Below are positions 1 through 64,000 of a stretch of 64,000 nt of DNA, one piece after another (the stretch's first letter is position 1; each line of letters starts with the position of its first letter). The translations under genes were made by a program, and so were the position numbers. The stretch lies in IMG/VR virus record IMGVR_UViG_3300046512_000168, positions 1 through 64,000 of that record, one strand, 5' to 3'. Source of the stretch: a virus. The notes below the pieces were generated by a model. The model was not told the DNA's origin. It saw only the letters and a program-made list of their open reading frames with translations, and searched no databases.

Positions 1-753
1 ATCGAGATGTGGCGCCTGCTTTCTCACTTCAAGCGCGCGATCGACGATGAGGCATGGGCCTATTCCGAAGAGCTTGGCGTCACCGTCCCGCACACCAACA
101 CCACGTTCAAGCCGGCTGGCACGACCTCGAAGCTGTTCGGCCTGACAGAAGGCGCGCACCTGCCGTCCATGCGTGAATTCCTGCGCTGGGTCCAGTTCCG
201 CAATGACGACCCGCTCGTCGACGATTACGAGGCCAAGGGCTACCCGGTCATGAAGCTGAAGAGCTACGAAGGCACGACCGTCGTCGGCTTCCCGACCAAG
301 CCGACCATCTGCGCGCTGGGCGACGGCAAGTGGGTGGTGACCGCCGCCGAGGCGACCCCGGAAGAGCAGTACGAATTCCTGCGCCTGCTGGAGAAATACT
401 GGATACACGGCGTCGACGAGGACGGCCAGCCGCTCGAACACGAGACCGGCAACCAGGTCAGCTACACGCTGAAATACAAGCCGGATGTCGTCACCTTCGA
501 AGACTTCCTCGCCACGCTGATCGACGGCCAGTTCTCCATCCGCTGCTGCTCGGTCATGCCGCAGTCTGACACCTCGGCCTACGAGTATCAGCCGGAGCAG
601 CCCGTCACCAAGGAAGAGTTCGAGAAGATCGCCGTCCAGATCGAAGCCGCCGGCAAGATGAAGGAAGACATCGACTTCTCGCACATTGATTGCGGCTCTG
701 GCTCTTGCCCGGTTGACTTCCGCGAGGACGAGGAAGAAGGCGAAAACGCATGA
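1..753 (+). CDS. nrdJ: Class II ribonucleoside triphosphate reductase, C-terminal part
   Basis: C-terminal part of an adenosylcobalamin-dependent ribonucleotide reductase of the monomeric RTPR type, which makes dNTPs from NTPs for phage DNA synthesis. The frame is open at the left edge, so the N-terminal part is missing. Family signatures visible are TTFKPAGTTSKLFG, LTEGAHLPS, GNQVSYTLKY and SVMPQSD. The extreme C-terminus has CGSGSC, the CxxxxC pair that shuttles electrons to the active site. A glutaredoxin lies just downstream with an HNH endonuclease in between, so this is a nucleotide-supply operon. A class I NrdA is less likely because of the C-terminal cysteine pair together with the PAGTTSK context. 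Confidence 0.88.
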   Translation: MEMWRLLSHFKRAIDDEAWAYSEELGVTVPHTNTTFKPAGTTSKLFGLTEGAHLPSMREFLRWVQFRNDDPLVDDYEAKGYPVMKLKSYEGTTVVGFPTKPTICALGDGKWVVTAAEATPEEQYEFLRLLEKYWIHGVDEDGQPLEHETGNQVSYTLKYKPDVVTFEDFLATLIDGQFSIRCCSVMPQSDTSAYEYQPEQPVTKEEFEKIAVQIEAAGKMKEDIDFSHIDCGSGSCPVDFREDEEEGENA

Positions 754-1310
754 ATGAAGAATGGCGGGCAGTCGTAGGCTTTGAAGGCGAGTTCGAGGTG
801 TCAAACCTCGGACGCGTCCGACGCTTATTCAGCGGTGGCGCAGATGGCTGGCGCATAATGAAGCCGTCTGCGCACGGCAGCTCCGGCCAGTATCTCGTCG
901 TTAATCTGTCAAGGGAAGGCGCTCGGGCAACCGGGCGTCGGCATCAAAAGGGTGACTACATCCCCGGCAGCAAGAAATACTGCAAGGTCCATCGCCTGGT
1001 ACTCGAAGCTTTCGTAGGTCCGTGCCCGCCGGGCATGGAGTGCCGGCACCTCGACGACCACGGCGCAAACAACCGCCTCGACAACTTGGTCTGGGGCACG
1101 AAGCGCGAAAACGCCGATGACATGATCCGAAACGGCAAGCGCAAAGGAGAGCGCAATGGGCGAGCGAAGTTAACCAACGCACAGGCGGATGAAGTCGCCA
1201 AGCGCCGCCGAAAGGGCGAAGCCCTGGCCGACTTGTCGGCTGAATTCGGTATCACAAAGACACGCGTATCCCAGTTGGCAAAGGAACCTACGATGGGGAT
1301 TGACACATGA
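750..1310 (+). CDS. HNH homing endonuclease (NUMOD4 + HNH + HTH)
   Basis: Free-standing HNH endonuclease of 186 residues. The N-terminus (about 5-30, EWRAVVGFEGEFEVSNLGRV) is a NUMOD4 motif. Residues about 76-112 hold the HNH nuclease core (VHRLVLEAFVG, CRHLDDHGANNRLDNLVWGT). The C-terminus (LTNAQADEVAKRR, then LSAEFGITKTRVSQLAK) is a helix-turn-helix for DNA binding. It overlaps the reductase stop and the glutaredoxin start by 4 bases each, so it is inserted cleanly in an otherwise continuous nucleotide-metabolism operon. Such enzymes cleave an allele lacking the insertion and spread by repair; whether this one is active cannot be seen. Confidence 0.92.
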   Translation: MNEEWRAVVGFEGEFEVSNLGRVRRLFSGGADGWRIMKPSAHGSSGQYLVVNLSREGARATGRRHQKGDYIPGSKKYCKVHRLVLEAFVGPCPPGMECRHLDDHGANNRLDNLVWGTKRENADDMIRNGKRKGERNGRAKLTNAQADEVAKRRRKGEALADLSAEFGITKTRVSQLAKEPTMGIDT

Positions 1311-1546
1311 GCCAGGCAATCGTCTACGGGCGGGTGGAACCGCCCTGCCCCTACTGCGAACGCGCCAAGGAGAAGTTGACCGAGTGCAACATCCCCTTCG
1401 AGTTCAAGGACGTGATGACGGACCTCGCCGCACGCCGCGAATTCAAGGCGCTCTTCAACGAGGGCGACAAGCAGACCGTGCCGCAGATCGTCTTAGGCGG
1501 CGTGCATATCGGGGGCTGTGACGCCCTTTTGGCGACGTTCGCCTAA
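1307..1546 (+). CDS. Glutaredoxin (CPYC)
   Basis: Small thioredoxin-fold redox protein of 79 residues with the glutaredoxin active site CPYC at about 14-17, the cis-proline segment TVPQIVLGG and the C-terminal IGGCDAL that contacts glutathione. It most likely donates electrons to the ribonucleotide reductase encoded just upstream. NrdH-redoxin is the alternative, but the CPYC site and GGCDAL favour glutaredoxin. The gene is followed at once by a strong terminator. Confidence 0.93.
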   Translation: MSQAIVYGRVEPPCPYCERAKEKLTECNIPFEFKDVMTDLAARREFKALFNEGDKQTVPQIVLGGVHIGGCDALLATFA

Positions 1547-1550
1547 TACA

Positions 1551-1576
1551 GAGGCCGGGGGAAACCCCGGTCTTTC
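1551..1576 (+). terminator. Rho-independent terminator after glutaredoxin
   Basis: Perfect CCGGGG/CCCCGG stem closed by a GAAA tetraloop, lengthened by weaker GAGG/TCTT pairing, with only a short T run. It ends the nrd operon four bases after the glutaredoxin stop. Confidence 0.75.
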
Positions 1577-1579
1577 CCA

Positions 1580-1595
1580 TTGCAACGGGTTGCAC
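1580..1595. repeat. Dispersed palindrome (GG centre)
   Basis: TTGCAACGGGTTGCAC between the glutaredoxin terminator and the asparagine-synthase-like gene. Confidence 0.9.
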
Positions 1596-1643
1596 CAGAA
1601 TGTAATGTGCGCCCACATATGCAGCACCAGCGGGAGCAGCGAT

Positions 1644-2894
1644 TTGGCGCGGTACGAGACAATGAGGGGGGCGTGGAGACCAAGCCAGCCCGTCCAGCAA
1701 GACGACTTTCATACCCGCGTCGAGATGACCGACGGCGCAGGGTCTTCGTTCATCTCACACGGTCTCGGCGCGTTTGTTCGCTCCGTCGACTTTGCCGGCC
1801 GCGCAAACAGCTTCCTCACCCTCAATGTGAGCCGCCCAGGAATGCACTCCCTGTGGTACGCAATCGACCCGATCGGCTGCGTGTACTGGGACGAGCATCG
1901 CTGGTCTTTGATGCGGCAATTGCGCGTGGATGGTGTCAACGCCAAGACGTCACGCGTCGAGGCCGGACATCTCGTCATCACTAACGGCGTGCAGACCAGA
2001 GACGTAACGATCCAGCCAGAGCATCTGCCTACAGCCAGACCGGGCCTGACGCTCGATGCGGCCATTGCCGAATTCTGGTCGATCTTCCTCGAAGCCACCC
2101 GTGAGATGTACGAGATCGCCGGCCGCCCAAGGGTGACCGCCCTCCTCTCAGCCGGCACTGACAGCACGCTCGGCACCATTGCCCTGCGCGAGATCGGCGC
2201 TGACGTGCACGCCGTCTGTGTCGGCCGCACCGAAGACGATTTCGACGCACGCTATGCCCGCAACTATGCTGCGCAGCTCGGTGTGCCCTACACCTTCCTG
2301 CCCCTGCCGGCAGATACACCGGCCCTCAATCAGCTAGCCTACGACGCCGTCGCCGCCTCAGAGTATTCTGAGATGTCGAACACACTGATGGCCATGTGCA
2401 CGACACTTGTTAGGCGCTGGGCGATCGAACAGAAGCGTCCGTGCCTTTGGAAGGGTCACTATGCTGATGACCTGCTCGGCACCAGCAACGCGACATACGG
2501 CACCTTCAAGAAGAAGTTCCCAGCGCAGACCGATCAGGAATGGTCCGAGTACCGCGCCTCGCTCTACCAGCACATCATCCCGAACGACATGCAGGTCGCC
2601 CAGGTCTGCCGGCGAGACGGCGCAATCTGGCGCTCGACGTTCACCCACCCGAAGGTCGCTGAATTCGTCTGGTCGATGCCGAAGGCCGTCGTGCCGCTGC
2701 GCCTGATCAAGCCGCTGTTTGCCGGCGCGTGCGAGCTATTCCTAGACCCGACAACCTGCTCGTGGAATGTCGACGAGAAGAAGGTCGGCTACTACACCGG
2801 CTCGGGTATCGGGAAAATTCGCCTCGAAAACCCAGTGCTCGGGGACGACAACTTTAGACGCCTCTACAAACTCGCCAAGGAACGGCTGACATGA
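1644..2894 (+). CDS. Asparagine-synthase-like PP-loop ligase without glutaminase cysteine
   Basis: Member of the asparagine synthase (AsnB) family. The synthetase domain has the PP-loop variant SAGTDST at about 169-175 (family SGGxDS), which binds and pyrophosphorolyses ATP, and GHYADDLLG at about 271, equivalent to the family GADELFGG. The N-terminal segment looks like the usual Ntn region (SLWYAIDPIGCVYW) but has no N-terminal cysteine, so it should use free ammonia or another amine rather than glutamine, as in beta-lactam synthetase or lasso cyclases. I chose the TTG because GGGAG lies seven bases upstream; ATG at 1605, 1662 or 1722 in the same frame are possible. It overlaps the SET gene by 4 bases. 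The substrate is unknown. Confidence 0.85.
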   Translation: MARYETMRGAWRPSQPVQQDDFHTRVEMTDGAGSSFISHGLGAFVRSVDFAGRANSFLTLNVSRPGMHSLWYAIDPIGCVYWDEHRWSLMRQLRVDGVNAKTSRVEAGHLVITNGVQTRDVTIQPEHLPTARPGLTLDAAIAEFWSIFLEATREMYEIAGRPRVTALLSAGTDSTLGTIALREIGADVHAVCVGRTEDDFDARYARNYAAQLGVPYTFLPLPADTPALNQLAYDAVAASEYSEMSNTLMAMCTTLVRRWAIEQKRPCLWKGHYADDLLGTSNATYGTFKKKFPAQTDQEWSEYRASLYQHIIPNDMQVAQVCRRDGAIWRSTFTHPKVAEFVWSMPKAVVPLRLIKPLFAGACELFLDPTTCSWNVDEKKVGYYTGSGIGKIRLENPVLGDDNFRRLYKLAKERLT

Positions 2895-3349
2895 GCCTCT
2901 ACCCCGCCTACATCCCGCCGCACCCGAAACACCCCTCATCCTTCGACTTCCAGGTCGTCGAATGCGGCGACATCGGAAAGGCCCTCATCACCCACCGTCC
3001 CTGGAAGCGCGGCGAGTTTATGGCCCGCTTTGACGGGGTCACCGTCGGACACGTTTACCAGCACACGCTGCAGAAGACGCCGTCGGTCCATATTCTCGAT
3101 ACGCACTTCATCGGCATGCTGGCGCATTCGTGCGATCCGAACATCATGCTCGATATGGAGCAGCAAGAGATGTACGCGCTGAAGGACATCGCCGAGGGCT
3201 CGACGCTGTCGATGGACTACGCGTCAACCGAGGATGTGCTCTTCGTCACGTTCGGCTGCGGCTGCGGGTCGATAAACTGCCGTGGCTGGATTACCGGCCG
3301 CAAGCAGGCGGCGCCGGCCGATTTCCGCTGCCTGACACCCATCGTTTGA
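2891..3349 (+). CDS. SET-domain protein (lysine methyltransferase-like)
   Basis: SET-domain protein of 152 residues. Signatures are GDIGKALITHRPWKRGEF (SET start), HSCDPN at about 79-84 (family NHSCxPN, AdoMet and substrate binding), STLSMDY (catalytic tyrosine region) and a post-SET cysteine cluster CGCGSINCRG near 123-132. Proteins of this family methylate lysine side chains; the target here is unknown. It is translationally coupled to the ligase upstream (4-base overlap) and followed by an AdoMet decarboxylase, so two consecutive genes use AdoMet. The stop codon lies inside a copy of the dispersed palindrome. Confidence 0.88.
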   Translation: MSLYPAYIPPHPKHPSSFDFQVVECGDIGKALITHRPWKRGEFMARFDGVTVGHVYQHTLQKTPSVHILDTHFIGMLAHSCDPNIMLDMEQQEMYALKDIAEGSTLSMDYASTEDVLFVTFGCGCGSINCRGWITGRKQAAPADFRCLTPIV

Positions 3350-3361
3350 AACCCGTTGCAC
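3346..3361. repeat. Dispersed palindrome (TTGAAAC arm)
   Basis: TTGAAACCCGTTGCAC; the TGA stop of the SET gene is embedded in the left arm. Confidence 0.75.
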
Positions 3362-3372
3362 CAGAGAGAACC

Positions 3373-3759
3373 ATGACTGCTCCAGAATATCGCTGCATCA
3401 CCCGCCATGGCCGCAAGGTCTACGGCCAGCACATGCTCATCAACGCCAAGGGCTGCATCCCGTCGCTGAAAGACATCCCTTACATGAAGGACTTCCTTGT
3501 CCGCCTGGCCGACGACATCGACATGGTGCGGTTCGGCGAGGCACACGTACACCGTTTCGGCTCCGGCATAGAGATCGGCCTGTCCGGCTTCCAGCTCATC
3601 GAGACCAGCCAGGTCAGTTTCCACTCGAACGACGCCGCCCGTGACATCTATCTCGACGTGTTTTCGTGCAAGGAATACGACGAGAATGCTGTCGTCGCCT
3701 TCCTGCAGAAATGGCTGGAACCCAAGACGATCGAGACGCAGGTGATCTGGCGCAGCTAA
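3373..3759 (+). CDS. speD: S-adenosylmethionine decarboxylase-like protein
   Basis: 128 residues resembling the short prokaryotic AdoMet decarboxylases that make decarboxylated AdoMet, the aminopropyl donor for spermidine. Matching elements are YGQHMLINAKGC, GIEIGLSGFQLIETSQVSFHS and YLDVFSCKEYD. Ser79 in ETSQVSFH corresponds to the serine that becomes the pyruvoyl group on self-cleavage, His84 to the processing histidine and Cys99 to the proton donor. The usual ESH at the cleavage site is TSQ here, which could affect processing. It follows the ligase and SET genes within 25 bases. Start chosen at the first ATG after the palindrome, with a weak AGAGAG ribosome site. Confidence 0.8.
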   Translation: MTAPEYRCITRHGRKVYGQHMLINAKGCIPSLKDIPYMKDFLVRLADDIDMVRFGEAHVHRFGSGIEIGLSGFQLIETSQVSFHSNDAARDIYLDVFSCKEYDENAVVAFLQKWLEPKTIETQVIWRS

Positions 3760-3765
3760 ATTTAG

Positions 3766-3794
3766 TTGACGAACACTTTGACATGTGGTAGTGT
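3766..3794 (+). promoter_or_regulatory. Early-type promoter
   Basis: -35 TTGACG, 17-bp spacer AACACTTTGACATGTGG, -10 TAGTGT; drives the GTG-start gene at 3822. Confidence 0.8.
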
Positions 3795-3821
3795 GTAACT
3801 ATAAATCAAACGGGGCTTATA

Positions 3822-4913
3822 GTGACACGCTACCAGGACATTCGCCTATCCCGGCATTTCACCCTGCTGGACTTCATGCAGGACCGTGATCTCTACATGA
3901 GCGGGCAACCGATCCCGCTCTCCGAGACAATCAACGAGGACCATATCTATCTCGGCAAGCGCCTCTGCGAGGAGCTGCTGGAGCCGATGATCAAGATTGG
4001 CGGCCCCTGCTCGATGGCGGCCGGATGGTGCCCCTCCAACGCAGGCCATGCGCCAACCACGCCGCACATCTGGGGCGCTAAGGGCGTGGCTTGCGACGCG
4101 GCTTTCCACGACTGGGTCAACCAGGACCGCTCGCCGATCAAGATGCTGGAAGAGGTGATCAAGGCCGGCATCCCCTTCGAGCGGCTTATTACCTATGCCG
4201 GCTCCGAGTACATGTGCATCGCGTGGAAAGAGCGCCCGCGCTACGCCCTCTACGAGAACATGCGCATTCCAGGCCAGGTCAAGCCGGCCTACATGCAGCA
4301 CACCCGCACCATGGGCCGCCCCGATAGCCTGCCGCAGACCCTGATGCACCGAGCCGACTGGAGACGCGGCCCCAACGAAACGATCTACCACACGCGCAGA
4401 TCGCTCCGGCCGCAGCATGTGCGCCTGTCTCGCTACTTCACCCTCCTGGACTTCTGCCGAAGCGAGATCGGCATGGAGATCGGCGAGTGCTGGGTGCTGC
4501 CGATCGAGGCCGCCAAGCAGGCCTATTACGGCCGGATGTTCGGGGAGATCATTGACCCTGTCGTGGCCGAGATGGGCCGCGTGTCTGTCACCCAAGGCGT
4601 CGTCCCTCCAGGTCTCGCAAGGCGCATGGGCAAGGATGCGGAACTGTTCACCTGGACCAAAGGGCCTGCCCAGGTGCGCTTCCTCCTGCCGCTAGGTGCG
4701 GACTGGGAGCGCGCGCTCGATATCATTTCGCAGCACGACAACCTGCTTGGCGTCGACGCAACCGATCACCCGTCAGGCGCGGCGGAGATCACCGTCACCA
4801 TAAACCCGTTCCAGGTCCGCACTATCTACTCCGGCGGCTACCCGTTCGGTTACTACGACGGCGAGGTGCCGGACTACATCCCAGCAAGGGCGCGCGCCAA
4901 GCTCGGCATATAA
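3822..4913 (+). CDS. Duplicated peptidase M15-like protein
   Basis: 363 residues made of two related halves. Each opens with the phrase LSR(H/Y)FTLLDF, typical of M15A D-Ala-D-Ala carboxypeptidase-like proteins. The first half (about 8-115) also has GKRLCEELLEPMIKIGGP and HIWGAKGVACDAAFHDW, similar to the family metal-binding HxxGxAxD region although spaced unusually. The second half (about 200-300) keeps the fold phrases (EIIDPVVAEMG) but lacks a clear His/Asp set. M15 enzymes cut peptidoglycan cross-links; here the degenerate second half suggests a binding or structural role. The GTG start follows an early-type promoter, which argues against a simple late lysis enzyme. Confidence 0.7.
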   Translation: MTRYQDIRLSRHFTLLDFMQDRDLYMSGQPIPLSETINEDHIYLGKRLCEELLEPMIKIGGPCSMAAGWCPSNAGHAPTTPHIWGAKGVACDAAFHDWVNQDRSPIKMLEEVIKAGIPFERLITYAGSEYMCIAWKERPRYALYENMRIPGQVKPAYMQHTRTMGRPDSLPQTLMHRADWRRGPNETIYHTRRSLRPQHVRLSRYFTLLDFCRSEIGMEIGECWVLPIEAAKQAYYGRMFGEIIDPVVAEMGRVSVTQGVVPPGLARRMGKDAELFTWTKGPAQVRFLLPLGADWERALDIISQHDNLLGVDATDHPSGAAEITVTINPFQVRTIYSGGYPFGYYDGEVPDYIPARARAKLGI

Positions 4914-4915
4914 AA

Positions 4916-4931
4916 TTGCAACGCGTTGCAT
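4916..4931. repeat. Dispersed palindrome (GC centre)
   Basis: TTGCAACGCGTTGCAT, two bases after a stop and 23 bp upstream of a -35 box. Confidence 0.95.
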
Positions 4932-4938
4932 TTAATTG

Positions 4939-4967
4939 TTGACGAACACTTAGACATATGTCACTAT
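4939..4967 (+). promoter_or_regulatory. Early-type promoter
   Basis: -35 TTGACG, spacer AACACTTAGACATATGT, -10 CACTAT; starts the operon of small genes from 5009. Confidence 0.85.
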
Positions 4968-5008
4968 CAAAGCATAGGAAATGAGCAAGCCATAGAGGAG
5001 ATAGCCAA

Positions 5009-5356
5009 ATGTCTGCAGGTAAGTTCCAGAGCTTCAACGCCACTTTCGCCGCCAAGTATGCAGCCCTCACCGCCCCGATCGAATACCGGGTCGACAGCAA
5101 GGGCCGTAAGGTCCGCATGCCGAACGCAGACCGCCCGGTCACGACCGAAGAGACGGTCCTGCTGCTGAAGTACATGCGCGCGATCGAAGAGGAAGAAGTG
5201 TTGGAAGCACTCGGCAAGGGCGCGATGGAATACATGGTCAAGGCCGGCCAGCTCGTCCGTGACGCCGCCTGCCCCACCCGCCTGTGGATCAGCAAGAAGT
5301 GCGCCGAAGCCTACCGCCTGCCGGCGTACCTCGGCCCCCGGACGTTCATCTTCTAA
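5009..5356 (+). CDS. Unknown protein, 115 residues
   Basis: No family recognised. The middle is an acidic helix (AIEEEEVLEALGKG) and the C-terminus is aromatic and hydrophobic (YLGPRTFIF). AGGAG lies eight bases before the ATG. It is the first gene after an early-type promoter and is followed after 25 bases by a small membrane protein, so it is probably expressed early. Confidence 0.85.
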   Translation: MSAGKFQSFNATFAAKYAALTAPIEYRVDSKGRKVRMPNADRPVTTEETVLLLKYMRAIEEEEVLEALGKGAMEYMVKAGQLVRDAACPTRLWISKKCAEAYRLPAYLGPRTFIF

Positions 5357-5381
5357 ACAACAAAAGAAGGAGTGCTTAACC

Positions 5382-5522
5382 GTGAATAACGAAGCGTTAT
5401 ACCGGGCCGATAGTGCCTGGAGCCTCGCAATCCTCGTCACGGCGACCTTGGTCGTTGCCGCGATCTTCATCTACCACCTGCAGGCCGGCCGCAGCCGCCC
5501 TGTCTCGCGCGGAGTATTCTGA
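5382..5522 (+). CDS. Small single-pass membrane protein
   Basis: 46 residues starting at GTG after a good AAGGAG site. One hydrophobic helix (LAILVTATLVVAAIFIYHL, about 16-34) is followed by a basic tail (RSRPVSR), predicting an inner-membrane protein with the tail in the cytoplasm. No homologue recognised. Confidence 0.75.
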   Translation: MNNEALYRADSAWSLAILVTATLVVAAIFIYHLQAGRSRPVSRGVF

Positions 5523-5523
5523 G

Positions 5524-5727
5524 ATGCACGGCTTCGTCGCCATCTACGGCTCGCGTCAGATCGACGTCTACGCCGACAGCCTCTACCAGGCCAAGCAGAA
5601 GGCTATCGCACAGCTCAAGGTGCGCAAGTCGCAGGAACACATGGTCAGCGTCATGCTGGCCGAAAAAGACATCGACCCGGCGACCATGAAGGGCGCGCAG
5701 GTCTACCATTCAACAGCGGGGCTCTAA
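5524..5727 (+). CDS. Unknown small protein, 67 residues
   Basis: Short alpha/beta protein (FVAIYGSRQIDVYADSLYQAKQKAIAQLKV) resembling small phage proteins with an N-terminal strand pair and a helix rich in Ala, Gln and Lys. GGAG precedes the ATG. It begins one base after the preceding stop and ends one base before the next start. Confidence 0.8.
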   Translation: MHGFVAIYGSRQIDVYADSLYQAKQKAIAQLKVRKSQEHMVSVMLAEKDIDPATMKGAQVYHSTAGL

Positions 5728-5728
5728 C

Positions 5729-5911
5729 ATGGACTGCACCATCTGCGGCAAGCCGATCGTCTTGATGCCATCCGCCCAGGAGCGGGCGCGGAAGTTCGGC
5801 GGCAAGCCATCGGACTACACCAAGCTCTTCACTGAGCACGCGACCTGCACGGTCGAGAAGCGTTCTGCGTCCGCCATCGCGTTGACGCGGCGCCTGGCTA
5901 AGGAGAGCTGA
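5729..5911 (+). CDS. Small protein with N-terminal CxxC
   Basis: 60 residues starting MDCTICGKPIVLMP, half of a zinc-knuckle-like site (C3, C6) with a further Cys in HATCTVEK that could complete a metal site. The rest is basic. Function unknown; it sits in a chain of genes spaced by one base. Confidence 0.8.
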   Translation: MDCTICGKPIVLMPSAQERARKFGGKPSDYTKLFTEHATCTVEKRSASAIALTRRLAKES

Positions 5912-5912
5912 A

Positions 5913-6515
5913 ATGGCGACGCGCTCGGGCATTCACGTGCAGATGACGAACGGCCAGTGGGCGGGCATCTACTGCCACTCGGACGGTTATTGGTCGTGGA
6001 ACGGCCAGAAGCTGCACGAATTCTATAATTCGCAGGCGCTCGCCGAGGCGCTAATCAGGCTTGGTGATATTTCGATCATTAACGAGGAGATCGGCGAGAA
6101 GCACGACTTCGACTACCGCAACAAGCTCTACAAGAAGTACACCAAGAATTTCGACACAGACTACGTCGCCATGCACAACGACCCCGAGTACGTGCGTCTG
6201 TCGCGCATGTGCAACGTCTATGGCCGCGATCGAGGAGAAAAGAATACCCAGGCACGTAGAGGTCCGACGCTGGCAAGCGTCTTGGTAGACGAGAGCTACG
6301 TCTACGTTTGGCGTGACGGGCAGTGGTTTGGCACCAACGAATACATAGAGAATGACGATGCCATTCACTCCGCCCTGATCGCCAGCCTGCGCCCGCTGAA
6401 GGACATCCTTTTCCTGGAAAACATCAAAAGGGACGAGAGCGGCTGGCCAGAGACCATCCGCCGCCGGACATCCTACCGACCGCCTCCCCCGACGAAGCGC
6501 GCCATCGCCCTTTAA
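5913..6515 (+). CDS. Conserved phage protein (IYCHSDGYW family)
   Basis: 200 residues. The N-terminus, TNGQWAGIYCHSDGYWSWNGQKL, followed by EALIRLGDIS, matches a widespread phage hypothetical family with the phrase IYCHxDGYP. The middle is a charged region with many Asp and Tyr, then a YVYVWRDGQWFGT segment. The C-terminus is proline-rich and ends KRAIAL, a form of the terminal motif shared by many proteins in this window. Function unknown. Confidence 0.85.
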   Translation: MATRSGIHVQMTNGQWAGIYCHSDGYWSWNGQKLHEFYNSQALAEALIRLGDISIINEEIGEKHDFDYRNKLYKKYTKNFDTDYVAMHNDPEYVRLSRMCNVYGRDRGEKNTQARRGPTLASVLVDESYVYVWRDGQWFGTNEYIENDDAIHSALIASLRPLKDILFLENIKRDESGWPETIRRRTSYRPPPPTKRAIAL

Positions 6516-6518
6516 ATT

Positions 6519-6534
6519 TTGCAACCCGTTGCAA
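6519..6534. repeat. Dispersed palindrome (CC centre)
   Basis: TTGCAACCCGTTGCAA, three bases after a stop, upstream of the ParB-like gene. Confidence 0.95.
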
Positions 6535-6597
6535 TTTCTGACGCTTCCGCTGTTGTCACGTCGGGGGCGTTTACGATATGGTGCGCGCAACTGCATC

Positions 6598-6609
6598 CTA
6601 CATATTTAG
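6598..6609 (+). promoter_or_regulatory. CTACA motif, candidate late promoter
   Basis: CTACATATTTAG, 29 bases before the ParB-like start; no early-type promoter is present here. Confidence 0.45.
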
Positions 6610-6626
6610 CATTCGAGGAAATCCCG

Positions 6627-7436
6627 ATGTCCGCGCCGTCCAATCAGTACAAGGTTGACATGCTCGCACTGGATGAGATCATCCCTTACGAGAACAACCC
6701 ACGGAACAACGAGCCGGCCGTCGACGCGGTGATCGCCTCGATCGTGTCGTTCGGCTTTCGCGTCCCGCTGCTCGTCGATCGCAACAATGTCCTGGTCGCT
6801 GGCCATACCCGGCTCGAAGCGGTCAAGCGCATCATCCAGCGCGACCCGACGCGTGCGGCCGATCTCGGCCAGCTCCCCTGCTTCCGCGCTGACGATCTGA
6901 CAGAGGATCAGGTCCGCGCCTTCCGCCTCGTCGACAACAAGACCTCCGAGCTGGCCGAATGGAACTTCGACATGCTCGCGACCGAAGTCGAGCTGCTGAC
7001 CGAGGCCGGCATCAACCTCACCGAATTCGGCTGGGCGCAGGAAGAAATCGACTGCCTGAAGTCTGTTGTCGCCGAAGACTGCCTGGACCCGTCGACGTGG
7101 GAACGTCCGGCCGAGGAGGCAGACGGCGTCAATGGTGCGATGACCGCAGCCCGCTCCCTGTCTCACTCGGCCGACGGCTCGTCCGTCCGCGTCACCATCG
7201 GCACGTTCGGCTTCATGATCCTGCGCGACGACTATGAGAAGTGGGCAGAGGCTGTCATGGCCGAAAACTCCTTCGACTTCGAGCGCGTCAACGATGAGGC
7301 GGCCCGCCGCCTTGGTCTGCTCGAAGCCAAGCAGGCTCGCACGAATTTCTTGAGCAGCGTCTACTCGACGAACGCCGCCGCGCCGGTGACTGTCGCCGAG
7401 CAGAAGGACGAAGAGACGGCAAACCTGGAGGCCTAA
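6627..7436 (+). CDS. ParB-like domain protein
   Basis: 269 residues with a ParB/sulfiredoxin-fold domain at about 10-110. Signatures are IIPYENNPRNNEPAVDAVIASIVSFGFRVP, VLVAGHTRLEAVKR (about 57-68, the GxxRxxA box that binds CTP in true ParB proteins) and LTEDQVRAFRLVDNK. No obvious DNA-binding HTH follows; the C-terminal part (FGFMILRDDYEKWAEAVM) is of unknown fold. Phages often place such a protein near the terminases, sometimes with methyltransferases. The start is the ATG after CGAGGAAATCCCG; an in-frame ATG 108 bases upstream overlaps the palindrome and is less likely. Confidence 0.88.
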   Translation: MSAPSNQYKVDMLALDEIIPYENNPRNNEPAVDAVIASIVSFGFRVPLLVDRNNVLVAGHTRLEAVKRIIQRDPTRAADLGQLPCFRADDLTEDQVRAFRLVDNKTSELAEWNFDMLATEVELLTEAGINLTEFGWAQEEIDCLKSVVAEDCLDPSTWERPAEEADGVNGAMTAARSLSHSADGSSVRVTIGTFGFMILRDDYEKWAEAVMAENSFDFERVNDEAARRLGLLEAKQARTNFLSSVYSTNAAAPVTVAEQKDEETANLEA

Positions 7437-7443
7437 GCCGACC

Positions 7444-9054
7444 ATGAACAAAATAGACCTTGTGGCACTTAGCCAACTGGAGCCAGCGGTCTACAACCCC
7501 CGAGAGACGGACCCCTTCCGTCTCCGGCTCCTCCAGCTCTCCCTGACCAAGCTCGGTTTCATCCTGCCGCTCTACGCGACGCCGAACGGCCATCTGCTGT
7601 CCGGCCATCAGCGTCTGCTCTGCGCCGAGCTGCTGCAGTCCAACCACGCGCCGATCGTCTACGTGGACACCAAGATCGAAGCCTCGCGCAATATCAACCT
7701 GGTCTTCAATCGCGCCACCAACGACATGAAGACGAGCGACACGTCCGATCGGCTATTGGCGTCGATGAACCTCGACAAGGTGACGGAGCTGGCCGCCTCG
7801 ATCTCCGACAAGAAGGTCAACACGCCGGAATTCTACCGCTGCATGTCGGCCGAGCTGCAGCCGATCGACGACCTCTTGAAGATGGATAAGGCCGGCTACG
7901 AGAGCCCGGCTGTCTCGATGGCCGCAAAGCTGTTTCGCTGGAATTTGTTCATGCCGCTTGTCGTCACCGACACTGGCCGCATCATCAACGGTTCGTTCCG
8001 CCTCTACGCCGCAGCCGACCGCCAGTCTAACTGGGAGTTCGAAAAGCACATTCCGAAGGGCATGTACCCGGTCGTGACCATTCCAGACGCCGAGGGCGAT
8101 CTCGCCGTTACCCTCCTGAACATGATCTCGATGCGCTTCACGCTGGAAAAGCAGTACGCCGACCAGCTCCGCTTCGGTGCCTTCCGCCGACCGACCAACA
8201 TCGTCAAGGACATCCTGCCGCCTCTGCGCGTCTGGGTAGACGGCCGGCCGAAAGCAGCGCACGAAAGCCTGAAGGACCCGGAGAAGTTCTGGCACGGTTT
8301 CCGCAAGGAGCACGGCGAAAATCTCCTCGACTTCGGCGCCGGTCAACGCCGGCAGGAAGACATCCTCGCCAAGAAGGGCATCGACTGCCTGTCCTGGGAG
8401 CCTTACCCCTGCCCGCAGGAAAAGGACCCCGAGCGCCTGGACGAGAGCACACCCAACGGAGAGCCGAGCCTCACACTGGTTCGCCGTCTGACGGACAAGT
8501 TCCTGGACGAGATCGCTGCGGGCCGTTCGTTCTCGGCGATCACGCTCGCCGCCGTGCTCAACTCTGTGCCGTTCGAGATCGACCGCCGTTACGTGCTGCT
8601 GATCACATCGGCGCTCTGCTCCTACGGCACCCGTCTTGTCGGCTCGGTGCGCCATGTGCGCTCGCAAGACAGCGTTCACATTGCGAGGACACGTGTGTCC
8701 AGCGACGGCAAGGCACACATGGCGATGTCCATGTTCCCGCTAGACTATGAGCCAAACCTGACGCTTGGCGACATCTCGGTCATGCCGAAGGTGCAGCGCT
8801 TCCACACACCGGAAGAAATCGACGCACTGCTGAAGCTGTTCTTCATGAAGACAGAGATCATTGACGGCGGCCAATACATCTTCTTCCGCTGCACAGCGCC
8901 GCGTCGGCCGAAGCCGGAGCTGCTGAAGAAAGCGCTGCTGCACGAATTCAATCTGCCGTACCGCGATGGCGAGACGATCAACAGGGGCAAGGAAGCATTG
9001 CAGGCGTTCGGGCAGCGCCTCAGTATCAATTTCGATGAGGTCCCCGATGTCTGA
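7444..9054 (+). CDS. Tandem ParB-like / methyltransferase-like fusion
   Basis: 536 residues. The N-terminus repeats the ParB-like fold (LSQLEPAVYNPRETDPF, LLSGHQRLLCAELL at about 53-66). A second ParB-like half follows (FMPLVVTDTGRIINGSFRLYAAA, about 168-190), where NGSFR replaces GHxR. From about 285 there is a Rossmann methyltransferase-like segment with NLLDFGAGQRRQEDILAKKG, then a putative adenine-contacting WEPYPCP. The domain combination is unusual. It lies between another ParB-like gene and a second methyltransferase and leads into the terminase genes, so a role in marking or handling genomic DNA is plausible but unproven. Confidence 0.75.
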   Translation: MNKIDLVALSQLEPAVYNPRETDPFRLRLLQLSLTKLGFILPLYATPNGHLLSGHQRLLCAELLQSNHAPIVYVDTKIEASRNINLVFNRATNDMKTSDTSDRLLASMNLDKVTELAASISDKKVNTPEFYRCMSAELQPIDDLLKMDKAGYESPAVSMAAKLFRWNLFMPLVVTDTGRIINGSFRLYAAADRQSNWEFEKHIPKGMYPVVTIPDAEGDLAVTLLNMISMRFTLEKQYADQLRFGAFRRPTNIVKDILPPLRVWVDGRPKAAHESLKDPEKFWHGFRKEHGENLLDFGAGQRRQEDILAKKGIDCLSWEPYPCPQEKDPERLDESTPNGEPSLTLVRRLTDKFLDEIAAGRSFSAITLAAVLNSVPFEIDRRYVLLITSALCSYGTRLVGSVRHVRSQDSVHIARTRVSSDGKAHMAMSMFPLDYEPNLTLGDISVMPKVQRFHTPEEIDALLKLFFMKTEIIDGGQYIFFRCTAPRRPKPELLKKALLHEFNLPYRDGETINRGKEALQAFGQRLSINFDEVPDV

Positions 9055-9805
9055 TCTGGCGAACGTCCAGCCCGCACCGTCACTGCAACCCGTTGCAACG
9101 CCACGCCACTTCCCAGCCGACCCGAACCGTTTTGTCTTCGACGCGTCTGTCGCGGCGATCTTCGACAACATGGCGCTGCGCTCTATCCCCGGCTACGGTG
9201 GATACTTCGAGCGCGTCAGTGAGATCGTTTCGCGCAAGCGCCTGCCGAAATACAGCCAGGTCTGGGATATGGGCGTGTCGACGGGTGCCGGCCTCGACGC
9301 CGTCAAGCGCGCCACCTTCCATCCGTTCGTCGAGTATTTCGGTATCGACATCTCCGAGCCGATGCTCGCCAAGGCCTCCGAGCGTTGCCCCTACGCCACG
9401 ATGCAGGTGCACGATCTGGAGAAGGGGCTGCCCGACGTCGAGATCGGGAATGTGTCCGTGTTCCTCTGGAGCTGGACGCTGCAGTTCCTGCCGTCCAAGG
9501 AGCTGCGCCGCGAGCTGCTGCTCAAGTCGGCCGAGGCCCTGCATCCGGAAGGCTGCATCTTCATCGGCGAGAAGTTCGTCAACTCAGACCCTGTCCTGCA
9601 GGAGGTGCTGGAAGACGGCTACTACAAGTTCCGTCTGGAAAACGGCTACACGATCGCCGAGATCAAGGCCAAGTCGAAGGCGCTCGAAGGCTCCATGTGG
9701 CCTTGGACGCACGAGGAGTTGCTGGAAACCGCCGAGACTGCCGGCCTGCGTGCTCGCCCGCTCTACCGTCATTTCAACTTTGGGGGCTACGTCCTTAGCC
9801 GCTGA
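9047..9805 (+). CDS. AdoMet-dependent methyltransferase (class I)
   Basis: 252-residue class I methyltransferase. Motif I is VWDMGVSTGAGL at about 73-84, motif II EYFGIDISEPMLAKA, motif III VSVFLWSWTLQFLP. The arrangement resembles CmoA-like and small-molecule methyltransferases more than DNA enzymes, and no DPPY-type motif is present. The start overlaps the preceding gene by 8 bases and has GAGG upstream. The unstructured N-terminus contains SLQPVATP, encoded by one of the dispersed palindromes. Substrate unknown. Confidence 0.85.
   Translation: MSDLANVQPAPSLQPVATPRHFPADPNRFVFDASVAAIFDNMALRSIPGYGGYFERVSEIVSRKRLPKYSQVWDMGVSTGAGLDAVKRATFHPFVEYFGIDISEPMLAKASERCPYATMQVHDLEKGLPDVEIGNVSVFLWSWTLQFLPSKELRRELLLKSAEALHPEGCIFIGEKFVNSDPVLQEVLEDGYYKFRLENGYTIAEIKAKSKALEGSMWPWTHEELLETAETAGLRARPLYRHFNFGGYVLSR
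9083..9098. repeat. Dispersed palindrome (CC centre), coding
   Basis: CTGCAACCCGTTGCAA inside the methyltransferase gene, encoding LQPVA. Confidence 0.9.
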
Positions 9806-9840
9806 CATGCCGGCAACGGAGCAGCGGAAAGGCGGCACCG

Positions 9841-10728
9841 ATGACCAACAATAACGACGAGTTTCCCCGCATTCGACGCCGGACGCGCCTCCCGATCAGA
9901 GGGATGCCGCCTGGTAGTGCGTCTGTCGTCCAGCTCCCCGAGCCCATGCGCCCGCCGCCGCACGACGAGATCGACCGCGAGATCGACGACGCGCTGCGCT
10001 CCGGCCGACGCATCGATATGTCACGCGCCTTCCCAGAGCCGCCGCCGGCTGCGCCAGGTGAGAACCTGCGTGCCCATCAGCCCGTGCCAGGCGTAGACGC
10101 GCCGGACATCGACCTAGACCAAATCCCGACTATCACCGACCAGAACATGACGCCGGCCGCGCGCCTGCGCCACGTCGCGACGATATCGCCGACCTACCTC
10201 GACGAATACAAATCGCGCCTTGTCCATCGCCTGCTGATGCGCCGCTTGCCGCTCGATACGATCGCGGCCCAGCTCGGCTGCTCGGTGCGCATGGTGCAGG
10301 TGATCAAGACCAAGCTGAACAAGCGAGCCCAGCGTCAGGCCAAGATGCTGAACGTCTATGACGTCGCGGCCGAAAGCCTGCGCTTCTACAACGAAGTGCG
10401 CGGTCTCGCTCTGCGCCAGGCAGACAGCACGTCCAACAATATCAAGGACCGCCAGGTCGCGCTGCGCATCGCGCTCGAAGCCGAAAACGACAAGGTCCGC
10501 TTCCTGTCCGCATCCGGCTATTTCGAGCATATGCCGTTCGTCCCGGATCAGTCGAAGACAGCCGACCCCGAGCAGGAGAAGGTCGACACGACCCTGTCCA
10601 TGATGGCGGCCATCGTATCCGGCGAGACATCTGTCGAGGACATCGACGCATTCTTCGAGAGCGACGAGCTTGGCGCCGAAGAAGGCACCGATTACGACGG
10701 CCTCGACCCGAGCACGGACCTGCTCTAA
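9841..10728 (+). CDS. terS: Terminase small subunit-like protein
   Basis: 295 residues immediately before the large terminase gene with no gap. A central helix-turn-helix (about 126-163: RLLMRRLPLDTIAAQLGCSVRMVQVIKTKL) would bind the packaging site. It is flanked by a long proline-rich, disordered N-terminus and an acidic C-terminus (FESDELGAEEGTDYD) that could contact the large subunit. The N-terminus carries RIRRRTR at about 10-16, a version of the motif also found at the portal N-terminus. Position and HTH support the assignment; sequence alone would not. Confidence 0.75.
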   Translation: MTNNNDEFPRIRRRTRLPIRGMPPGSASVVQLPEPMRPPPHDEIDREIDDALRSGRRIDMSRAFPEPPPAAPGENLRAHQPVPGVDAPDIDLDQIPTITDQNMTPAARLRHVATISPTYLDEYKSRLVHRLLMRRLPLDTIAAQLGCSVRMVQVIKTKLNKRAQRQAKMLNVYDVAAESLRFYNEVRGLALRQADSTSNNIKDRQVALRIALEAENDKVRFLSASGYFEHMPFVPDQSKTADPEQEKVDTTLSMMAAIVSGETSVEDIDAFFESDELGAEEGTDYDGLDPSTDLL

Positions 10729-12732
10729 ATGGCCAATCTCGCGAGCAACGACAAGCTGATGGAATGGGTGCGCAAGTCCGAGCGGATGTGCGCGGTCGCC
10801 GAGGCCTATGGCGAGAAGCGCAGCGCCCGGATCATCAACCATGCGCTGGTCCAGTTTGCCGACAAGGACAACAAGGGCTTTCTGCACGCCCTATCACGCA
10901 TGAAGCGCACCCCGTGGACGATCGACGAGTTTCTGCACTCGAAGGAGTTCATGGCGTCCGATACCGAAAACTCGCTGATGGACATCTGGCCGGCGCTGAA
11001 GGATGACATTCGTCTCCTCAATCCAGATGTCATGGCCGGCGAGAAGCCCGTCGGCGAAGCCTTGCTCGGCGGTGCGACCGGTACGGGCAAATCCGTCACG
11101 GCCATCGTCACGACGCTAAACCAGGCGCTGCTGATGAGCTGCTTCAAGGAGCCGCAGCGCCTCTTCAAGCTGTCGATCACCACGCAGGCCATGTTCTTGC
11201 TGATGTCCGTCTCGCTGACGGTCACCAAGCGCGCGATCTACACGCCGCTCCGGCAGATTTTCGTGAACATGCCGTACGTGAAAAAGCACGTGCCGTATGA
11301 CCGCTACAAGGAGAGTGAAATCTCCATGGAGGGCAACGTCATCATTGCCCCTGTCCTCGCCAGCCTGCAGGCCATGGTCGGTCAGGCCGTCGCCGGCGGC
11401 GCGATCGACGAAATCAACTTCTTCTCGATCGTCGAGAACTCGAAGATGACCATGGGGCCGTCTGGCCAGGGCGGACGCTGGGACCAGGCAGAAGAAGTCG
11501 AAACCACGCTCGCCCGTCGTAAGAAGAGCCGTTTCCCTACGACCATGGGCATGTCGTTCGGCGTCCTCGTCGTCTCGTCGTCGACCCGCTACGAAGGTGA
11601 TTACCTCGACCGCCGCATCGATCAGGTACGCGAGTTCGAGGAAGAAGGCGTCATCTCGTTGCGCCACAAGCAGTATGAGGTTCAGCCGCAGGACAAGTAC
11701 CGGCAGCATCCGCCGATGCGCGTCCTGGTCGGCTCCGATACCTACTCCACCCGCATCCTCAAGGGCATGAACGAAGGCGACGAAGGTTACGAGCGCCCCG
11801 GCCTCGACTATCCTGAGAACGCCCAGGTCGAGATCGTTCCTGGCCTCTACAAGCCAGACTTCCAGAAGGACCCTGAGAACGCACTGCGCGACGTCATCGG
11901 CATTGCCACCAAGGCGATCAAACCGTTCATCTCGCAGCGCCACAAGGTCATCGACGCTGTGCTGGCGGCCAAGGAAGCCGGGATGCAGCCGCTTGTCCTC
12001 AAGCAGAACGTCGACCTTGCCGACGACGGAATGCCGCAGATCGACGAGGATGCTCTGCCGGATGATCTGGACACACCGCGCGCAATCCATGTCGATTTGT
12101 CGAAGACCAAGGACCGTTGCGGCATTGCCATGGTCAAGATCGTCGATTGGAAGGACGTGCTCACGGTCGACGACCGAGGCAATGAGATGGTCACCACCCT
12201 GCCCGTCTACGCGGTGGAAATGGCGATCTCGATCCAGCCCCATGTCATGAAGCCGCTCGACATCGCCGACGTGCGCACATGGATCACTCAGCTTTCGCGC
12301 TTCTGGGGCTTCAACATCGACAGCGTCACCTACGACGGCTTCCAGTCGGCCGAAAGTATCTCGATCTTGCGCAAGCAGGGTGTGCGCGCCGAGCTGATCT
12401 CTATGGACGAGACGCCGGAGCCCTACGAGTACCTGCGCCGCACGCTCTACGAAGACCGCATGCTGATGATCGACAACGACATCCTGCGCACCGAGCTGAT
12501 CTCGCTTGAATGGACCAAGGAGATGCAGAAGATCGACCACCCGCCGAAAGGCTCGAAGGATATCTCTGACGCTGTTGCCGGCGCCGTTTACGCACTGTCG
12601 AGGAAGCGCCGCACCCGCGCCCAGGTGCAGGTCAGCCAAGGCGAGCATCGTGAACGCGTCCGCGTCCGGCGTTCGCTTGAAGAACGGCCAGAAGGCCGAC
12701 AGAGGCCAGCAGGAAAGGTGGCACGCCGATGA
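10729..12732 (+). CDS. terL: Terminase large subunit
   Basis: 667-residue packaging motor. The ATPase domain has Walker A GGATGTGKS at about 113-121 and Walker B with catalytic glutamate GGAIDEINFF near 222. The C-terminal nuclease domain supplies acidic residues in IHVDLSKTKDRCG (about 453), VTYDGFQS (about 533) and KDISDAVAGAVYALSR (about 611). It converts ATP hydrolysis into DNA translocation into the prohead and cuts the concatemer. The C-terminal tail is very basic (RRSLEERPEGRQRPAGKVARR). It overlaps the next gene by 4 bases. Confidence 0.96.
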   Translation: MANLASNDKLMEWVRKSERMCAVAEAYGEKRSARIINHALVQFADKDNKGFLHALSRMKRTPWTIDEFLHSKEFMASDTENSLMDIWPALKDDIRLLNPDVMAGEKPVGEALLGGATGTGKSVTAIVTTLNQALLMSCFKEPQRLFKLSITTQAMFLLMSVSLTVTKRAIYTPLRQIFVNMPYVKKHVPYDRYKESEISMEGNVIIAPVLASLQAMVGQAVAGGAIDEINFFSIVENSKMTMGPSGQGGRWDQAEEVETTLARRKKSRFPTTMGMSFGVLVVSSSTRYEGDYLDRRIDQVREFEEEGVISLRHKQYEVQPQDKYRQHPPMRVLVGSDTYSTRILKGMNEGDEGYERPGLDYPENAQVEIVPGLYKPDFQKDPENALRDVIGIATKAIKPFISQRHKVIDAVLAAKEAGMQPLVLKQNVDLADDGMPQIDEDALPDDLDTPRAIHVDLSKTKDRCGIAMVKIVDWKDVLTVDDRGNEMVTTLPVYAVEMAISIQPHVMKPLDIADVRTWITQLSRFWGFNIDSVTYDGFQSAESISILRKQGVRAELISMDETPEPYEYLRRTLYEDRMLMIDNDILRTELISLEWTKEMQKIDHPPKGSKDISDAVAGAVYALSRKRRTRAQVQVSQGEHRERVRVRRSLEERPEGRQRPAGKVARR

Positions 12733-13277
12733 CACGCGCAATTCAGATCGACGACGAGGAAGTGGCCCCGAGCGTCAGCGTCCGGCAAGAGCTGATGTCA
12801 ATGGAGAAGCACGAGCTTGTATCCCTGCTCGAAGAGGCGACAGGCGCAGAGATTGGCGCGCGCCGCATACAGGGCCGTCTTTTGCAACGGGTTGCAGCCG
12901 CAGAAGAGATCGGAAAGCATATCGAGCGTCGTGCCAAGTTGATGATCGAGACAGTCGAGCTGGAGGCATGGGACGCGGCCACGGGCGGCAGTACCACGGC
13001 GCTCAACCTCGTCACGCTGATGTTGCGCAATGCCGTGGCCGACCTTGTCGCGCGATCAGGCAAGGAACGCCTCTACATGGCGCGCTTCCAGAGCGAGATC
13101 ATGAGCCGCGCCTTCCAGGAAATGGAGACGGACCCGAACGACGCCCAGCGCGGCGGATGCGAGGACGAGACTGCCTTGCAGTTCTACATCATCTGCCAGC
13201 TCGGCAATGTCACGCCGAAAGGCTGGTTTGCGACGGCGTGGTTCGATCTGGGGAAAGAATTGTACAAGCCGGGCTAG
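12729..13277 (+). CDS. Unknown protein, 182 residues, after terL
   Basis: No family recognised. The N-terminus MTRAIQIDDEEVAPS carries the RAIQI-acidic form of the shared terminal motif. The rest is mostly helical (LVSLLEEATGAEIGARRIQGR, HIERRAKLMIETVELEAW), with a C-terminal aromatic region. Coupled to terL by ATGA overlap, so it probably acts in packaging or head assembly. Confidence 0.85.
   Translation: MTRAIQIDDEEVAPSVSVRQELMSMEKHELVSLLEEATGAEIGARRIQGRLLQRVAAAEEIGKHIERRAKLMIETVELEAWDAATGGSTTALNLVTLMLRNAVADLVARSGKERLYMARFQSEIMSRAFQEMETDPNDAQRGGCEDETALQFYIICQLGNVTPKGWFATAWFDLGKELYKPG
12882..12897. repeat. Dispersed palindrome (GG centre), coding
   Basis: TTGCAACGGGTTGCAG, encoding LQRVA in the gene after terL. 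Confidence 0.9.
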
Positions 13278-13285
13278 ACTTAATC

Positions 13286-13297
13286 CTACATCTGTGA
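13286..13297 (+). promoter_or_regulatory. CTACA motif before a terminator
   Basis: CTACATCTGTGA right after a gene end; about 85 bases of non-coding sequence follow before the terminator. Confidence 0.3.
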
Positions 13298-13382
13298 GAC
13301 GATCAATTTCGTCGCCCATCCAGGTGATGTTCCCCTCGTCGACGTCGGTCCTCCCCCTCCTCTCCGACAGTCGGCTCATTGG

Positions 13383-13418
13383 CCCGCTAGCGATCCTCCC
13401 CGCTAGCGGGTTTTTTCT
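13383..13418 (+). terminator. Strong rho-independent terminator after packaging genes
   Basis: Ten-base perfect stem CCCGCTAGCG/CGCTAGCGGG with an 8-base loop, then TTTTTTCTT. It separates the packaging operon from the early region. Confidence 0.95.
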
Positions 13419-13427
13419 TGTTTTTAT

Positions 13428-13456
13428 TTGACAAACACTTAAACATGTGGGATATT
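13428..13456 (+). promoter_or_regulatory. Early-type promoter
   Basis: -35 TTGACA, spacer AACACTTAAACATGTGG, -10 GATATT, ten bases after the terminator T run. Confidence 0.88.
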
Positions 13457-13480
13457 TAATTATCAACAGGAGACAAGGAC

Positions 13481-13717
13481 ATGGAAAAGCAGATCGTCAA
13501 GTACCAGTTGGGCGCCTTCAATGGCCTTACTGCAGACATCATGCTTGCCGCCGACACCGGCAACGAGCTGGGCGTGGCGGTCAAGAGTGGCAGATGCTGG
13601 GACGCATATGTCGCCGGCGATCTGGTCAGCGAAGGTCACAAGCACGCCTATCTCGCGCACTTCGCGATCAAGCGTCACTACGCATCCATGGCCGACGTCC
13701 GGCTGACAGAGAAGTAA
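13481..13717 (+). CDS. Unknown early protein, 78 residues
   Basis: First gene of a long early operon. Short beta-rich protein (LGVAVKSGRCWDAYVAGDLVSEGHKHAY) with no recognised family. AGGAGACAAGG precedes the ATG. Its stop codon abuts a palindrome copy directly. Confidence 0.85.
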   Translation: MEKQIVKYQLGAFNGLTADIMLAADTGNELGVAVKSGRCWDAYVAGDLVSEGHKHAYLAHFAIKRHYASMADVRLTEK

Positions 13718-13733
13718 TTGCAACGGGTTGCAA
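13718..13733. repeat. Dispersed palindrome (GG centre)
   Basis: TTGCAACGGGTTGCAA, zero bases after the preceding TAA. Confidence 0.95.
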
Positions 13734-13746
13734 AAGGGTTGGGCAA

Positions 13747-14019
13747 ATGACTGAGAAAATGAACTGGCATAAGTGGAAGGCAGCGGCGCTGAAATATGCG
13801 CGGGAGACCTACGCTCTGGATGAAAACGCGATCGATGACGACTGGCACATGCCCAGCTACCACTTCGGTCTGGCGCCCGCAGAAAGCGTTGACGCCTTCG
13901 CGGAGAAATACGATCTGACGAAGCGCGAGAACTTCACGCTCGCGGACGCAACGCGGGTGCTGGCAGACCGCAACTACGGCCTCGAAAACATGTTGGTCGG
14001 GCAGGAGTACGCAGAATGA
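13747..14019 (+). CDS. Unknown protein, 90 residues
   Basis: Acidic protein (pattern MNWHKWKAAALKYARETYALDENAIDDDWHMPSY split over two helices). No domain recognised. Overlaps the next gene by 4 bases, so both are co-translated. Confidence 0.8.
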   Translation: MTEKMNWHKWKAAALKYARETYALDENAIDDDWHMPSYHFGLAPAESVDAFAEKYDLTKRENFTLADATRVLADRNYGLENMLVGQEYAE

Positions 14020-14504
14020 GCGATCTGCGCTTCAACCCCATCTCCCCGCTCTTGAATTGCGCCGTCGCGCTCATGTGCGCTCGCGTATGGCCGCAGGGTT
14101 TCGACGTGTCGGCCGATTGCGCCCCGGACAGCTATAAGCGGCTGAAAGCCGAGCACGACGCACGCGGCAAGATCACCGTCTTCAGCGGCGGCAGTGACCG
14201 GACCATCTTCGACGATGCAGGCACCAACCATAAATTCCGCGCCTGGCATGACTGGGCCCATTTGCAACTGGGTGCAACTTTCTCCCTCTCTGGCGAGACG
14301 GCAGCATGCGAGCTGCAGTGCACACAGATCGAAAAGGCTTACGGGCAAGGGGAGACCGGACAAGAGTTGGCGGCACTTATCCGTGCCGAAGTGATCGGGC
14401 AGGCGACCTATTGGCACCGCCACCGGAAATTCGTTGTTGACCAGGTCGCGTTCGTGAAAGCCTACCTGGCAGATCGCGAAACAACATTGGCGAGGGAATG
14501 GTAA
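14016..14504 (+). CDS. Unknown phage protein with HxxxH and conserved Glu residues
   Basis: 162 residues. A segment AWHDWAHLQLGATFSLSGE, followed by TAACELQ, places HxxxH near two glutamates, and a later YWHRHRKF adds histidines, so a metal site is possible. I recall similar unnamed proteins in other phages. A palindrome variant lies inside and encodes LQLGA. Confidence 0.8.
   Translation: MSDLRFNPISPLLNCAVALMCARVWPQGFDVSADCAPDSYKRLKAEHDARGKITVFSGGSDRTIFDDAGTNHKFRAWHDWAHLQLGATFSLSGETAACELQCTQIEKAYGQGETGQELAALIRAEVIGQATYWHRHRKFVVDQVAFVKAYLADRETTLAREW
14262..14277. repeat. Dispersed palindrome variant, coding
   Basis: TTGCAACTGGGTGCAA; right arm has GGTGCAA. Confidence 0.75.
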
Positions 14505-14710
14505 TGCGCCCTACTGACGACGATTTCACCAAGACCTTTCTCGTGCATGCGCCGGCACTAAAGCGCGCGGCTGTGGATGGCGACGAAGGCGCACGCCTCG
14601 TTATGAATTTTGCGATACTGTGCGTCGTGCAGCCGGACGAGGAAGAGGACAAACTGTGTCTCGAAGCGCTGGACTGCTGGCTGAAACGAAGGGAGTTGGT
14701 CGCATGCTGA
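14504..14710 (+). CDS. Unknown small acidic protein, 68 residues
   Basis: Starts at the ATG of TAATG, overlapping the preceding stop; GAGGGA is well placed for this start, while an ATG six bases earlier would sit on top of the ribosome site. Acidic C-terminal region (QPDEEEDKLCLEALDCWLKRR). Function unknown. Confidence 0.7.
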   Translation: MRPTDDDFTKTFLVHAPALKRAAVDGDEGARLVMNFAILCVVQPDEEEDKLCLEALDCWLKRRELVAC

Positions 14711-14892
14711 CCGTTGCGCAACTGATCGAGAAGCTTGGTACCCTGCCGCAGGACCAGGAAGTCATCGTCTGGACGCCTGGCACCAAGATGGAGCTGTCCG
14801 AGGTGTTCGAGGTGTTCGACTATCCGCGCGAGAAATTCGTCGTGATGATCGAGGGCAACGTGATCGGCGACACGCTGTCGAAGGAGAGCTGA
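14704..14892 (+). CDS. Unknown small protein, 62 residues
   Basis: MLTVAQLIEKLGTLPQDQEVIVWTPG resembles small phage proteins with an N-terminal helix and a two-strand sheet (family phrase LIxxLxxLPxDxxV). AGGGAG lies eight bases upstream. Overlaps the preceding gene by 7 bases. Confidence 0.8.
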   Translation: MLTVAQLIEKLGTLPQDQEVIVWTPGTKMELSEVFEVFDYPREKFVVMIEGNVIGDTLSKES

Positions 14893-14893
14893 C

Positions 14894-15223
14894 ATGGGCA
14901 CGACTTACACGGTCATGAAGAAGGGCAAGCTCACGGTAGAGCTGGACGAGATGAGCAATCTGTTCGCGCTTCACGTAACCGGTACGTCTGGCGTCAGCAA
15001 TGAGCAGGTGATGGTCGACATGGAGCCGACCGAAAACTGGGCTCGCACGTCGACGAGCCTTGCGCCCGACGACGTCATTAAGATGGCGCTCGAAATGCTG
15101 AAGGTCGCCAGCTACTGGTGCGATAGCGACGACTTCGACAAAGCGGTGCGCGACTGGCGCGGCAGTGAGGTGTCCTACGAGGCGACAATGCTACGCTCGA
15201 TCGGCAAGGTAGGCGCAGAATGA
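14894..15223 (+). CDS. Unknown protein, 109 residues
   Basis: Compact alpha/beta protein (TYTVMKKGKLTVELDEMSN, then DDVIKMALEMLKVASYW). No family recognised. One base after its upstream neighbour and 4-base overlap with the next. Confidence 0.85.
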   Translation: MGTTYTVMKKGKLTVELDEMSNLFALHVTGTSGVSNEQVMVDMEPTENWARTSTSLAPDDVIKMALEMLKVASYWCDSDDFDKAVRDWRGSEVSYEATMLRSIGKVGAE

Positions 15224-15336
15224 CCGAGGAGATAAAGCATGCGCGCTCGTGGTGGTGCCCGATGCGCCTGCGCTACGTCAACCAGGCCTATGTCGTGCGC
15301 GACGGCAAGGTCGTGATCCTGGAAACCGACGAATGA
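15220..15336 (+). CDS. Very small protein, 38 residues
   Basis: MTEEIKHARSWWCPMRLRYV followed by NQAYVVRDGKVVILETDE. It is bounded by 4-base ATGA overlaps on both sides, the usual arrangement of this operon, which is the main support for it being a gene. Confidence 0.7.
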   Translation: MTEEIKHARSWWCPMRLRYVNQAYVVRDGKVVILETDE

Positions 15337-15497
15337 TCCAGAAGATCGTAGAGACCGAAGATCGCGCCCCCGACGAGCCGTACGATCGGCCGGTAAACGA
15401 CAACGCGCCCCGGAACAAGGAACACGACTTCATGGACACATTCGACACGTACCGTGATCGTTGGTTCTTCGTCCTGACAGGAGAGAAAAGCGCATGA
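15333..15497 (+). CDS. Small acidic protein, 54 residues
   Basis: Highly charged and probably unstructured N-terminus (VETEDRAPDEPYDRPVNDN) with an aromatic C-terminus (YRDRWFFVLTGEKSA). Coupled to both neighbours by 4-base overlaps. Function unknown. Confidence 0.75.
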   Translation: MIQKIVETEDRAPDEPYDRPVNDNAPRNKEHDFMDTFDTYRDRWFFVLTGEKSA

Positions 15498-16156
15498 ACA
15501 TGTCCCGCAGACAATTCCTCGGGGCCGCCGTTGCAACCAGTTGCAGCGCCCTCTTACCAGAGATCGCCCTCCCCGCACCTGCGGTCCAGCATGAGATGAT
15601 CGCGCCGGCCACGACGATATGGGTAGGCGGCCATAATGGCGAATTCGACTGGCAGCCGTTCAATGCACCGACCTGGCGCGACGCGGTCAAGCAGATGCTC
15701 GAATACCACGGCCACGGCAACGACGAAGAGATCGCGGCCACGATGACCATGACGGACGAGGAATTGCGCGCCGAGCTGAAGCACATGGGGATGGACACCG
15801 AGCGCGTGACCAAGATGGACGGACTGCAGCCGAACGAAGTCAAAGCGCACCACTGGATAAGAGCTGGCCTTGGCGCATCGTGCTCGCGCTGTGACAACGA
15901 ATGCTATGCGGATAACGGCGCGCGGGCGATCGGCACAGAAGCAGTGTGCGAAGAGTGCATCACGTTGACAGACCTGCTCAAGACGGGAAACAAGTGGGAC
16001 CTGTCGAACGCAGAAGAGCAGATCGTCGAGATCATGATCGATCAGAACTGCGACGAAGGCGAGGTGCTGGCCGTCTTGGCGCGCGATAACGACATAAGCG
16101 CGATCACACCCGAACTATGGGCGAAGTGCCTGGGCGAAGCGAGGAAGTGGATATGA
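15494..16156 (+). CDS. Zinc-cluster protein with Tat-type signal sequence
   Basis: 220 residues. The N-terminus, MNMSRRQFLGAAVATSCSALLPEIALPAPA in two parts (SRRQFLGAAVATSCSALL, then PEIALPAPA), fits a twin-arginine signal peptide with an AxA-like cleavage site. The mature part has an acidic helix and a cysteine cluster CSRCDNEC, ADNGARAI, then VCEEC (about 133-157) that would bind zinc. Tat exports folded, metal-loaded proteins, which would fit. AGGAGA precedes the chosen ATG. A palindrome copy lies within the signal sequence, in an unusual frame. Confidence 0.8.
   Translation: MNMSRRQFLGAAVATSCSALLPEIALPAPAVQHEMIAPATTIWVGGHNGEFDWQPFNAPTWRDAVKQMLEYHGHGNDEEIAATMTMTDEELRAELKHMGMDTERVTKMDGLQPNEVKAHHWIRAGLGASCSRCDNECYADNGARAIGTEAVCEECITLTDLLKTGNKWDLSNAEEQIVEIMIDQNCDEGEVLAVLARDNDISAITPELWAKCLGEARKWI
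15531..15546. repeat. Dispersed palindrome variant, coding
   Basis: TTGCAACCAGTTGCAG in the Tat-signal region, read in a frame other than LQxVA. Confidence 0.8.
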
Positions 16157-16632
16157 GCGAACTGAAAGTCGGCGATCGGTTTCACGGACAATTGCCGTGG
16201 ATCGGATACCGAGAAATCGAAGTCGTGCGCCGAGGCATTCCGAAGGAAGGCGAATACTTCCTCGGACGGGGTACGCATGTGCTGCAGGCAAAGGGCACAC
16301 AATTCGCGCCACATCGAAAAGACCGCTGGATAGTGCAACTGGTTACAGAGGAGAGGACTGATACCTTGAGCGAAATGCTGAGCGCCTTGCGACGAGTTGC
16401 AGAATTGGAAGCGGCACTGCGGGAAGTGCGAGACGCTATTGTGCGCGCCGACCCAGACGTCCTAACAGACACACTCTGGATGCCCGAAGACGTTCTCATG
16501 GGCGCTACCGTCGTCGACCGCATCGACATTGCGCTCGAAGAAAAATTGCACCCAGTTGCACCGAACAGCAGACAATCGGTATCGCCACGCACCACAGGGT
16601 CAGTCGGCAAACCGACGCCACCGAGAAGATAA
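16153..16632 (+). CDS. Unknown protein with three palindrome copies
   Basis: 159 residues. N-terminal beta-rich part (LKVGDRFHGQLPWIGYREIEV) suggests a small barrel; the middle is a helix (ALRRVAELEAALREVRDAIV); the C-terminus is basic and low in complexity (SVSPRTTGSVGKPTPPRR). Three palindrome copies fall in the gene, encoding VQLVT, LRRVA and LHPVA. Confidence 0.8.
   Translation: MSELKVGDRFHGQLPWIGYREIEVVRRGIPKEGEYFLGRGTHVLQAKGTQFAPHRKDRWIVQLVTEERTDTLSEMLSALRRVAELEAALREVRDAIVRADPDVLTDTLWMPEDVLMGATVVDRIDIALEEKLHPVAPNSRQSVSPRTTGSVGKPTPPRR
16333..16348. repeat. Dispersed palindrome, degenerate, coding
   Basis: GTGCAACTGGTTACAG; one mismatch in the right arm. Confidence 0.55.
16387..16402. 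repeat. Dispersed palindrome, degenerate, coding
   Basis: TTGCGACGAGTTGCAG; one mismatch in the left arm, still in the LxRVA frame. Confidence 0.55.
16546..16561. repeat. Dispersed palindrome variant, coding
   Basis: TTGCACCCAGTTGCAC, encoding LHPVA. Confidence 0.65.
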
Positions 16633-16643
16633 TAGGACGCCCG

Positions 16644-16940
16644 ATGACGGAATACCTATATCGCTATCTGCCTAGCGGTAATGCGCACCAATTCGACGCG
16701 CTCGATGCAGACCTTATAAAGCGCGGTGTCGATGCAGAGGTATCAGACATCAACAAGGGCAGACTTTACCGCGTGCCCGTCGCCGATCTACCAAAGATGC
16801 CCAGAGACGAAAGTGGCCCCTACTTCGGAACTGACGAGGAAGGATGGCCTTTTCATCAGGGAGACTGGGAAGAAGATCGCATCGACTGGGGCGGGACGGC
16901 CTGGAGAAAATTGCAACAAGTTGCACGGGGACAGATATGA
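16644..16940 (+). CDS. Unknown protein, 98 residues
   Basis: Starts MTEYLYRYLPSGNAHQFDAL. Acidic and aromatic C-terminal half (FGTDEEGWPFHQGDWEEDRIDWGG). The C-terminus KLQQVARGQI is encoded by a palindrome copy that overlaps the end of the gene. No function recognised. Confidence 0.8.
   Translation: MTEYLYRYLPSGNAHQFDALDADLIKRGVDAEVSDINKGRLYRVPVADLPKMPRDESGPYFGTDEEGWPFHQGDWEEDRIDWGGTAWRKLQQVARGQI
16911..16926. repeat. Dispersed palindrome variant, coding
   Basis: TTGCAACAAGTTGCAC near a gene 3-prime end, encoding LQQVA. Confidence 0.8.
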
Positions 16941-17215
16941 CAGACTCGTTACAGCCACGCATCCATATGTGGTGGAGCGATCTCCTGAAGCAGTATGCGC
17001 AGGGACGATTGATCGCGGTGGCGCACACACCAGACGAAGCACGCAGGAAGATCAGGGAGCAGTTCCCCGCATGGCTTGCCGAACGCTATAGCTGGCTGAG
17101 CCCATTAGACGAGGACGATATCGAACAGGTCGAAGAGCTGAAGGGCAAGCTAGAAGCCGATCTAGCCAAAGAGCCCGAAGTGCATGGTGTCATCTATGTG
17201 AGCGGGAGCGAGTAA
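16937..17215 (+). CDS. Unknown protein, 92 residues
   Basis: Helical N-terminus with tryptophans (MWWSDLLKQYAQGRLIAVAHT) and a central helix (DEARRKIREQFPAWLAERY) followed by an acidic coiled segment. The phrase IAVAHTxDEARxxI resembles small phage proteins with a strand-helix unit. Coupled to both neighbours. Confidence 0.8.
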   Translation: MTDSLQPRIHMWWSDLLKQYAQGRLIAVAHTPDEARRKIREQFPAWLAERYSWLSPLDEDDIEQVEELKGKLEADLAKEPEVHGVIYVSGSE

Positions 17216-17406
17216 TGGCTAAGGGCGATCTAGGACCACCGAGCGGCGAGCCGTGCCGCGTCTGCGGGAAGCACCTGGCAAACCAGATGGAGCCGCGCTT
17301 CAGCTATACCGTCTGCTGGACACATCGCGACGTGCCGCCGGCATCCCTGACATTCGCCAGCGGGCAGTACAGGAAGCTCGGCAAGACGCAATGGGACAGG
17401 AAATGA
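17215..17406 (+). CDS. Small zinc-ribbon-like protein, 63 residues
   Basis: CRVCGKH at 14-20 and CWTH at about 34-37 make a CxxC...CxxH set suited to bind one zinc ion. The C-terminus is basic (RKLGKTQWDRK). The start overlaps the preceding stop by one base (TAATG). Function unknown. Confidence 0.8.
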   Translation: MAKGDLGPPSGEPCRVCGKHLANQMEPRFSYTVCWTHRDVPPASLTFASGQYRKLGKTQWDRK

Positions 17407-17633
17407 TCACGATCGAGAAAGCGCGCAACTACCTGCTCATCTGCTGCGCACTCATCCTCATGCTGACGTTGGCCTCGCTCTTCACAGGTTCATGGGGCTG
17501 GCTGATCTCACTGCCTGTCTGGACGTGGACGGCTTACACATGGGGCAAGATGTATAAGCGGCTCCGAGACGACGAATTGCAACGCGTTGCAGCCGAGCGC
17601 GAGAAGCGCCGCCGCAAGATTGACCTCGACTGA
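17403..17633 (+). CDS. Two-helix membrane protein with KIDL-type tail
   Basis: 76 residues. Two hydrophobic segments (LLICCALILMLTLASLF, about 11-27, and WGWLISLPVWTWTAY, about 30-45) predict an inner-membrane hairpin. The cytoplasmic tail DDELQRVAAEREKRRRKIDL combines the palindrome-encoded LQRVA with the shared terminal motif. Confidence 0.85.
   Translation: MITIEKARNYLLICCALILMLTLASLFTGSWGWLISLPVWTWTAYTWGKMYKRLRDDELQRVAAEREKRRRKIDLD
17577..17592. repeat. Dispersed palindrome (GC centre), coding
   Basis: TTGCAACGCGTTGCAG, encoding LQRVA in the membrane-protein tail. Confidence 0.95.
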
Positions 17634-17692
17634 TTGCGCACGACAAGCCAATGCCCTAAATACGTTGCGGTTATTTCCGCAGCCAAGGGAGC

Positions 17693-18079
17693 ATGGCATT
17701 GGAACGAAGGACAATCGTAGCGCTGACAATGGCCGCCACAATACTGTGTCAGGCAGCGCCGAGTGAGGGAGCGCAGGTCAAAGTGCCGCAGACCATCCCA
17801 GCAAACTATAAAGCGCAGATCAAAGAGCGCCTGAAGACCACGCTCGTCGACCCCTATTCGTTGCGCGATCTGGAGATCACCGACCCGCAGGCCATCCCGC
17901 TGTTCGGCGGCCCGGCTCCCGGCGTCTGCCTGCGCTTCAATCCCAAGAACAACTACGGTGCCTATTCCGGCCTGCAGACCTATATCGTCTACTTCCGCAG
18001 CGGCAAGATGGGCGTCATCGACCACCCCAAGACGACGGTATGCGGCGCATGGAGGCCCGCCCCAGAGCTGGCCGGATAA
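17693..18079 (+). CDS. Secreted or periplasmic protein, 128 residues
   Basis: N-terminal signal peptide (RRTIVALTMAATILCQAAPSEGA) with likely cleavage near SEGA. The mature part, KERLKTTLVDPYSLRDLEI followed by GVCLRFNPKNNYGAYSGLQTYIV, resembles a family of short exported proteins I know from rhizobial genomes (phrase VCVRxNAKNxFGGYTG). Start supported by AAGGGAG. It may be a host gene picked up by the phage. A hairpin follows the stop. Confidence 0.85.
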   Translation: MALERRTIVALTMAATILCQAAPSEGAQVKVPQTIPANYKAQIKERLKTTLVDPYSLRDLEITDPQAIPLFGGPAPGVCLRFNPKNNYGAYSGLQTYIVYFRSGKMGVIDHPKTTVCGAWRPAPELAG

Positions 18080-18082
18080 AGA

Positions 18083-18113
18083 AAGCCCGCCAGGCTACCA
18101 CACCTTGCGGGCT
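18083..18113 (+). terminator. Hairpin after the secreted-protein gene
   Basis: AGCCCGC/GCGGGCT stem with a 16-base loop. No T run follows, so it may be a processing or pausing hairpin rather than an intrinsic terminator. Confidence 0.4.
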
Positions 18114-18196
18114 CTCCACTGTGAACGCTCATCTGAGCTCCAGAAGCACGAGTAGTATCGGCTCCGGTTTTCGTCACGTCAAGCAGGCAAAAAAAA

Positions 18197-18212
18197 TTGC
18201 AACTTGTTGCAC
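18197..18212. repeat. Dispersed palindrome variant
   Basis: TTGCAACTTGTTGCAC, 34 bp upstream of an early-type -35 box. Confidence 0.85.
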
Positions 18213-18230
18213 TTCGTTTGTCGATTTAAG

Positions 18231-18259
18231 TTGACGAACACTTAGACATATGGCATATT
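18231..18259 (+). promoter_or_regulatory. Early-type promoter
   Basis: -35 TTGACG, spacer AACACTTAGACATATGG, -10 CATATT. Confidence 0.88.
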
Positions 18260-18293
18260 TAAAGCATAGAGAAACACAGAGATGGAGACGGAA

Positions 18294-18464
18294 ATGTTCA
18301 AGGTAGTTCAGATGATCAGCGGCCACGAAGTCAAGATGAGCGGCAAGGTCTCGGCTGAGCGCGCTCACCAGATCATGATCAACTACAACCGTGGCCTGAA
18401 CCGCTCCGACCGCGCTGCTCTGGCCTGGGCCAAGAAGCAGGGCTTCAAGATCGTCGCTGCTTAA
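18294..18464 (+). CDS. Unknown small basic protein, 56 residues
   Basis: First gene after an early-type promoter. MFKVVQMISGHEVKMSGKVS then a helix (AERAHQIMINYNRGL) and a basic C-terminus (WAKKQGFKIVAA). An ATG twelve bases upstream is in frame, but GGAG is placed for this start. Function unknown. Confidence 0.8.
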   Translation: MFKVVQMISGHEVKMSGKVSAERAHQIMINYNRGLNRSDRAALAWAKKQGFKIVAA

Positions 18465-18475
18465 GGATTGGACAT

Positions 18476-18631
18476 ATGTCGCCGACCATCGCATTGCGCG
18501 CCCGCCCGACCAAGATCAGCAAGCCGGCGCCCCGTCTGTCCATCCTGTCGAAGTTGCAACCCGTTGCAATGACCGAAGACGAAGTCGCGCACGACGCCGC
18601 CGTTCCAGCGCTGGATCGAAAACACTTGTAG
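18476..18631 (+). CDS. Very small protein, 51 residues
   Basis: MSPTIALRARPTKISKPAPR continues to LSILSKLQPVAMTEDEVAHD and ends LDRKHL. Basic, proline-containing and probably unstructured N-terminal half; LQPVA is palindrome-encoded. Support is its tight fit between flanking genes and GGATTGG upstream; the gene is shorter than usual cut-offs. Confidence 0.6.
   Translation: MSPTIALRARPTKISKPAPRLSILSKLQPVAMTEDEVAHDAAVPALDRKHL
18554..18569. repeat. Dispersed palindrome (CC centre), coding
   Basis: TTGCAACCCGTTGCAA inside a 51-residue gene. Confidence 0.95.
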
Positions 18632-18643
18632 GAGGAATGCACG

Positions 18644-18766
18644 ATGACGAAGGACGAAATCCTCGCGCAGTATCAGAAGGGGATGAGCTTCAACGAGGCC
18701 TATGCCGCCCTGTCCAAGCTGGGCTATGGTCATTGGCAGATCGGCCGCATGCTAGGAGAGGGATGA
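18644..18766 (+). CDS. Very small protein, 40 residues
   Basis: MTKDEILAQYQKGMSFNEAY then AALSKLGYGHWQIGRMLGEG. The second half reads like a short helix-turn-helix, so weak DNA binding is possible. A strong AGGAGG site precedes it, and its stop overlaps the next start (ATGATG arrangement). Confidence 0.7.
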   Translation: MTKDEILAQYQKGMSFNEAYAALSKLGYGHWQIGRMLGEG

Positions 18767-19005
18767 TGGCAACTCACGTCATAGACGCAAGCGAGCACCG
18801 TGTCGCCCAGAGCTTCGACATCACGCAGAACGCAGACGGGTCATGGCACGTGGTTGACGATGTCGGTCATGTCCAGACGATGAAGGCGATCTTCACCACC
18901 GAAGAACAGGTGGTCCTGGTGCTCGACCTCATCGCACGCAACTGGGACGCCGGCTACGAACAGGGCCGTTTCGAACGCACACGCACAGGAGGGCAAAGAC
19001 CATGA
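18766..19005 (+). CDS. Unknown protein, 79 residues
   Basis: Beta-rich first half (HRVAQSFDITQNADGSWHVV) and a helix (TTEEQVVLVLDLIARNW) with a basic C-terminus. GGAGAGG precedes the ATG. No family recognised; 4-base overlap with the next gene. Confidence 0.8.
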   Translation: MATHVIDASEHRVAQSFDITQNADGSWHVVDDVGHVQTMKAIFTTEEQVVLVLDLIARNWDAGYEQGRFERTRTGGQRP

Positions 19006-19451
19006 GCAAGTACGCTAAACTCGACGACATCTGCAAGCGCCTCGGCTATCACGGCATCTGCCCTGAAGCCCTGGAGGAGCTGATCAACATCCGACCCATG
19101 GTCGACGACTTCATGGCCGGCATGCGCCAGATGTTCGCGCCCCGCGAAGAAGGCCCTATCGAGTTCGTCGACGAGTACCAGAACGGCAATATCGAGGTGC
19201 TGGAGACGATCGACTCTGCCGACATTCACCCGACCGATGATGGCGTTACCGGCCAACGGCACGCGATCGCCAAGCAGCTCCGTAGCGGCGCGATCGATAG
19301 AGATGCTGCGCTCACGCAATTCCGCGCTACCGGCATGACGCTTCAGAGGGCACAAGAGCGTGTCCTGCGCATCCTGTTGGAGCGCGCCAAGTCCGGCGAG
19401 GTCGTCAACATGCCGGCCGGCACGTCCGTCCTGGGCAACAGGGAAGACTGA
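19002..19451 (+). CDS. Unknown protein, 149 residues
   Basis: Helical N-terminus (LDDICKRLGYHGICPEALEEL), an acidic linker and a C-terminal helix pair (RSGAIDRDAALTQFRATGM, LQRAQERVLRILLERA). The LRSGxIDRDxALxxFxATG phrase looks like a small helical repeat. No catalytic motif seen. Confidence 0.8.
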   Translation: MSKYAKLDDICKRLGYHGICPEALEELINIRPMVDDFMAGMRQMFAPREEGPIEFVDEYQNGNIEVLETIDSADIHPTDDGVTGQRHAIAKQLRSGAIDRDAALTQFRATGMTLQRAQERVLRILLERAKSGEVVNMPAGTSVLGNRED

Positions 19452-19452
19452 C

Positions 19453-19632
19453 ATGTACAAGACCGTCATCAAGATCGAGGTGCAGACGGCCGAGAAGCCT
19501 ACCCCCGGCCAGCTCAAGGACATCCGCTGGGCCGTCCAGGCAAAGATCAAAGAGCTGGAACACGACGACGAGCTCGGCGAGCCCTTCGACCCTCTCGTCA
19601 AGGGCGCCTTCGTCATGGGGGAGGACGAGTAG
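19453..19632 (+). CDS. Unknown small protein, 59 residues
   Basis: Strand (YKTVIKIEVQTAE) then helix (PGQLKDIRWAVQAKIKELEH) and an acidic tail, a simple alpha/beta plan. One base after the preceding stop. Confidence 0.8.
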   Translation: MYKTVIKIEVQTAEKPTPGQLKDIRWAVQAKIKELEHDDELGEPFDPLVKGAFVMGEDE

Positions 19633-19633
19633 T

Positions 19634-19891
19634 ATGGCGACCTTCAACGCCAAGGACTACACCTGGCCATACAGCCCGAAATACCTCGAAGAGCAGCACG
19701 GCTTCTTTGCCGACTGGATGGTGTTCGGCAGATCGAGCGATGACCCGAGCGTTGGTGACATCGTCGATTGCACGCTGTCGAATAGCGACGTCGCGCTCAA
19801 TGTCCCGCTTGCCAAGGCAGAGCAGATTGTCGAGCTGCGGCGCGAATTCGTGCGTCGTGTCATCGCGATCATGAACGATAGGGAAGGCTGA
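19634..19891 (+). CDS. Unknown protein, 85 residues
   Basis: Aromatic N-terminus (KDYTWPYSPKYLEEQHGFFADW) and a C-terminal helix (AEQIVELRREFVRRVIAIM). No family recognised. Spaced by one base from both neighbours. Confidence 0.8.
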   Translation: MATFNAKDYTWPYSPKYLEEQHGFFADWMVFGRSSDDPSVGDIVDCTLSNSDVALNVPLAKAEQIVELRREFVRRVIAIMNDREG

Positions 19892-19892
19892 C

Positions 19893-20552
19893 ATGCAGGA
19901 CAAAACCATACCGATGAAGGGCGGCTGGGTCATGTGCACCATGGTCCCGCCGACCCAGATCAAGCCTGCCTACCTTGGTGTCTACTATGCCCGCCCGGAG
20001 AGGGTCTTCGAGCAGGGCGCGTTCACCAATCTGCTGCACAGCGCCTATTCCGACAGCCAGCTTCGGGTGATCTACAAGCATCGCCAGCGCGCTAAGCTTA
20101 GCGTCTCCGAACAGGAAGAACTGCAGCGCATCGGCAAGACCAAGCGTCTGAAGCGCGCGATGGCCGACGTGCCACTGTGGCATGACACGGATGAAGTCGA
20201 ACCGCCAGAGGAGATCGACCTGCCGGACCTTTCCGACCTGGTGCTGGAAATGCGTGTGCGCATCCTGACGCCCGACGGCGAAGTCTGCCTCGAACCACAC
20301 GAGTATTCGATCATCGACGATCTGCAGCCATACCTGGACGAGATCGGCGATGGCTATTTCATGCGCGAGCTGGGCGGCATCAAGTCGGCCAAGAAGCTGC
20401 AGGAACAGCTCTTCTACGTCATGCAGCGCGGCATCCCCAGAACGACCGCTTACAAGCTACTCCTCGGCGAGATCGAGCGACCGAACGTCTTCTGGCTTGA
20501 GCCACACCCCGGCCTGCAGGCATACTTCTCTCGCGGTGCCTTCAGCCGTTGA
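19893..20552 (+). CDS. Unknown protein, 219 residues
   Basis: Contains GAFTNLLHSAYSDSQLRVIY, a charged stretch with RIGKTKRLKRAM, and an acidic segment EPPEEIDLPDLSDLVLEMRV. The C-terminus (GIPRTTAYKLLLGEIERPNV, FWLEPHPGLQAYFSR) is compact. No motif I can assign. Last gene before a palindrome and a new promoter. Confidence 0.85.
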   Translation: MQDKTIPMKGGWVMCTMVPPTQIKPAYLGVYYARPERVFEQGAFTNLLHSAYSDSQLRVIYKHRQRAKLSVSEQEELQRIGKTKRLKRAMADVPLWHDTDEVEPPEEIDLPDLSDLVLEMRVRILTPDGEVCLEPHEYSIIDDLQPYLDEIGDGYFMRELGGIKSAKKLQEQLFYVMQRGIPRTTAYKLLLGEIERPNVFWLEPHPGLQAYFSRGAFSR

Positions 20553-20559
20553 GCTAAAA

Positions 20560-20575
20560 TTGCAACCCGTTGCAT
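20560..20575. repeat. Dispersed palindrome (CC centre)
   Basis: TTGCAACCCGTTGCAT, seven bases after a stop and 23 bp before a -35 box. Confidence 0.95.
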
Positions 20576-20582
20576 TCATTTG

Positions 20583-20611
20583 TTGACGAACACTTGAACA
20601 TATGCGATAGT
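20583..20611 (+). promoter_or_regulatory. Early-type promoter
   Basis: -35 TTGACG, spacer AACACTTGAACATATGC, -10 GATAGT. Confidence 0.9.
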
Positions 20612-20636
20612 AAATAATAGACAGATGGAGGGGCAG

Positions 20637-20852
20637 ATGCCCAAGCTAATTCGAGACGTCCAGTGCAATCTGTGGGGCAGCGATGTCACCCTGCCGGCGG
20701 GCACGCGTGTAATGCTGGTCAAGGGCGCGAGCGGTACAAAGGGCGATCTCTACGCCGTCGCTGACGCAAAGCTGCTGGTCGATCTCACGGGCAATTCGCA
20801 TGACCCGAAATACCGGTATGCGTTCGTCGATCACGCTGACGTAGGGGAATAG
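20637..20852 (+). CDS. Unknown small protein, 71 residues
   Basis: Beta-rich (CNLWGSDVTLPAGTRVMLVK) with an AGTRV turn, likely a small barrel. An ATG twelve bases upstream is in frame, but GGAGGGG lies between the two and favours this start. First gene of its promoter. Confidence 0.8.
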   Translation: MPKLIRDVQCNLWGSDVTLPAGTRVMLVKGASGTKGDLYAVADAKLLVDLTGNSHDPKYRYAFVDHADVGE

Positions 20853-20855
20853 GAC

Positions 20856-21170
20856 ATGACAGACGAAGCGAAGCAGAAAGTCAGCTTTCTCGACGATGTA
20901 AAACCAGCGTGGACCTACGTGGCGCAGGTTTGCCTCATAGCTCTAGAAGATGGGACGGACGCTGGCATTACCGAAGCCAAGAGCACGGTAATGCACATGG
21001 CGCAGGTCGCCGATAAGGCTGTCTTCTACAGGAGCCTCCTGCAGAAATATATCGAGCACGTCGGCAGCCGCGAAGGCTTCACCTTCCTCGACGATCTTGA
21101 CGTCGACACGTCATTTACCAACGAAGAGAAGGCCGAGTTGCTTAAGCTCAATGCGGAGCGTCAGTCATGA
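20856..21170 (+). CDS. Unknown helical protein, 104 residues
   Basis: Mostly helical (AQVCLIALEDGTDAGITEAK, VADKAVFYRSLLQKYIEHVG) with an acidic C-terminal half. No family recognised. Coupled to the next gene by a 4-base overlap. Confidence 0.8.
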   Translation: MTDEAKQKVSFLDDVKPAWTYVAQVCLIALEDGTDAGITEAKSTVMHMAQVADKAVFYRSLLQKYIEHVGSREGFTFLDDLDVDTSFTNEEKAELLKLNAERQS

Positions 21171-21550
21171 GCGAAGCAGTCAGCGAAAAGGGCGTGCCCC
21201 TCGACGGCAAGCGCGCCGCAGAGACCGGCTGGGGCGAACGGGACAATCCATTTCCGAAGGGACGCCGGGACCATGAAGCCTGGGCCAACGCGCACAAGGC
21301 GCAGCTCGGCGAGATGTGGAAGGACTGGAGGCACGTCCCTGACGCGCTCGTCGAGGCGGTCTCGCGCATCGACCCAGCAACCATAGACGCTCGCGTCGAG
21401 GAAGATCGCTACCTGCGCGCCGGCCGCCACCTCTTCGATACCGCGAAGTCGCTCGGCTGGAAGGACGACGGCGAGGGCGCTTACGAATTCATCCAACGCA
21501 TCAGCTACGAGCAGGGCCTGGACGACGCGAAAAGAGGAAACAGGGAATGA
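21167..21550 (+). CDS. Unknown protein, 127 residues
   Basis: Disordered charged N-terminus with ETGWGERDNPFPKGRRDH, then two helices (AWANAHKAQLGEMWKDW, DARVEEDRYLRAGRHLFDTA). The NPFPKGxxxHEAWxxG-like phrase recalls small phage and bacterial CrpP-like proteins, but the match is loose. 4-base overlaps on both sides. Confidence 0.8.
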   Translation: MSEAVSEKGVPLDGKRAAETGWGERDNPFPKGRRDHEAWANAHKAQLGEMWKDWRHVPDALVEAVSRIDPATIDARVEEDRYLRAGRHLFDTAKSLGWKDDGEGAYEFIQRISYEQGLDDAKRGNRE

Positions 21551-22017
21551 CTGACAAGACCAAAGAAGCCTTGGAAAAGGTGATGTCCTATGCGCGCGTG
21601 GCGGCCATCCTGCCATTGGACGCGCAGAAGCAGGCGTTCGATGCGCTGAAAGCTGCGGACGATGACGAGCCGACGGCTGAAGACCGCATCGACAACGCGG
21701 TGCAGGCCATGTCGGAGACGCACTCCTCCTGGGAGAGCCGCTGCCACGCGATCATGGCGGCCATCGGCAAAGACTTCGGCCGGTTGCAACCCGTTGCAGA
21801 CGAGGACACGCGCATCGTCTTCGATCAGGAATGGACCCCGAACTACCTCAGTGTCGAGGACAGCGGCGCAGCGCGCATCTACTGCGTCGAGCCCGTCGAC
21901 GAAAACCTGCGCATGGAGGTACGTCTGCACGGCTATGACGAAGACTGCAACCATGAGACCTTCAAGCAGTTCGAAGGCAAGCGCATCCGCGTTACAGTCG
22001 AGGCGATCGAAGAATGA
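21547..22017 (+). CDS. Unknown protein, 156 residues
   Basis: Helical N-terminal half (KTKEALEKVMSYARVAAILP, AEDRIDNAVQAMSETHS) and a beta-rich C-terminal half. The linker GRLQPVADED between them is encoded by a palindrome copy, so the repeat sits at a domain boundary. Confidence 0.8.
   Translation: MTDKTKEALEKVMSYARVAAILPLDAQKQAFDALKAADDDEPTAEDRIDNAVQAMSETHSSWESRCHAIMAAIGKDFGRLQPVADEDTRIVFDQEWTPNYLSVEDSGAARIYCVEPVDENLRMEVRLHGYDEDCNHETFKQFEGKRIRVTVEAIEE
21784..21799. repeat. Dispersed palindrome (CC centre), coding
   Basis: TTGCAACCCGTTGCAG at a likely domain linker, encoding LQPVA. Confidence 0.9.
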
Positions 22018-22196
22018 CCCGCGCTCAGATTGAGGCGAGACTTATGGTTTTCCGGGAGCGCCTGTCAAAAGTGCGAGAGGTCCTGCGCAACCCATTAAGC
22101 CACTCCCCGGAGCAGCGCCTCGCGATGCGGGCAGAAGGGAACGTGTACGCGACAGAGATCATTGCGCTAGAAGCCATGTTGGAGGTGACGGAATGA
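22014..22196 (+). CDS. Small helical protein, 60 residues
   Basis: One long helix (AQIEARLMVFRERLSKVREV) and a second (GNVYATEIIALEAMLEV), likely a helical hairpin or coiled-coil dimer. Overlaps both neighbours by 4 bases. Confidence 0.8.
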   Translation: MTRAQIEARLMVFRERLSKVREVLRNPLSHSPEQRLAMRAEGNVYATEIIALEAMLEVTE

Positions 22197-22420
22197 GCGT
22201 CCATACGATCTTCGCGCACAAGAGCTATATCGTCGACGCGTTCATCAGCGTGGTGCAGGAGGGCGAGTATCGACCTTACTATGCCTTCCTGACGGACAGC
22301 CTGATGACATCCGAGCGCTGCCAGGCGCAGGCGCGCTTCGAAGGCCGTAAGGTGCTCTACCGCGTTCGCGTCAAGATGCGCAAAGACTTCCCGATCATCG
22401 GACGAAAGGGTAGATCATGA
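22193..22420 (+). CDS. Unknown protein, 75 residues
   Basis: Alpha/beta protein with AHKSYIVDAFISVVQEGEYR and a basic C-terminus (VRVKMRKDFPIIGRKGRS). No family recognised. Confidence 0.8.
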   Translation: MSVHTIFAHKSYIVDAFISVVQEGEYRPYYAFLTDSLMTSERCQAQARFEGRKVLYRVRVKMRKDFPIIGRKGRS

Positions 22421-22806
22421 TAGACTGGTCAACCGTCATCGGCATGTGGATAGGCATGGCCATAGGCGGGCTCATCCTCGGTGCCCTGATGCTCATCGGC
22501 TTCCATGTCGCAAGGCGTTTCAGGGTGCACCACAACAGACGCCTCTGGAGACAGGTATTCGGGCCGACACTGGCCGAAGCCAAAGTGCTCGCCGAGCAGA
22601 AGCGTAAGGCGACGCTGATACAGAACTGCGCCATGGCCTACCAGCACCACACCGGTACTGACACGATGGTCATCCACCCGACTAAGCGTGACCGTCTGTC
22701 GTGCATGTACTGCCCCTTCGATCTTCCCTTGCCGACGCGCTACCGTGAAATCCGTGGCGGCTCGATCGGCGGTGGCTGGAGCACAGTCGAGGTCATAGAG
22801 CCATGA
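22417..22806 (+). CDS. Membrane-anchored protein with CxxC, 129 residues
   Basis: N-terminal transmembrane helix (MWIGMAIGGLILGALMLIGF, about 10-29) followed by a strongly basic juxtamembrane stretch (HVARRFRVHHNRRLWRQ), predicting a cytoplasmic C-terminal domain. That domain has CMYCPFDLPLPTR, half of a metal site, near several histidines. Function unknown. Confidence 0.82.
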   Translation: MIDWSTVIGMWIGMAIGGLILGALMLIGFHVARRFRVHHNRRLWRQVFGPTLAEAKVLAEQKRKATLIQNCAMAYQHHTGTDTMVIHPTKRDRLSCMYCPFDLPLPTRYREIRGGSIGGGWSTVEVIEP

Positions 22807-23075
22807 GCGGACCAGCAGGCGAATACCACCGCAACTTCCTCAAGACGCGTCTGCGCGAGGAATTCAAAAAGGGCGGCTTCTCAATGCAGGACATCATGGA
22901 CAAGACCGGCTTTACCGAACTGGCCGTGCGCCGCGCCTTCAACTACGATGAAGCGACCACGCTCCACAAGCTGGGGGAGCTGGCGAACGCCATGGGTTTC
23001 AAAGTCGACCTCGTTCGGGCGCACCCCAGAGGTGGCAAAATCGATATTGTGCACATAGAGGAAAGACATGACTGA
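22803..23075 (+). CDS. HTH (XRE-like) DNA-binding protein
   Basis: 90 residues. Residues about 22-70 read as a Cro/C1-type helix-turn-helix: FSMQDIMDKTGFTELAVRRA then TTLHKLGELANAMGFKVDLV, including the typical LxxLAxAMG segment. A candidate regulator of phage or host promoters, possibly including the repeated early promoters, though nothing links it to a site. Overlaps the preceding gene by 4 bases and the next by 8. Confidence 0.82.
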   Translation: MSGPAGEYHRNFLKTRLREEFKKGGFSMQDIMDKTGFTELAVRRAFNYDEATTLHKLGELANAMGFKVDLVRAHPRGGKIDIVHIEERHD

Positions 23076-23649
23076 CGACAGCAAACCAGACGGCATGCGC
23101 ATGGAATACGGCTCGGCGATCTACCGCCATCGCGGCTTCGACATCGCCTACCGTGAGAACAACGAAGTCTGGAGCTGCCATGCGCTGAATGTCGAGCACG
23201 TCCAGCTCTCTCGCGTCAAGGAGATGATCAACAAGATCGACAAGCAGGCGCGTGAGCTGGGCGAGGACGGCGTGCGCGTGCTGATCGTTCACGACTACGG
23301 CTCGGTCGAGATGAAGGAGGCCTACGCCTACGCGATCGACGCCAACCGTGAGGACGTCTGGGTCACCACGACCAAGGAACACTACGCCCGCCACGGCGGC
23401 AAGAGTATCGTCGATACCCGCAAGAAGGCGAAGATCGATACCCTCGTCCTTGACACACCCGAGACGCGCGCCGCCATCCAGGCCTATCTCGACGCAGAGA
23501 AGGAAGTGCAACGGGTTGCACGCGAGAGGCGCGAATACCTCAAGACCCTGCCGCGCCTGACCATGCCGGAGCTGAAACCAGTCGAAGCCTTGTCCGAGGA
23601 CGACAGCCAGAAGCTGGCAGCCAGGCCGGTACGCAAGAGGACGAGATGA
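23068..23649 (+). CDS. Unknown protein with VRKRTR tail, 193 residues
   Basis: N-terminal half is alpha/beta (YRHRGFDIAYRENNEVWSCH, with HVQLSRVKEMINKIDKQA); the C-terminal half is helical and carries EVQRVARERREYL (palindrome-encoded) before a linker ending RPVRKRTR, the basic form of the shared terminal motif. Function unknown. Confidence 0.83.
   Translation: MTDDSKPDGMRMEYGSAIYRHRGFDIAYRENNEVWSCHALNVEHVQLSRVKEMINKIDKQARELGEDGVRVLIVHDYGSVEMKEAYAYAIDANREDVWVTTTKEHYARHGGKSIVDTRKKAKIDTLVLDTPETRAAIQAYLDAEKEVQRVARERREYLKTLPRLTMPELKPVEALSEDDSQKLAARPVRKRTR
23506..23521. repeat. Dispersed palindrome (GG centre), coding
   Basis: GTGCAACGGGTTGCAC, encoding VQRVA; both outer bases changed together so symmetry is kept. 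Confidence 0.9.
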
Positions 23650-23900
23650 ATAACGATCCGAACTACGCTGAATTCGACGACTGCATCTGGGTCAGCCTGT
23701 ACTGTTCCAGCAAGAAGGCGCGCGCCGAGATTATCCGCCTCAAAACGCTTAATGGACTGGGCTTCCTATTCAATCCAGGGGGCGGCCAGTTTGTCGGACA
23801 CGAGCCCTATTTCAACTGTCAGATTACTACATTCGATGACGTGCTCGATCTGACCACGCTGCGGAAGGCGCTCACTGCTGCCGGCCGGTCCACAGAATAA
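23646..23900 (+). CDS. Unknown protein, 84 residues
   Basis: Beta-rich with WVSLYCSSKKARAEIIRLKT and GLGFLFNPGGGQFVGHEPYF. The stop TAA directly abuts a palindrome. No family recognised. Confidence 0.8.
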   Translation: MNNDPNYAEFDDCIWVSLYCSSKKARAEIIRLKTLNGLGFLFNPGGGQFVGHEPYFNCQITTFDDVLDLTTLRKALTAAGRSTE

Positions 23901-23916
23901 TTGCAACGCGTTGCAA
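23901..23916. repeat. Dispersed palindrome (GC centre, perfect)
   Basis: TTGCAACGCGTTGCAA, zero bases after a stop and 23 bp upstream of a -35 box. Confidence 0.97.
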
Positions 23917-23923
23917 CGAGTAT

Positions 23924-23952
23924 TTGACAAACACTTAGATATGTAGGATTAT
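23924..23952 (+). promoter_or_regulatory. Early-type promoter
   Basis: -35 TTGACA, spacer AACACTTAGATATGTAG, -10 GATTAT. Confidence 0.9.
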
Positions 23953-23980
23953 AAATGAAACCTACAAAGGAGGCGCGGTT

Positions 23981-24745
23981 TTGAAATACACATATTGCCT
24001 GTCTGATATTCACGGCATGGTCGATCACCTCGGCCAGGCCATGCGCTGGATCGCCAATGACTGCGCCGAGACCATGACCAGCCTCGAAGATGTCACGATC
24101 GTCTTCATGGGCGACTATATCGATCGCGGCCCCGCGTCACGCGCCGTCCTCGACATGCTGATGCTCATGAGGGACACCAGCCCTCCGACGATCGTCATTC
24201 TGCGCGGCAACCACGACGAGATGATGCTGCAGGCGCTGCGCTACCGATCGAAAACGCACGAGGTATGCTGGCTGCAGAACGGCGGCCTGGAGACGCTGAA
24301 GAACTACGAAAAGCCGGTCGCGGCCCGTGGCTTCGAACGCAGTCTCTATGACGACGCGGTCTACGCGCATCTCGACTTCATCGAGAGCATGGACCTGTTC
24401 TACGAGGACGAGCACCGCGTCTATGTTCATGCCGGCGTGCGCGGCTCGTTCCAGCGCATGGGCCTGCAGCAACCCTTTGACCTCTTGTGGATCAGGCCGA
24501 GCGAAATGGACGAAGCCTGGCCGGCCGGTATGCCGGTCGAGCCGAAGCTTGTCGTGCATGGGCACACGCCTGGTCATCCTGGCATCCCCGAAAAGACCTT
24601 CGGTATCGACGGCGGCGCCTGCTTCGACACTGGACATCTGAAGGTGGTCAAGTTTGACGATCAGCATCGCGATCCGATCCATATCCAGGAGATCAGACCG
24701 ATCAAGATGGCAGGCGTCAACGACAACAAGGTAAAGGCAGCATGA
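23981..24745 (+). CDS. Calcineurin-like metallophosphoesterase (PPP-type)
   Basis: 254-residue metal-dependent phosphatase related to lambda phosphatase and bacterial PrpA/ApaH enzymes. All metal-ligand blocks are present: SDIHG at 8-12, MGDYIDRG at about 44-51, RGNHDE at about 76-81, VHAG near 150 and HGHTPG near 194. It should remove phosphate from proteins or nucleotides in the host. The start is TTG with AAAGGAGG eight bases upstream; no in-frame ATG exists between promoter and domain. First gene of its operon. Confidence 0.93.
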   Translation: MKYTYCLSDIHGMVDHLGQAMRWIANDCAETMTSLEDVTIVFMGDYIDRGPASRAVLDMLMLMRDTSPPTIVILRGNHDEMMLQALRYRSKTHEVCWLQNGGLETLKNYEKPVAARGFERSLYDDAVYAHLDFIESMDLFYEDEHRVYVHAGVRGSFQRMGLQQPFDLLWIRPSEMDEAWPAGMPVEPKLVVHGHTPGHPGIPEKTFGIDGGACFDTGHLKVVKFDDQHRDPIHIQEIRPIKMAGVNDNKVKAA

Positions 24746-25128
24746 CCGGCATATTCCTTCATGATTTCTCCTGCGAGGAGGACGTCTTCTCGCAGTTCGA
24801 AACAAAGGACGAGGACAGGGAAGGCGTGCGCATCTTATTCGCGACCTACACCTACGAGAACTATTCGGGGAGTGCATTCGTGCTGCTCGAAAAGGATGGA
24901 AAGCTGTTCGAAGTCAATGGATCGCACTGCTCGTGCTACGGTCTCGAAGGTCAGTGGGCACTGGAAGAGGCTGACAAGGACGCGCTCTTGCACCGCTTGC
25001 GCAAGGGAGACATGGGCGGTGAATACGAGGGCAACTGGTCGCAGGCGCTCATCGATCTGCTCGACCCGCCATCTCCGCCGACGGTAGCAAACCTCATCGT
25101 CGCCAGGAGGAGGGCGATCGATCTATGA
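24742..25128 (+). CDS. Conserved phage protein (SHCSCYGLEGQW family)
   Basis: 128 residues. The central FATYTYENYSGSAFVLLEKD and GSHCSCYGLEGQW belong to a family of unnamed phage proteins with this very phrase. The C-terminus has VARRRAIDL. The codons for that tail also contain the AGGAGG site for the next gene, whose start overlaps by 4 bases. Confidence 0.87.
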   Translation: MTGIFLHDFSCEEDVFSQFETKDEDREGVRILFATYTYENYSGSAFVLLEKDGKLFEVNGSHCSCYGLEGQWALEEADKDALLHRLRKGDMGGEYEGNWSQALIDLLDPPSPPTVANLIVARRRAIDL

Positions 25129-26282
25129 CCCCTAAAGTCGAGCTGCTTACGCGAGACGGAGGGCGGGCTTGGCTTCGCATGCCGTCGGCCCAGCCGTCGC
25201 AGGGGATGGTGTCGTCAGAAGCACTCACGCGTGACGACCTCGTGCATCTTTATGCCCAGCTTAGCGCACATCTTCGCGAGACGAGTGGCCAACCCACTGT
25301 CGCGATCGCCGGCCGCGCCATTCAGCTCGAAGACGCACCTGTAGCCGCCCCGACTTTGCAACCCGTTGCACTATCCACATCTGTCGCAGTGCCGTCGAAC
25401 TTTCGCGCCATTGATCGGACCCCTGCCGTAGGAGACTGGTTCCTCATCTTACGCCGCGAAGGCTCGACGTCGGACTGCACAGTCGGCCGTCTCTACCAGG
25501 TCACACGGGTTGACGTCGAGGGCCGCTCAATTCCAGCTATCTCTTTCGTCGACGATGTCGGTGATCGCGTGTCGATGTTCTCTGGACGTGGCGTTAGCTG
25601 GGAGTTAGTCGAGCCGGCGCTGGTCGAGCCGGCGCCCCTGACGTTCAACTGGGACGCCGTAAACGATCTGAGGCCGAGACCAGAGCATTACCCGCCTCCC
25701 GCAGAGACGTTCCCGGTCGAAGGGTCTACTTGGCCGTGGCGCGTCGTCACCGATCGGCCGCCTGTCGTGGGAGACTGGGTGCGCATCACGCATGTCCCTG
25801 ATGAATATAGCGATTTCACTGCCGAGGTTGGCGGCGTCGTGCAGCTAATCGACGTCGACACAGACGAGTGGAGCAGAAACGGGGCATGGGATGGCAGCCA
25901 TCACGCAGACGACTACATGGTATGGCATGATGGGGACATGAGCTGTGTCCAGGCCGAGCTGGTCGAGCGCGTTACCAATCCGATCGTCTATCGCGCCGTG
26001 GCTACGACGACAGACACGATGGTCGAGCCTTTGGCGGAGAGCCGCGTTGTCCCCGGAAGCCTGCGCATCAACGAGCTGACACTAGACGGCTATGATAGCG
26101 TCCCCATGCCGGTGCTTGTGCAGAGCCTTGCCGAAACGATTACAGGCGTCACCCGAGAGACATTCCGCGCGCTCTTCCTGGAGCATGTCGAGGAACTGAG
26201 CCACGCTATAGACGCAGCGGTAACCGAGCTGGATGATGACCAATGGTTAGGCGCCATCCGCAGGATGCGGGAGAGGTCATGA
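25125..26282 (+). CDS. Modular unknown protein with internal GRAIQL, 385 residues
   Basis: Residues 1-67 form a small domain ending VAIAGRAIQLEDAPVAAP, which is the shared terminal motif placed internally. A linker with TLQPVALST (palindrome-encoded) follows, then two related beta-domains (VGDWFLILRREGSTSDCTVG and VGDWVRITHVPDEYSDFTAE) and a helical C-terminus. The layout suggests two ancestral genes fused at the motif. Function unknown. Confidence 0.82.
   Translation: MTPKVELLTRDGGRAWLRMPSAQPSQGMVSSEALTRDDLVHLYAQLSAHLRETSGQPTVAIAGRAIQLEDAPVAAPTLQPVALSTSVAVPSNFRAIDRTPAVGDWFLILRREGSTSDCTVGRLYQVTRVDVEGRSIPAISFVDDVGDRVSMFSGRGVSWELVEPALVEPAPLTFNWDAVNDLRPRPEHYPPPAETFPVEGSTWPWRVVTDRPPVVGDWVRITHVPDEYSDFTAEVGGVVQLIDVDTDEWSRNGAWDGSHHADDYMVWHDGDMSCVQAELVERVTNPIVYRAVATTTDTMVEPLAESRVVPGSLRINELTLDGYDSVPMPVLVQSLAETITGVTRETFRALFLEHVEELSHAIDAAVTELDDDQWLGAIRRMRERS
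25356..25371. repeat. Dispersed palindrome (CC centre), coding
   Basis: TTGCAACCCGTTGCAC in an interdomain linker, encoding LQPVA. Confidence 0.92.
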
Positions 26283-26307
26283 ACGGGCAGGGCGCTAGAC
26301 ATATAAT

Positions 26308-26336
26308 TTGACAAACACTCATACATATGAGATAGT
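26308..26336 (+). promoter_or_regulatory. Early-type promoter
   Basis: -35 TTGACA, spacer AACACTCATACATATGA, -10 GATAGT; no palindrome nearby. Confidence 0.88.
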
Positions 26337-26359
26337 CAAAGGAGATGAAAGGGCAGGGC

Positions 26360-26593
26360 ATGAGCAGGGCAATCGATTTCACACCGGAAGAGCACCACGA
26401 GGAAAAAGAGTTCGGCCCTCTGTGGCTCCCGCCGCATACCTGCGACGACTTCAATGACCACGAGTGCGGCATCTGCAGAATGCGCTCCCAGATGCGCGCC
26501 TATTACGAAAAGTGCCGGCAGGAATATAAGATCGCCTGCGCGGCTGATCGCGGCGAATGGACGCCGCGCGAGACGAGGGCAACGGCATTATGA
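26360..26593 (+). CDS. Cys-rich small protein with RAIDF and RATAL ends
   Basis: 77 residues: MSRAIDFTPEEHHEEKEFG, a cysteine cluster (CDDFNDHECGICRMR) that could bind zinc, and a tail GEWTPRETRATAL. Both ends look like the shared motif. An ATG fifteen bases upstream lies directly on GGAG with no spacing, so the second ATG is preferred. The tail resembles residues about 126-138 of the next protein. Confidence 0.75.
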   Translation: MSRAIDFTPEEHHEEKEFGPLWLPPHTCDDFNDHECGICRMRSQMRAYYEKCRQEYKIACAADRGEWTPRETRATAL

Positions 26594-27087
26594 CACGCGC
26601 ACTCGAACTGGAAGAATTGCAACGCGTTGCACCATCGGAGGCGCCGCCCGAGCCGATACCTGAATTCACCCATATAAGGCATGACGGCTATACGTGGTGC
26701 GGCTATGCCAAGGGCAAGTACGGCGACCATGAGCGCGGCCATCTCTACTCAACAGTCACCAACAGGGCCCAGCGCGTCGCTATGTGGCAGAGCAACCAAC
26801 TCTACGGAGACGGGTCGCTGACCATCGACTGGGTCGAGAACGGCTGGAAAGTCTGCCCGCACTGCGAACGTGATAAGTGGAGCGAGGAGAACAAGGACGC
26901 CCTGGCTGCGCAGCGCAGGTACGCGGCCGAGGAGATAGCGATCGCCAAGGCCGAGGCCGGCGAATGGACGCCCAAGAAGAAGCGCGCTGTCATCCTACGC
27001 GAGCATGGTCAGCCAGAGACAGTGCTGCGCGCCAGGCCATTTTCCGACTTCAAGACAACGGAAGAACTGATCGAGGCGTGGAAATGA
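26590..27087 (+). CDS. Unknown protein with CPHC motif, 165 residues
   Basis: Starts MTRALELEELQRVAPSE, joining the shared motif to a palindrome-encoded LQRVA. The middle (WVENGWKVCPHCERDKW) has a CxxC site, followed by a helix and GEWTPKKKRAVIL, paralogous to the tail of the preceding protein. Function unknown. A 12-codon reading frame (27084-27122) bridges it to the next gene. Confidence 0.82.
   Translation: MTRALELEELQRVAPSEAPPEPIPEFTHIRHDGYTWCGYAKGKYGDHERGHLYSTVTNRAQRVAMWQSNQLYGDGSLTIDWVENGWKVCPHCERDKWSEENKDALAAQRRYAAEEIAIAKAEAGEWTPKKKRAVILREHGQPETVLRARPFSDFKTTEELIEAWK
26617..26632. repeat. Dispersed palindrome (GC centre), coding
   Basis: TTGCAACGCGTTGCAC, encoding LQRVA close to a start codon. 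Confidence 0.93.
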
Positions 27088-27118
27088 AAGCTACTCCAGG
27101 ACAACGAGAGCAGTTGCT

Positions 27119-27469
27119 ATGAAGAAAAGCTGCCACATCACCGTGGACTACGAAGGCGGGACTGCCTGCGCCTGGGCGATCGAGCGCACGGCCAAGGGTG
27201 TCGAAGAGCGGATAGAAGAACTGTGCCGGCCCGAGATGCGCGGCAGCCAGCAGATCACCCCGAGAAGAATGCCTACGAAGATAACACTTCACGTCGACGT
27301 GGAAAGCCAAGGCTTCAAGGTATGGGCCGTGGGCACTGACGGCTACGAGAAGGTGGAGGAGCGCGCCCTAGCCCTGCTCGCCGCCACGAGCAGAGAATTC
27401 AACCGTCTGCACGGCATCGAGCCCGCCGTCGACGAGTACGCGATAGAGAAGAGGGCGATCCAGTTATGA
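27119..27469 (+). CDS. Unknown protein with KRAIQL tail, 116 residues
   Basis: N-terminal beta segment (SCHITVDYEGGTACAWAIER), helix, then a second strand-helix unit (FKVWAVGTDGYEKVEERALA) and the tail YAIEKRAIQL. The tail overlaps the next start by 4 bases. No family recognised. Confidence 0.83.
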   Translation: MKKSCHITVDYEGGTACAWAIERTAKGVEERIEELCRPEMRGSQQITPRRMPTKITLHVDVESQGFKVWAVGTDGYEKVEERALALLAATSREFNRLHGIEPAVDEYAIEKRAIQL

Positions 27470-27669
27470 GCCAGCCCAATGCGATAAGCTGCGCAACCTG
27501 CGTTTACCGACACACATATACCATCAACTCGGTCTGCCGGCGAAACCCGCCGACGGCGCTCCCAGGCGGCAACGTCTGGCCGAAGGTCGGGGAGTTGGAT
27601 TGGTGCGGCGAGTGGCAGCCGAAGAGCGAGCCCATGCCCATCCAGCCGAGGCGATCGCTTAGCCTCTGA
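27466..27669 (+). CDS. Small zinc-finger-like phage protein, 67 residues
   Basis: CATC, a later CRRNPP and CGEW form the CxxC...C...C pattern of a small phage protein family (phrase CRRxPP then WPxVxxxDWCGEW). It would bind one zinc ion; role unknown. Ends PRRSLSL, a loose form of the shared tail. Confidence 0.85.
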   Translation: MSQPNAISCATCVYRHTYTINSVCRRNPPTALPGGNVWPKVGELDWCGEWQPKSEPMPIQPRRSLSL

Positions 27670-27700
27670 AGAAAATACTTGACATCAACTAATTTAGGCT

Positions 27701-27729
27701 TTGACAAACACTTAAACATATGTAAAAGT
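27701..27729 (+). promoter_or_regulatory. Early-type promoter, weak -10
   Basis: -35 TTGACA, spacer AACACTTAAACATATGT, -10 AAAAGT. Confidence 0.8.
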
Positions 27730-27751
27730 CAAAAATGAAGGCTACAGGTTT

Positions 27752-27767
27752 TTGCAACGCGTTGCAG
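27752..27767. repeat. Dispersed palindrome (GC centre)
   Basis: TTGCAACGCGTTGCAG, unusual in lying between promoter and start codon, in the 5-prime leader. Confidence 0.95.
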
Positions 27768-27780
27768 ACAGGAGATGGGC

Positions 27781-28335
27781 ATGGCCGAGAATTTCGACAA
27801 GATGTGCGAGGCAGTCATCGATAAGTGCGGGCTCGATGGCGCAATCCCTTGGATCATGATGGCCTCGCTCCTCTACTACCACGCGGACATTTCCATCCTC
27901 ACCGATCCATTCTACGACAAGCTTACGCGCGAGCTGCACGGCAACTGGGCCGAGCTGAAACACCCACACAAAGCGCTGATCGACAAGGACGGCCTGAAAA
28001 CGGGCAGCCTCTATAACCTGAAGATCGAGAACTATCCGAAGAGCGTGCGCGGCGCGGCCTTCTCTCTCATCACCGGCAAGGGCTTCGGCCTCGACGTCAA
28101 GAAGCGCGACGCCATCTATTACGCCGACTTCGAGCCACCTGAATATGCCTTCGACACCTATGTCTATGGCGAGCGCAAGGAGACCTGGCGCCAGTACCAG
28201 GCCCGCCTCAATCCGCCGAGCGAGATCGAGCTCGCCGAAGCCGTGATGGCAGCCATCATTCCGCCACCCGAGCCTGAGCCTGTCTTCAATATTCGCAAGC
28301 GCGTCCGGCCGACTAATGAAGGAGTAAGTGCATGA
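27781..28335 (+). CDS. DNA ligase LigA-related protein (Ia-like domain)
   Basis: 184 residues. ASLLYYHADISILTDPFYDKL then TRELHGNWAELKHP resembles the NAD-binding Ia domain of bacterial LigA (phrase YYxxDxPxxSDxxYDxLxxEL), without the adenylation core. Such LigA-related stand-alone proteins occur in phages; catalytic ligation is not expected. A proline-rich linker leads to FNIRKRVRPTNEG, the basic form of the shared tail. AGGAG is placed for this ATG, not the one six bases upstream. Confidence 0.72.
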   Translation: MAENFDKMCEAVIDKCGLDGAIPWIMMASLLYYHADISILTDPFYDKLTRELHGNWAELKHPHKALIDKDGLKTGSLYNLKIENYPKSVRGAAFSLITGKGFGLDVKKRDAIYYADFEPPEYAFDTYVYGERKETWRQYQARLNPPSEIELAEAVMAAIIPPPEPEPVFNIRKRVRPTNEGVSA

Positions 28336-28502
28336 GCGTATTCGCCAAGGACCCCTGGGTTCTGTTCTGGATCGTCCTTGTCATCGTGCTGCTGATCCGA
28401 TCCATGTGGAAGAGCAGGGAGCGCACGATCAGGATCAAGGAGCGGGGCTGGCCGCCGAACCATCTCGATGCCAACGGCGACTTCAGGGAAATCGACGAGT
28501 AA
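28332..28502 (+). CDS. Small membrane protein, 56 residues
   Basis: One transmembrane helix (WVLFWIVLVIVLLIRSMW, about 9-26) then a basic, polar tail (KSRERTIRIKERGWPPN). Overlaps the preceding gene by 4 bases; GGAG upstream. Function unknown. Confidence 0.8.
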   Translation: MSVFAKDPWVLFWIVLVIVLLIRSMWKSRERTIRIKERGWPPNHLDANGDFREIDE

Positions 28503-28533
28503 TCCATCCAACCCAGAGAGGGGCAGACGCCAC

Positions 28534-29850
28534 ATGAAACGCGTCAGACACTTTAAGAACCAGAAAACCTACCGGCGGCTCGGCGAAGCACTCTTCCAGG
28601 TGAGCACGACAGATGTACGCCGCGCTCCGCACTTAGCCAGCAGTGAGCACTATGACGGCGAGACCGGCAACTACGTCAAGCAGCGCATCGTCCGTGACGG
28701 CGACCCGGTCGAAGTCTATCAGTCCGAGGAAGAAGGCAAATTCTTCGTGCGCTTCCCCGATGAGATGAACGACGAGGCGCGCTTCATCTCCGACGGAGAG
28801 ACGAACGACAGCGCCCTCTGGGACATGCTCGAAAACCTCTTGCGCGAGGAGGCCATCTCCGATTGGATGAACGACTGCAGGCCTTACGTCGAGGGCACCC
28901 ATCTGGCGCGCGACGAGAGACGCGGTCGCATCCGTGCGCTCAAGACCATCCTGCAGACGCAGCGCACCGCCATCCACGCGCCGACTGATATGCAACCCGT
29001 TGCAAGCAAGACCCTCGTGCCGATCAGTGCCGACGGCAAATACGTCTTCATCGACGGGCGCGGCGACGTGCCGATCCTCTACGACTGCGAAGGCGAGATG
29101 ACCGACAGCGAGGCGGTCGATCTGATCAACCAGCTCTTTCGTGAAAACGACGTCCGTGATGGAAGCACGTTCACGCATGGGGCGGCGCGCGCCATGCTGC
29201 AGGGGATGGCCGTTCGGGCTTACAGAGCCGGCCGAGACGACGGCTTCACAAAAGGCTGGAACGCCGCACCGAAGACAGAGGACACTATCCCCAAGCTGGA
29301 GAACTGCGGGCAGTACCTGGCGCGGGACAACACAGGCCAGTGGCATTACATCAATCACGCGAACACCTGGCAGGGATGCCCTGACCCACTCCCTGACGTG
29401 CGCATCGACGACAACCCCGATCACGACGGCACGGATGGGGCGCATCCCGCATGGTGGCGCGGCAATGACCATGGCCTCCATCGCGTCGCGGACCTCGTGA
29501 CCTTCTGGATCACCGAACCTGACATGGGCAAAGTGATGGCCGGCGCCTTCGGTGAGCCGCAGCTCGAACGCCTGCGCGCCTCTGTTATCGATCTGCGCCA
29601 TAAGGTGGGTGGATCAGACGAGCGTGCACAGGCAGCATTCGAGCGGGGCTTCGAGGCAGGGGCTACCCGCATCATGAACGCCCGTCCCGACCCGCTCACT
29701 AAGACTGACCTGCGCGACGCGCTGGATTGCTTCTGGAACGCTGCGATCGGCGAGGCCCATCACAAGCAGGACAGCACGGCCTTCGCCGTCGCATCGATCA
29801 TGGCAAGCGGCATACAGGCTATTTCGAACAGCCTGAAGGAGGGCAAATGA
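28534..29850 (+). CDS. Unknown protein, 438 residues
   Basis: Starts MKRVRHFKNQ, a possible N-terminal basic motif. The body shows no known catalytic signature; it includes a beta-rich region (GKYVFIDGRGDVPILYDCEG), a segment ARAMLQGMAVRAYRAGRDDGF with GxxxGFxxG-like glycine spacing, repeated later as AQAAFERGFEAGATRIMNAR, and a helical C-terminus. A palindrome encodes MQPVA at a likely linker near residue 153. GAGAGGGG lies upstream. Confidence 0.85.
   Translation: MKRVRHFKNQKTYRRLGEALFQVSTTDVRRAPHLASSEHYDGETGNYVKQRIVRDGDPVEVYQSEEEGKFFVRFPDEMNDEARFISDGETNDSALWDMLENLLREEAISDWMNDCRPYVEGTHLARDERRGRIRALKTILQTQRTAIHAPTDMQPVASKTLVPISADGKYVFIDGRGDVPILYDCEGEMTDSEAVDLINQLFRENDVRDGSTFTHGAARAMLQGMAVRAYRAGRDDGFTKGWNAAPKTEDTIPKLENCGQYLARDNTGQWHYINHANTWQGCPDPLPDVRIDDNPDHDGTDGAHPAWWRGNDHGLHRVADLVTFWITEPDMGKVMAGAFGEPQLERLRASVIDLRHKVGGSDERAQAAFERGFEAGATRIMNARPDPLTKTDLRDALDCFWNAAIGEAHHKQDSTAFAVASIMASGIQAISNSLKEGK
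28990..29005. repeat. Dispersed palindrome (CC centre), coding
   Basis: ATGCAACCCGTTGCAA, encoding MQPVA in a linker. Confidence 0.92.
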
Positions 29851-30077
29851 CAGAGTGGAACCGAGACATCAGCAGCGCCCCTAGGGTCGGGAAAATCTGG
29901 CTAGCTGTCCAGAACTTCCAAGTCGTCGGCCCGTCCTACTGGGTGGAAAGCCGCCAAGCCTGGGCCGGCCTCGGCAGCAAGGAAGAGCCGATCGCCTGGT
30001 ATCCCTACTTCAAGCCGGAGCATCCGGACGCTAAGCCGGTTGAAGAGCCGGCTGTCAGGAAGCGGGTGCGCGCATGA
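29847..30077 (+). CDS. DUF551-like protein with RKRVRA tail
   Basis: 76 residues. The W...IS.AP..GK.W pattern (MTEWNRDISSAPRVGKIWLA), followed by AWAGLGSKEEPIAWYPYF, matches small phage proteins of the DUF551 type. The tail PAVRKRVRA is the basic form of the shared motif. Overlaps both neighbours by 4 bases. No biochemical function is established for the family. Confidence 0.82.
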   Translation: MTEWNRDISSAPRVGKIWLAVQNFQVVGPSYWVESRQAWAGLGSKEEPIAWYPYFKPEHPDAKPVEEPAVRKRVRA

Positions 30078-30295
30078 CTATGCCCCTGGAACGGATTTAC
30101 GAGCTTGGCGAGGAGATCGTCATGCTTAGCCTGGGCGGCGCGCAGGTCATGCTCATGCTGTCCGACGGCAACGAGACATTCCACGATGCTCGTTTCGTCG
30201 GCTTCCAGCCAGGCGCGATTGTCATCATGCACGCCACGCAGCCGAAGGTCATTCCGTTCCAGGTCATCACCGAACTGGAGATCATGTACGTATGA
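30074..30295 (+). CDS. Unknown small beta-rich protein, 73 residues
   Basis: LGEEIVMLSLGGAQVMLMLS, then ARFVGFQPGAIVIMHA and VIPFQVITELEIMYV, an all-beta plan compatible with an Sm-like or small SH3 barrel. No family recognised. Confidence 0.8.
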   Translation: MTMPLERIYELGEEIVMLSLGGAQVMLMLSDGNETFHDARFVGFQPGAIVIMHATQPKVIPFQVITELEIMYV

Positions 30296-30534
30296 GGCTC
30301 GGCGATATCGATGTGCGGGACCTCGCCAACAGGCTCATGAAGAAGGGCGACAACGTCGAGGCCAGGCGCAGGCAGAAGCGAGACGCAGACAGCCTAGCAT
30401 TCGACGCGTCTGCCGGAATGATGGCATCGTCCTTCGTATTCTGGGGGCTATCGCAGGTGCTGACAGACATGGCCGACGCGCATGACGCCGTGCCACCAGT
30501 CAACGGCCGGGCCTTGGACCTTGCAGATGACTAG
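30292..30534 (+). CDS. Unknown protein with GRALDL tail, 80 residues
   Basis: Basic helix (ANRLMKKGDNVEARRRQKRD), a hydrophobic segment (GMMASSFVFWGLSQVLTDMA) that might associate with membrane, then VNGRALDLADD at the C-terminus. Overlaps the next gene by 8 bases. Confidence 0.8.
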   Translation: MRLGDIDVRDLANRLMKKGDNVEARRRQKRDADSLAFDASAGMMASSFVFWGLSQVLTDMADAHDAVPPVNGRALDLADD

Positions 30535-30751
30535 GCGTGAGGTGCACCTGACCCAGGACGAGGTCGTCATGCTGCGCGACGGTATCGTGCCGACCAGCCT
30601 GCGTGATCGCCTCGCACCGGAGAACAGGCGCACCAAGCGCTGCGAGGCGTGCGGTGGTCATTCCGGGAATGCGTCGGCCACCTGCAAACACTGCGGCAAG
30701 TCCTTCGAGTTGGTGGCGAAACCGTGGCATTGCAGGGTCAAGCGCAAGTGA
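30527..30751 (+). CDS. Small zinc-ribbon protein, 74 residues
   Basis: Two CxxC knuckles (CEACGGHSGNASATCKHCGK) form a standard zinc ribbon at about 39-58; the flanks are basic, including TKRCEAC and VKRK at the end. Nucleic-acid binding is plausible. Confidence 0.87.
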   Translation: MTRREVHLTQDEVVMLRDGIVPTSLRDRLAPENRRTKRCEACGGHSGNASATCKHCGKSFELVAKPWHCRVKRK

Positions 30752-30753
30752 TT

Positions 30754-30769
30754 TTGCAACGCGTTGCAA
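30754..30769. repeat. Dispersed palindrome (GC centre, perfect)
   Basis: TTGCAACGCGTTGCAA, two bases after a stop and 26 bp upstream of a -35 box. Confidence 0.97.
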
Positions 30770-30779
30770 CGTATATTTG

Positions 30780-30808
30780 TTGACAAACACTTAGATATGT
30801 AGGATATT
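30780..30808 (+). promoter_or_regulatory. Early-type promoter
   Basis: -35 TTGACA, spacer AACACTTAGATATGTAG, -10 GATATT. Confidence 0.92.
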
Positions 30809-30834
30809 TTATTATCAACAAGGGGAGACGGGAA

Positions 30835-31026
30835 ATGCGGACGATGGCGAAAATGACCTTCCAGAAGGGCGACGAGACCTTCTCCAGCGAGGGTAACTTT
30901 AACGAGCAGTGCAACGCGGCCGAGGAGCACTTTGGCGTCTCTCGTCGCGAAGGCGAATGGAACATGCTGGGCCTGCTTATGGTCTGGTACTTCATGGACG
31001 AAATCGAAGACTGCATGGCGGATTGA
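30835..31026 (+). CDS. Unknown small protein, 63 residues
   Basis: First gene of its promoter. MAKMTFQKGDETFSSEGNFN, then a hydrophobic helix (NMLGLLMVWYFMDEIEDCM). GGGAGACGGG upstream. The stop overlaps the next ATG (TGATG). Confidence 0.82.
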   Translation: MRTMAKMTFQKGDETFSSEGNFNEQCNAAEEHFGVSRREGEWNMLGLLMVWYFMDEIEDCMAD

Positions 31027-31646
31027 TGAACCAGCGCGTCCAGCCCCATGTCTTGTCAGTCACCCCGCTGGAGCAGGAGCCCCGGCGGGCGATGGACCTC
31101 TGCGAAGAGGAGCTGGTGCGGGACGGGCGCGAAAAGCTGCTTGACCTCACCAAGCGCGAGCTGATCCTCATGATCGAGGCGCTGGAGGGGCAGAACGAAC
31201 GCTTCAAGCAATACATCGCGCAGTACGAGGCGATCCAGGTCAATGACCGTGAGGAGAAGCACAATCTCCGGACGGCGGGCGTCGCGCTCAAGCACAAGAT
31301 CGAAGAGCTGGAGCGCACCACGGTTGACACGGCAGACGCACGTTTCATTCTCAGGAACCTAATCTATTCGCTGCTGCACACCGTCCATGTTCTGCCAGAG
31401 GGCGAGCGAACGCGGCCGGCAATGCTGGCTATTAGGCGCATCGAGCATCAGGTCTACAAGACGGCCTTCGTGCTGCGGTGGCTCGAAAGCGATATGGACC
31501 TTGCCTGCGCCATATGGCAACTCTGCAAGTGGGCCTGCTACCTGCCGCGCGAGACGTCCAATATCTACCGGGCATGGGCGCGCGCCGACGAGGACTGCAT
31601 GCCGACCCTTCTCACCGAGATCATTCTACGGGACACAAAAGTATGA
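31026..31646 (+). CDS. Coiled-coil protein with N-terminal RRAMDL, 206 residues
   Basis: Contains EPRRAMDLCEEE at about 18-29, a version of the shared motif, then a long coiled coil (about 38-105: LIEALEGQ, ERFKQYIAQYEAI, LKHKIEELERTT) and a helical C-terminal domain with several cysteines and tryptophans. Function unknown. Confidence 0.83.
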   Translation: MNQRVQPHVLSVTPLEQEPRRAMDLCEEELVRDGREKLLDLTKRELILMIEALEGQNERFKQYIAQYEAIQVNDREEKHNLRTAGVALKHKIEELERTTVDTADARFILRNLIYSLLHTVHVLPEGERTRPAMLAIRRIEHQVYKTAFVLRWLESDMDLACAIWQLCKWACYLPRETSNIYRAWARADEDCMPTLLTEIILRDTKV

Positions 31647-32425
31647 CTGACCCGCGCAGCCTTTGGAAACGCCTCAAGGACTTTCTGTTCAAGGAACCGA
31701 ACATCATAGCCGGAAGCACGATGCAACGGGTTATCGGAGGCTTGCGCGACGGCGAAGTCGCAGTCCATCTGTCGCGGCCAGACCAGCGTATAAAGGGCGA
31801 GCCCGGTCATCGCATCAAGGACAGCGATTTGCGGCCTTTCGGGACACCTGGGCATTTATACTATGACCCAGCCGCTATGCAGTGGATGGTCTTCATGCGC
31901 GATGGCAGCACGCGTGAGTTCGAATGGGACGATGCCAGCAGCGCCTGGAACTGCGTCGTGGCCGAGCGAGAGGCCATAGATCGCCAGCCTGCGGTAGCGG
32001 CCGAACCAGTCGCGCCAGCCGTCGGCACGGTTTACGCGGTAGCGGGACCTAACAGCTCCGTTGCGTGGGAGCTTGTCAATTCCGACAGGACGGTCACTCG
32101 GTACCAGAACCAGATCGACGCGCTGAATGCGAGGAACCAGCAACGCGTAGCTGACCCAAGGCATAGCCATTCTGTCTTCGACCCAGGGCATAGCCACGCC
32201 ATAACCCCTATAATCCACGTAGGCGTCGACGTAGGCACCCGAGACGAGAGCGTCGTTATAGAGAACATGAACACCATGCTCGACGCAGAAATGCGCCGCT
32301 ACCTGACGACACGGGCGCGCAACATGGCCGGCAGGCAGGTCGAGACGGTGACCGTGAACGTGCCCGCTCCATCAGAGCCGAACATCCTGGCCGGTAGGAA
32401 GCGCGTGCTCGATCTCGGAGAATAA
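31643..32425 (+). CDS. Unknown protein with HSH repeats and RKRVLDL tail, 260 residues
   Basis: N-terminal beta-rich region (GHLYYDPAAMQWMVFMRDGS), an alanine/proline linker, then DPRHSHSVFDPGHSHAI (about 171-187), a two-copy DPxHSH repeat of the kind found in phage fibre-related proteins where histidines bind metal along a trimer axis. The C-terminus has NILAGRKRVLDLGE, which merges the two forms of the shared tail. Its place in an early operon is odd for a fibre protein. Confidence 0.8.
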   Translation: MTDPRSLWKRLKDFLFKEPNIIAGSTMQRVIGGLRDGEVAVHLSRPDQRIKGEPGHRIKDSDLRPFGTPGHLYYDPAAMQWMVFMRDGSTREFEWDDASSAWNCVVAEREAIDRQPAVAAEPVAPAVGTVYAVAGPNSSVAWELVNSDRTVTRYQNQIDALNARNQQRVADPRHSHSVFDPGHSHAITPIIHVGVDVGTRDESVVIENMNTMLDAEMRRYLTTRARNMAGRQVETVTVNVPAPSEPNILAGRKRVLDLGE

Positions 32426-32426
32426 T

Positions 32427-32442
32427 TTGCAACGCGTTGCAT
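32427..32442. repeat. Dispersed palindrome (GC centre)
   Basis: TTGCAACGCGTTGCAT, one base after a stop and 21 bp upstream of a -35 box. Confidence 0.95.
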
Positions 32443-32447
32443 TTTGA

Positions 32448-32476
32448 TTGACAAACACTTGTATATGTACAACAGT
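32448..32476 (+). promoter_or_regulatory. Early-type promoter
   Basis: -35 TTGACA, spacer AACACTTGTATATGTAC, -10 AACAGT. Confidence 0.82.
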
Positions 32477-32504
32477 ACATTATGAGAATTGCGGAGAGCT
32501 GAAC

Positions 32505-33866
32505 GTGCTGCGACTGGAAGTGGGCAAATACTACTGGAACAAAGAAGGGCACGTCCGGGGCCCAATATCGCGTGGCGATGACCCGATGTACCCATTCGCA
32601 GACCCGGCCGGTTACTCCTACACCGGCGACGGGAAATTCGTCATCGGTCTCGACGACGAGGATGACAATCTTGTGGAGGAGGTCACGCATTTCAGACTCC
32701 TCTCGACGAACGGTTTCCTCTATCGAACGGCCGGAGCGATCTACAGGACCGTGAGCCACGGCTTGAGCCCGGACGATCTGCCTGCGGTAAACTTTCATGG
32801 CGAGCAGACTGCGCAGCTCCTGTGGGCCTACCTCACGGATATCGAATGGTGCAAGGCTCCAGCGGAACGCGCCAGGGTAGGCGACACCGTCATGTGCACG
32901 CAGACCAACGACGTAGGCGCGCTCGTTCTGCAGGGCGAATACACAGTCAAAGAAGCGGTAGCGACACCAGACATGACGCGCGTCCTGGTCGAGGACTGGC
33001 GGGGCTCGCGATGGTGGCTGTTTAACGATGGCCATCCGCACACTCCGCAATACGAGCTCCTGGTAAACCGGCGCCGCCCACCAAACCCGACGTTGCCGGC
33101 ATCGGTGGCGATCAAGCGCGGTGACATGGTGCGTGCCCTTTCGACACGGTACGACTTTACGGCAGGTATGCTCTATGAAGTGATACGCTTCAGCAAGGAC
33201 GGTCTCAAGGTCCGCGTGCTTAACGACAAGGGCGAAGACGACTGGCTGTACATCGGCGCCGACACGGGGGCGAGCTTCGTCGGCTGCGAGCTGGCACAGA
33301 GTTTAGCAGGGCCACCAACATTCTCGCCGTCCCGCACATACGACGAATACCTGCAGGAAGGCTGCACCTGCCATCATCCTCCACACATTGCTCCGTGCTC
33401 GTCCTGCACCAACAAGCTGTCCGAGGAAGAATGGCTAGCCGAAGAGAAGGCGGAACACGAGGCTGCCGAGCAGAAGAGCACCCGCGAGGCCGAGCTGCTG
33501 AAGGCGTATAAGCACGAAAGGACCGCCGAGCTGCTGCGCGACGTCATGTTCTCGGACGACATGAAAATGGTCAGCCAGACGATTAAGGACAAGATCGAGG
33601 CCGTCTTCGATCGGCTCATCCACGATCAGGAATTCGAGAAGAAGCGCAAGGACTACGACAATGCGCGCGCCGTCTACACCCAGCACCTCAACCAGGCGAA
33701 CACGTTGCAGGAGAAGAAGCGCGAGCTGACGGCCGAGATCGAAATCCTCTCCAATCGCAAGTCTCAGTTCGAGAAGGAGGTCATAGACCTACAGAACCGC
33801 ATCCTTATGCTGCGCGATGAGCTGCCGATCGAGACGACGTCCAACGGAAGGAAAATTCAGCTATGA
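32505..33866 (+). CDS. Multidomain coiled-coil protein with GRKIQL tail, 453 residues
   Basis: GTG start with GGAG eight bases upstream. The first 270 residues hold repeated beta-units (ARVGDTVMCTQTNDVGALVL, IKRGDMVRALSTRYDFTAGM). A cysteine group CTCHHPPHIAPCSSC near 285-300 could bind zinc. From about 310 a long coiled coil runs to LQNRILMLRDELPIETTSNG then RKIQL. The last ~25 residues match the C-terminus of the protein encoded at 35686. Function unknown. Confidence 0.82.
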   Translation: MLRLEVGKYYWNKEGHVRGPISRGDDPMYPFADPAGYSYTGDGKFVIGLDDEDDNLVEEVTHFRLLSTNGFLYRTAGAIYRTVSHGLSPDDLPAVNFHGEQTAQLLWAYLTDIEWCKAPAERARVGDTVMCTQTNDVGALVLQGEYTVKEAVATPDMTRVLVEDWRGSRWWLFNDGHPHTPQYELLVNRRRPPNPTLPASVAIKRGDMVRALSTRYDFTAGMLYEVIRFSKDGLKVRVLNDKGEDDWLYIGADTGASFVGCELAQSLAGPPTFSPSRTYDEYLQEGCTCHHPPHIAPCSSCTNKLSEEEWLAEEKAEHEAAEQKSTREAELLKAYKHERTAELLRDVMFSDDMKMVSQTIKDKIEAVFDRLIHDQEFEKKRKDYDNARAVYTQHLNQANTLQEKKRELTAEIEILSNRKSQFEKEVIDLQNRILMLRDELPIETTSNGRKIQL

Positions 33867-34171
33867 GCGTCTATGTCGATCGAACGCGCTACAGGCTCGG
33901 CCGTATGAAGACATGCCACATGATGGCAGACACGGTCGAGGAGCTGCACGATATGGCCCGTAAAGTCGGATCGAAGCGCGACTGGTTTCAGGTGTCGCGC
34001 ACCGGCGTCCCGCATTACGACTTGCCGATCTTCCGCCGCATCCAGGCAGTGCAACTGGGTGCAATCGAAATATCGGGGAAAGAATGCGCGATCCTGCAGA
34101 AGCGTCTAAGAGGTCTCGACGCCAACGCGAAACCTACATATGATGCCGGCGTTAAAAAGGAACTGGAATGA
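33863..34171 (+). CDS. DUF4031 protein
   Basis: 102 residues matching DUF4031: MSVYVDRTRYRLGRMKTCHM, ADTVEELHDMARKVG, RDWFQVSRTGVPHYDL and a final KR/GA segment. The family is common in phages and bacteria and has no proven function; its conserved His and Asp residues suggest a small metal or nucleotide-binding fold. 4-base overlap with both neighbours. Confidence 0.88.
   Translation: MSVYVDRTRYRLGRMKTCHMMADTVEELHDMARKVGSKRDWFQVSRTGVPHYDLPIFRRIQAVQLGAIEISGKECAILQKRLRGLDANAKPTYDAGVKKELE
34049..34064. repeat. Dispersed palindrome variant, coding
   Basis: GTGCAACTGGGTGCAA, encoding VQLGA in the DUF4031 gene. Confidence 0.7.
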
Positions 34172-34506
34172 CCGATCACCCGAAAGACTTGTGCGAGTGC
34201 GACCACAGACGCTCGCTGCATAAGGCCGGCACAGGCCCGTGCGCGCATCGCCATACGCCGCCTTGCACAGGCTTTCGGCTGAAGGAGGCCCACGTCATCT
34301 TGTCACGGCCGGCGCTCGTGCTGCTGCACGACCTAGTCGAGACCAACGAACCGCTGGCCGCCGTGGACCAGGCTGTCGTGACGGAGCTGATCGAGGAGGG
34401 GTACATCACCTATTACACCACCCATGCCGCAACGTGGCTGGCGATCACCAAGGTCGGGCTCGCCTACGCCAAGGACAACGCAATCAACGGAGAGACCCAT
34501 GACTGA
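34168..34506 (+). CDS. Cys/His-rich protein, 112 residues
   Basis: The first 40 residues are rich in Cys and His (CECDHRRSLHKAG, PCAHRHTPPCTGFR), a pattern of small zinc-binding modules. The C-terminal half (LHDLVETNEPLAAVDQAVVTELI, EEGYITYYTTHAATWLAITK) reads as a winged-helix-like domain. Possibly a regulator; not assigned. Confidence 0.8.
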   Translation: MTDHPKDLCECDHRRSLHKAGTGPCAHRHTPPCTGFRLKEAHVILSRPALVLLHDLVETNEPLAAVDQAVVTELIEEGYITYYTTHAATWLAITKVGLAYAKDNAINGETHD

Positions 34507-34789
34507 CGAAAATGAACAGGCCGTGCGTCCGCGCACGAAGGTAACCAGACCGGAAGGCGCGACCGACGCCCCGGCCGGCAAGCAGGTCCTGCTGCTCGCG
34601 CTCGGTCATCTCTACCTCGGAATGTCCAAGGAGAACGTCGAGCTCCTGGTGGCCGATCGATACAAAATCGAAGTGCCTGACGCGCCGGAGCTGGAGCACC
34701 GCTGGATGCGCCCGGACGATCTCGACAAGAACATCTATTGCGAGGCAAACGACAAGGCCGCGACCCCGGTCACCGCACTGATCATCTAA
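34499..34789 (+). CDS. Unknown protein, 96 residues
   Basis: Basic, probably flexible N-terminus (VRPRTKVTRPEGATDAPAG) and a helical core (KQVLLLALGHLYLGMSKENV). Last gene of its operon, followed by a hairpin and a terminator. Confidence 0.8.
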   Translation: MTDENEQAVRPRTKVTRPEGATDAPAGKQVLLLALGHLYLGMSKENVELLVADRYKIEVPDAPELEHRWMRPDDLDKNIYCEANDKAATPVTALII

Positions 34790-34797
34790 TTAGAACT

Positions 34798-34864
34798 GCT
34801 GCCGGGTGCCTCGTACCGGCAGTCGTAGGGGAGGGTGTCCGCCGCATGCACCCTCCCCATTTTT
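34798..34864 (+). terminator. Double hairpin with strong terminator
   Basis: A first hairpin (CTGCCGG/CCGGCAG, 10-base loop) is followed by the terminator proper: GGGGAGGGTG/CACCCTCCCC with an 11-base loop and ATTTTTG. Confidence 0.93.
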
Positions 34865-34871
34865 GTGTCTT

Positions 34872-34887
34872 TTGCAACGCGTTGCAA
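34872..34887. repeat. Dispersed palindrome (GC centre, perfect)
   Basis: TTGCAACGCGTTGCAA between a terminator and an early-type promoter, 26 bp upstream of the -35. Confidence 0.97.
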
Positions 34888-34897
34888 CGGAATGTAT

Positions 34898-34926
34898 TTG
34901 ACAAACACTTAGATATGTAGGATAGT
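34898..34926 (+). promoter_or_regulatory. Early-type promoter
   Basis: -35 TTGACA, spacer AACACTTAGATATGTAG, -10 GATAGT. Confidence 0.92.
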
Positions 34927-34958
34927 AAATAGAAGGCAGCACCAGTAGGGGCAGAAAA

Positions 34959-35165
34959 ATGGAGCAGAAAGTCTACGATCCACGCGATCCGACCCAGAAG
35001 GTCGATGATCCCGCGACATGGAAAGTCACACGCAACCCAGCACTAATAGCCGCGCATTTTGGGCGAGGCATGGCGCACAGCCTGGCACCACTCAGCGCCA
35101 GGTTCTGGAAGGATGTCGAGGCGTCGGCCAATTATTGCGACCAGCCGACGACGATGGTGTTCTGA
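34959..35165 (+). CDS. Unknown small protein, 68 residues
   Basis: Charged N-terminus (YDPRDPTQKVDDPATWK) and a helical C-terminal part (SLAPLSARFWKDVEASANYC). First gene of its promoter; its stop overlaps the next start. Confidence 0.8.
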   Translation: MEQKVYDPRDPTQKVDDPATWKVTRNPALIAAHFGRGMAHSLAPLSARFWKDVEASANYCDQPTTMVF

Positions 35166-35689
35166 TGACGGCAACAGTTGTGCAGGCCATGCAGCATCGG
35201 TGCCCGACATGCGGCGCGAAGCCAAGCAAATGCTGCTCTGGGAGTGGCTACCACCGGCGCGATAAGGCGCACCCAGAACGCATCGCCGTTGCCCAGGCCC
35301 AAATGGACAGGCCGTCCGTCAGGAGAACCGTGTTCGGCAAGGCGACCAACCTGCGCATCGACGCGCAGTACCTTGCCGACCGTGCTATCGCGCTGGAGCG
35401 GGCAGGCTACCCGAAATCGAAGTGGATTGGCTTCTGCGAATTGATGCTGACCTATGACCTCACGGTGGAATTATACGAGGCCCGCCAGACTGTTTCCAAA
35501 TACGTCACGTTGACGAACGGAAACGGCCGGCGATACAAGGTCCGCTTCTCGAACCATAGGCCCATTCACGCACGAGAGCTGGGCGGCGATTGCGACTTCT
35601 TCGTGGGGGTGACCAATCTCCGCGTCACCACGACAGAGCACGCCGTTGCGGCGGCATTGGCGCATTTTGGGCTGAGAGAGGCGGCATGA
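35165..35689 (+). CDS. Protein with N-terminal Cys cluster, 174 residues
   Basis: CPTCGAKPSKCCSG, followed by GYHRRDKAHPERI, is a zinc-binding module seen in small phage proteins (CPxCGAxPGxxC...H...R). Then a helical part with ADRAIALERAGYPKSKWIGF and a C-terminal alpha/beta domain (KVRFSNHRPIHARELGGDCD). Role unknown. Confidence 0.82.
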   Translation: MTATVVQAMQHRCPTCGAKPSKCCSGSGYHRRDKAHPERIAVAQAQMDRPSVRRTVFGKATNLRIDAQYLADRAIALERAGYPKSKWIGFCELMLTYDLTVELYEARQTVSKYVTLTNGNGRRYKVRFSNHRPIHARELGGDCDFFVGVTNLRVTTTEHAVAAALAHFGLREAA

Positions 35690-36333
35690 GCAGCGATAAC
35701 CCAGACTACATGAACGCCGTCCATACGTATCAGCTCTCTGACGGCCGATCAGTAACGCTTACGGAAGGACAGCACACGCTGCTGCACATGATCGTCGACG
35801 GCAGAGGGCCGAAAGGTTGGGCCGGCCGGCAGGACGCCGACACGCTTCTGCGCAACTACCTGACCTACGGCGCATTCGAGCCGACGCCTGAGCAGTTCAA
35901 GGCCTACCGCGAGAAGCGGGACGCGTTGGTGACCTCAATCGAGGTGGAGGACGCGCAGACGGGATACGCCAACGTCTCCTTGCCAAAGTTGTTTGGCGAT
36001 ATGCGCAGCCAGGTGCTGGAACTGTGTGCAGATGCCCGCATGAACCCTAGCGCGCTGAAGCTGATGTTTGAGGAGCTGCGGCGCAGGCTAGCAGTCGTGC
36101 ACAGCCAGGACGTGATCGCGACAATGACGGCGCAGAGGGAGCTGGAAGCGGCACAGCAGGAAAAGGTGTTCGCGCAGAACGAAACGGAAAAGGCACGCCG
36201 AGCACAGGCTGAATACCGTACGCGCGCGCTTGAAGACCAGGCGCTGATCGAGGTCCTGGAACGGCGCATTGCAGCCTTGCGGGAAGAACTGCCGGAGGAA
36301 GTCTCCGCTGGCGGAAGGGCGATCCAGCTATGA
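35686..36333 (+). CDS. Coiled-coil protein with GRAIQL tail, 215 residues
   Basis: N-terminal region YQLSDGRSVTLTEGQHTLLH, a central helical part, then a coiled coil from about 140 (QRELEAAQQEKVFAQNETEK) that ends VLERRIAALREELPEEVSAG then GRAIQL. The last 25 residues are nearly those of the protein encoded at 32505 (RI..LR.ELP.E..S.G), although the N-terminal domains differ. 4-base overlap with the next gene. Confidence 0.83.
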   Translation: MSSDNPDYMNAVHTYQLSDGRSVTLTEGQHTLLHMIVDGRGPKGWAGRQDADTLLRNYLTYGAFEPTPEQFKAYREKRDALVTSIEVEDAQTGYANVSLPKLFGDMRSQVLELCADARMNPSALKLMFEELRRRLAVVHSQDVIATMTAQRELEAAQQEKVFAQNETEKARRAQAEYRTRALEDQALIEVLERRIAALREELPEEVSAGGRAIQL

Positions 36334-36731
36334 GCGATTTCTTTTACCGGACGCACCCACAGGCCTCGGTGCGCGCGGCTGCGCTGGCGCGCTGGACGAT
36401 CGGCAAGAAGACGATCCAGTCACAGCTACCGGTTAACTTCCCAGGCTACGAAAAGGTTGGTATCGACAGTCTGCAGTACCGCTGCAGCTCATGCAACGAG
36501 CTGCAGGAGGATAGATACTTCGCCGGCGAGGTGACGCTCATGGAGAATGGCGACTTTCGCGTTCTGGCTGTAGGAGCCTGCCCGGACTGCGAGCAGGGCG
36601 CTTGGTGCGCCTGGAAGGTCCGTTACGAAGCCGACACCGGAGAGCTTGTCATGCTCGACGCGCTGAAGGATTATCCCATGCCGGTACGCGAGGACGGGAC
36701 GAGAGTGAGGGCGATCGATGTCGGCGACTGA
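36330..36731 (+). CDS. Zinc-ribbon-like protein with RAIDV tail, 133 residues
   Basis: CSSC at about 52-55 and CPDC near 84-87 form a split zinc ribbon around a beta-sheet (GEVTLMENGDFRVLAVGACP). The C-terminus REDGTRVRAIDVGD carries the shared motif. Overlaps the next gene by 14 bases. Confidence 0.82.
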   Translation: MSDFFYRTHPQASVRAAALARWTIGKKTIQSQLPVNFPGYEKVGIDSLQYRCSSCNELQEDRYFAGEVTLMENGDFRVLAVGACPDCEQGAWCAWKVRYEADTGELVMLDALKDYPMPVREDGTRVRAIDVGD

Positions 36732-37188
36732 TGAGCCCGTCTGCATCCGCAACTGGCGCACAAGCTGGGAAGCGCACGAAGCCAAGGTCAAAAGCCAGAA
36801 ATCCTGGCGCGTGATCGAGCTCGACTTCATGACGGCAGCGCGCATTGTGTGCCGCTCTGGGTTAGGCATTTCTGCGCAGGCAAGTCCGAGCCACTACTGC
36901 AACCTCCGTAGCTCGTTCCTGGGCGGGGCTATGGAAGACGAGTGGCATATGGACGGCACACTGCCGACGAGCTTCGAAGTCATGGTGTTTCTGCCGGAAG
37001 GTGTCTCAAATCTGTGGATACACCATGACCTGATACCTGACGGACTCGATCAGCCCGGAGGGTGGGTATCGATCGAGGCTATCGAGGAGACGATCCGCCG
37101 AAATGGCGGATGGGTGGCCGACCCGGAACCGCCGAAGCCAACCACGTCGAACATCCTGGTGTTAAGGCCGAGAAGGCTCGATCTCTGA
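36718..37188 (+). CDS. Unknown protein with RRLDL tail, 156 residues
   Basis: A middle segment LPTSFEVMVFLPEGVSNLWI suggests a beta-sandwich or small-molecule-binding fold; the linker PPKPTTSNILVL leads to RPRRLDL. The codons of that tail contain GAAGG for the next start. Function unknown. Confidence 0.82.
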   Translation: MSATDEPVCIRNWRTSWEAHEAKVKSQKSWRVIELDFMTAARIVCRSGLGISAQASPSHYCNLRSSFLGGAMEDEWHMDGTLPTSFEVMVFLPEGVSNLWIHHDLIPDGLDQPGGWVSIEAIEETIRRNGGWVADPEPPKPTTSNILVLRPRRLDL

Positions 37189-37565
37189 TGGTTTCCGATA
37201 AGATGTATCGACGCATGTGCATGAGCGGATGGCAGGCCCAGCAGGAACGGCGGAAGATGAACGCGAAGAATTCCTTGGCCGCGCTCGATCGGCGCACCAA
37301 GCTCATGCTGGAGATCGAGCATACGCTCGCCGGCCGGTCCTGGATGCTGCCGGAACCGCTCAAATTTGCCCTGCACCCAGGCAAGAAGGCCGTCATTCTT
37401 CTGTCTGGAAAGCTGACGCCTATCCTGCGGGAATTTGTGGACAATGGGAAAATCTTCGTAGAGGAGGAATTTTTTCCTAGACAGCGAATTCATAATATCC
37501 TACTTCTGCTCCCACAGCAGATAACTGAGGAGCCCAAAAGGCCGCCTCGGGCAGTCGATCTTTGA
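37188..37565 (+). CDS. Unknown basic protein with PRAVDL tail, 125 residues
   Basis: Basic helical N-terminus (MYRRMCMSGWQAQQERRKMN), a central helix (LDRRTKLMLEIEHTLAGR) and a tail EEPKRPPRAVDL. Here the shared motif is not followed by an overlapping gene: over 350 non-coding bases follow. That is evidence that the motif is kept for the protein rather than for a ribosome site. Confidence 0.82.
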   Translation: MVSDKMYRRMCMSGWQAQQERRKMNAKNSLAALDRRTKLMLEIEHTLAGRSWMLPEPLKFALHPGKKAVILLSGKLTPILREFVDNGKIFVEEEFFPRQRIHNILLLLPQQITEEPKRPPRAVDL

Positions 37566-37567
37566 CT

Positions 37568-37583
37568 TTGCAACTGGGTGCAA
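37568..37583. repeat. Dispersed palindrome variant
   Basis: TTGCAACTGGGTGCAA, two bases after a stop. Confidence 0.75.
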
Positions 37584-37882
37584 AATGAGCTAACTTGCGG
37601 CCACAGTTTTAGCGGTGCTCTGTGCTGCGGGTGATAAGCCCGCTCCGTCCAGAACCGCAGGGGTAAACAAGTATTGAGCGAGTAGTGGCGGGCCGTGATC
37701 CGCGTCAATCCCAATATTTAACCATTGCTTAATTCAACCGGGAAGAGCAATAGAGGGGGTAAAATGGTAGGGTTTCCAGTCAATGCAGTCATTTCCGTGC
37801 TCGTAGAGCAACGGTCAGGTAAGAATTAACCTCACGATAGGTTGTGGCTTGCTGCACGGCCGGCCTTTCTGCTAACCAAATA

Positions 37883-37894
37883 CTACAAGTCGAG
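37883..37894 (+). promoter_or_regulatory. CTACA motif, weak candidate late promoter
   Basis: CTACAAGTCGAG, 37 bases before the dUTPase start. Confidence 0.3.
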
Positions 37895-37919
37895 TAGCTG
37901 GCTTGGAAATGGACCTGAC

Positions 37920-38414
37920 ATGACGTTGCCTGCCGAAAATAAGCCTTCAATTCGTGTGAAGCGCACAGAGACCGCAAAGCGCTTCAGCCTTCCGTCTTAC
38001 GCGACCGATGGCGCTGCTGGCTTTGATCTTATCGCCGACATTCCTGAAGACAGAACACTGCAGCCGGGAGAGCATGCCATCATCTCAACCGGCCTGTCCG
38101 TAGAGCTTCCATCGAACATGGAACTGCAGGTCCGCCCACGTTCTGGCCTAGCCGCCAAGAACGGCGTCACCGTACTCAATGCCCCCGGCACGATCGACGC
38201 CGACTTCCGGGGTATCATAGGCGTTATCCTGATCAACCTTGGTCAGGAGCCGTACACGGTCCAGCCGGGGGCGCGTATCGCGCAGGCTGTCATCGCGCCG
38301 GTTATCCAGGTCGCACTGGAGGAGGTAGCAGCACTTTCCGAAACCACCAGGGGGGAGGGCGGCTATGGAAGCACTGGGGTCACTTCTATCGAGGCCAAGA
38401 AATACCGTGGATGA
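37920..38414 (+). CDS. dut: dUTP diphosphatase
   Basis: 164-residue trimeric-type dUTPase, hydrolysing dUTP to dUMP and pyrophosphate; it prevents uracil incorporation and supplies dUMP for the ThyX encoded at 55241. All five motifs are present: DGAAGFDLIAD (1), RPRSGLAAK (2), GTIDADFRG with the catalytic Asp (3), PGARIAQAVI (4) and RGEGGYGSTG (5). The start is the ATG at the conserved N-terminus; an upstream in-frame ATG would add 26 atypical residues. The next gene begins inside motif 5. Confidence 0.96.
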   Translation: MTLPAENKPSIRVKRTETAKRFSLPSYATDGAAGFDLIADIPEDRTLQPGEHAIISTGLSVELPSNMELQVRPRSGLAAKNGVTVLNAPGTIDADFRGIIGVILINLGQEPYTVQPGARIAQAVIAPVIQVALEEVAALSETTRGEGGYGSTGVTSIEAKKYRG

Positions 38415-38685
38415 TATTTACAATGCCGCATACATGCTGCTGCCTTGGGCGGTAGCTCTCTACTTCTACCTGGAAGCCGGAAGATGTCGATGGCAGGTCA
38501 TGTTCCTGACTCTTCCGGAGCGTTCGCGAGAACCGCTGGCCATCCTCGTCAAGAACAATCAGGTACCGCGTGCGCTGATCCTGTTCTGGATCGTCTTCTG
38601 GGCACCGCTCGCCGTCGTCTTCTGGGTGCTGGCCCGTTACCGCGAATTTACCGCCAGCCGGCCGAGCACACTCGACCTGAAGTGA
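38365..38685 (+). CDS. Small membrane protein overlapping dut
   Basis: Two hydrophobic stretches (AAYMLLPWAVALYFYLEAG and ALILFWIVFWAPLAVVFWVLA) predict a two-pass inner-membrane protein. A strong GGGAGGG lies five bases before the ATG, giving a 50-base overlap with dut in another frame; because that purine run also encodes dUTPase motif 5, a GTG at 38408 is an alternative start. Ends PSTLDLK. Followed by a terminator. Confidence 0.72.
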   Translation: MEALGSLLSRPRNTVDDIYNAAYMLLPWAVALYFYLEAGRCRWQVMFLTLPERSREPLAILVKNNQVPRALILFWIVFWAPLAVVFWVLARYREFTASRPSTLDLK

Positions 38686-38705
38686 AAGACAGCATGTCGA
38701 ACATA

Positions 38706-38726
38706 GGGGGCACTTGCCCCCTTTTT
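38706..38726 (+). terminator. Rho-independent terminator after dut operon
   Basis: GGGGGC/GCCCCC stem with a 4-base ACTT loop and TTTTT, immediately before an early-type promoter. Confidence 0.93.
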
Positions 38727-38729
38727 CAT

Positions 38730-38758
38730 TTGACAAACACTTAGATATGTAGGATAAA
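38730..38758 (+). promoter_or_regulatory. Early-type promoter
   Basis: -35 TTGACA, spacer AACACTTAGATATGTAG, -10 GATAAA. Confidence 0.92.
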
Positions 38759-38767
38759 GAAACTAGA

Positions 38768-38783
38768 TTGCAACGCGTTGCAG
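38768..38783. repeat. Dispersed palindrome (GC centre)
   Basis: TTGCAACGCGTTGCAG, ten bases downstream of a -10 box, so it would span or follow the transcription start. Confidence 0.95.
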
Positions 38784-38806
38784 CAGCACCTAACGGAGCA
38801 GAACAT

Positions 38807-39586
38807 ATGCAGGTTACAGACAAGCAGCTTGAGACGATAATCCGCGCCATCGTCCGGCAGAACAAGGAGATGGACCAGGATGCCTTCTGGACCCTTCTCG
38901 CCAGTGCACTCAAGCAGAACTTCTCCATCCAGCAGCGCGGCGAGGACATAGACAATTATGTCGTTCCGCAATGGCTTGGCGATCTAGCCTACCAGCAGCA
39001 GTCCGTCGTCCTGCTCGCCCTGCGCGGCCCTGACGGCATCCGCAAGCACCATCCAGCCAAGACCGTGCATATCGCCTATCGTGCCACCATCCTGCGCGCG
39101 GCCGAGCGCCAGCGCTTCCTCGAATGGGGCGAAGAGGCAGACAGCTTCATGTCGATGCATGTGATTGCCGACGACACTCTCTGGGAGGCCGCAGTCAAGG
39201 CCTTCTTCGACCACGTCGACGAGCTGCCGCACCACTACGTCTCGCACCTGGCGCACGCCGCGCAGATCATCGGCTACAAGCATCCTGACGATCGCATGCG
39301 CCGCGCGTGGGGCTATTTCTACTACCGTTGGGTGGACGACGCGCACCTGGAGCCGGAACCTGAAACCGTCATGGACCGCCGTCTCGGCGACTGGGGAACG
39401 GCTCAGGCCCGCCTCGGTCTGCGCGGTATTCCGTTCGCTGTCGATTTCGGTATTGAGGCAACCGGCCTACCCGAGAAATGTGGCTGCAGCTCCTGCCGCG
39501 ACGAGCAGATCGAGTGCATTGCGGTTAGCGACCCCGCTTACCCGACCGAATTCGCAAGCCAGGCTGACGGGGTAGCAGGCGAATGA
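38807..39586 (+). CDS. Conserved phage protein, 259 residues
   Basis: Helical protein with ELPHHYVSHLAHAAQIIGYK and DDRMRRAWGYFYYRWVDDAH, then LEPEPETVMDRRLGD, a run I associate with an unnamed phage family (IGYKHP...W..FY...V...HL.PE). The C-terminus has CGCSSCRDEQIEC, a possible metal site. First gene after its promoter, with GGAG upstream. Overlaps the next gene by 4 bases. Confidence 0.85.
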   Translation: MQVTDKQLETIIRAIVRQNKEMDQDAFWTLLASALKQNFSIQQRGEDIDNYVVPQWLGDLAYQQQSVVLLALRGPDGIRKHHPAKTVHIAYRATILRAAERQRFLEWGEEADSFMSMHVIADDTLWEAAVKAFFDHVDELPHHYVSHLAHAAQIIGYKHPDDRMRRAWGYFYYRWVDDAHLEPEPETVMDRRLGDWGTAQARLGLRGIPFAVDFGIEATGLPEKCGCSSCRDEQIECIAVSDPAYPTEFASQADGVAGE

Positions 39587-40164
39587 TCCGCACCGCGATC
39601 ATCGACGACGTATGCCGCTGGGAGCTTCGCCGCATCTGGAACGACGTCCCCGAGCCCCGTCTGCTCGTCTGGCTGATGCTCAATCCGTCGACTGCTGACG
39701 CGGAGAAGGACGATCCGACCCTGCTGCGCATCATCAAATGGGGCAAGGCGTGGGGCTACGATGGCGTGATCGTCGTCAATCTCTATCCGTTCCGCTCGCC
39801 GTCGCCGCTCGATCTCGCCGCGTGGCACAAGGCCGGCGGCCTCACCGTCGAGGTGTTCCAGCGCAACATGGAGATCACGCTCGCCGCTATGGCAGAGTGC
39901 GACTGGATGGTCATGGCCGGCTGGGGCGGTTCTCTGCCGAAGCCGGAAGGAGTCCTTCCGTATATCCGCATGCTGAATACGATCGGCCTGACAAAGCACG
40001 GAGCCTGGCCTGTCTGGCGCTGCCTCGGCGTCTCGCAGGGCGGCATGCCGATCCACCCCATGGCGCGAGGCAAAAACCGCATCCCCGACGATGCGACGCC
40101 GATGGTCTACGATTTCGTCAAGCATCTCGACCCTAGCTATAAGGAGCACGCAAATGCCGTTTAA
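39583..40164 (+). CDS. DUF1643 protein
   Basis: 193 residues with the DUF1643 signatures: CRWELRRIWNDVPEPRLLVW then MLNPSTADAEKDDPTLLRII, WGYDGVIVVNLYPFRSPSP, a single-residue-spaced N after the helix, and AGWGG. The family occurs in bacteria and phages; no function is established. Overlaps the next gene by 11 bases. Confidence 0.9.
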   Translation: MIRTAIIDDVCRWELRRIWNDVPEPRLLVWLMLNPSTADAEKDDPTLLRIIKWGKAWGYDGVIVVNLYPFRSPSPLDLAAWHKAGGLTVEVFQRNMEITLAAMAECDWMVMAGWGGSLPKPEGVLPYIRMLNTIGLTKHGAWPVWRCLGVSQGGMPIHPMARGKNRIPDDATPMVYDFVKHLDPSYKEHANAV

Positions 40165-40612
40165 CATGCTCATGCCCCAGCCGAAGAAGACGGCTGCAGT
40201 TTCGCTCAGCAGCGGCTGCGGCCGAGGCAAGAACGATGCCTACCGGCTGACGGTATCCATCCCGACGACGATCTACACGCTCGCCTTCAATGACGCGGAC
40301 AAGGTCAATATCTCGCTCGGTACGGGCACCGACGAAGGCAAGCTCCTGATCGTGCCGAGCGAAGCCGGTCACTTCGAGACGAAGCACCTGATGCACACCG
40401 TCCTGATCAAGCTGCCGGCCAACCCGGACATCACTCCGGATTTCGACATGAAGGACGACAATGTCGAGCGGCGCGAATGGCCGGAAGGAGGCCTGGTCCT
40501 CACCCTGCCGACCTGGGCCAACAAGACGACCTACGAGGGCATCAAGAAAGCCCGCGCCGAAGCCGCTAAGCCTCTGGAGCAGAAGCGCGTCGTCCCTATG
40601 AGCCTGAGATAG
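40154..40612 (+). CDS. Unknown protein, 152 residues
   Basis: Beta-rich (KNDAYRLTVSIPTTIYTLAF, GKLLIVPSEAGHFE) with a C-terminal helix (GIKKARAEAAKPLEQKRV). The repeated short strands suggest a small barrel or AbrB-like dimer. No family recognised. Confidence 0.82.
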   Translation: MPFNMLMPQPKKTAAVSLSSGCGRGKNDAYRLTVSIPTTIYTLAFNDADKVNISLGTGTDEGKLLIVPSEAGHFETKHLMHTVLIKLPANPDITPDFDMKDDNVERREWPEGGLVLTLPTWANKTTYEGIKKARAEAAKPLEQKRVVPMSLR

Positions 40613-40622
40613 GAGAACACCT

Positions 40623-40925
40623 GTGGGCTATATGAAACCGATCGAAGGCGAAAGCGCCATGCTCGTAGAGAAGGGCGTCTATAAGCCGGCCGATCTCTAC
40701 GAGATGGACGATTACCTGTTCGCGAAAGTCGGGTCCGGCTTCGTCCGCCTCGACGCCAATGGCGGCACCTCGAAGCCGTCCGCCAAGCTGCACAAGCTGA
40801 TGTACGAAGGCCCGCTGTACAAGGATCAGCTCGGCCGGCTGTGCGTCTCGCCAGGTGCAAAGCGGGCAGCCTTGGAAAGCAACGTTCAACAGAAACTGCT
40901 CGGCGTCGCCGAGACAACGGAGTAA
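40623..40925 (+). CDS. Unknown protein, 100 residues
   Basis: GTG start with AGGAG seven bases upstream; an internal ATG four codons later is an alternative. MKPIEGESAMLVEKGVYKPA, with an acidic strand region, then a basic C-terminal half (KLHKLMYEGPLYKDQLGRLC). Function unknown. Confidence 0.8.
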   Translation: MGYMKPIEGESAMLVEKGVYKPADLYEMDDYLFAKVGSGFVRLDANGGTSKPSAKLHKLMYEGPLYKDQLGRLCVSPGAKRAALESNVQQKLLGVAETTE

Positions 40926-40931
40926 GGGCAT

Positions 40932-41294
40932 ATGAACGACAGACTTGCACAGCGCGCCCGCGAGGACGAACGTCGTAGTAACGATCTTCAGCGCGAAGTC
41001 GAAAATATCTACGCGGACGAAAGCCTCACGCAGGAGGCCAAGCAGCGCGAAGAGCGCAACGCAAAAGACCGGTTCAACAGAGGGTCAGCCCGCATCGCTG
41101 CACAACGGTCGTTCGAAGACACAGATGACGAGGGGCGTGCAAAGCTCCTTACGGCAGCGGTCGACGACCTGAACCGGCTGATCGGCTGGGCGCACGAAGA
41201 CCGAATGCGCGTCGAGCTGACAGTCAAGGTTGAGCCGCACAGCTTCCGTCAGCCGAAGCCGGAGCTACGCCACTCGCTGCTGCGGGTCCTCTGA
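40932..41294 (+). CDS. Highly charged helical protein, 120 residues
   Basis: Almost entirely helical and charged (LAQRAREDERRSNDLQREVE, LTQEAKQREERNAKDRFNRG), probably a coiled coil, with a C-terminal strand region. The stop overlaps the next start. Confidence 0.8.
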   Translation: MNDRLAQRAREDERRSNDLQREVENIYADESLTQEAKQREERNAKDRFNRGSARIAAQRSFEDTDDEGRAKLLTAAVDDLNRLIGWAHEDRMRVELTVKVEPHSFRQPKPELRHSLLRVL

Positions 41295-41539
41295 TGAAGA
41301 GCAACCTCGCAGATGTCATGGTCGTAAAGCATCACGAGACGCCGGCCGCTGTCCTGGTCTCCAGTGACGGGCACCGCGACAAGGCGGTATGGCTGCCGAA
41401 AGGCGCTGTCGAGGAGGCAGATACCGGACGCTCGCAAATGGAGACGATCGACCCGCCGTCGCGCTTCAGTCCCAAGCGCTGCCCCATCGTCGAGATAACC
41501 GCGCCGCAGCGCCTCCTCGAAGACAAGGGCCTGGTATGA
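41294..41539 (+). CDS. Unknown protein, 81 residues
   Basis: ADVMVVKHHETPAAVLVSSD, then KAVWLPKGAVEEADTGRSQM, the pattern of short beta proteins with a WLPK turn. Overlaps both neighbours. No family recognised. Confidence 0.8.
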   Translation: MKSNLADVMVVKHHETPAAVLVSSDGHRDKAVWLPKGAVEEADTGRSQMETIDPPSRFSPKRCPIVEITAPQRLLEDKGLV

Positions 41540-41646
41540 TCGGCCTCCTCCAGATCGTGGCTGTCGTGGCGCTCACCACGGCGGCCAGCCTCGCAGTCGC
41601 CTTCGGCGTCGGGCTGCTTCACACCGCCATTCTCCTGTCATTCTAA
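41536..41646 (+). CDS. Very small membrane protein, 36 residues
   Basis: MIGLLQIVAVVALTTAASLA continuing VAFGVGLLHTAILLSF: nearly the whole protein is hydrophobic, a single transmembrane peptide. 4-base overlap with the preceding gene supports it. The stop abuts a palindrome. Confidence 0.68.
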   Translation: MIGLLQIVAVVALTTAASLAVAFGVGLLHTAILLSF

Positions 41647-41662
41647 TTGCAACGCGTTGCAG
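41647..41662. repeat. Dispersed palindrome (GC centre)
   Basis: TTGCAACGCGTTGCAG, zero bases after a stop, upstream of the fibre gene. Confidence 0.95.
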
Positions 41663-41689
41663 AAAATCCGTCTTTCCTGTACTAGTTCC

Positions 41690-41701
41690 CTACACTTATA
41701 G
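41690..41701 (+). promoter_or_regulatory. CTACA motif, candidate late promoter
   Basis: CTACACTTATAG, 29 bases before the fibre-protein start, followed by a second GCTACAG. Confidence 0.5.
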
Positions 41702-41718
41702 GCTACAGGAGACGGTAA

Positions 41719-44700
41719 ATGGCAAAGCGCCCAACTGACCTCGGCATCCGCACACCGGGCGGTCTGAATATCCGCACCACGCTCGGGCGCAATAACGTCC
41801 AGCCGCGCACCGCAAGCGGCGGGGGAGGCGGCAGTCCTCCTGGCGGCCCGCTGCAAACGCTCACGCTCGACAACGTCAATTTCTCCCAGTCTGCTATCCC
41901 TGGTACGCCCGTCGGCACCATTTCTGGCAAGACCTCTGGCACCAAGCTGGAACTTACCGGCACGGGCGGAAAGCTGATGCTGAATAGCAGCCGCAATCAG
42001 GTCGTTGTCGGCCTGCTGGCATCCAAGGCTGAAACGATCGCAGGCACGCTAACGGAATACAATGAAACAACTGGCGAGACCAAATCTACCAACGTCTCGT
42101 TCACGTGTGGCGGTCTTTCGGCTCTCACCCTCGGGCAGGCATCGCAGGTACCGGTTGCCGTCTGGTCAGTGGAGCGCCCGCCCGGCATTACCAGCGGCGT
42201 GACCAATGCCTTCATCATCCGCAACAGCGCCAACGCCCAAAGCACGCTCGTCTACGACAACACGACGGGCAAGTTGGTTATCACCGGCTTCCCCGGAACT
42301 GGCGACGGTGTTTCCTTCCATTGCACTCGCGTCTACGACACGTCCGGCGTCGCCCACGACCTGACCACGGCAGTCGGCCCGAAGCTCGTGTTCGAAGGCA
42401 ACTACGCGACCCTGGTCAACCTCCCAGGCCTCGTGGCTGCAGGGTCTGGCTTCACTCCGAATGACGTCCTCACCGAGGCAGGTACCAATGGCGTTTTGCT
42501 GGAAGACGGTGTTCGAGCCCAAATCCGCGTACTCACAGTAAGCGGTGGCGGCGGGACTGGCCCTATTGCCACTTACCAGATCGAACGAGCCGGCAAATAC
42601 TACTATGGCCCCGGCGGCACCAACGCAGGTAGCATCGCAGTCTCGTTCACGGGCGGCACCGGTACCGGCGCAACCTTCACCGTCCCGCTCACACCGGCCG
42701 CGACCAACACCTACACCAACGACAAGCTCGCTCTGGAGTTCGTCAACCTCGGCGGCACCAACCTGAAGTCCGCAGGCTTCTTGAATGTGGGCGGCACGAA
42801 CAACCTCGCTATCCTCGGCGTCGTTTCTCGCAAGGGTTACTCTGGCGGTGCGGTTAATCCACAGCCACGCCCAGGTGCCCCGACGACATCGGCAAAATCG
42901 GTGTTCATGGGTTACGGCACGCTGCCTACGCAAATCCTGGTGACCAGCTCGGCCATCTCTGCCCAAGGCGTCACGTCGCAGGCTGACCCGACGGGTTACC
43001 CTGCCAACTTCAATCGCGACAGCCTCATGGGTAAGACCATGTGCGCTTACGATCTGCCGGACGACCTGCCGATTGACGAGAGCGCGCCCGATCCGACCAA
43101 CGGCTATATCAACTTCTGGATCAATCAGCGTGGCGACAAACTCTCTGCAGGTGGAGACACGCGCAGGCATTATGCTGATCGGGACCATGGTGTTGCCGAA
43201 ACGCTCGCTGCCCCCATCACCCTAGGTGCTGCAGGTAACTCCGGTGCGCAGTTCAATGGGCGCTTCAAGGAGGTAATCATCTTCCAGTCGGCCACTCCGA
43301 TGACGAACGATGAGGTCCAGCGTCTCAGTATCGGACAACGTAATCGCTTCGGCCTTACCGCCGATACGATCTGCCGCGACCGCTTCGCGATCCTATACCT
43401 CGGCCAATCCAACGCCGTGTCACACCTGTCGCACACCACATCCGGCGACAACGTGGACGCCACGACGATGTCTGCTCAGCGCCGTATCGCCGCCAAGATC
43501 GTCGAAGGCCTCGGCACCACTGCCGATCGCGTGACTTTTGGCCTGGCTGCACGTTCATGTGTGGGCGGTACCTGGATGTTGAAGCACGGCAAGGCCGGCG
43601 TCGACCCAGATAATCCGACTTCTTGGTGGAACGAGGATATCGACGATTGGGGTCAGCTCGCTCTCGGCCTTGCCATGTCGAGCCCTGATGTCGCCAAGGT
43701 CTCGAACAACCCTGTCCCCGGCTCAGGCTACGCAGTCAACGATCTTGTGTCGCCCCCAGGTGGCACGCTGATCTCAGGCGGCGAGGCTACCCAGCTTCGC
43801 GTGACGGCGATCGACGGCAACGGCGGTATCGTCACAGTCGCCCTGGTCAAGGCAGGCGCATACAGCGTCGCGCCGACGGTACCGTTCACTCCGGTCGGAG
43901 GCTCCGGTACCGGAGCATCTCTGACAGGCACGTATTCGGGCGGACTTGTGCCGTACCTGGATGTAGTCAAGCAGTTCAGGAACCGCCGTCTTATTATCAT
44001 CCACGCACAGGGCGAGGCGGACTCCGCCAACTCGCTCGATGACGCACTGCAGCTTCTGTGGGCGCAGAAGACATATCTGTTCCTCAATAAGGTTCGCATA
44101 TACTGCGGACAGCCTGACGCACCTATCATCATTCAGCCTCTGGCGCGCTATGGCGGAAGCCCTGGCAGCGATCGCAGGAACCGCGTCAACAATATGCGTC
44201 GTCTGCAGAACAGCTATCTCGGCGCGCAGTATAACGTCTTCATCGCTGCCGATACCGGTGTTGCAGCCCGTGCGGCCGGTGCGGGCGCAAGTGACGCTCC
44301 GCAGTTCGATGCGCACCTTGGCTCCATGTTCCTGCCGTACGGTTACAACCCGGCAACGGGCGGCCCAGAAGACGGCTACCAGAATGTCGGCTGGCGCAAC
44401 GCAAAGGCCGCCCTTCACGCCCTGAAGGTGGTTTACGGCCGCGACCTGACGCTGGCCGACGTCTGGCGTGGACCACGTATCGTTGCTGCGACCCGCGTCA
44501 GCGGTACAGTCTTCGACCTCGAAGTGCAGTTCCCTGTCGGTAGCGGAGGCAACGATCTAAGCTCGTTCTCCGGAACGATGAGCGGCATCCGTGCATGGAA
44601 CGGCTCAACGGAGTATTACCCGACAAGCATCGTGACACGGCAGGCGAATGGCAAGTTCTACCTGCGCTGCACGTTCGGTACGGCGCTTCCGGCAAACAGC

Positions 44701-44823
44701 AACATCGCGCACGAGCCGAACTATGCCGGTGGCGAATACGCGGCACCCGTGCGCAACCATATTGTCGACAACAATGCCGAGATCGCCATGCCGCTTGAAG
44801 CGTCCCCGGCGCTGGCGGCATAA
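41719..44823 (+). CDS. Tail fibre or spike with SGNH-type esterase domain
   Basis: 1034 residues, the largest protein here. The first half is glycine-, threonine- and serine-rich beta sequence with two similar segments (GTGTGATFTVPLTP near 315 and GGSGTGASLTG near 730), typical of fibres. A LamG-like stretch (FNGRFKEVIIFQSATPMTND) ends near 550. From about 555 to 890 lies a carbohydrate acetylesterase domain: LYLGQSNAVSH with the nucleophile Ser, IIHAQGEADS near 760, and FDAHLG near 865 for the Asp/His pair. It should bind and de-acetylate host surface polysaccharide. The CTACA motif upstream suggests late expression. Confidence 0.85.
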   Translation: MAKRPTDLGIRTPGGLNIRTTLGRNNVQPRTASGGGGGSPPGGPLQTLTLDNVNFSQSAIPGTPVGTISGKTSGTKLELTGTGGKLMLNSSRNQVVVGLLASKAETIAGTLTEYNETTGETKSTNVSFTCGGLSALTLGQASQVPVAVWSVERPPGITSGVTNAFIIRNSANAQSTLVYDNTTGKLVITGFPGTGDGVSFHCTRVYDTSGVAHDLTTAVGPKLVFEGNYATLVNLPGLVAAGSGFTPNDVLTEAGTNGVLLEDGVRAQIRVLTVSGGGGTGPIATYQIERAGKYYYGPGGTNAGSIAVSFTGGTGTGATFTVPLTPAATNTYTNDKLALEFVNLGGTNLKSAGFLNVGGTNNLAILGVVSRKGYSGGAVNPQPRPGAPTTSAKSVFMGYGTLPTQILVTSSAISAQGVTSQADPTGYPANFNRDSLMGKTMCAYDLPDDLPIDESAPDPTNGYINFWINQRGDKLSAGGDTRRHYADRDHGVAETLAAPITLGAAGNSGAQFNGRFKEVIIFQSATPMTNDEVQRLSIGQRNRFGLTADTICRDRFAILYLGQSNAVSHLSHTTSGDNVDATTMSAQRRIAAKIVEGLGTTADRVTFGLAARSCVGGTWMLKHGKAGVDPDNPTSWWNEDIDDWGQLALGLAMSSPDVAKVSNNPVPGSGYAVNDLVSPPGGTLISGGEATQLRVTAIDGNGGIVTVALVKAGAYSVAPTVPFTPVGGSGTGASLTGTYSGGLVPYLDVVKQFRNRRLIIIHAQGEADSANSLDDALQLLWAQKTYLFLNKVRIYCGQPDAPIIIQPLARYGGSPGSDRRNRVNNMRRLQNSYLGAQYNVFIAADTGVAARAAGAGASDAPQFDAHLGSMFLPYGYNPATGGPEDGYQNVGWRNAKAALHALKVVYGRDLTLADVWRGPRIVAATRVSGTVFDLEVQFPVGSGGNDLSSFSGTMSGIRAWNGSTEYYPTSIVTRQANGKFYLRCTFGTALPANSNIAHEPNYAGGEYAAPVRNHIVDNNAEIAMPLEASPALAA

Positions 44824-44834
44824 GGAGATCAATC

Positions 44835-45026
44835 ATGACAGGCCAAGATACTCTCGACGCATTTCGTGGGCGACTACGAGCACTAAAGGAGGCTGGTGAA
44901 GGCCAGCTTTCCGCAGGCATAGCGAAAGCCGAGACGGTCGCTCAGCTCCTGCTCGATCCGGACCTGACACCGGAAATAGCGGAAGTCGCGACCTACCGCA
45001 TCATGGAGGAAGAAGGCTTCGCATAA
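44835..45026 (+). CDS. Small helical protein after fibre gene, 63 residues
   Basis: DAFRGRLRALKEAGEGQLSA and TPEIAEVATYRIMEEEGFA: helical, acidic, no cysteine. Eleven bases after the fibre gene, followed by a terminator, so probably an accessory of the same transcript, perhaps an assembly factor. Confidence 0.75.
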   Translation: MTGQDTLDAFRGRLRALKEAGEGQLSAGIAKAETVAQLLLDPDLTPEIAEVATYRIMEEEGFA

Positions 45027-45045
45027 TCCGGCGCTCCCAATAAGG

Positions 45046-45068
45046 GCGGGCGCTTCGGCGCCCGCTTT
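45046..45068 (+). terminator. Rho-independent terminator after fibre genes
   Basis: GCGGGCGC/GCGCCCGC stem capped by a TTCG loop, then TTTA. Confidence 0.88.
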
Positions 45069-45071
45069 ACG

Positions 45072-45087
45072 TTGCAACGCGTTGCAA
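45072..45087. repeat. Dispersed palindrome (GC centre, perfect)
   Basis: TTGCAACGCGTTGCAA; its right arm coincides with the -35 box of the promoter that follows. Confidence 0.97.
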
Positions 45088-45110
45088 CACCTACAGATGT
45101 AAGATATAAA
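45082..45110 (+). promoter_or_regulatory. Promoter sharing its -35 with the palindrome
   Basis: TTGCAA, 17-bp spacer containing CTACAGATGTAAG, then -10 TATAAA. Geometry is that of the early promoters, but the -35 is the palindrome arm. Confidence 0.6.
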
Positions 45111-45147
45111 ACCGTAAATCTTTCACGCCAAGCAGAGGATTAAGCCC

Positions 45148-45474
45148 ATGGCCACCACATTCGTCGGAGTTCACATCGTCTGCGCTTTCGCGGGCGCAAA
45201 CCAGAACCAGCTCGATATCCTGCGCAAGCCCATCTGGTCGGACGCCCAGTCCGTCGCCGGCCCAACGCAGAACACGGCACCTGCAGCCAACCCGAAATAC
45301 GGCGAGCCGACGATCAAGGTCCGCGCCATCGGGCTTGATGCCTGGGTCACTGTCGGCGCTTCCCCGGATGATCCGACCAGCAACAATTCCGCTCGCGAAT
45401 TCGTCGAGGCCGGTACGGAGAAGCTCTTCGCCGTCGACCAGAACGACAAGGTCCGCTGGGCTCCCGCCACGTAA
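45148..45474 (+). CDS. Small protein, possibly structural, 108 residues
   Basis: Beta-rich, cysteine-poor (KYGEPTIKVRAIGLDAWVTV, GTEKLFAVDQNDKVRWAPAT). The plan strand-GASPD-loop-strand is repeated in the next protein, so the two look paralogous. Lying between the fibre and RlpA genes it may be a virion decoration protein; this is inference. Confidence 0.75.
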   Translation: MATTFVGVHIVCAFAGANQNQLDILRKPIWSDAQSVAGPTQNTAPAANPKYGEPTIKVRAIGLDAWVTVGASPDDPTSNNSAREFVEAGTEKLFAVDQNDKVRWAPAT

Positions 45475-45490
45475 TTGAAACCAGTTGCAA
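45475..45490. repeat. Dispersed palindrome (TTGAAAC arm)
   Basis: TTGAAACCAGTTGCAA, zero bases after a stop. Confidence 0.75.
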
Positions 45491-45503
45491 ATAGGAGAGC
45501 GCC

Positions 45504-45854
45504 ATGCCCACGCTTCGCATCGAGTTTATCAAAGGCAGCGAGCTGCAGTCTGGTGTGCCAGGCATCGCTGACGCACGCGTCCGCAAGGAAAGCGAAATCG
45601 CCATTGGTGCATCCGCAACCGTGGTAGGCTCGCAACCAGACGCTCCGGCCGACTGCAGCCACGCTGTTCTCTTCGCCGTCGGCGGAGCATGTTACGTCGA
45701 CTGGGATGGTCAAAAAGGCCTGACCAGCGGCAACCCGACGCCTGCCGATCCGACCACAGGAAAGCGCATCTACGTACCGGCGGGCGGCATGCGCACGGTG
45801 ACCAGTTTCAAGACTGGCGCCAAATTCTCCTGCGTCCAGGCAGCACTGTCCTAA
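45504..45854 (+). CDS. Small protein, possibly structural, 116 residues
   Basis: LRIEFIKGSELQSGVPGIAD, AIGASATVVGSQPDAPADCS and HAVLFAVGGACYVDWDGQKG: similar strand order to the preceding protein, with a GAS(A/P)D-type turn and a terminal sheet. Likely a paralogous pair. AGGAGAG upstream. Confidence 0.77.
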   Translation: MPTLRIEFIKGSELQSGVPGIADARVRKESEIAIGASATVVGSQPDAPADCSHAVLFAVGGACYVDWDGQKGLTSGNPTPADPTTGKRIYVPAGGMRTVTSFKTGAKFSCVQAALS

Positions 45855-45886
45855 GCAAATCTACCTAGATGCTTGAAGCCCGCAGT

Positions 45887-45898
45887 CTATAAATGTAG
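45887..45898 (+). promoter_or_regulatory. CTACA-like motif, candidate late promoter
   Basis: CTATAAATGTAG, nearly palindromic, 48 bases before the RlpA-like start; TTGAAG lies 17 bp before TAGGTT. Confidence 0.45.
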
Positions 45899-45934
45899 GT
45901 TGCGGGCGTCGTTCATTGTAGAAGGAACCGAGCC

Positions 45935-46318
45935 ATGAAGCTCATCGCTGGACTAGTCCTAACCCTCACTGTCGTCATCACCGCGCTCCTGCTGGTCGCT
46001 GTCGTCTACTGCACGCCTGCCTCTGCCGCAGAAACCAACGCCTCCTGGTACGGCTACGAGACCTGCCAAGCTCACCGCGCCTGCAAGACGGCCAATGGCG
46101 AGCACTTCAAGCCCGCAGGCCTCACAGCCGCACACAAGACGCTACCCTTCGGCACCCGCGTCAGGGTCACCAATCCGCATAATGGCCGATCTGTCATCGT
46201 CCGGGTTAACGACCGAGGCCCATTCGTTCGAGGCAGGGGGCTCGATCTGTCCCGTGGCGCGGCGCAAACGATTGGCATGTTGGGGACGCAGCGCGTCCAC
46301 TACACCGTCATAAAATAA
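45935..46318 (+). CDS. RlpA-like double-psi beta-barrel protein (cell-wall enzyme)
   Basis: 127 residues. A signal sequence with one long hydrophobic helix ([19 protein letters not shown]) ends CTPASAAE. The mature part is one RlpA/DPBB domain: [55 protein letters not shown] and [16 protein letters not shown]. RlpA family proteins bind or cleave glycan strands lacking stem peptides. Here it would be exported to the periplasm, possibly to help lysis or weaken septal peptidoglycan. No SPOR domain. Confidence 0.9.
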
Positions 46319-46332
46319 TCACACGTGCTGCG

Positions 46333-46348
46333 TTGCAACGCGTTGCAA
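46333..46348. repeat. Dispersed palindrome (GC centre, perfect)
   Basis: TTGCAACGCGTTGCAA between the RlpA-like and phoH genes. Confidence 0.97.
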
Positions 46349-46384
46349 AATACCTTCCGCTCCTATAGCGTCCAAAGTTGTCGG

Positions 46385-46396
46385 CTACAGTTATTG
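46385..46396 (+). promoter_or_regulatory. CTACA motif, candidate late promoter
   Basis: CTACAGTTATTG, 32 bases before the phoH start. Confidence 0.4.
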
Positions 46397-46416
46397 CCGA
46401 CCGAAGCGAGGACCAA

Positions 46417-47157
46417 ATGGAGCGGAAGCGCCAGAAACCCCGCCGCAAGGCATCCCAGGAAGACCATTTCGAGGCTGCTGCCCTCGACGCGCAAGCCCGC
46501 CAGCAGCCCAGGCCGAAGAAGAACGGCGTCAAACCCTTCCGTCCACTCACCGAAGCCCAGGCTGATTACTCCGACGCGATCGACTTCGCGACATATACTT
46601 TCGGTGTCGGCCCGGCCGGTACGGGCAAGACCTATGTCGCCGCCTGCAAGGCCTGCGATCATCTCAAATCATCCGATCAGGCTCGTGTCATCCTGACCCG
46701 CCCAGTCATAGAAGCGGCCGGCGAAAAGCTCGGCTTCCTGCCAGGGACGCTTGCGGAGAAGTTCGGGCCATACCTGAAGCCCTTCATGCGCATCCTCATC
46801 GATCGCCTGGGTGAGAGCTTCGTCGAGACGCTGGTGCGCTACGAGCGTTTGCAGATGATCCCGCTGGCCTTCATGCGCGGTGAGAGCTACGCGGATACGC
46901 TGATCATCGCCGACGAGGCGCAGAATATGACGCCGCTGATGTTCAAACTCCTGCTCACGCGCATAGGCGAGGGGAGCCGCATGGTGATCGACGGCGACCC
47001 GACCCAGGTCGACCCCGGCGTGCAGAGCGGTCTGGAGGATGCGATCTATCGGCTGCGCTTGCGCAACGTCAAGAATGTCGAGGTGGTGCGCTTCACTAAA
47101 GCCGACATCGTCCGTCACGACATTATCCAGCACGTGCTCGAAGCCTACGAGGTGTAA
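46417..47157 (+). CDS. phoH: PhoH-like ATPase
   Basis: 246 residues with a basic N-terminus and a PhoH/RecD-type P-loop domain: GVGPAGTGKTYVA near 62-74, VILTRPVIEAAGEKLGFLPG, LIIADEAQNM near 162 and VIDGDPTQVD. PhoH is frequent in phages; it is an ATPase with proposed RNA-related or replication roles, not established. Start chosen at the ATG after GCGAGGACC; an upstream ATG 39 bases earlier is less likely as it overlaps the CTACA motif. Confidence 0.94.
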   Translation: MERKRQKPRRKASQEDHFEAAALDAQARQQPRPKKNGVKPFRPLTEAQADYSDAIDFATYTFGVGPAGTGKTYVAACKACDHLKSSDQARVILTRPVIEAAGEKLGFLPGTLAEKFGPYLKPFMRILIDRLGESFVETLVRYERLQMIPLAFMRGESYADTLIIADEAQNMTPLMFKLLLTRIGEGSRMVIDGDPTQVDPGVQSGLEDAIYRLRLRNVKNVEVVRFTKADIVRHDIIQHVLEAYEV

Positions 47158-47158
47158 A

Positions 47159-47461
47159 ATGGACATGCTCAAGGAAGTCTTCGTCATCGTCGTGTTCATC
47201 CTCGGCTATTATTTCGGCAACCACAACGCCACCAACATCAACGCCGTGCACGAGCTGTTCCGCAAACGGGAAGACCATGCCCGCCGCAACGCGCTCAAGA
47301 CGTTCAACGAGGGGCGATACGCCGGCATCTCCCACGGGCAGAGTGCCCTGAACGGATATCAGGCTGGGCAGAGCAGCGTATTAGACGGGGGAGGCGGCAT
47401 GGACGAAGACTACGACGGGTCCGCGCCTCTGCCGGACGACGATCCCCCCACCAAGCACTGA
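47159..47461 (+). CDS. Membrane-anchored protein after phoH, 100 residues
   Basis: N-terminal transmembrane helix (VFVIVVFILGYYFG, about 7-20), a basic helix (ELFRKREDHARRNALKTF) and a glycine/acidic disordered tail (DGGGGMDEDYDGSAPLPDDD). Starts one base after phoH. Ends at a terminator. Confidence 0.82.
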   Translation: MDMLKEVFVIVVFILGYYFGNHNATNINAVHELFRKREDHARRNALKTFNEGRYAGISHGQSALNGYQAGQSSVLDGGGGMDEDYDGSAPLPDDDPPTKH

Positions 47462-47463
47462 CC

Positions 47464-47490
47464 GGCGGCCCTTCGGGGCCGTTTTCTTTT
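47464..47490 (+). terminator. Rho-independent terminator after phoH operon
   Basis: CGGCCC/GGGCCG stem, TTCG loop, then TTTTCTTTT. Confidence 0.93.
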
Positions 47491-47504
47491 GCAACGGGTT
47501 GCAA
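47489..47504. repeat. Dispersed palindrome (GG centre)
   Basis: TTGCAACGGGTTGCAA, 26 bp upstream of a -35 box and fused to the T run of the terminator. Confidence 0.96.
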
Positions 47505-47514
47505 CGGAAAGTTA

Positions 47515-47543
47515 TTGACAAACACTTAGATATGTAGGATAAC
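47515..47543 (+). promoter_or_regulatory. Early-type promoter
   Basis: -35 TTGACA, spacer AACACTTAGATATGTAG, -10 GATAAC. Confidence 0.92.
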
Positions 47544-47587
47544 AAATATAGAAGTTTAGGCAGCGCCTTGAAGGAGACCACTGAATT

Positions 47588-48064
47588 ATGCGCTTCGTTC
47601 TCACCGGCCGGTGCACCGTCCAGGGCTCGTTTATCGAGCGGGACGGACTTACCCAGAACCTTTCTGACATCGGCGATCGCGTCGTCGACAGCTTCAACCA
47701 GGGCGCCGACGTCCTGGTAGCCTCCCGCACCGATACGCAGAAAGCCGTGCAGGCCCGTGCGCTCGGCAAGCCAGTCTGGACTTATGATCAGCTCTTTCGG
47801 TACTGGAGCCTGCGCAAGGACGGGCAGGGCGAGATCGCCGCACGCGAGGCCATCAGGGGCTCAGTTCTGCCCCGTGAGCCGGTCGCCGCACGGGTGCCCG
47901 TGACGCCGCAGGGCCGGTACGCGATGACCGCCAGGGAGGCTATCCGCGCCCGCTTAGAGCAGAACGCACGCGAGCTCCGCGCTGCGCAAGAGGCACCCAA
48001 GACGGTTGCGCCGCACCCCAGCGCTCACCCGCTGTCAAACGGCCGGAGGGCCATCGACCTGTGA
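47588..48064 (+). CDS. BRCT-like domain protein with RRAIDL tail
   Basis: 158 residues. Residues 1-75 read as a BRCT domain: MRFVLTGRCTVQG, LTQNLSDIGDRVVDSFNQG, ADVLVASRTDTQKAVQARAL, GKPVWTYDQLFRYW. Such domains end bacterial LigA and bind DNA ends or phosphopeptides. The rest is a basic helical linker with two REAIR segments and a tail SNGRRAIDL. The codons of the tail include GGAGGG for the overlapping GTG of the next gene. Confidence 0.8.
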   Translation: MRFVLTGRCTVQGSFIERDGLTQNLSDIGDRVVDSFNQGADVLVASRTDTQKAVQARALGKPVWTYDQLFRYWSLRKDGQGEIAAREAIRGSVLPREPVAARVPVTPQGRYAMTAREAIRARLEQNARELRAAQEAPKTVAPHPSAHPLSNGRRAIDL

Positions 48065-48369
48065 AGACGCGCCTGCAGGTCGAGACGGAGAGGGACCTTC
48101 ACTCCGACACGCACGATTTCGTCATCCGTGTGAAGATGCCGCGATCGGCGCTGGAAGCACTGACGTCTTTTGAGCGGCAGATGATCGTGCAGGTCATCAA
48201 GAGCACGCGCAGCACCAATGCAGCCATCCTGGCCTATATCGCGGACTTCATCGCGCGGCTGGACGGGGAGGGTGAGGAGGCACCATATACGGGAGGCCGC
48301 ATCCTGGTCGACGAAACGTTGGTCGGGGGCAGGGCTCTCGATCTCGGGGACGAAAAAGAAAAGCTTTGA
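48061..48369 (+). CDS. Unknown protein with GRALDL tail, 102 residues
   Basis: GTG start overlapping the preceding stop. LQVETERDLHSDTHDFVIRV and FERQMIVQVIKSTRSTNAAI: alpha/beta. The motif GRALDL is followed by GDEKEKL. No family recognised. Confidence 0.8.
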   Translation: MKTRLQVETERDLHSDTHDFVIRVKMPRSALEALTSFERQMIVQVIKSTRSTNAAILAYIADFIARLDGEGEEAPYTGGRILVDETLVGGRALDLGDEKEKL

Positions 48370-48394
48370 CAAACACTTAGACATATGCAAGTAT
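48366..48394 (+). promoter_or_regulatory. Early-type promoter overlapping a stop codon
   Basis: -35 TTGACA overlaps the TGA of the preceding gene; spacer AACACTTAGACATATGC, -10 AAGTAT (or TATGAT three bases on). Confidence 0.82.
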
Positions 48395-48424
48395 GATGTG
48401 CATATGAAGAACAGGAGCCACATT

Positions 48425-48628
48425 ATGGCACTTATGATTGGATCGCTCTACGACGCGCTGAAGGCAGCGGGAGCATCGGACGAAGCCGCCCGCAAGGCCG
48501 CCGAGGAAGTCGCAACCTATGACGGCAAGGTCCAGAAGACCGAGGGCGACCTGACGTTGCTCAAGTGGATGGTCGGCACGAATATCGCACTCACCATCGC
48601 CATTCTGTTCAAGGTGTTTTCGCCATGA
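48425..48628 (+). CDS. Coiled-coil membrane protein, 67 residues
   Basis: MALMIGSLYDALKAAGASDE and ARKAAEEVATYDGKVQKTEG then TLLKWMVGTNIALTIAILFK. The plan short helix, coiled coil, C-terminal transmembrane helix is that of small alphaproteobacterial proteins with an LKWMxG...ILFKxF end (DUF1640-like). AGGAGCC fits this ATG rather than one 21 bases upstream. Confidence 0.8.
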   Translation: MALMIGSLYDALKAAGASDEAARKAAEEVATYDGKVQKTEGDLTLLKWMVGTNIALTIAILFKVFSP

Positions 48629-48906
48629 GCCATCTGGGCCAGGAAGCAGCGGCAACATCGCCGGAGATCGTAGAGCGAAAGCTCTGTATCGTGACCTACA
48701 CATTCGGGGCCAACGGTCCCTGGAATTACTTTTTCGAGCAGCCGCCGGAAGGTGTCAAATTCGTCCACATGGTCGGCGTGTATGTCGGTGAGACCGAACG
48801 GCATCACCTCGTTACGAGCGACTTTTGCTCGCTGGCGGACGGTAAAGTTATGTCCATACACCCAAAGCACTTCGACAAAGGTTCAGTGACTATCGAATTC
48901 CTATAG
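48625..48906 (+). CDS. Unknown protein, 93 residues
   Basis: Beta-rich (KLCIVTYTFGANGPWNYFFE, GVKFVHMVGVYVGETERHHL). No family recognised. 4-base overlap with the preceding gene. Confidence 0.8.
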   Translation: MSHLGQEAAATSPEIVERKLCIVTYTFGANGPWNYFFEQPPEGVKFVHMVGVYVGETERHHLVTSDFCSLADGKVMSIHPKHFDKGSVTIEFL

Positions 48907-48915
48907 GAGGTTGCC

Positions 48916-49887
48916 ATGGGGCGGCAGTACAGAGATCGGCGGGACACCGCCAAGAACAGCGTCGCGGAGTGGTGCGGAAAGCATGTGGTGCGCGAGGAGC
49001 CGGTGCGCTCTTTCCGCTTCCACGACGTCAAGGTCAAGGCGTCCTACGACAAAGGTAGGAGCGACCTGCGGCCCGGCTTCATCGTCTATTCGCCAAAGGA
49101 AGGGGCTGGCTTTAGCTACACCTCCTTTTACGCGTTCACGCTGACCTGGACGCCAGGCCACATGACCATCGTCGGAGACCTCGGCGAGCTGACCATTGTC
49201 CACTACCACGCCATGCCGACCTTCGAGGAGGCGTGCAACTGGTTGCAAACCTCGGACTACGACTATCTGCTCGGCAAGGCCAATGTGCAGCGCGAGTTTG
49301 TGCGCGACGACACAATCGAAGACATCTGGCGCGTGATCTCCGAAGAGGCGCTGCAGGCTATCGAGGAAATCAATAAGGAAGTCGCCGGCTGGGAGAAGGA
49401 CAAGCCCAAATGGAACAAGCGCGCTGGCATGACGAAAGCCGAGTTTGACGACGAGATGGGTTATTGGGAGCGCAGCAGCCCGCGCAACGACTACCGCTTC
49501 GAAAGCGTCGATGCGCCCAGGGACCTCAATCGCAATCTGTGGCGCCAGCACGAGGTCGATGGCTGGCGGGTGCCGGATGGTTTTTACTGGGCCTTCCGCG
49601 CCTGGAAGGACCTGCGCCATAGCTTTCATTTCAACGGCACGGATGATCCGGGCGTGCTGATGACGGCCGACGGCATGGCAAGGTTGCGCCGAGCGCTCGA
49701 CGAACGCCTGGACGATCAGCTCGAAGACGAAATCGTTGGCTGGGTCTACCGCGATCTCGGCTACGATGATTATTCCCCCTGCCGTGAGTACCCGCAGCAG
49801 GCCTTCTTCCAGATCGCCGCGATGCAGCACGGCATCAATATGCTTCTTGCCCAGCAGCCACAAAAGAAGGAAAAATCAGCCGCGTAG
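48916..49887 (+). CDS. Unknown phage protein, 323 residues
   Basis: Strong TAGGAGG site. Contains HYHAMPTFEEACNWLQTSDY, DYLLGKANVQREFVRDDTIE and a tryptophan-rich central region (GMTKAEFDDEMGYWERSSPR; WRQHEVDGWRVPDGFYWAFR). The phrase YDYLLGK occurs in other unnamed phage proteins as I recall. The C-terminus is helical and Gln/Lys-rich. A palindrome variant falls inside in an unusual frame. Confidence 0.85.
   Translation: MGRQYRDRRDTAKNSVAEWCGKHVVREEPVRSFRFHDVKVKASYDKGRSDLRPGFIVYSPKEGAGFSYTSFYAFTLTWTPGHMTIVGDLGELTIVHYHAMPTFEEACNWLQTSDYDYLLGKANVQREFVRDDTIEDIWRVISEEALQAIEEINKEVAGWEKDKPKWNKRAGMTKAEFDDEMGYWERSSPRNDYRFESVDAPRDLNRNLWRQHEVDGWRVPDGFYWAFRAWKDLRHSFHFNGTDDPGVLMTADGMARLRRALDERLDDQLEDEIVGWVYRDLGYDDYSPCREYPQQAFFQIAAMQHGINMLLAQQPQKKEKSAA
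49233..49248. repeat. Dispersed palindrome variant, coding, other frame
   Basis: GTGCAACTGGTTGCAA, read as CNWLQ rather than LQxVA. Confidence 0.8.
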
Positions 49888-49897
49888 CTTCACGGCA

Positions 49898-49917
49898 TCC
49901 GGTCCCACGACCGGATA
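49898..49917 (+). other. Perfect hairpin upstream of a secreted-protein gene
   Basis: ATCCGGTC/GACCGGAT with a 4-base loop and no T run, followed by GGGCA/TGCCC and AGGTTAACCT symmetric elements; a structured leader is likely. Confidence 0.5.
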
Positions 49918-49960
49918 TCGGGCAGTTGCCCAGGTTAACCTCCCAAGGAAGGAATGAAAC

Positions 49961-50212
49961 ATGATCCGCAAGTTCTATGCTATCTGCGCCCTCTTCGCAT
50001 CCATCGCGGTTATCTCCGCGTTGTCCGTCGCTACGCCTGCATTTGCAGCCGGCGCTGGCACCTGCGAGAAGCCGATGAACGGCACCGAAGTCCAAAAGGG
50101 GCAGTGCAAGTTCTATCTGTCCCGCAACGAAGACACCCAGCAGAAGGCCCAGTTCGACAATAAGAGACAGCGCGAAGCCGCCAAGGCGGCCTCTCGTCCG
50201 GCACGGAAATAA
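49961..50212 (+). CDS. Small periplasmic protein, 83 residues
   Basis: Clear Sec signal peptide (MIRKFYAICALFASIAVISA, then LSVATPAFA with an AxA site). The mature 50 residues have two cysteines (TCEKPMNGTEVQKGQCKFYL) that could form a disulfide and a basic tail (NKRQREAAKAASRPARK). Exported, function unknown. Followed by a terminator. Confidence 0.85.
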   Translation: MIRKFYAICALFASIAVISALSVATPAFAAGAGTCEKPMNGTEVQKGQCKFYLSRNEDTQQKAQFDNKRQREAAKAASRPARK

Positions 50213-50230
50213 CACGGAGCTTTCCGGTTT

Positions 50231-50254
50231 CCTGCCCTTCAGTGGGGCAGGTTT
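50231..50254 (+). terminator. Hairpin terminator after secreted-protein gene
   Basis: CCTGCCC/GGGCAGG stem with a 7-base loop and a short TTT. Confidence 0.65.
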
Positions 50255-50293
50255 CCCGAACGTTTCAAGCAGCTAATGAAAGGACAAGGCAGC

Positions 50294-50899
50294 ATGAGAT
50301 CAGACAGTAGATCACGTATAGCCCTGATGGGCAGCGGCGCAGCGCTCGCCATCGCTATGATGGCCCCTATGCGCGCGGTCAGCGAGAGCATCATCACTGA
50401 GACAGAGGAAGTGCCGCGCGTGCGCACCGTCTCGCACCCGTACGACGAGGTCAAGGACGACGCCGATATGCGGGAATGGGCCACGAAGGTTGGCGCGCTG
50501 ACAGAGGCGCAGGCGCATATCTTCCGCGCCTTCAGGCAGGCCGGCGTCGGCCGTCAGGAGGCCTATGACCAGGCCCTGCAGATCGACCCGGCGCTGTCTC
50601 TGGACGACCTCCAGGCCACGGCCAAGCAGAACCTCATGGAGCGCGCGCCGCGCTATGCCGCAGCCGAGGCGAAGCGCCAGCGCAAGGCCGCCAAGCTTGC
50701 CCGCCAGGCCGCCGGCAATGAGCTGACCGACATCCTTGCTAAGGCGCAGCCTCTGTTCGGCCTCGAAGCGCAGGGGCACATCCCAACGATCGAGAAGATG
50801 CTTGCCGACGGCAAGACCTGGGCGGAGATCGGCGAAGCCATCCACTGGGACGGAGACACCGCTTGGGGATACTATGAGCGATATAAGGCGAGGGGCTGA
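50294..50899 (+). CDS. Unknown protein with N-terminal hydrophobic segment, 201 residues
   Basis: N-terminus IALMGSGAALAIAMMAPMRA could be a signal or anchor. The body is helical: LTEAQAHIFRAFRQAGVGRQ, a basic alanine-rich helix (AEAKRQRKAAKLARQAAGNE) and a C-terminal segment LADGKTWAEIGEAIHWDGDT like a helix-turn-helix with a conserved WDGxTAxxxY end. An ATG eighteen bases upstream (MKGQGS) is in frame but lacks a spaced ribosome site. Confidence 0.78.
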   Translation: MRSDSRSRIALMGSGAALAIAMMAPMRAVSESIITETEEVPRVRTVSHPYDEVKDDADMREWATKVGALTEAQAHIFRAFRQAGVGRQEAYDQALQIDPALSLDDLQATAKQNLMERAPRYAAAEAKRQRKAAKLARQAAGNELTDILAKAQPLFGLEAQGHIPTIEKMLADGKTWAEIGEAIHWDGDTAWGYYERYKARG

Positions 50900-51594
50900 T
50901 GGGAATTCGTATTAGACGCGCCATGGGCTGGGGTATGGAGTGGAATGCCTTTGAGGAGGCAACCACTCTCGACTGCCAGACGCACGAGACCTGGGATGCC
51001 GTCGACGAGGCCATGTGCAAGGCGACCGACGCCGACCTGACGATGACCATGAAGGAGCGAAAGGAGAGCTGGAATACGCGTGGTATCACCGTCGTCCACG
51101 ATAATCGTCTGCTGGCGCTCGACATGACATTCGACGACGAAAAGCCTTCTATGGCAGACGGTTACCGTCACCGTGTCGAGCCGAAGCTTGCCGTGGCTGA
51201 CGATCTCTGGACGACAGTCTGGAACGGCGACGACATCACGCACGTCATTTTCTGGCCGAACGCGCGGACGGCAAAGAAATGGTTCCGTCGCGACGACGAT
51301 CTCGACTACGCCTTCGAGGCGCAGCGCGACGGGTATGGAGGCGACCCTGCGGCGCGCGATTTCGTCCAGTTCATGAAATTCAATCCGTATCCATACTCGA
51401 ACTACATCATGGAGCCGGATAGCGGAAATCCGCTGGAATGGGTGGCCTTCTTCGAGCTCGATCGCGAATACGAGAAGACGGGTTGGGCACCGGCTCCGGC
51501 AACGGAGCTGCGCTGGTGGCTGCCGAAGCTCAGCATCCTTGATCTGGCTGGCGTCAACAAACTGCGCCCAATGATCGCGCAGTGGTGGTCCTGA
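50899..51594 (+). CDS. Unknown protein, 231 residues
   Basis: N-terminus MGIRIRRAMGWGMEW, then an acidic segment and KERKESWNTRGITVVHDNRL. The middle (VIFWPNARTAKKWFRRDDDL) and C-terminus (LSILDLAGVNKLRPMIAQWW) are rich in tryptophan. The unnamed family with MGWG near the start recurs in phages. Its start overlaps the preceding stop by one base (TGATG). Confidence 0.82.
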   Translation: MGIRIRRAMGWGMEWNAFEEATTLDCQTHETWDAVDEAMCKATDADLTMTMKERKESWNTRGITVVHDNRLLALDMTFDDEKPSMADGYRHRVEPKLAVADDLWTTVWNGDDITHVIFWPNARTAKKWFRRDDDLDYAFEAQRDGYGGDPAARDFVQFMKFNPYPYSNYIMEPDSGNPLEWVAFFELDREYEKTGWAPAPATELRWWLPKLSILDLAGVNKLRPMIAQWWS

Positions 51595-51782
51595 TGAAGA
51601 AGTTCGGCTTCAAACTCAGCATCGACGCCCGCGTGTTCGTCGAAGCACCTGACGCAGAGACGGCTCGCGCCTGGCTGCAGGAAGAGCTGACGGCAGCGGT
51701 CGTGCAGACCCCGACGGAGCTGCCGAACCGCAAGAGGATCACGCTCGAAGTCGCGCTGCAGGGTGCGATAGGGAGGCTGTGA
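51594..51782 (+). CDS. Small alpha/beta protein, paralogue group A, 62 residues
   Basis: FGFKLSIDARVFVEAPDAET then ARAWLQEELTAAVVQTP. The strand-strand-helix plan with V.V.A...E.A is shared with the proteins encoded at 52790 and 53095. TGATG overlap with the preceding gene. Confidence 0.8.
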   Translation: MKKFGFKLSIDARVFVEAPDAETARAWLQEELTAAVVQTPTELPNRKRITLEVALQGAIGRL

Positions 51783-51904
51783 TGCAGAACCAGATCATCA
51801 GAGCCCTCATCAATGGCCTGGCTTGGAACGTCACACGACGTTTGCCCGTATGGGTTTGCGTTGCTATCCTGGCGGCGCTTTATATTTTCGGAGGACACAA
51901 ATGA
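51782..51904 (+). CDS. Very small membrane protein, 40 residues
   Basis: MQNQIIRALINGLAWNVTRR then LPVWVCVAILAALYIFGGHK: a basic stretch followed by one transmembrane helix. Bounded by 1-base and 4-base overlaps with its neighbours. Confidence 0.68.
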   Translation: MQNQIIRALINGLAWNVTRRLPVWVCVAILAALYIFGGHK

Positions 51905-52317
51905 ACTACGATTATACCTCAAAGCGCGACATGAGTGCGCTCGCGGACGAAATCCGTAACACGCCGAAGCTCCGCCGTTCGGTCTTCTATGCGGCCATCC
52001 TCGGCAACCAGATCATGCGCACGCGCTGGTCGCTACACGTGTCGGCATGGATCATCCGCAAGGCGCGCGGCTTGTCGAGAGCCGAGGCATGGTACCTCCT
52101 CCTGCAGAAGCTGCGAGACTTTGACCCCGACATGATGGCCGGCGCTATCACCGATCTCGCAGATCACGTGGAGAACGGCCACGACAAGGTCGACCCGAAA
52201 TCGGCGGCCGGTCTCAACGGCCCGGAGCTGACCATCGTGTTGCACGCCATGAGCGTCTGTGGCTGGCGTGATCCGCGCGCTGAAATGAACCCTGTTGCAA
52301 ACTTGAAGGAGGCATAA
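51901..52317 (+). CDS. Unknown helical protein, 138 residues
   Basis: Helical (DMSALADEIRNTPKLRRSVF, HVSAWIIRKARGLSRAEAWY, LLLQKLRDFDPDMMAGAITD). A degenerate palindrome encodes MNPVA near the C-terminus. GGAGGAC upstream. No family recognised. Confidence 0.8.
   Translation: MNYDYTSKRDMSALADEIRNTPKLRRSVFYAAILGNQIMRTRWSLHVSAWIIRKARGLSRAEAWYLLLQKLRDFDPDMMAGAITDLADHVENGHDKVDPKSAAGLNGPELTIVLHAMSVCGWRDPRAEMNPVANLKEA
52285..52300. repeat. Dispersed palindrome, degenerate, coding
   Basis: ATGAACCCTGTTGCAA; left arm has two changes, frame still gives xxPVA. Confidence 0.45.
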
Positions 52318-52318
52318 G

Positions 52319-52585
52319 ATGAAGACCATCCCGCAAATCCGCGCCCGCATGCATGAACTGGCCGACATCCTAAAGTGCAAGGAGCTGCACGAGCTGGCCG
52401 ACGCCACCAAGCGCCGCAAGCCGGTGCGTAGGGCTCCGCCTGTCCATGCCGTCGTCACGACCAAGCTCGCTCAGGAAGTCCGAGACTATGCCGCTCGCTA
52501 CCCGTCGGCACACCTGTCCGAGATCGGCTTGAAGTTCGACCTCAATCAAGGCAGGGTTTCAGAAATCTTGGCTGGAAAGCGTTAG
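52319..52585 (+). CDS. HTH DNA-binding protein, 88 residues
   Basis: Helical N-terminus, a basic linker (TKRRKPVRRAPP) and a C-terminal helix-turn-helix (YPSAHLSEIGLKFDLNQGRV then SEILAGKR), like the recognition units of small phage regulators. Last gene of its operon, followed by a CTACA motif and a terminator. Confidence 0.82.
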   Translation: MKTIPQIRARMHELADILKCKELHELADATKRRKPVRRAPPVHAVVTTKLAQEVRDYAARYPSAHLSEIGLKFDLNQGRVSEILAGKR

Positions 52586-52586
52586 C

Positions 52587-52599
52587 CTACAACTGTTAG
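52587..52599 (+). promoter_or_regulatory. CTACA motif before a terminator
   Basis: CTACAACTGTTAG right after a gene end, as at 13286; two hairpins follow. Confidence 0.3.
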
Positions 52600-52618
52600 T
52601 TGTTCCATAACGTATGTT

Positions 52619-52676
52619 ATGCGCTCTTTACGAGCGCACTGAAGGGGCCGGGGTGACCGGCTCTTTTCGAGCTGTT
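52619..52676 (+). terminator. Hairpin plus terminator
   Basis: A TGCGCTC/GAGCGCA hairpin with a 5-base loop, then GGGCCGG/CCGGCTC (one G-T pair) with a 5-base loop and TTTT. Confidence 0.8.
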
Positions 52677-52712
52677 TGGGGAGAAGCCGAACCATAGCAC
52701 GATCGCAGCGGA

Positions 52713-52728
52713 TTGCAACCCGTTGCGT
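52713..52728. repeat. Dispersed palindrome (CC centre)
   Basis: TTGCAACCCGTTGCGT, 24 bp upstream of a -35 box. Confidence 0.85.
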
Positions 52729-52736
52729 TTTATTAG

Positions 52737-52765
52737 TTGACAAACACTCATACATATGACAGTAT
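52737..52765 (+). promoter_or_regulatory. Early-type promoter
   Basis: -35 TTGACA, spacer AACACTCATACATATGA, -10 CAGTAT. Confidence 0.88.
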
Positions 52766-52789
52766 GAAACATAGGAAAAGGAGGCGGGA

Positions 52790-53095
52790 ATGAACCTTTA
52801 CAACGCAGACATACTGATCAAGGCAACGGTCTACGTGAAGGCCGAGAGCGAGGAAGAGGCGCAAGAAAAGGTCCTCAAGCTCAATGGGCTCTGCCTGGAG
52901 CTGTCCGAGGACGAGCACGCCGAGCTGCCGATCACCGGCATGACCTACAACAACCCCGATCTGCCAGACATCAGCCTCTCACCGGCCGTGACGGTCGGTT
53001 ACGCGGACCCTATCCAGGTGGTCGAGGAAGATATCGACGCTGACCCGGAGGATCGCACCCTCCCCGGCGACGACAATGAGCCGGAGGACGCTTGA
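52790..53095 (+). CDS. Alpha/beta protein, paralogue group A, 101 residues
   Basis: YNADILIKATVYVKAESEEE then AQEKVLKLNGLCLELS: the same strand-strand-helix start as its neighbour at 53095 and the protein at 51594. The acidic C-terminal extension (VVEEDIDADPEDRTLPGDDN) is unique to it and could mimic nucleic acid charge. First gene of its promoter. Confidence 0.82.
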   Translation: MNLYNADILIKATVYVKAESEEEAQEKVLKLNGLCLELSEDEHAELPITGMTYNNPDLPDISLSPAVTVGYADPIQVVEEDIDADPEDRTLPGDDNEPEDA

Positions 53096-53364
53096 TGCGC
53101 GAATATACCTTTGACCTGACACTGAAAGCAGCCGTCACCGTGAAGGCGGAGAACGCCGACCAGGCGCTGGCGATGGTGCAGACCGTGTTCGAATGTGCCG
53201 ACTGCAACGGCGGTGCCTGGCCGAATGGCGAGCCCGTCTTATTCGAGGCGTCCCTCGATCAGCGGCCAGACATCGGCATGATCGACGGCGAAGACGCCAG
53301 CATCCAGACCTTACGCGAGTGGGACGAGTTGCGCGAAGAGGAACAAGGCAGGATTGGTGACTGA
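53095..53364 (+). CDS. Alpha/beta protein, paralogue group A, 89 residues
   Basis: YTFDLTLKAAVTVKAENADQ then ALAMVQTVFECADC matches the preceding protein over the first 25 residues. The C-terminal half is acidic (TLREWDELREEEQGRIGD). Tandem duplication followed by divergence is the simplest explanation. Confidence 0.82.
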   Translation: MREYTFDLTLKAAVTVKAENADQALAMVQTVFECADCNGGAWPNGEPVLFEASLDQRPDIGMIDGEDASIQTLREWDELREEEQGRIGD

Positions 53365-53753
53365 TGGACAACCTAATCGTTCGAAAGCGTGTGCTAATGA
53401 ACAACGAGAACGTGCCACCTCCGAAACCGGAACAAGACTGGTACATGCGCTGGCCGAACGGATCGGAAGTCTACGCGGCCGGCGGCACGGGGCAGATCGA
53501 GCAGCAGCTCGGATGGGTTATCCGACGCGGAGCCGAGCACCTGGCTTTCCAGCGCACGGGCCCAGGTGAGGACGACATAAAATTCGCCGGCAGTGCGCCG
53601 GATGCGTCCTCGGCTATAGTCAAGCTGGGCGGCAAACTCTGGACTATCGGCTACAAGCCGCCTAGTCCCGCGCCCGCAAAGTCCCCTTCCCAGACAGCAT
53701 CTTCCGAACATCTGCCGGCGATAAGGAAAAGAGTTCGCCAGCCTTCTCAATAG
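53364..53753 (+). CDS. Unknown protein with RKRV motif at both ends, 129 residues
   Basis: Begins MDNLIVRKRVLMNNE and ends LPAIRKRVRQPSQ, so the basic form of the shared motif occurs at each end. Between them is a compact domain (WPNGSEVYAAGGTGQIEQQL, GGKLWTIGYKPP) and a proline/serine linker. Its last 92 bases are overlapped by the opposite-strand gene. Confidence 0.82.
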   Translation: MDNLIVRKRVLMNNENVPPPKPEQDWYMRWPNGSEVYAAGGTGQIEQQLGWVIRRGAEHLAFQRTGPGEDDIKFAGSAPDASSAIVKLGGKLWTIGYKPPSPAPAKSPSQTASSEHLPAIRKRVRQPSQ

Positions 53754-54024
53754 ACATGCCGTATTCAACGTATGTCTTCATCTTCTGGTACTCGGACGCG
53801 GTCATCAGGGGGCCGATTTCATCTATGAAAGTCTCGGCGATCTTTTCCTTTACCGCGCCCAGATGTTCGTCTGGGTTGTTGAAGCCCATGCGCTCGAAGG
53901 CGCTGCGCAACACCCGGTCAAGCATCATCGGCCGCTTGTATCCCAGAGGCACGATGGTCGAAGATAGCGCGCCAGCGAGGCGCTGCACGAGTCTCGGTTT
54001 TTCGGTCATCACCATACTGTTCAT
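53662..54024 (-). CDS. Only minus-strand gene: small HTH-like protein, 120 residues
   Basis: MNSMVMTEKPRLVQRLAGAL, a helical middle (MLDRVLRSAFERMGFNNPDE) and a C-terminus YGMSIEKAGELFSLSPADVR then KMLSG that reads as a helix-turn-helix. An AAGGAAG site lies eight bases before this ATG; a further in-frame ATG lies 18 bases upstream. It converges on and overlaps the preceding plus-strand gene by 92 bases, so the transcripts would be antisense. Its orientation and HTH-like end make it a regulator candidate. Confidence 0.75.
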   Translation of the reverse strand: MNSMVMTEKPRLVQRLAGALSSTIVPLGYKRPMMLDRVLRSAFERMGFNNPDEHLGAVKEKIAETFIDEIGPLMTASEYQKMKTYVEYGMSIEKAGELFSLSPADVRKMLSGKGTLRARD

Positions 54025-54108
54025 CTTGTTTTCTTCCTTCAATACAGTCCGATTTACTGTTCGTCCACTCTAAAGCGCCCACGGTTAACAGTTTGATAAC
54101 GCTAGATT

Positions 54109-54120
54109 TTACAGATGTAG
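54109..54120. promoter_or_regulatory. CTACA-type near-palindrome
   Basis: TTACAGATGTAG on plus, CTACATCTGTAA on minus; it could serve the minus-strand gene whose start lies about 85 bases away, or the plus-strand side. Confidence 0.35.
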
Positions 54121-54132
54121 GGGACAATTCCA

Positions 54133-54148
54133 GTGCAACGCGTTGCAG
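54133..54148. repeat. Dispersed palindrome (GC centre)
   Basis: GTGCAACGCGTTGCAG, 21 bp upstream of a -35 box in the divergent region. Confidence 0.93.
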
Positions 54149-54153
54149 TATAT

Positions 54154-54182
54154 TTGACAAACACTTTAATATATGGGATAGT
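54154..54182 (+). promoter_or_regulatory. Early-type promoter
   Basis: -35 TTGACA, spacer AACACTTTAATATATGG, -10 GATAGT. Confidence 0.88.
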
Positions 54183-54206
54183 GATCTTATCAAAGGAGGG
54201 CTACAT

Positions 54207-54413
54207 ATGCTAAGCATCACTAGCAGGGCAACCAAGAGAGACGTGCTTCTCGAAATAGATAAGGATTACAGTCGTCGCGGCTGCAGCTACGTGGTCTTCG
54301 CCAACGGCATTCCCGTCGACGGCGCGGCCACGATCATCAAGGCCAAGCGCGCCGCTAATGCTTTCGTCGGGGAACACGTGTTCGATCTCAAAGAGGCCCG
54401 CGTCCACGCATAA
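54207..54413 (+). CDS. Unknown small basic protein, 68 residues
   Basis: MLSITSRATKRDVLLEIDKD then RRGCSYVVFANGIPVDGAAT and a helix (IIKAKRAANAFVGEH). Strand-helix plan, basic. AAAGGAGG upstream. First gene of its promoter. Confidence 0.82.
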   Translation: MLSITSRATKRDVLLEIDKDYSRRGCSYVVFANGIPVDGAATIIKAKRAANAFVGEHVFDLKEARVHA

Positions 54414-54415
54414 AA

Positions 54416-54431
54416 TTGAAACCCGTTGCAA
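54416..54431. repeat. Dispersed palindrome (TTGAAAC arm)
   Basis: TTGAAACCCGTTGCAA, two bases after a stop. Confidence 0.8.
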
Positions 54432-54448
54432 CAGAAAGGTAACAACCA

Positions 54449-54922
54449 ATGACCACCATCTCCCCTGCCCCGCCCAGCAAATGGGCACTCTTTCGCCACT
54501 CGGTGGTCGCGGGGTTCAGGCGCGCCTCGGCCTGGCTCTGGCGGGGCTTTAAAGATTTGTGGGAATTTTTCGCACCCTACGCGCTAGTCCTCGGCGCCAT
54601 TCTTCTTTTCGCCCTGCTCTCGCATCTCGACGATCCGGAGCTGAAGACGCCGCTCAGCATCGTCCGCGTTGTCGTCATAATGACCGGGCTCTGGGGTGTG
54701 GACCTGGCCGCCAAGCGGGCGCAGGCAAAAGCCAATGCCAATTACGCCGATAAGCTCTTCGACTTCGTCATCGAAGATCGGGACGCCTCGATCAGCGTGG
54801 TCACCACCACGTCGCCGGAACTGCTGGCGCTCAAGGACGCCATCCCTGGCTTTCTGGCAGGCCACGCAGCGCTGCAGAAGGAAGTCATAGAGCTGCGGGC
54901 GAAGGTCAAAGCAGATGAGTAA
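54449..54922 (+). CDS. Membrane protein, 157 residues
   Basis: Two transmembrane segments (FFAPYALVLGAILLFALLSH near 40-58 and IVRVVVIMTGLWGVDL near 70-85) flank a short polar loop. The N-terminus is basic and aromatic, the C-terminal third a helical cytoplasmic domain (FVIEDRDASISVVTTTSPEL). Role unknown. Confidence 0.83.
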   Translation: MTTISPAPPSKWALFRHSVVAGFRRASAWLWRGFKDLWEFFAPYALVLGAILLFALLSHLDDPELKTPLSIVRVVVIMTGLWGVDLAAKRAQAKANANYADKLFDFVIEDRDASISVVTTTSPELLALKDAIPGFLAGHAALQKEVIELRAKVKADE

Positions 54923-55244
54923 CGAGCGCGCTATCCAGATCGAGGAGCGGCGCGTAGAGGCCCTGGCCGCTAAATACGCCCCGCCCAAATCCCCCGAATA
55001 CGAAACGTCGACGCCTCGCCTGAAGAAGTTCGGTGGCGACATGCTGAATATCTCCTACCCGGAGATGGTGCAGCTCTCCGAAACGCTTGCGTTTCATCTG
55101 CACGCCGTTGCCGGTGTCACCGTCGGCCCCCACGACCTGGCCTCGGCCTTCTTCAAGACCGTCGAGACTATGAACTCCCTTCCAACTGAGAAGCCTGCCG
55201 AGAACACCTCTTCGGACAGGCGTAGCAAAGGAAATACCTGGTGA
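54915..55244 (+). CDS. Unknown protein with N-terminal RAIQIEE, 109 residues
   Basis: MSNERAIQIEERRVEALAAK opens with the shared motif followed by acidic residues. The middle (NISYPEMVQLSETLAFHLHA) is helical. The tail is polar. It overlaps the preceding gene by 8 bases and thyX by 4, so it is translated together with thyX. Confidence 0.82.
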   Translation: MSNERAIQIEERRVEALAAKYAPPKSPEYETSTPRLKKFGGDMLNISYPEMVQLSETLAFHLHAVAGVTVGPHDLASAFFKTVETMNSLPTEKPAENTSSDRRSKGNTW

Positions 55245-56149
55245 CTATTGAACTCGTAACCAAGCCCTGGGTGGGCGTCCTGGCGCAGCCGCAGCTCAAT
55301 CTCGGCGTGATGGAGGCTTTCGCGGAAGAGCACGGCCTCGAAGAATTCGCCGGTGACTTCGGCGACCGCCCTGACACGCCGATCGGCCGCATCTTTCAGG
55401 CGCTCGAACGCGACGACGAAGCTTCGCACGCCGACCTCTTAACGGAATTCTCCGGCCGCTTCTGCTACCGCGCTTGGGACAAGGGCCGCTCAACCGGCGA
55501 ATACCTGAAGAACATCATCAGCGAGCGCCACGGAAGCGTACTTGCCCACTCGAACGTCTCCTTCATCATCACCGGCGTCTCGCGTTCCCTCACCCACGAG
55601 CTGGTCCGCCACCACGTCGGTACCAACCCGTCGCAGGAAAGCCAGCGCTACGTCACGGCCGAGGGTGGCGAGATCGAGATCGTCGGCTTCAAGGCCAATC
55701 GCGCCGTGGTACCACCGCTGATCATGAAGATGGCGGAGAACCCAGAGCTGATGACGCCTCGCGGCGAGAGCGTTGTCCTCACAGACTTCCTGGCGCACTA
55801 CGAGAACGCGCTGGACAGTTATCAGATTTGGCTTGACCGGCTGAAGGGCTCGATGTCTGCGCGCTTCGAAGACAACAAGACAATCGTCAAGAAGCGAGCC
55901 CAGGAAGCCGCCCGCTGCTTCCTTCCGAATGCGTCCGAGACGCGACTTGTGTGGACGATGAACCTGCGCGCCGCACGCAACGTCATCGAGCAGCGCGGCA
56001 ATCCAGGGGCCGATCTCGAAATTCGGCGCCTGGCCGTCGCGTTCACCCCGGAATTGAAACGCGTTGCACCGGAGACGTTCTTCGATTGCGAAGTCTACAC
56101 CGCCGCCGACGGCTTCGAGGCCGTGCGGGTGGAATACTCGAAGGTCTAA
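55241..56149 (+). CDS. thyX: Flavin-dependent thymidylate synthase
   Basis: 302-residue ThyX, making dTMP from dUMP with FAD, NADPH and methylene-tetrahydrofolate. The family motif is present as RHHVGTNPSQESQRY near 123-137 (consensus RHRxxSxxxxSxR, with His for the second Arg). FSGRFCYRAWDKGRSTGEYL and WTMNLRAARNVIEQRGNPGAD also match. It uses the dUMP that the dUTPase produces. GTG start with AAGGAAA upstream. LKRVAP near the C-terminus is palindrome-encoded. Confidence 0.94.
   Translation: MTIELVTKPWVGVLAQPQLNLGVMEAFAEEHGLEEFAGDFGDRPDTPIGRIFQALERDDEASHADLLTEFSGRFCYRAWDKGRSTGEYLKNIISERHGSVLAHSNVSFIITGVSRSLTHELVRHHVGTNPSQESQRYVTAEGGEIEIVGFKANRAVVPPLIMKMAENPELMTPRGESVVLTDFLAHYENALDSYQIWLDRLKGSMSARFEDNKTIVKKRAQEAARCFLPNASETRLVWTMNLRAARNVIEQRGNPGADLEIRRLAVAFTPELKRVAPETFFDCEVYTAADGFEAVRVEYSKV
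56054..56069. repeat. Dispersed palindrome (TTGAAAC arm), coding
   Basis: TTGAAACGCGTTGCAC in thyX, encoding LKRVA. Confidence 0.8.
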
Positions 56150-56153
56150 GACG

Positions 56154-56432
56154 ATGCAGCTTGGCGACAACACGAATTTTACATCGTTCTATGATACGGC
56201 ACAGAATTTCGTGAAGTTGGCGCAGTGTGGCGACGTGATGACGGGCACAGTCCTCTATCACCAAGGCCACGCAGTCGCCCGCATCGTCGACGATCGGCAC
56301 ATGCAGATCACGACGCGGAAGGACCTGCCGGCAGCAACGCATGGTCTGGCTGGCGTCGTCGGGCACGTCGCCAAGCGCAGCGGTATGCTTTTGATAAACA
56401 AAGACTTAAAGGAGCAAGCGACGCACATCTAA
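56154..56432 (+). CDS. Unknown protein, 92 residues
   Basis: NFTSFYDTAQNFVKLAQCGD then VLYHQGHAVARIVDDRHMQI: beta-rich core with a basic C-terminus (GHVAKRSGMLLINKDLKEQA). Four bases after thyX. No family recognised. Confidence 0.78.
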   Translation: MQLGDNTNFTSFYDTAQNFVKLAQCGDVMTGTVLYHQGHAVARIVDDRHMQITTRKDLPAATHGLAGVVGHVAKRSGMLLINKDLKEQATHI

Positions 56433-56447
56433 GACGCAAATTCTTGG

Positions 56448-56463
56448 TGCAACGCGTTGCAGG
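56448..56463. repeat. Dispersed palindrome (GC centre)
   Basis: GTGCAACGCGTTGCAG, directly before a terminator. Confidence 0.93.
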
Positions 56464-56508
56464 AAAACCTCGGCCGGGCCCATCCACCCCTGCCGGGGTT
56501 TTCTTTTT
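56464..56508 (+). terminator. Rho-independent terminator after thyX operon
   Basis: AAAACCTCGGC/GCCGGGGTTTT stem (one G-T pair), then CTTTTT. Confidence 0.88.
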
Positions 56509-56742
56509 GTGCACCGCACATTTTTTCTTAAAATCGCTGGAACCAAATTTATCGGCGTGCGTTTATAGCCCGTTATGCCTGCACTTGAGGGACGCACTGA
56601 TCCAAAATAGCTAGGTAAAACATAGTTGTAGACTCAACAGGTCTAAGTTATATTCACCGCGTCCACTTTTGCGCGTAGCATGCGAGTGGCAGGCATTCGG
56701 ACAGTCCCATTGGGAGGGCTGCTCCCGGAAGAAGGGGTTTAA

Positions 56743-57204
56743 ATGCTAATGATCAAGTACCATCGTCAGCCCGCAAAGGGCGATGAGAATGACTTGCAGA
56801 CCATCCTGAAAGACCCGGAGACGAAGGACTACCAGGACCTGCGCGACCGCGCAGCCTATGTCTACATCACCGGCACATTTCCGACGCATCTCCGCTCGTA
56901 CATGATGAGCCTGCTGCGCATAGGGACTGCGTACAGTTTGAAACCCGTTGCACTGGATGGCAGATCGGGTTCCATGGAGCTGACGCCTGAAGTGCGGAAG
57001 GCCCTCGACCTCGAAGATCACCCGATGGTTTCGCGCACGCGCGACTTCGTCAACGAAGGATACAAGATTTTCTTTCAGCGCGACGTAAACGAGCGCCGAC
57101 CATACTCCAAGGTCCTGCTTTACAAGAAGGACGGCGGGGTCATGCACAAGCTCGTCGTCCAGGCCGACGGCTCCATACTCGAAGGCTGGCCAACTCGTTC
57201 GTAA
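56743..57204 (+). CDS. Unknown protein, 153 residues
   Basis: KYHRQPAKGDENDLQTILKD, then YVYITGTFPTHLRSYMMSLL; a palindrome encodes SLKPVALDG near 66. The C-terminal half (FVNEGYKIFFQRDVNERRPY) is basic and beta-rich. Start has GAAGGGG upstream. Function unknown. Confidence 0.82.
   Translation: MLMIKYHRQPAKGDENDLQTILKDPETKDYQDLRDRAAYVYITGTFPTHLRSYMMSLLRIGTAYSLKPVALDGRSGSMELTPEVRKALDLEDHPMVSRTRDFVNEGYKIFFQRDVNERRPYSKVLLYKKDGGVMHKLVVQADGSILEGWPTRS
56938..56953. repeat. Dispersed palindrome (TTGAAAC arm), coding
   Basis: TTGAAACCCGTTGCAC, encoding LKPVA. Confidence 0.8.
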
Positions 57205-57210
57205 TATTAT

Positions 57211-57239
57211 TTGACAAACACTTACACTTGTGGCACTGT
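57211..57239 (+). promoter_or_regulatory. Early-type promoter, divergent -10
   Basis: -35 TTGACA, spacer AACACTTACACTTGTGG, -10 CACTGT. Confidence 0.8.
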
Positions 57240-57270
57240 ATAAGTATAACAAACCACAGGTGTCAGAACC

Positions 57271-57660
57271 ATGTCAAATTCGGTCGTAACGACCAAGATA
57301 GGGGTGCGGACAGACGCACCCCATATTCCCGCACGCGGCTCGAAGGCGTATAAGCTACTCTCGCATCTTCTGAGGGGAGTCGAGATCGATGCCGGGTACG
57401 CTTACCTGGAGCTCAATCTTCCGACCTTACAGGCCAGAGCATCCGAATTGCGCAAACTCGGCTGGCCTGTGCGTGCACTCGAACGCCCCCATCCCAGGTT
57501 GATTAACGAAAAGACTGTGTACTATCTTCTCGATGCAACTTTTCGCCAATGGATTGCGGAAAATTCTGATAAGCATCCGAACGAGTACCCAGGGCTAGAG
57601 GGTCGAGGCAAGTACATTCCGCAGCGTGACGAAGGCACCGGAAATGGGGGTGGGCCTTGA
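57271..57660 (+). CDS. HTH domain protein (HTH_39-like), 129 residues
   Basis: SKAYKLLSHLLRGVEIDAGY then LPTLQARASELRKLGWPVRA is the helix-turn-helix pattern of small phage regulators that end in RxSELRxxGWPI. The C-terminus (YYLLDATFRQWIAENSDK) is a wing plus helix. Probably binds DNA. First gene of its promoter; overlaps the next gene by 4 bases. Confidence 0.85.
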   Translation: MSNSVVTTKIGVRTDAPHIPARGSKAYKLLSHLLRGVEIDAGYAYLELNLPTLQARASELRKLGWPVRALERPHPRLINEKTVYYLLDATFRQWIAENSDKHPNEYPGLEGRGKYIPQRDEGTGNGGGP

Positions 57661-58271
57661 TTGAGTGGATAGCAAGCATAGTACCAAATACACCACAAAC
57701 GAGATGGGCATTGGACGAGTTCATTACCTTGACTGCATTATTCGCCAGCGCCGCATTCGGTATATGGTACATTGTTCGAGCGATAGAGCGGCACACGCGC
57801 CGCATCATGACCGCCAATATTGAAAATCCGAGCAGACCATTTACTGTATCATTTTCGCCCGATGCCCCCGGTCTGCAGGACGCTTACCGCGTCGACGCCT
57901 GGGTCCGTTGCACCCCGCTTGAGGCACTATTTTTCAACCCCTCCTCTAAGAGGTGGCAGGGTTACCGGCAGATCGCCGGTCTCGGCTCTGCCTTCGTCAA
58001 CGGCGCCCTGGTCACATTCCGAGCAGTACCGACCGGCGTGTCGGAAGACTTCCTGGCCGAACTGACCGAGGCCGCCGAGGATGGCTTAATCCCTCCCGAT
58101 CTCCTCTCTCGCCTGGCAGACATGGACCCTAATGAGGTCTTCTCTCTTGTCGAGGCGATGGGCCTTGTCCGACAATTCAACACTGCACTTGAGGCGGCTG
58201 CCCAGCCAGAGACTCCGGAGCCGATACTGTCGGCCTTCCGCATCCAGCGTCGCGCCATCGATCTCGACTGA
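57657..58271 (+). CDS. Membrane-linked protein with RRAIDL tail, 204 residues
   Basis: TTG start within the TTGA overlap, preceded by a purine run. One transmembrane helix (FITLTALFASAAFGIWYIV, about 22-40), a beta-rich domain (WVRCTPLEALFFNPSSKRWQ) and an acidic helical domain. The C-terminus SAFRIQRRAIDLD has the shared motif with no overlapping gene after it. Confidence 0.8.
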   Translation: MIEWIASIVPNTPQTRWALDEFITLTALFASAAFGIWYIVRAIERHTRRIMTANIENPSRPFTVSFSPDAPGLQDAYRVDAWVRCTPLEALFFNPSSKRWQGYRQIAGLGSAFVNGALVTFRAVPTGVSEDFLAELTEAAEDGLIPPDLLSRLADMDPNEVFSLVEAMGLVRQFNTALEAAAQPETPEPILSAFRIQRRAIDLD

Positions 58272-58276
58272 GAAAA

Positions 58277-58292
58277 TTGCAACGCGTTGCAA
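58277..58292. repeat. Dispersed palindrome (GC centre, perfect)
   Basis: TTGCAACGCGTTGCAA, five bases after a stop, upstream of the portal gene. Confidence 0.97.
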
Positions 58293-58293
58293 A

Positions 58294-58322
58294 CTGTAGC
58301 CGCGTAAACGCTACAGACACTT
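58294..58322 (+). promoter_or_regulatory. CTACA motif in an inverted repeat, candidate late promoter
   Basis: CTACAGACACTT at 58311; GCTACAG pairs with an upstream CTGTAGC across 9 bases. 76 bases before the portal start. Confidence 0.4.
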
Positions 58323-58386
58323 GTGGGTTTCAGCTTCGCGGAGTATGGTGCGCCAGTTTTCAGCATCAAAGTAGCGAGGCCCGATC

Positions 58387-60162
58387 GTGGCAGATGAGCC
58401 GAACATCCGCAAACGGACCCGAACCGAAACGCGCCGCGTGCCTCCGTCTAGGGACGTAAAGGGCAGCGTCGAAGTCCGGATGAAGGAATTCGTCAATACC
58501 CAGTCGCTCGCAGACCCGTTTGACGGCTATTATTCGACCGGCGTTGGGCATGCAAACGACGTGCTGCAGCCGCCGTATAATCCGTACTCACTGGCCCGCC
58601 TCCCCTACGAGAATTCCGCCCTGCTCGGCTGCATCGACGCTATGGTGCGCAATTGCCACGGCCACGGCTGGCAGCTCGAATATATCGGGCCCGACGGCCA
58701 GGAAAAAAGCTCCGGCGCAGAGGCCGAGAAGAAAATTCTCGAAAAGCTGCTGAAGTTCCCGAACGACCAGTATTCCCTGCAGGAGCTGGCCGAGCGTGCC
58801 CGCTTCGACAAGGAAAGCATGGGCTATTTCTGCATCGAGGCACCGCGCGATCGCAAGGGACGCGTAACGTCGCTCTTCCACATCCCGGCGCAGACCATGC
58901 GCATCACCACCCGTGACGTCGAAGAGACAGAAGTCGAGGTCAAGCTTCCGCGTGACGGGGCCGACACTTCTAAGATCAAGCGCCGCTTCCGCCGTTTTGT
59001 GCAGATCGTCAACGAGAAGAAGGTCTACTTCAAGGAATTTGGCGACCCGCGCCGGATCGACCCGGCAACCGGTAAGGTCAATGACGCGCTAAGCATCGAT
59101 CAGCAGGCGACCGAGATCATCTATTCCGGCGTCTATTTCCCGACGTCCCCCTACGGCGTGCCGCGCTGGATAAACCAGCTCCCGTCGATCATGGGCGCAC
59201 GCCAGGCCGAGCTGACGAACTACGACTTCTTCAAGGACAACGCGATCCCGGCCTTGGCCGTGCTTGTCTCGGGCGGCGTGCTGACGCAGCAGTCGATGGA
59301 AATGATCGAGGATCAGTTGACCTCTATCAAGGGCCGGCAGGCCACGCACCGTATGGTCATCCTCGAAGCGCGCGGCGACGAAGACCTCGCATCCCAGGAC
59401 GGCCAGGTGCCAATCCCGCGCATCGAGCTCAAGCCGCTTCGCGATGCCCAGCAGAAAGACGCTTTGTTCGCCGAGTACGAAGTTGCCTCCGAGCAAAAGG
59501 TTCGTTCTGCTTTCCGGCTACCGCCGCTCTTCGTCGGCCGCTCCCAGGACATCACCTTCGCGTCCGCGCAGACCTCCTATGAGGTTGCCGAGGGCCAGGT
59601 GTTCGGTCCCGAGCGCAGGCAGTTCGACAGCATGATGGACCTGCACGTCCTCGGCTCCTATGACGCCAAGTTCTGGGCATTCCGCTCGCAGCAGGCGAAG
59701 ATCACCGACCCGTCGGCTGTCGTCAACGCGATGACGGCGTTCAACGATCTTGGCGCGATGACCCCGAATATCGCTATCGCCCTCGCCAACGAGTATTTCG
59801 ATCTTGAGCTGGAGAAGATCAAGGAAGACTGGGGCAACTGGCCGTTCGAGATCGTCAAGAACCTCGCCAGCGCCGGCAAGCTCGAAGGCTCTCAGGTTAT
59901 CGAACGGAAGATCACGGTCAACGCAGACGGCTCGAAGACGGATGCCAACGGCAATCTTATCGAGGCTGCCCCGCAGCCGAAGGGCGGTTTCGCGCAGGAC
60001 AATGGCAAGACGCCGGCAAACGACGACACCCCGAAAGACAAGGCTCCGCCCAAGGCCAAAAAAGTCGCCGATGAGGCAACTCTTGTTGCCGTCAGCGTCG
60101 CCATGAGGGACCTGCACGACATCTTGCGGACCAATGCCGATGCTCAGCCTGCTACCGCTTGA
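58387..60162 (+). CDS. Portal protein (PBSX type)
   Basis: 591-residue portal, the dodecameric ring through which DNA enters and leaves the capsid. Matches include PYNPYSLARLPYENSALLGC, the clip/crown region VEVKLPRDG, SPYGVPRWINQLPSIMGARQ, VASEQKVRSAFRLPPLFVGR and SYEVAEGQVFGPERR, all typical of PBSX-type portals. The GTG-start N-terminus carries NIRKRTRTETRR (about 6-17), the same basic motif as on the small terminase. The C-terminal ~70 residues are disordered and lysine-rich. The next gene starts within its last codons. Confidence 0.93.
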   Translation: MADEPNIRKRTRTETRRVPPSRDVKGSVEVRMKEFVNTQSLADPFDGYYSTGVGHANDVLQPPYNPYSLARLPYENSALLGCIDAMVRNCHGHGWQLEYIGPDGQEKSSGAEAEKKILEKLLKFPNDQYSLQELAERARFDKESMGYFCIEAPRDRKGRVTSLFHIPAQTMRITTRDVEETEVEVKLPRDGADTSKIKRRFRRFVQIVNEKKVYFKEFGDPRRIDPATGKVNDALSIDQQATEIIYSGVYFPTSPYGVPRWINQLPSIMGARQAELTNYDFFKDNAIPALAVLVSGGVLTQQSMEMIEDQLTSIKGRQATHRMVILEARGDEDLASQDGQVPIPRIELKPLRDAQQKDALFAEYEVASEQKVRSAFRLPPLFVGRSQDITFASAQTSYEVAEGQVFGPERRQFDSMMDLHVLGSYDAKFWAFRSQQAKITDPSAVVNAMTAFNDLGAMTPNIAIALANEYFDLELEKIKEDWGNWPFEIVKNLASAGKLEGSQVIERKITVNADGSKTDANGNLIEAAPQPKGGFAQDNGKTPANDDTPKDKAPPKAKKVADEATLVAVSVAMRDLHDILRTNADAQPATA

Positions 60163-61123
60163 GGCGCCGGAAAATTGCAACTGTTGCAGCGACCCGCTTC
60201 TCCTGCGGTGGCACGGCATTGCCCGGACGATGGATTTTCCTGTCACGCTGCAGGTGATGCGCGACGACGGCATATACGACGAGGATGGCGAAGACGCCTT
60301 TCTCGACGATGAGCTGTCCATCGCCGCCGCGCTGTCGGCCGCCTGGTCTACCGCCGTCGCCAAAGTAAGGCCGCTCTTTACGCGCGTCTTCGATGTTGCC
60401 TTCTCGACCGGCAATCTGCAGGCTGCAGTCGACGAGGCCGCTCCGATCATGAACAACCTCTACGCGGGCGCTGCTCCGGAGGTGGAGAAGGCCATCCGCA
60501 ATACGCTGGTCACAGGCGTCAATGCGCTAGGCTCCGGCCATAACGCGCCAGGCGGTGGTGGCGGTGGTGGCGACATCCCAATTATCGACACGCCGTCGGC
60601 ACGCCAGTTCGAGGCCGCCATTCGTGCGGCAACCCGCTACTCGACGAACAACTTCTTCAACACGCAGATCGTGCCAGGCATCATGCGGTCGATCGACACG
60701 GCGTTCCATTCTCTGGACGCGCCGAGCCTTCCTGACCTACAGGCAGAGATCGCCCGCCATTTCCGCACGGTGCCCTACTGGCACCTGATCGCCAACGTCG
60801 CAGCCTCGCGCGGCTACCATTACGGTTACCTGCGCACGATGCAGGCCCGTGGCATTCTCGGCTATCGCTTCGTAGCCGTCATTGACGGGCGCACATCCGC
60901 CATCTGCCGGTCGATGAACGGGCGCGAATTCCTGGTAGCTGACGCGATCAACCTTCTCGACGGCCTCGCCAACGACCCGGACCCAATGGCCAGCAAGACG
61001 CGCACGCCCTGGGTTTCAGCCGAGACTGTCGAAGGCAAGTCCAGCCAGGAGCTGGCGAACATGGGGGTGATGATCCCTCCCCTGCACCCGCGCTGCCGAT
61101 CAACCATCTACCCGATCTATTGA
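60134..61123 (+). CDS. Head morphogenesis protein (SPP1 gp7 / Mu F type)
   Basis: 329-residue minor head protein. The C-terminal domain is diagnostic: YRFVAVIDGRTSAICRSMNG near 244-263 and IPPLHPRCRSTIYPIY at the end. The N-terminus has a cysteine group (NCNCCSD), encoded by a shortened palindrome, and a glycine-rich insert (GGGGGGGDIP). It is usually bound to the portal and may be ejected. Overlaps the portal gene by 29 bases; an ATG six bases downstream is an alternative start. Confidence 0.92.
   Translation: MPMLSLLPLEAPENCNCCSDPLLLRWHGIARTMDFPVTLQVMRDDGIYDEDGEDAFLDDELSIAAALSAAWSTAVAKVRPLFTRVFDVAFSTGNLQAAVDEAAPIMNNLYAGAAPEVEKAIRNTLVTGVNALGSGHNAPGGGGGGGDIPIIDTPSARQFEAAIRAATRYSTNNFFNTQIVPGIMRSIDTAFHSLDAPSLPDLQAEIARHFRTVPYWHLIANVAASRGYHYGYLRTMQARGILGYRFVAVIDGRTSAICRSMNGREFLVADAINLLDGLANDPDPMASKTRTPWVSAETVEGKSSQELANMGVMIPPLHPRCRSTIYPIY
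60175..60189. repeat. Dispersed palindrome, odd-centred, coding
   Basis: TTGCAACTGTTGCAG: arms separated by one base instead of two. Confidence 0.6.
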
Positions 61124-61130
61124 GGACACC

Positions 61131-61637
61131 ATGACAGAGAAATTCGTCTGCGGTCGCTACGAGCAGGAAGTTCGTGGCGGACCCTGGAACTTCCCCGAGC
61201 CGACGCTGCGCGCGGACGGGACATGCTCGCATTGCGGCTCGTTATCCGAGGAGAAGTTCTTCGAGTGCGCCGACGCCGGCATGAAGATCACCCCGACCGA
61301 CAAGAGCTACAAGGCCTATGTCGACGTGCCGGACCCCGACGAAGGCAAGCCGCGCGTCATCTCGACCACTAATTTCGAGCGGGAGGGCTACACCCTCGTC
61401 ACCCCGGAAAACGTCGATAGCCTGCCGCTCGATGACTATGGTCGCCAGCACTACGTCAACGGGCGGACGTGGGTGCAGTTCGCACCGCGCGGGGCGACGA
61501 AGTTCGGGAAGTTCTACTTCCAGCACCTGTCCGAGGCCGGCCGCGACAAGTTCATCGAATATGCCAACGAAAAGAAGTTCAACCTGGCGGAGCCCGGCTA
61601 TTTCTACGCCCGCCCTTATTTCACGAGGCCAGCATGA
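61131..61637 (+). CDS. Conserved phage protein with CxxC, 168 residues
   Basis: WNFPEPTLRADGTCSHCGSL then SEEKFFECADAG is the start of a phage family with a CxxCGS zinc half-site and conserved GKFYFQHLSEAGRDKFIEYA. It lies between head genes, so it may be a head or head-tail accessory; no role proven. Confidence 0.85.
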   Translation: MTEKFVCGRYEQEVRGGPWNFPEPTLRADGTCSHCGSLSEEKFFECADAGMKITPTDKSYKAYVDVPDPDEGKPRVISTTNFEREGYTLVTPENVDSLPLDDYGRQHYVNGRTWVQFAPRGATKFGKFYFQHLSEAGRDKFIEYANEKKFNLAEPGYFYARPYFTRPA

Positions 61638-61954
61638 CCAAGACGCCCATCCTGATGTCCGCAGAAAATCCGACAGGCTGGAAGCTCGAAGACCTTCTGT
61701 CGCAGCTCCGCGACGAAGTCCTGGCGAAGACGAGCAAGATCAAGGATGACGATCGTCCCGTCGCCCAGCGCGTCACCCAGAACAATCGCACCATCCTGCA
61801 GTACCTGACGGCGGCAGAGACCCTGCAGCGAGACAGCCTTGCCGCGCTTGCAACAGTTGCACCGGACCCCGGCCCGCTCTTCAAGCCCCGCATCGGCGTT
61901 GGCTCGGATGGTTTCGACGTGGCAAGCGAACAGCCTGACCCTCTCGGACGATAA
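61634..61954 (+). CDS. Unknown protein among head genes, 106 residues
   Basis: Helical (LEDLLSQLRDEVLAKTSKIK, NNRTILQYLTAAETLQRDSL) with a flexible C-terminus (GVGSDGFDVASEQPDPLGR). ALATVAPD is encoded by the second odd-centred palindrome. 4-base overlap with the preceding gene. Confidence 0.8.
   Translation: MTKTPILMSAENPTGWKLEDLLSQLRDEVLAKTSKIKDDDRPVAQRVTQNNRTILQYLTAAETLQRDSLAALATVAPDPGPLFKPRIGVGSDGFDVASEQPDPLGR
61848..61862. repeat. Dispersed palindrome, odd-centred, coding
   Basis: TTGCAACAGTTGCAC; the core is the reverse complement of that at 60175. Confidence 0.6.
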
Positions 61955-62038
61955 ACCCCTTGCAAGCTAGGTAAATATCGCCTAGACATGTTGGTGACGA
62001 GTCCGGCAATGCCCCGCCCAGATTGGTCACCTCCCTAG

Positions 62039-62079
62039 ACGCCCTCGACGCTGCCCTCGTCGGGGGCGTTTTCATTTTA
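62039..62079 (+). terminator. Rho-independent terminator after portal operon
   Basis: ACGCCCTCGACG/CGTCGGGGGCGT stem (one G-T pair), 7-base loop, then TTTCATTTT. A GGTGAC/GTCACC stem lies just upstream. Confidence 0.92.
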
Positions 62080-62083
62080 GATT

Positions 62084-62099
62084 TTGCAACGCGTTGCAA
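62084..62099. repeat. Dispersed palindrome (GC centre, perfect)
   Basis: TTGCAACGCGTTGCAA between terminator and XkdF-like gene. Confidence 0.97.
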
Positions 62100-62128
62100 T
62101 TTCCTCGCTGGACGCCGATTGACGCAGG

Positions 62129-64000: not shown

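Follow-up and report, generated by a model that had tools for sequence, protein, structure and literature searches.

The locus and its genes

The stretch of DNA analyzed here, referred to as the window, comprises the first 64 kb (64,000 bases) of the 82,193-base virus record IMGVR_UViG_3300046512_000168, a fragment whose 5' end falls inside a ribonucleotide reductase gene. Three successive open reading frames on the plus strand (positions 1644–3759) encode an AsnB/CmoY-type ligase, a SET-domain protein and a SpeD-like protein (Table 1). All three exceed the curated cut-offs of their Pfam families (Asn_synthase, 2e-5; SET, 4e-5; AdoMet_dc, 2e-17), and the similarities are thus more than chance. 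The original prediction of three genes running together is borne out in this respect; of its three family readings, that of the ligase stands, and those of the SET and AdoMet decarboxylase-like proteins are corrected below. The ligase and SET genes overlap in an ATGA, which suggests co-translation, and 23 bases separate the SET gene from the SpeD-like gene. The ligase may start at TTG 1644, behind a GGGAG, or at ATG 1662, and homology begins near 1674. Upstream, a homing-type endonuclease gene of the NUMOD4-HNH type is found between the ribonucleotide reductase and glutaredoxin genes; none lies between the reductase and the ligase in a 96-kb relative (L104).

Table 1. Features of the window around the ligase, SET and SpeD-like genes and the CmoA module.
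Feature	Positions	Strand	Basis or remark
NUMOD4-HNH endonuclease, unrelated mobile gene	750..1310	+	Pfam HNH_3 and NUMOD4
Glutaredoxin, probably tied to ribonucleotide reductase	1307..1546	+	Pfam 1.5e-15
Palindrome TGCAACGGGTTGCA upstream of the ligase	1581..1594	.	Variant 3347-3360 over the SET stop codon; copy 4917-4930
AsnB/CmoY-type amide ligase	1644..2894	+	PP-loop motif LLSAGTDS; glutaminase domain at the N terminus degenerate
BurB-type SET protein, predicted methionine S-methyltransferase	2891..3349	+	BurB 9l4t E 2.8e-33
SpeD-like pyruvoyl decarboxylase	3373..3759	+	Pfam AdoMet_dc 2e-17
Promoter-like repeat TTGACGAACACTTTGACAT ahead of the M15-like gene	3766..3795	+	Repeat count
M15-like protein, usual ligase neighbor	3822..4913	+	Invariant H82, G88, D92
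ParB-like protein	6627..7436	+	phrog_620 9e-44
ParB-methyltransferase fusion (PHROG 5475), candidate DNA carboxymethyltransferase	7444..9054	+	phrog_5475 4e-79
CmoA homologue, carboxy-SAM synthase	9047..9805	+	PDB CmoA/YecO 7.6e-29

The three genes had been placed between a terminator and an early promoter. The terminator (1553–1570) is weak, and the scan calls it on the minus strand only. The promoter coincides with a real repeated element, a TTGACRAACACT-type promoter-like repeat with 17 copies in the window (3766, 4939, 13428, 18231 and 13 more; 0.02 expected for the longer motif), even though a sigma-70 scan does not call the copy at 3766. This repeat at times follows a palindrome by 20–40 bases and is absent from the L104 stretch. 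The palindrome TGCAACNNGTTGCA occurs 33 times in the window (e.g., at 1581, 3347, 4917, 6520, 9084, and 17578), 17 times in 21.6 kb of L104 and 4 times in the stretch of Aeromonas phage HJ05; allowing up to three mismatches, 111 matches were counted against 12.6 expected. The set resembles operators or stoperators spread throughout the phage.

The ligase and its conserved neighborhood

In Synechococcus phage S-B43, CmoA forms carboxy-SAM, CmoX carboxymethylates cytosine, and the AsnB-like ligase CmoY joins glycine to the resulting 5-carboxymethylcytosine; further ligase clusters with unspecified amines were predicted in the same 2025 study (PMC12783734). The ligase of the window is CmoY-like, if only remotely similar, and nearer to CmoY than to AsnB in profile comparison (hhalign, 96.6%, E 5.7e-10 against CmoY; 91.7%, 7.6e-7 against AsnB), a gap that is indicative only because the two profiles are of unequal depth. 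The structure model of the ligase is partial (pLDDT 57), and its top Foldseek matches are AsnB and beta-lactam synthetase, with which it shares the PP-loop synthetase fold. Unlike in these two enzymes, its glutaminase half is truncated and the catalytic residues are missing. As originally noted, the glutaminase cysteine is lacking: in the alignment with E. coli AsnB the Ntn domain is represented by its terminal portion alone, in which neither Cys1 nor the NGE motif is present, and the shortened N-terminal domain has none of the glutaminase residues that mark a glutamine-dependent asparagine synthetase.

A full-length homologue of the ligase is encoded by HJ05 (44.5% identity by tblastn, 47% in the alignment), and L104 also encodes a homologue. 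In initial scans of IMG/VR neither the ligase nor the SET or M15-like protein gave a match; a degenerate DNA motif search (KKVG[YF]YTG) recovered three IMG/VR contigs with the ligase. The product of gene gp050 of Samunavirus SM1, examined as a hidden ligase, is not one. In HJ05, L104 and three further genomes (G001, G002, and G003) the ligase co-occurs with CmoA and a ParB-methyltransferase fusion protein, and the genomes that carry the ligase share a ParB gene, this fusion (PHROG 5475) and a class I methyltransferase, which is the CmoA homologue. An M15-like gene is present in most of them, adjoining the ligase in HJ05 and L104 and preceding it in L067; in SM1, such a gene lies elsewhere in the genome. 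In L067 the M15-like protein next to the ligase is fused to a SWIM zinc finger (L067:12346-13227). The M15 label is our reading of a motif in a protein that has no Pfam or PDB match.

The order of genes in L104 is ribonucleotide reductase, ligase, M15-like, ParB, fusion and CmoA, the same as in the window except that the SET and SpeD genes are missing, and in HJ05 the ligase is likewise followed by the M15-like gene. In the window, the SET and SpeD genes sit exactly between the two. As the ligase and M15-like genes of L104 are adjacent without them, the SET and SpeD genes look like an insertion beside the ligase, an add-on to an established set. The three-gene combination was found nowhere else, and what recurs in a conserved setting is the ligase without SET or SpeD. 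The pair is present in no other examined record of the module, so comparison lends no support to its link with the ligase. The SpeD of S-B43 is canonical, and its gene is distant from that of the ligase.

The ParB-methyltransferase fusion and CmoA

The CmoA homologue is assigned by homology (TIGR00740, 2e-37, under the equivalog cut-off). It lacks Arg199, as does the active S-B43 enzyme, and this residue was dropped as a criterion for CmoA since the assayed S-B43 enzyme is also without it. Across phage CmoAs (L091 and the phage set), Arg199 of the E. coli enzyme is not conserved, and Lys198 is found in 80 of 80 rows. HJ05 also encodes a DAHP synthase (L005:6257-7420; PF00793, 1e-49), which could raise prephenate for CmoA.

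A total of 80 viral loci carrying the fusion protein were compared (L102–L181). In 77 of them CmoA lies just downstream in the same orientation, in 78 ParB lies upstream, and all 15 fusion clusters at 60% identity have CmoA; the loci were selected by the fusion protein and not by CmoA, so that the association is not built in. Among 40 relatives of the fusion, ParB_N was detected in 34 and Methyltransf_23 in 11, and the AlphaFold model of the protein is poor. CmoX (PF00145), a methyltransferase marked by SPPC and the carboxy-SAM arginine, is absent from the fragmentary 82-kb record and from HJ05, SM1 and Evaa, and a CmoX-like gene appears as a weak match at one of the 80 fusion loci. Because CmoX is missing here, the fusion protein becomes the candidate transferase, and it is likely the carboxymethyltransferase of the module as judged from its sequence and genomic company. 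The fusion protein is not known to have been assayed.

The locus thus resembles the S-B43 system in having a CmoA homologue and an AsnB-like ligase with no predicted glutaminase activity, and ParB genes, present here, are also found near many CmoX genes. It differs in having no C5-methyltransferase CmoX, in that the neighbor of CmoA is the ParB-methyltransferase fusion, in the long N-terminal domain retained by the ligase, and in the added SET and SpeD genes. Within the DNA examined, an AsnB-like ligase lies near the ParB, fusion and CmoA trio at one of the 80 loci. Given that the trio mostly occurs with no ligase nearby, carboxymethylation may in many cases be the only step, or other enzymes may complete the mark.

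The SET protein

The SET protein had been read as a lysine-type methyltransferase, and this is not supported. Among solved structures it is far closer to BurB (9l4t, E 2.8e-33) than to the top histone methyltransferase, ASH1L (2.3e-5). BurB converts free methionine by methylation to S-methylmethionine and thereby opens the methylation route to DMSP (PMC12542666; PMC7496086). The phage protein belongs to the BurB-type family by sequence, the MDYASTE motif and the post-SET cysteines. With the BurB/MSMT enzymes it shares the SET fold, 46% identity to BurB, the motif MDYASTED, an equivalent of Tyr124 and a neighboring decarboxylase gene (PMC12542666, PMC7496086); it is unlike them in that this decarboxylase is of the SpeD fold and not of the PLP type, and in that no aminotransferase or dehydrogenase adjoins it.

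A genome scan identified 48 bacterial relatives with up to 53% identity, and MDYASTE is conserved in 16 of 16 aligned rows, the phage protein included. A PLP-dependent decarboxylase adjoins the SET gene at 19 of the 48 bacterial loci, seven of which also have an aminotransferase, the make-up of the DMSP route from methionine via S-methylmethionine to the amine (PMC12542666, PMC7496086). In Desulfatibacillum and Thiorhodococcus genes for a decarboxylase, an aminotransferase and an aldehyde dehydrogenase are lined up with the SET gene. None of the tested DMSP genes was found at 26 of the 48 loci. BurB-type SET genes of Pseudomonas and Pandoraea (L029–L056) have no adjoining PLP decarboxylase of the L010 type, and in view of the Pseudomonas relatives the SET family may be mixed. 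The idea that BurI is SpeD-like was abandoned: none of the 48 bacterial relatives has a SpeD gene next to its SET gene, and the neighboring decarboxylase in 19 is PLP-type. In the tree, the phage SET protein forms a long, unplaced branch whose nearest rows by path are among the decarboxylase-linked ones. Pfam scans covering part of the record revealed no aminotransferase or aldehyde dehydrogenase by which DMSP would be reached. Another phage BurB-type SET protein (L059:7947-8423; 34%) has an altered motif, NYNHTE, and lies beside sugar-nucleotide and aminotransferase genes; it was set aside as a comparison case on account of this changed motif and neighborhood.

The SpeD-like protein

Production of decarboxylated AdoMet, as first proposed for the third gene, is now one of several possible activities. 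The protein scores 40.9 bits against TIGR03330, below the equivalog cut-off of 75.65 for class 1b AdoMet decarboxylases, and retains the pyruvoyl Ser, the processing His and the catalytic Cys but has lost the HTWPE motif. It falls in a non-canonical phage clade (support 96/93) with phiM12 and pelagiphage HTVC115P. Assayed phage SpeD homologues of the non-canonical type are arginine or ornithine decarboxylases, and that of Sinorhizobium phage phiN3 is a true AdoMet decarboxylase (PMC9992855). The protein resembles the SpeD-derived ornithine and arginine decarboxylases of phages in its broad clade, the retained Ser, His and Cys and the loss of HTWPE (PMC9992855, PMC10407285), and is unlike them in adjoining a homologue of a methionine S-methyltransferase. 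Spermidine synthase, the partner of an AdoMet decarboxylase, was not found in the incomplete 82-kb record, in agreement with its absence as first noted. Many phages carry SpeD genes singly. In Microcystis phage MaAM05 (L186), two tandem SpeD genes occur with speE, and the first of the two, similar to the non-canonical type, may encode an ornithine decarboxylase that makes up a full route to spermidine.

S-methylmethionine corresponds to AdoMet with a methyl group replacing the adenosyl group, and its cation is located near that of ornithine. Owing to this likeness to both compounds it would be a plausible substrate of the SpeD-like protein, although we know of no SpeD protein that acts on it. 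S-methylmethionine is the preferred candidate substrate, with AdoMet, ornithine and arginine possible.

A proposed pathway and its alternatives

The best explanation of the locus, a tentative one that we place a little short of even chance, is that the ligase amidates carboxymethylated DNA with an amine made by the SET and SpeD-like proteins, most likely 3-(dimethylsulfonio)propylamine. The sequences establish the gene families, their order and the conserved neighborhoods; from these we infer the substrates and products in this phage, the function of the fusion protein and the choice of DNA as target. In the resulting pathway, CmoA would form carboxy-SAM, and a DNA carboxymethyltransferase, probably the ParB-methyltransferase fusion, would attach a carboxymethyl group to a base. 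The ligase would adenylate the carboxyl group of this base and then couple the amine. For the latter, methionine would be methylated by the SET protein to S-methylmethionine, which the SpeD-like enzyme would decarboxylate to 3-(dimethylsulfonio)propylamine; the amidated base would bear a fixed positive charge. That the ligase acts in DNA amidation is probable. Whether SET and SpeD supply the amine is close to evenly balanced, and the identity of the amine as 3-(dimethylsulfonio)propylamine is a possibility that we hold with considerable doubt. The original suggestion of a pathway attaching amines to peptides or nucleic acids pointed in the right direction, as the phage has, besides a CmoY-like ligase, CmoA and the genes that accompany it in a module for DNA carboxymethylation (PMC12783734).

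The nature of the amine is where the strongest alternative parts from this reading. The same DNA amidation could use putrescine, agmatine or decarboxylated AdoMet supplied by SpeD, with the SET protein otherwise employed, for instance in methylation of the group once attached or of the substrate of the ligase. An amine-bearing base has a precedent in phage phiW-14, which carries putrescine on thymine. The place of SpeD in the clade with phiM12 and HTVC115P agrees with such an amine, as do the ornithine, arginine and AdoMet decarboxylase activities of its assayed relatives (PMC9992855). This alternative leaves the BurB-type SET protein without a clear task, however; BurB acts specifically on methionine in its free form (PMC12542666). 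We regard the alternative as unlikely, if still to be reckoned with.

The SET and SpeD genes could also be an independent auxiliary metabolic pair, providing the host with a sulfonium compound or polyamine and merely standing beside the ligase. Single SpeD genes in many phages and the want of a second linkage to a ligase would fit this, but the overlap between the ligase and SET genes in an ATGA and the insertion of the pair exactly between genes that are adjacent in relatives argue against it, as does the lack of the later DMSP enzymes in the scanned part of the record; we consider it improbable. A still smaller chance is given to an ammonia- or glycine-using CmoY and hence a plain amide or glycyl mark as in S-B43, whose CmoY takes glycine, a large cluster being predicted to use ammonia (PMC12783734): the ligases of HJ05, L104 and G001–G003 were found with no SET or SpeD, but here the pair would go unexplained and the glutaminase active site for ammonia is missing. 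Finally, bacterial CmoA acts on tRNA and the PHROGs label of the CmoA family is "tRNA methyltransferase," but a role in tRNA wobble modification, with the ligase acting on a protein or small molecule, is very improbable, as no CmoB was recognized in the neighborhood and CmoA is tied to a ParB-domain protein in 77 of 80 loci.

Significance

The preferred reading, amidation of carboxymethylated DNA with an amine from SET and SpeD, touches two points of the 2025 study, in which the amines of other phage ligases were left open and no carboxymethyltransferase besides CmoX was found (PMC12783734). The locus offers a candidate amine, encoded beside its ligase, and the neighborhood seen across the 80 loci singles out PHROG 5475, a widespread family, as a candidate for further carboxymethyltransferases, distinct from CmoX. 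The full proposal, a sulfonium base arising via a SpeD-fold S-methylmethionine decarboxylase together with a second, ParB-fused DNA carboxymethyltransferase family, is speculative and unlikely to hold in every part. If true, DNA bearing a permanently charged sulfonium would contain a base of a new kind, and decarboxylation of S-methylmethionine by a SpeD protein would be a new activity; the group with which the phage may cap its DNA would be one not previously encountered.
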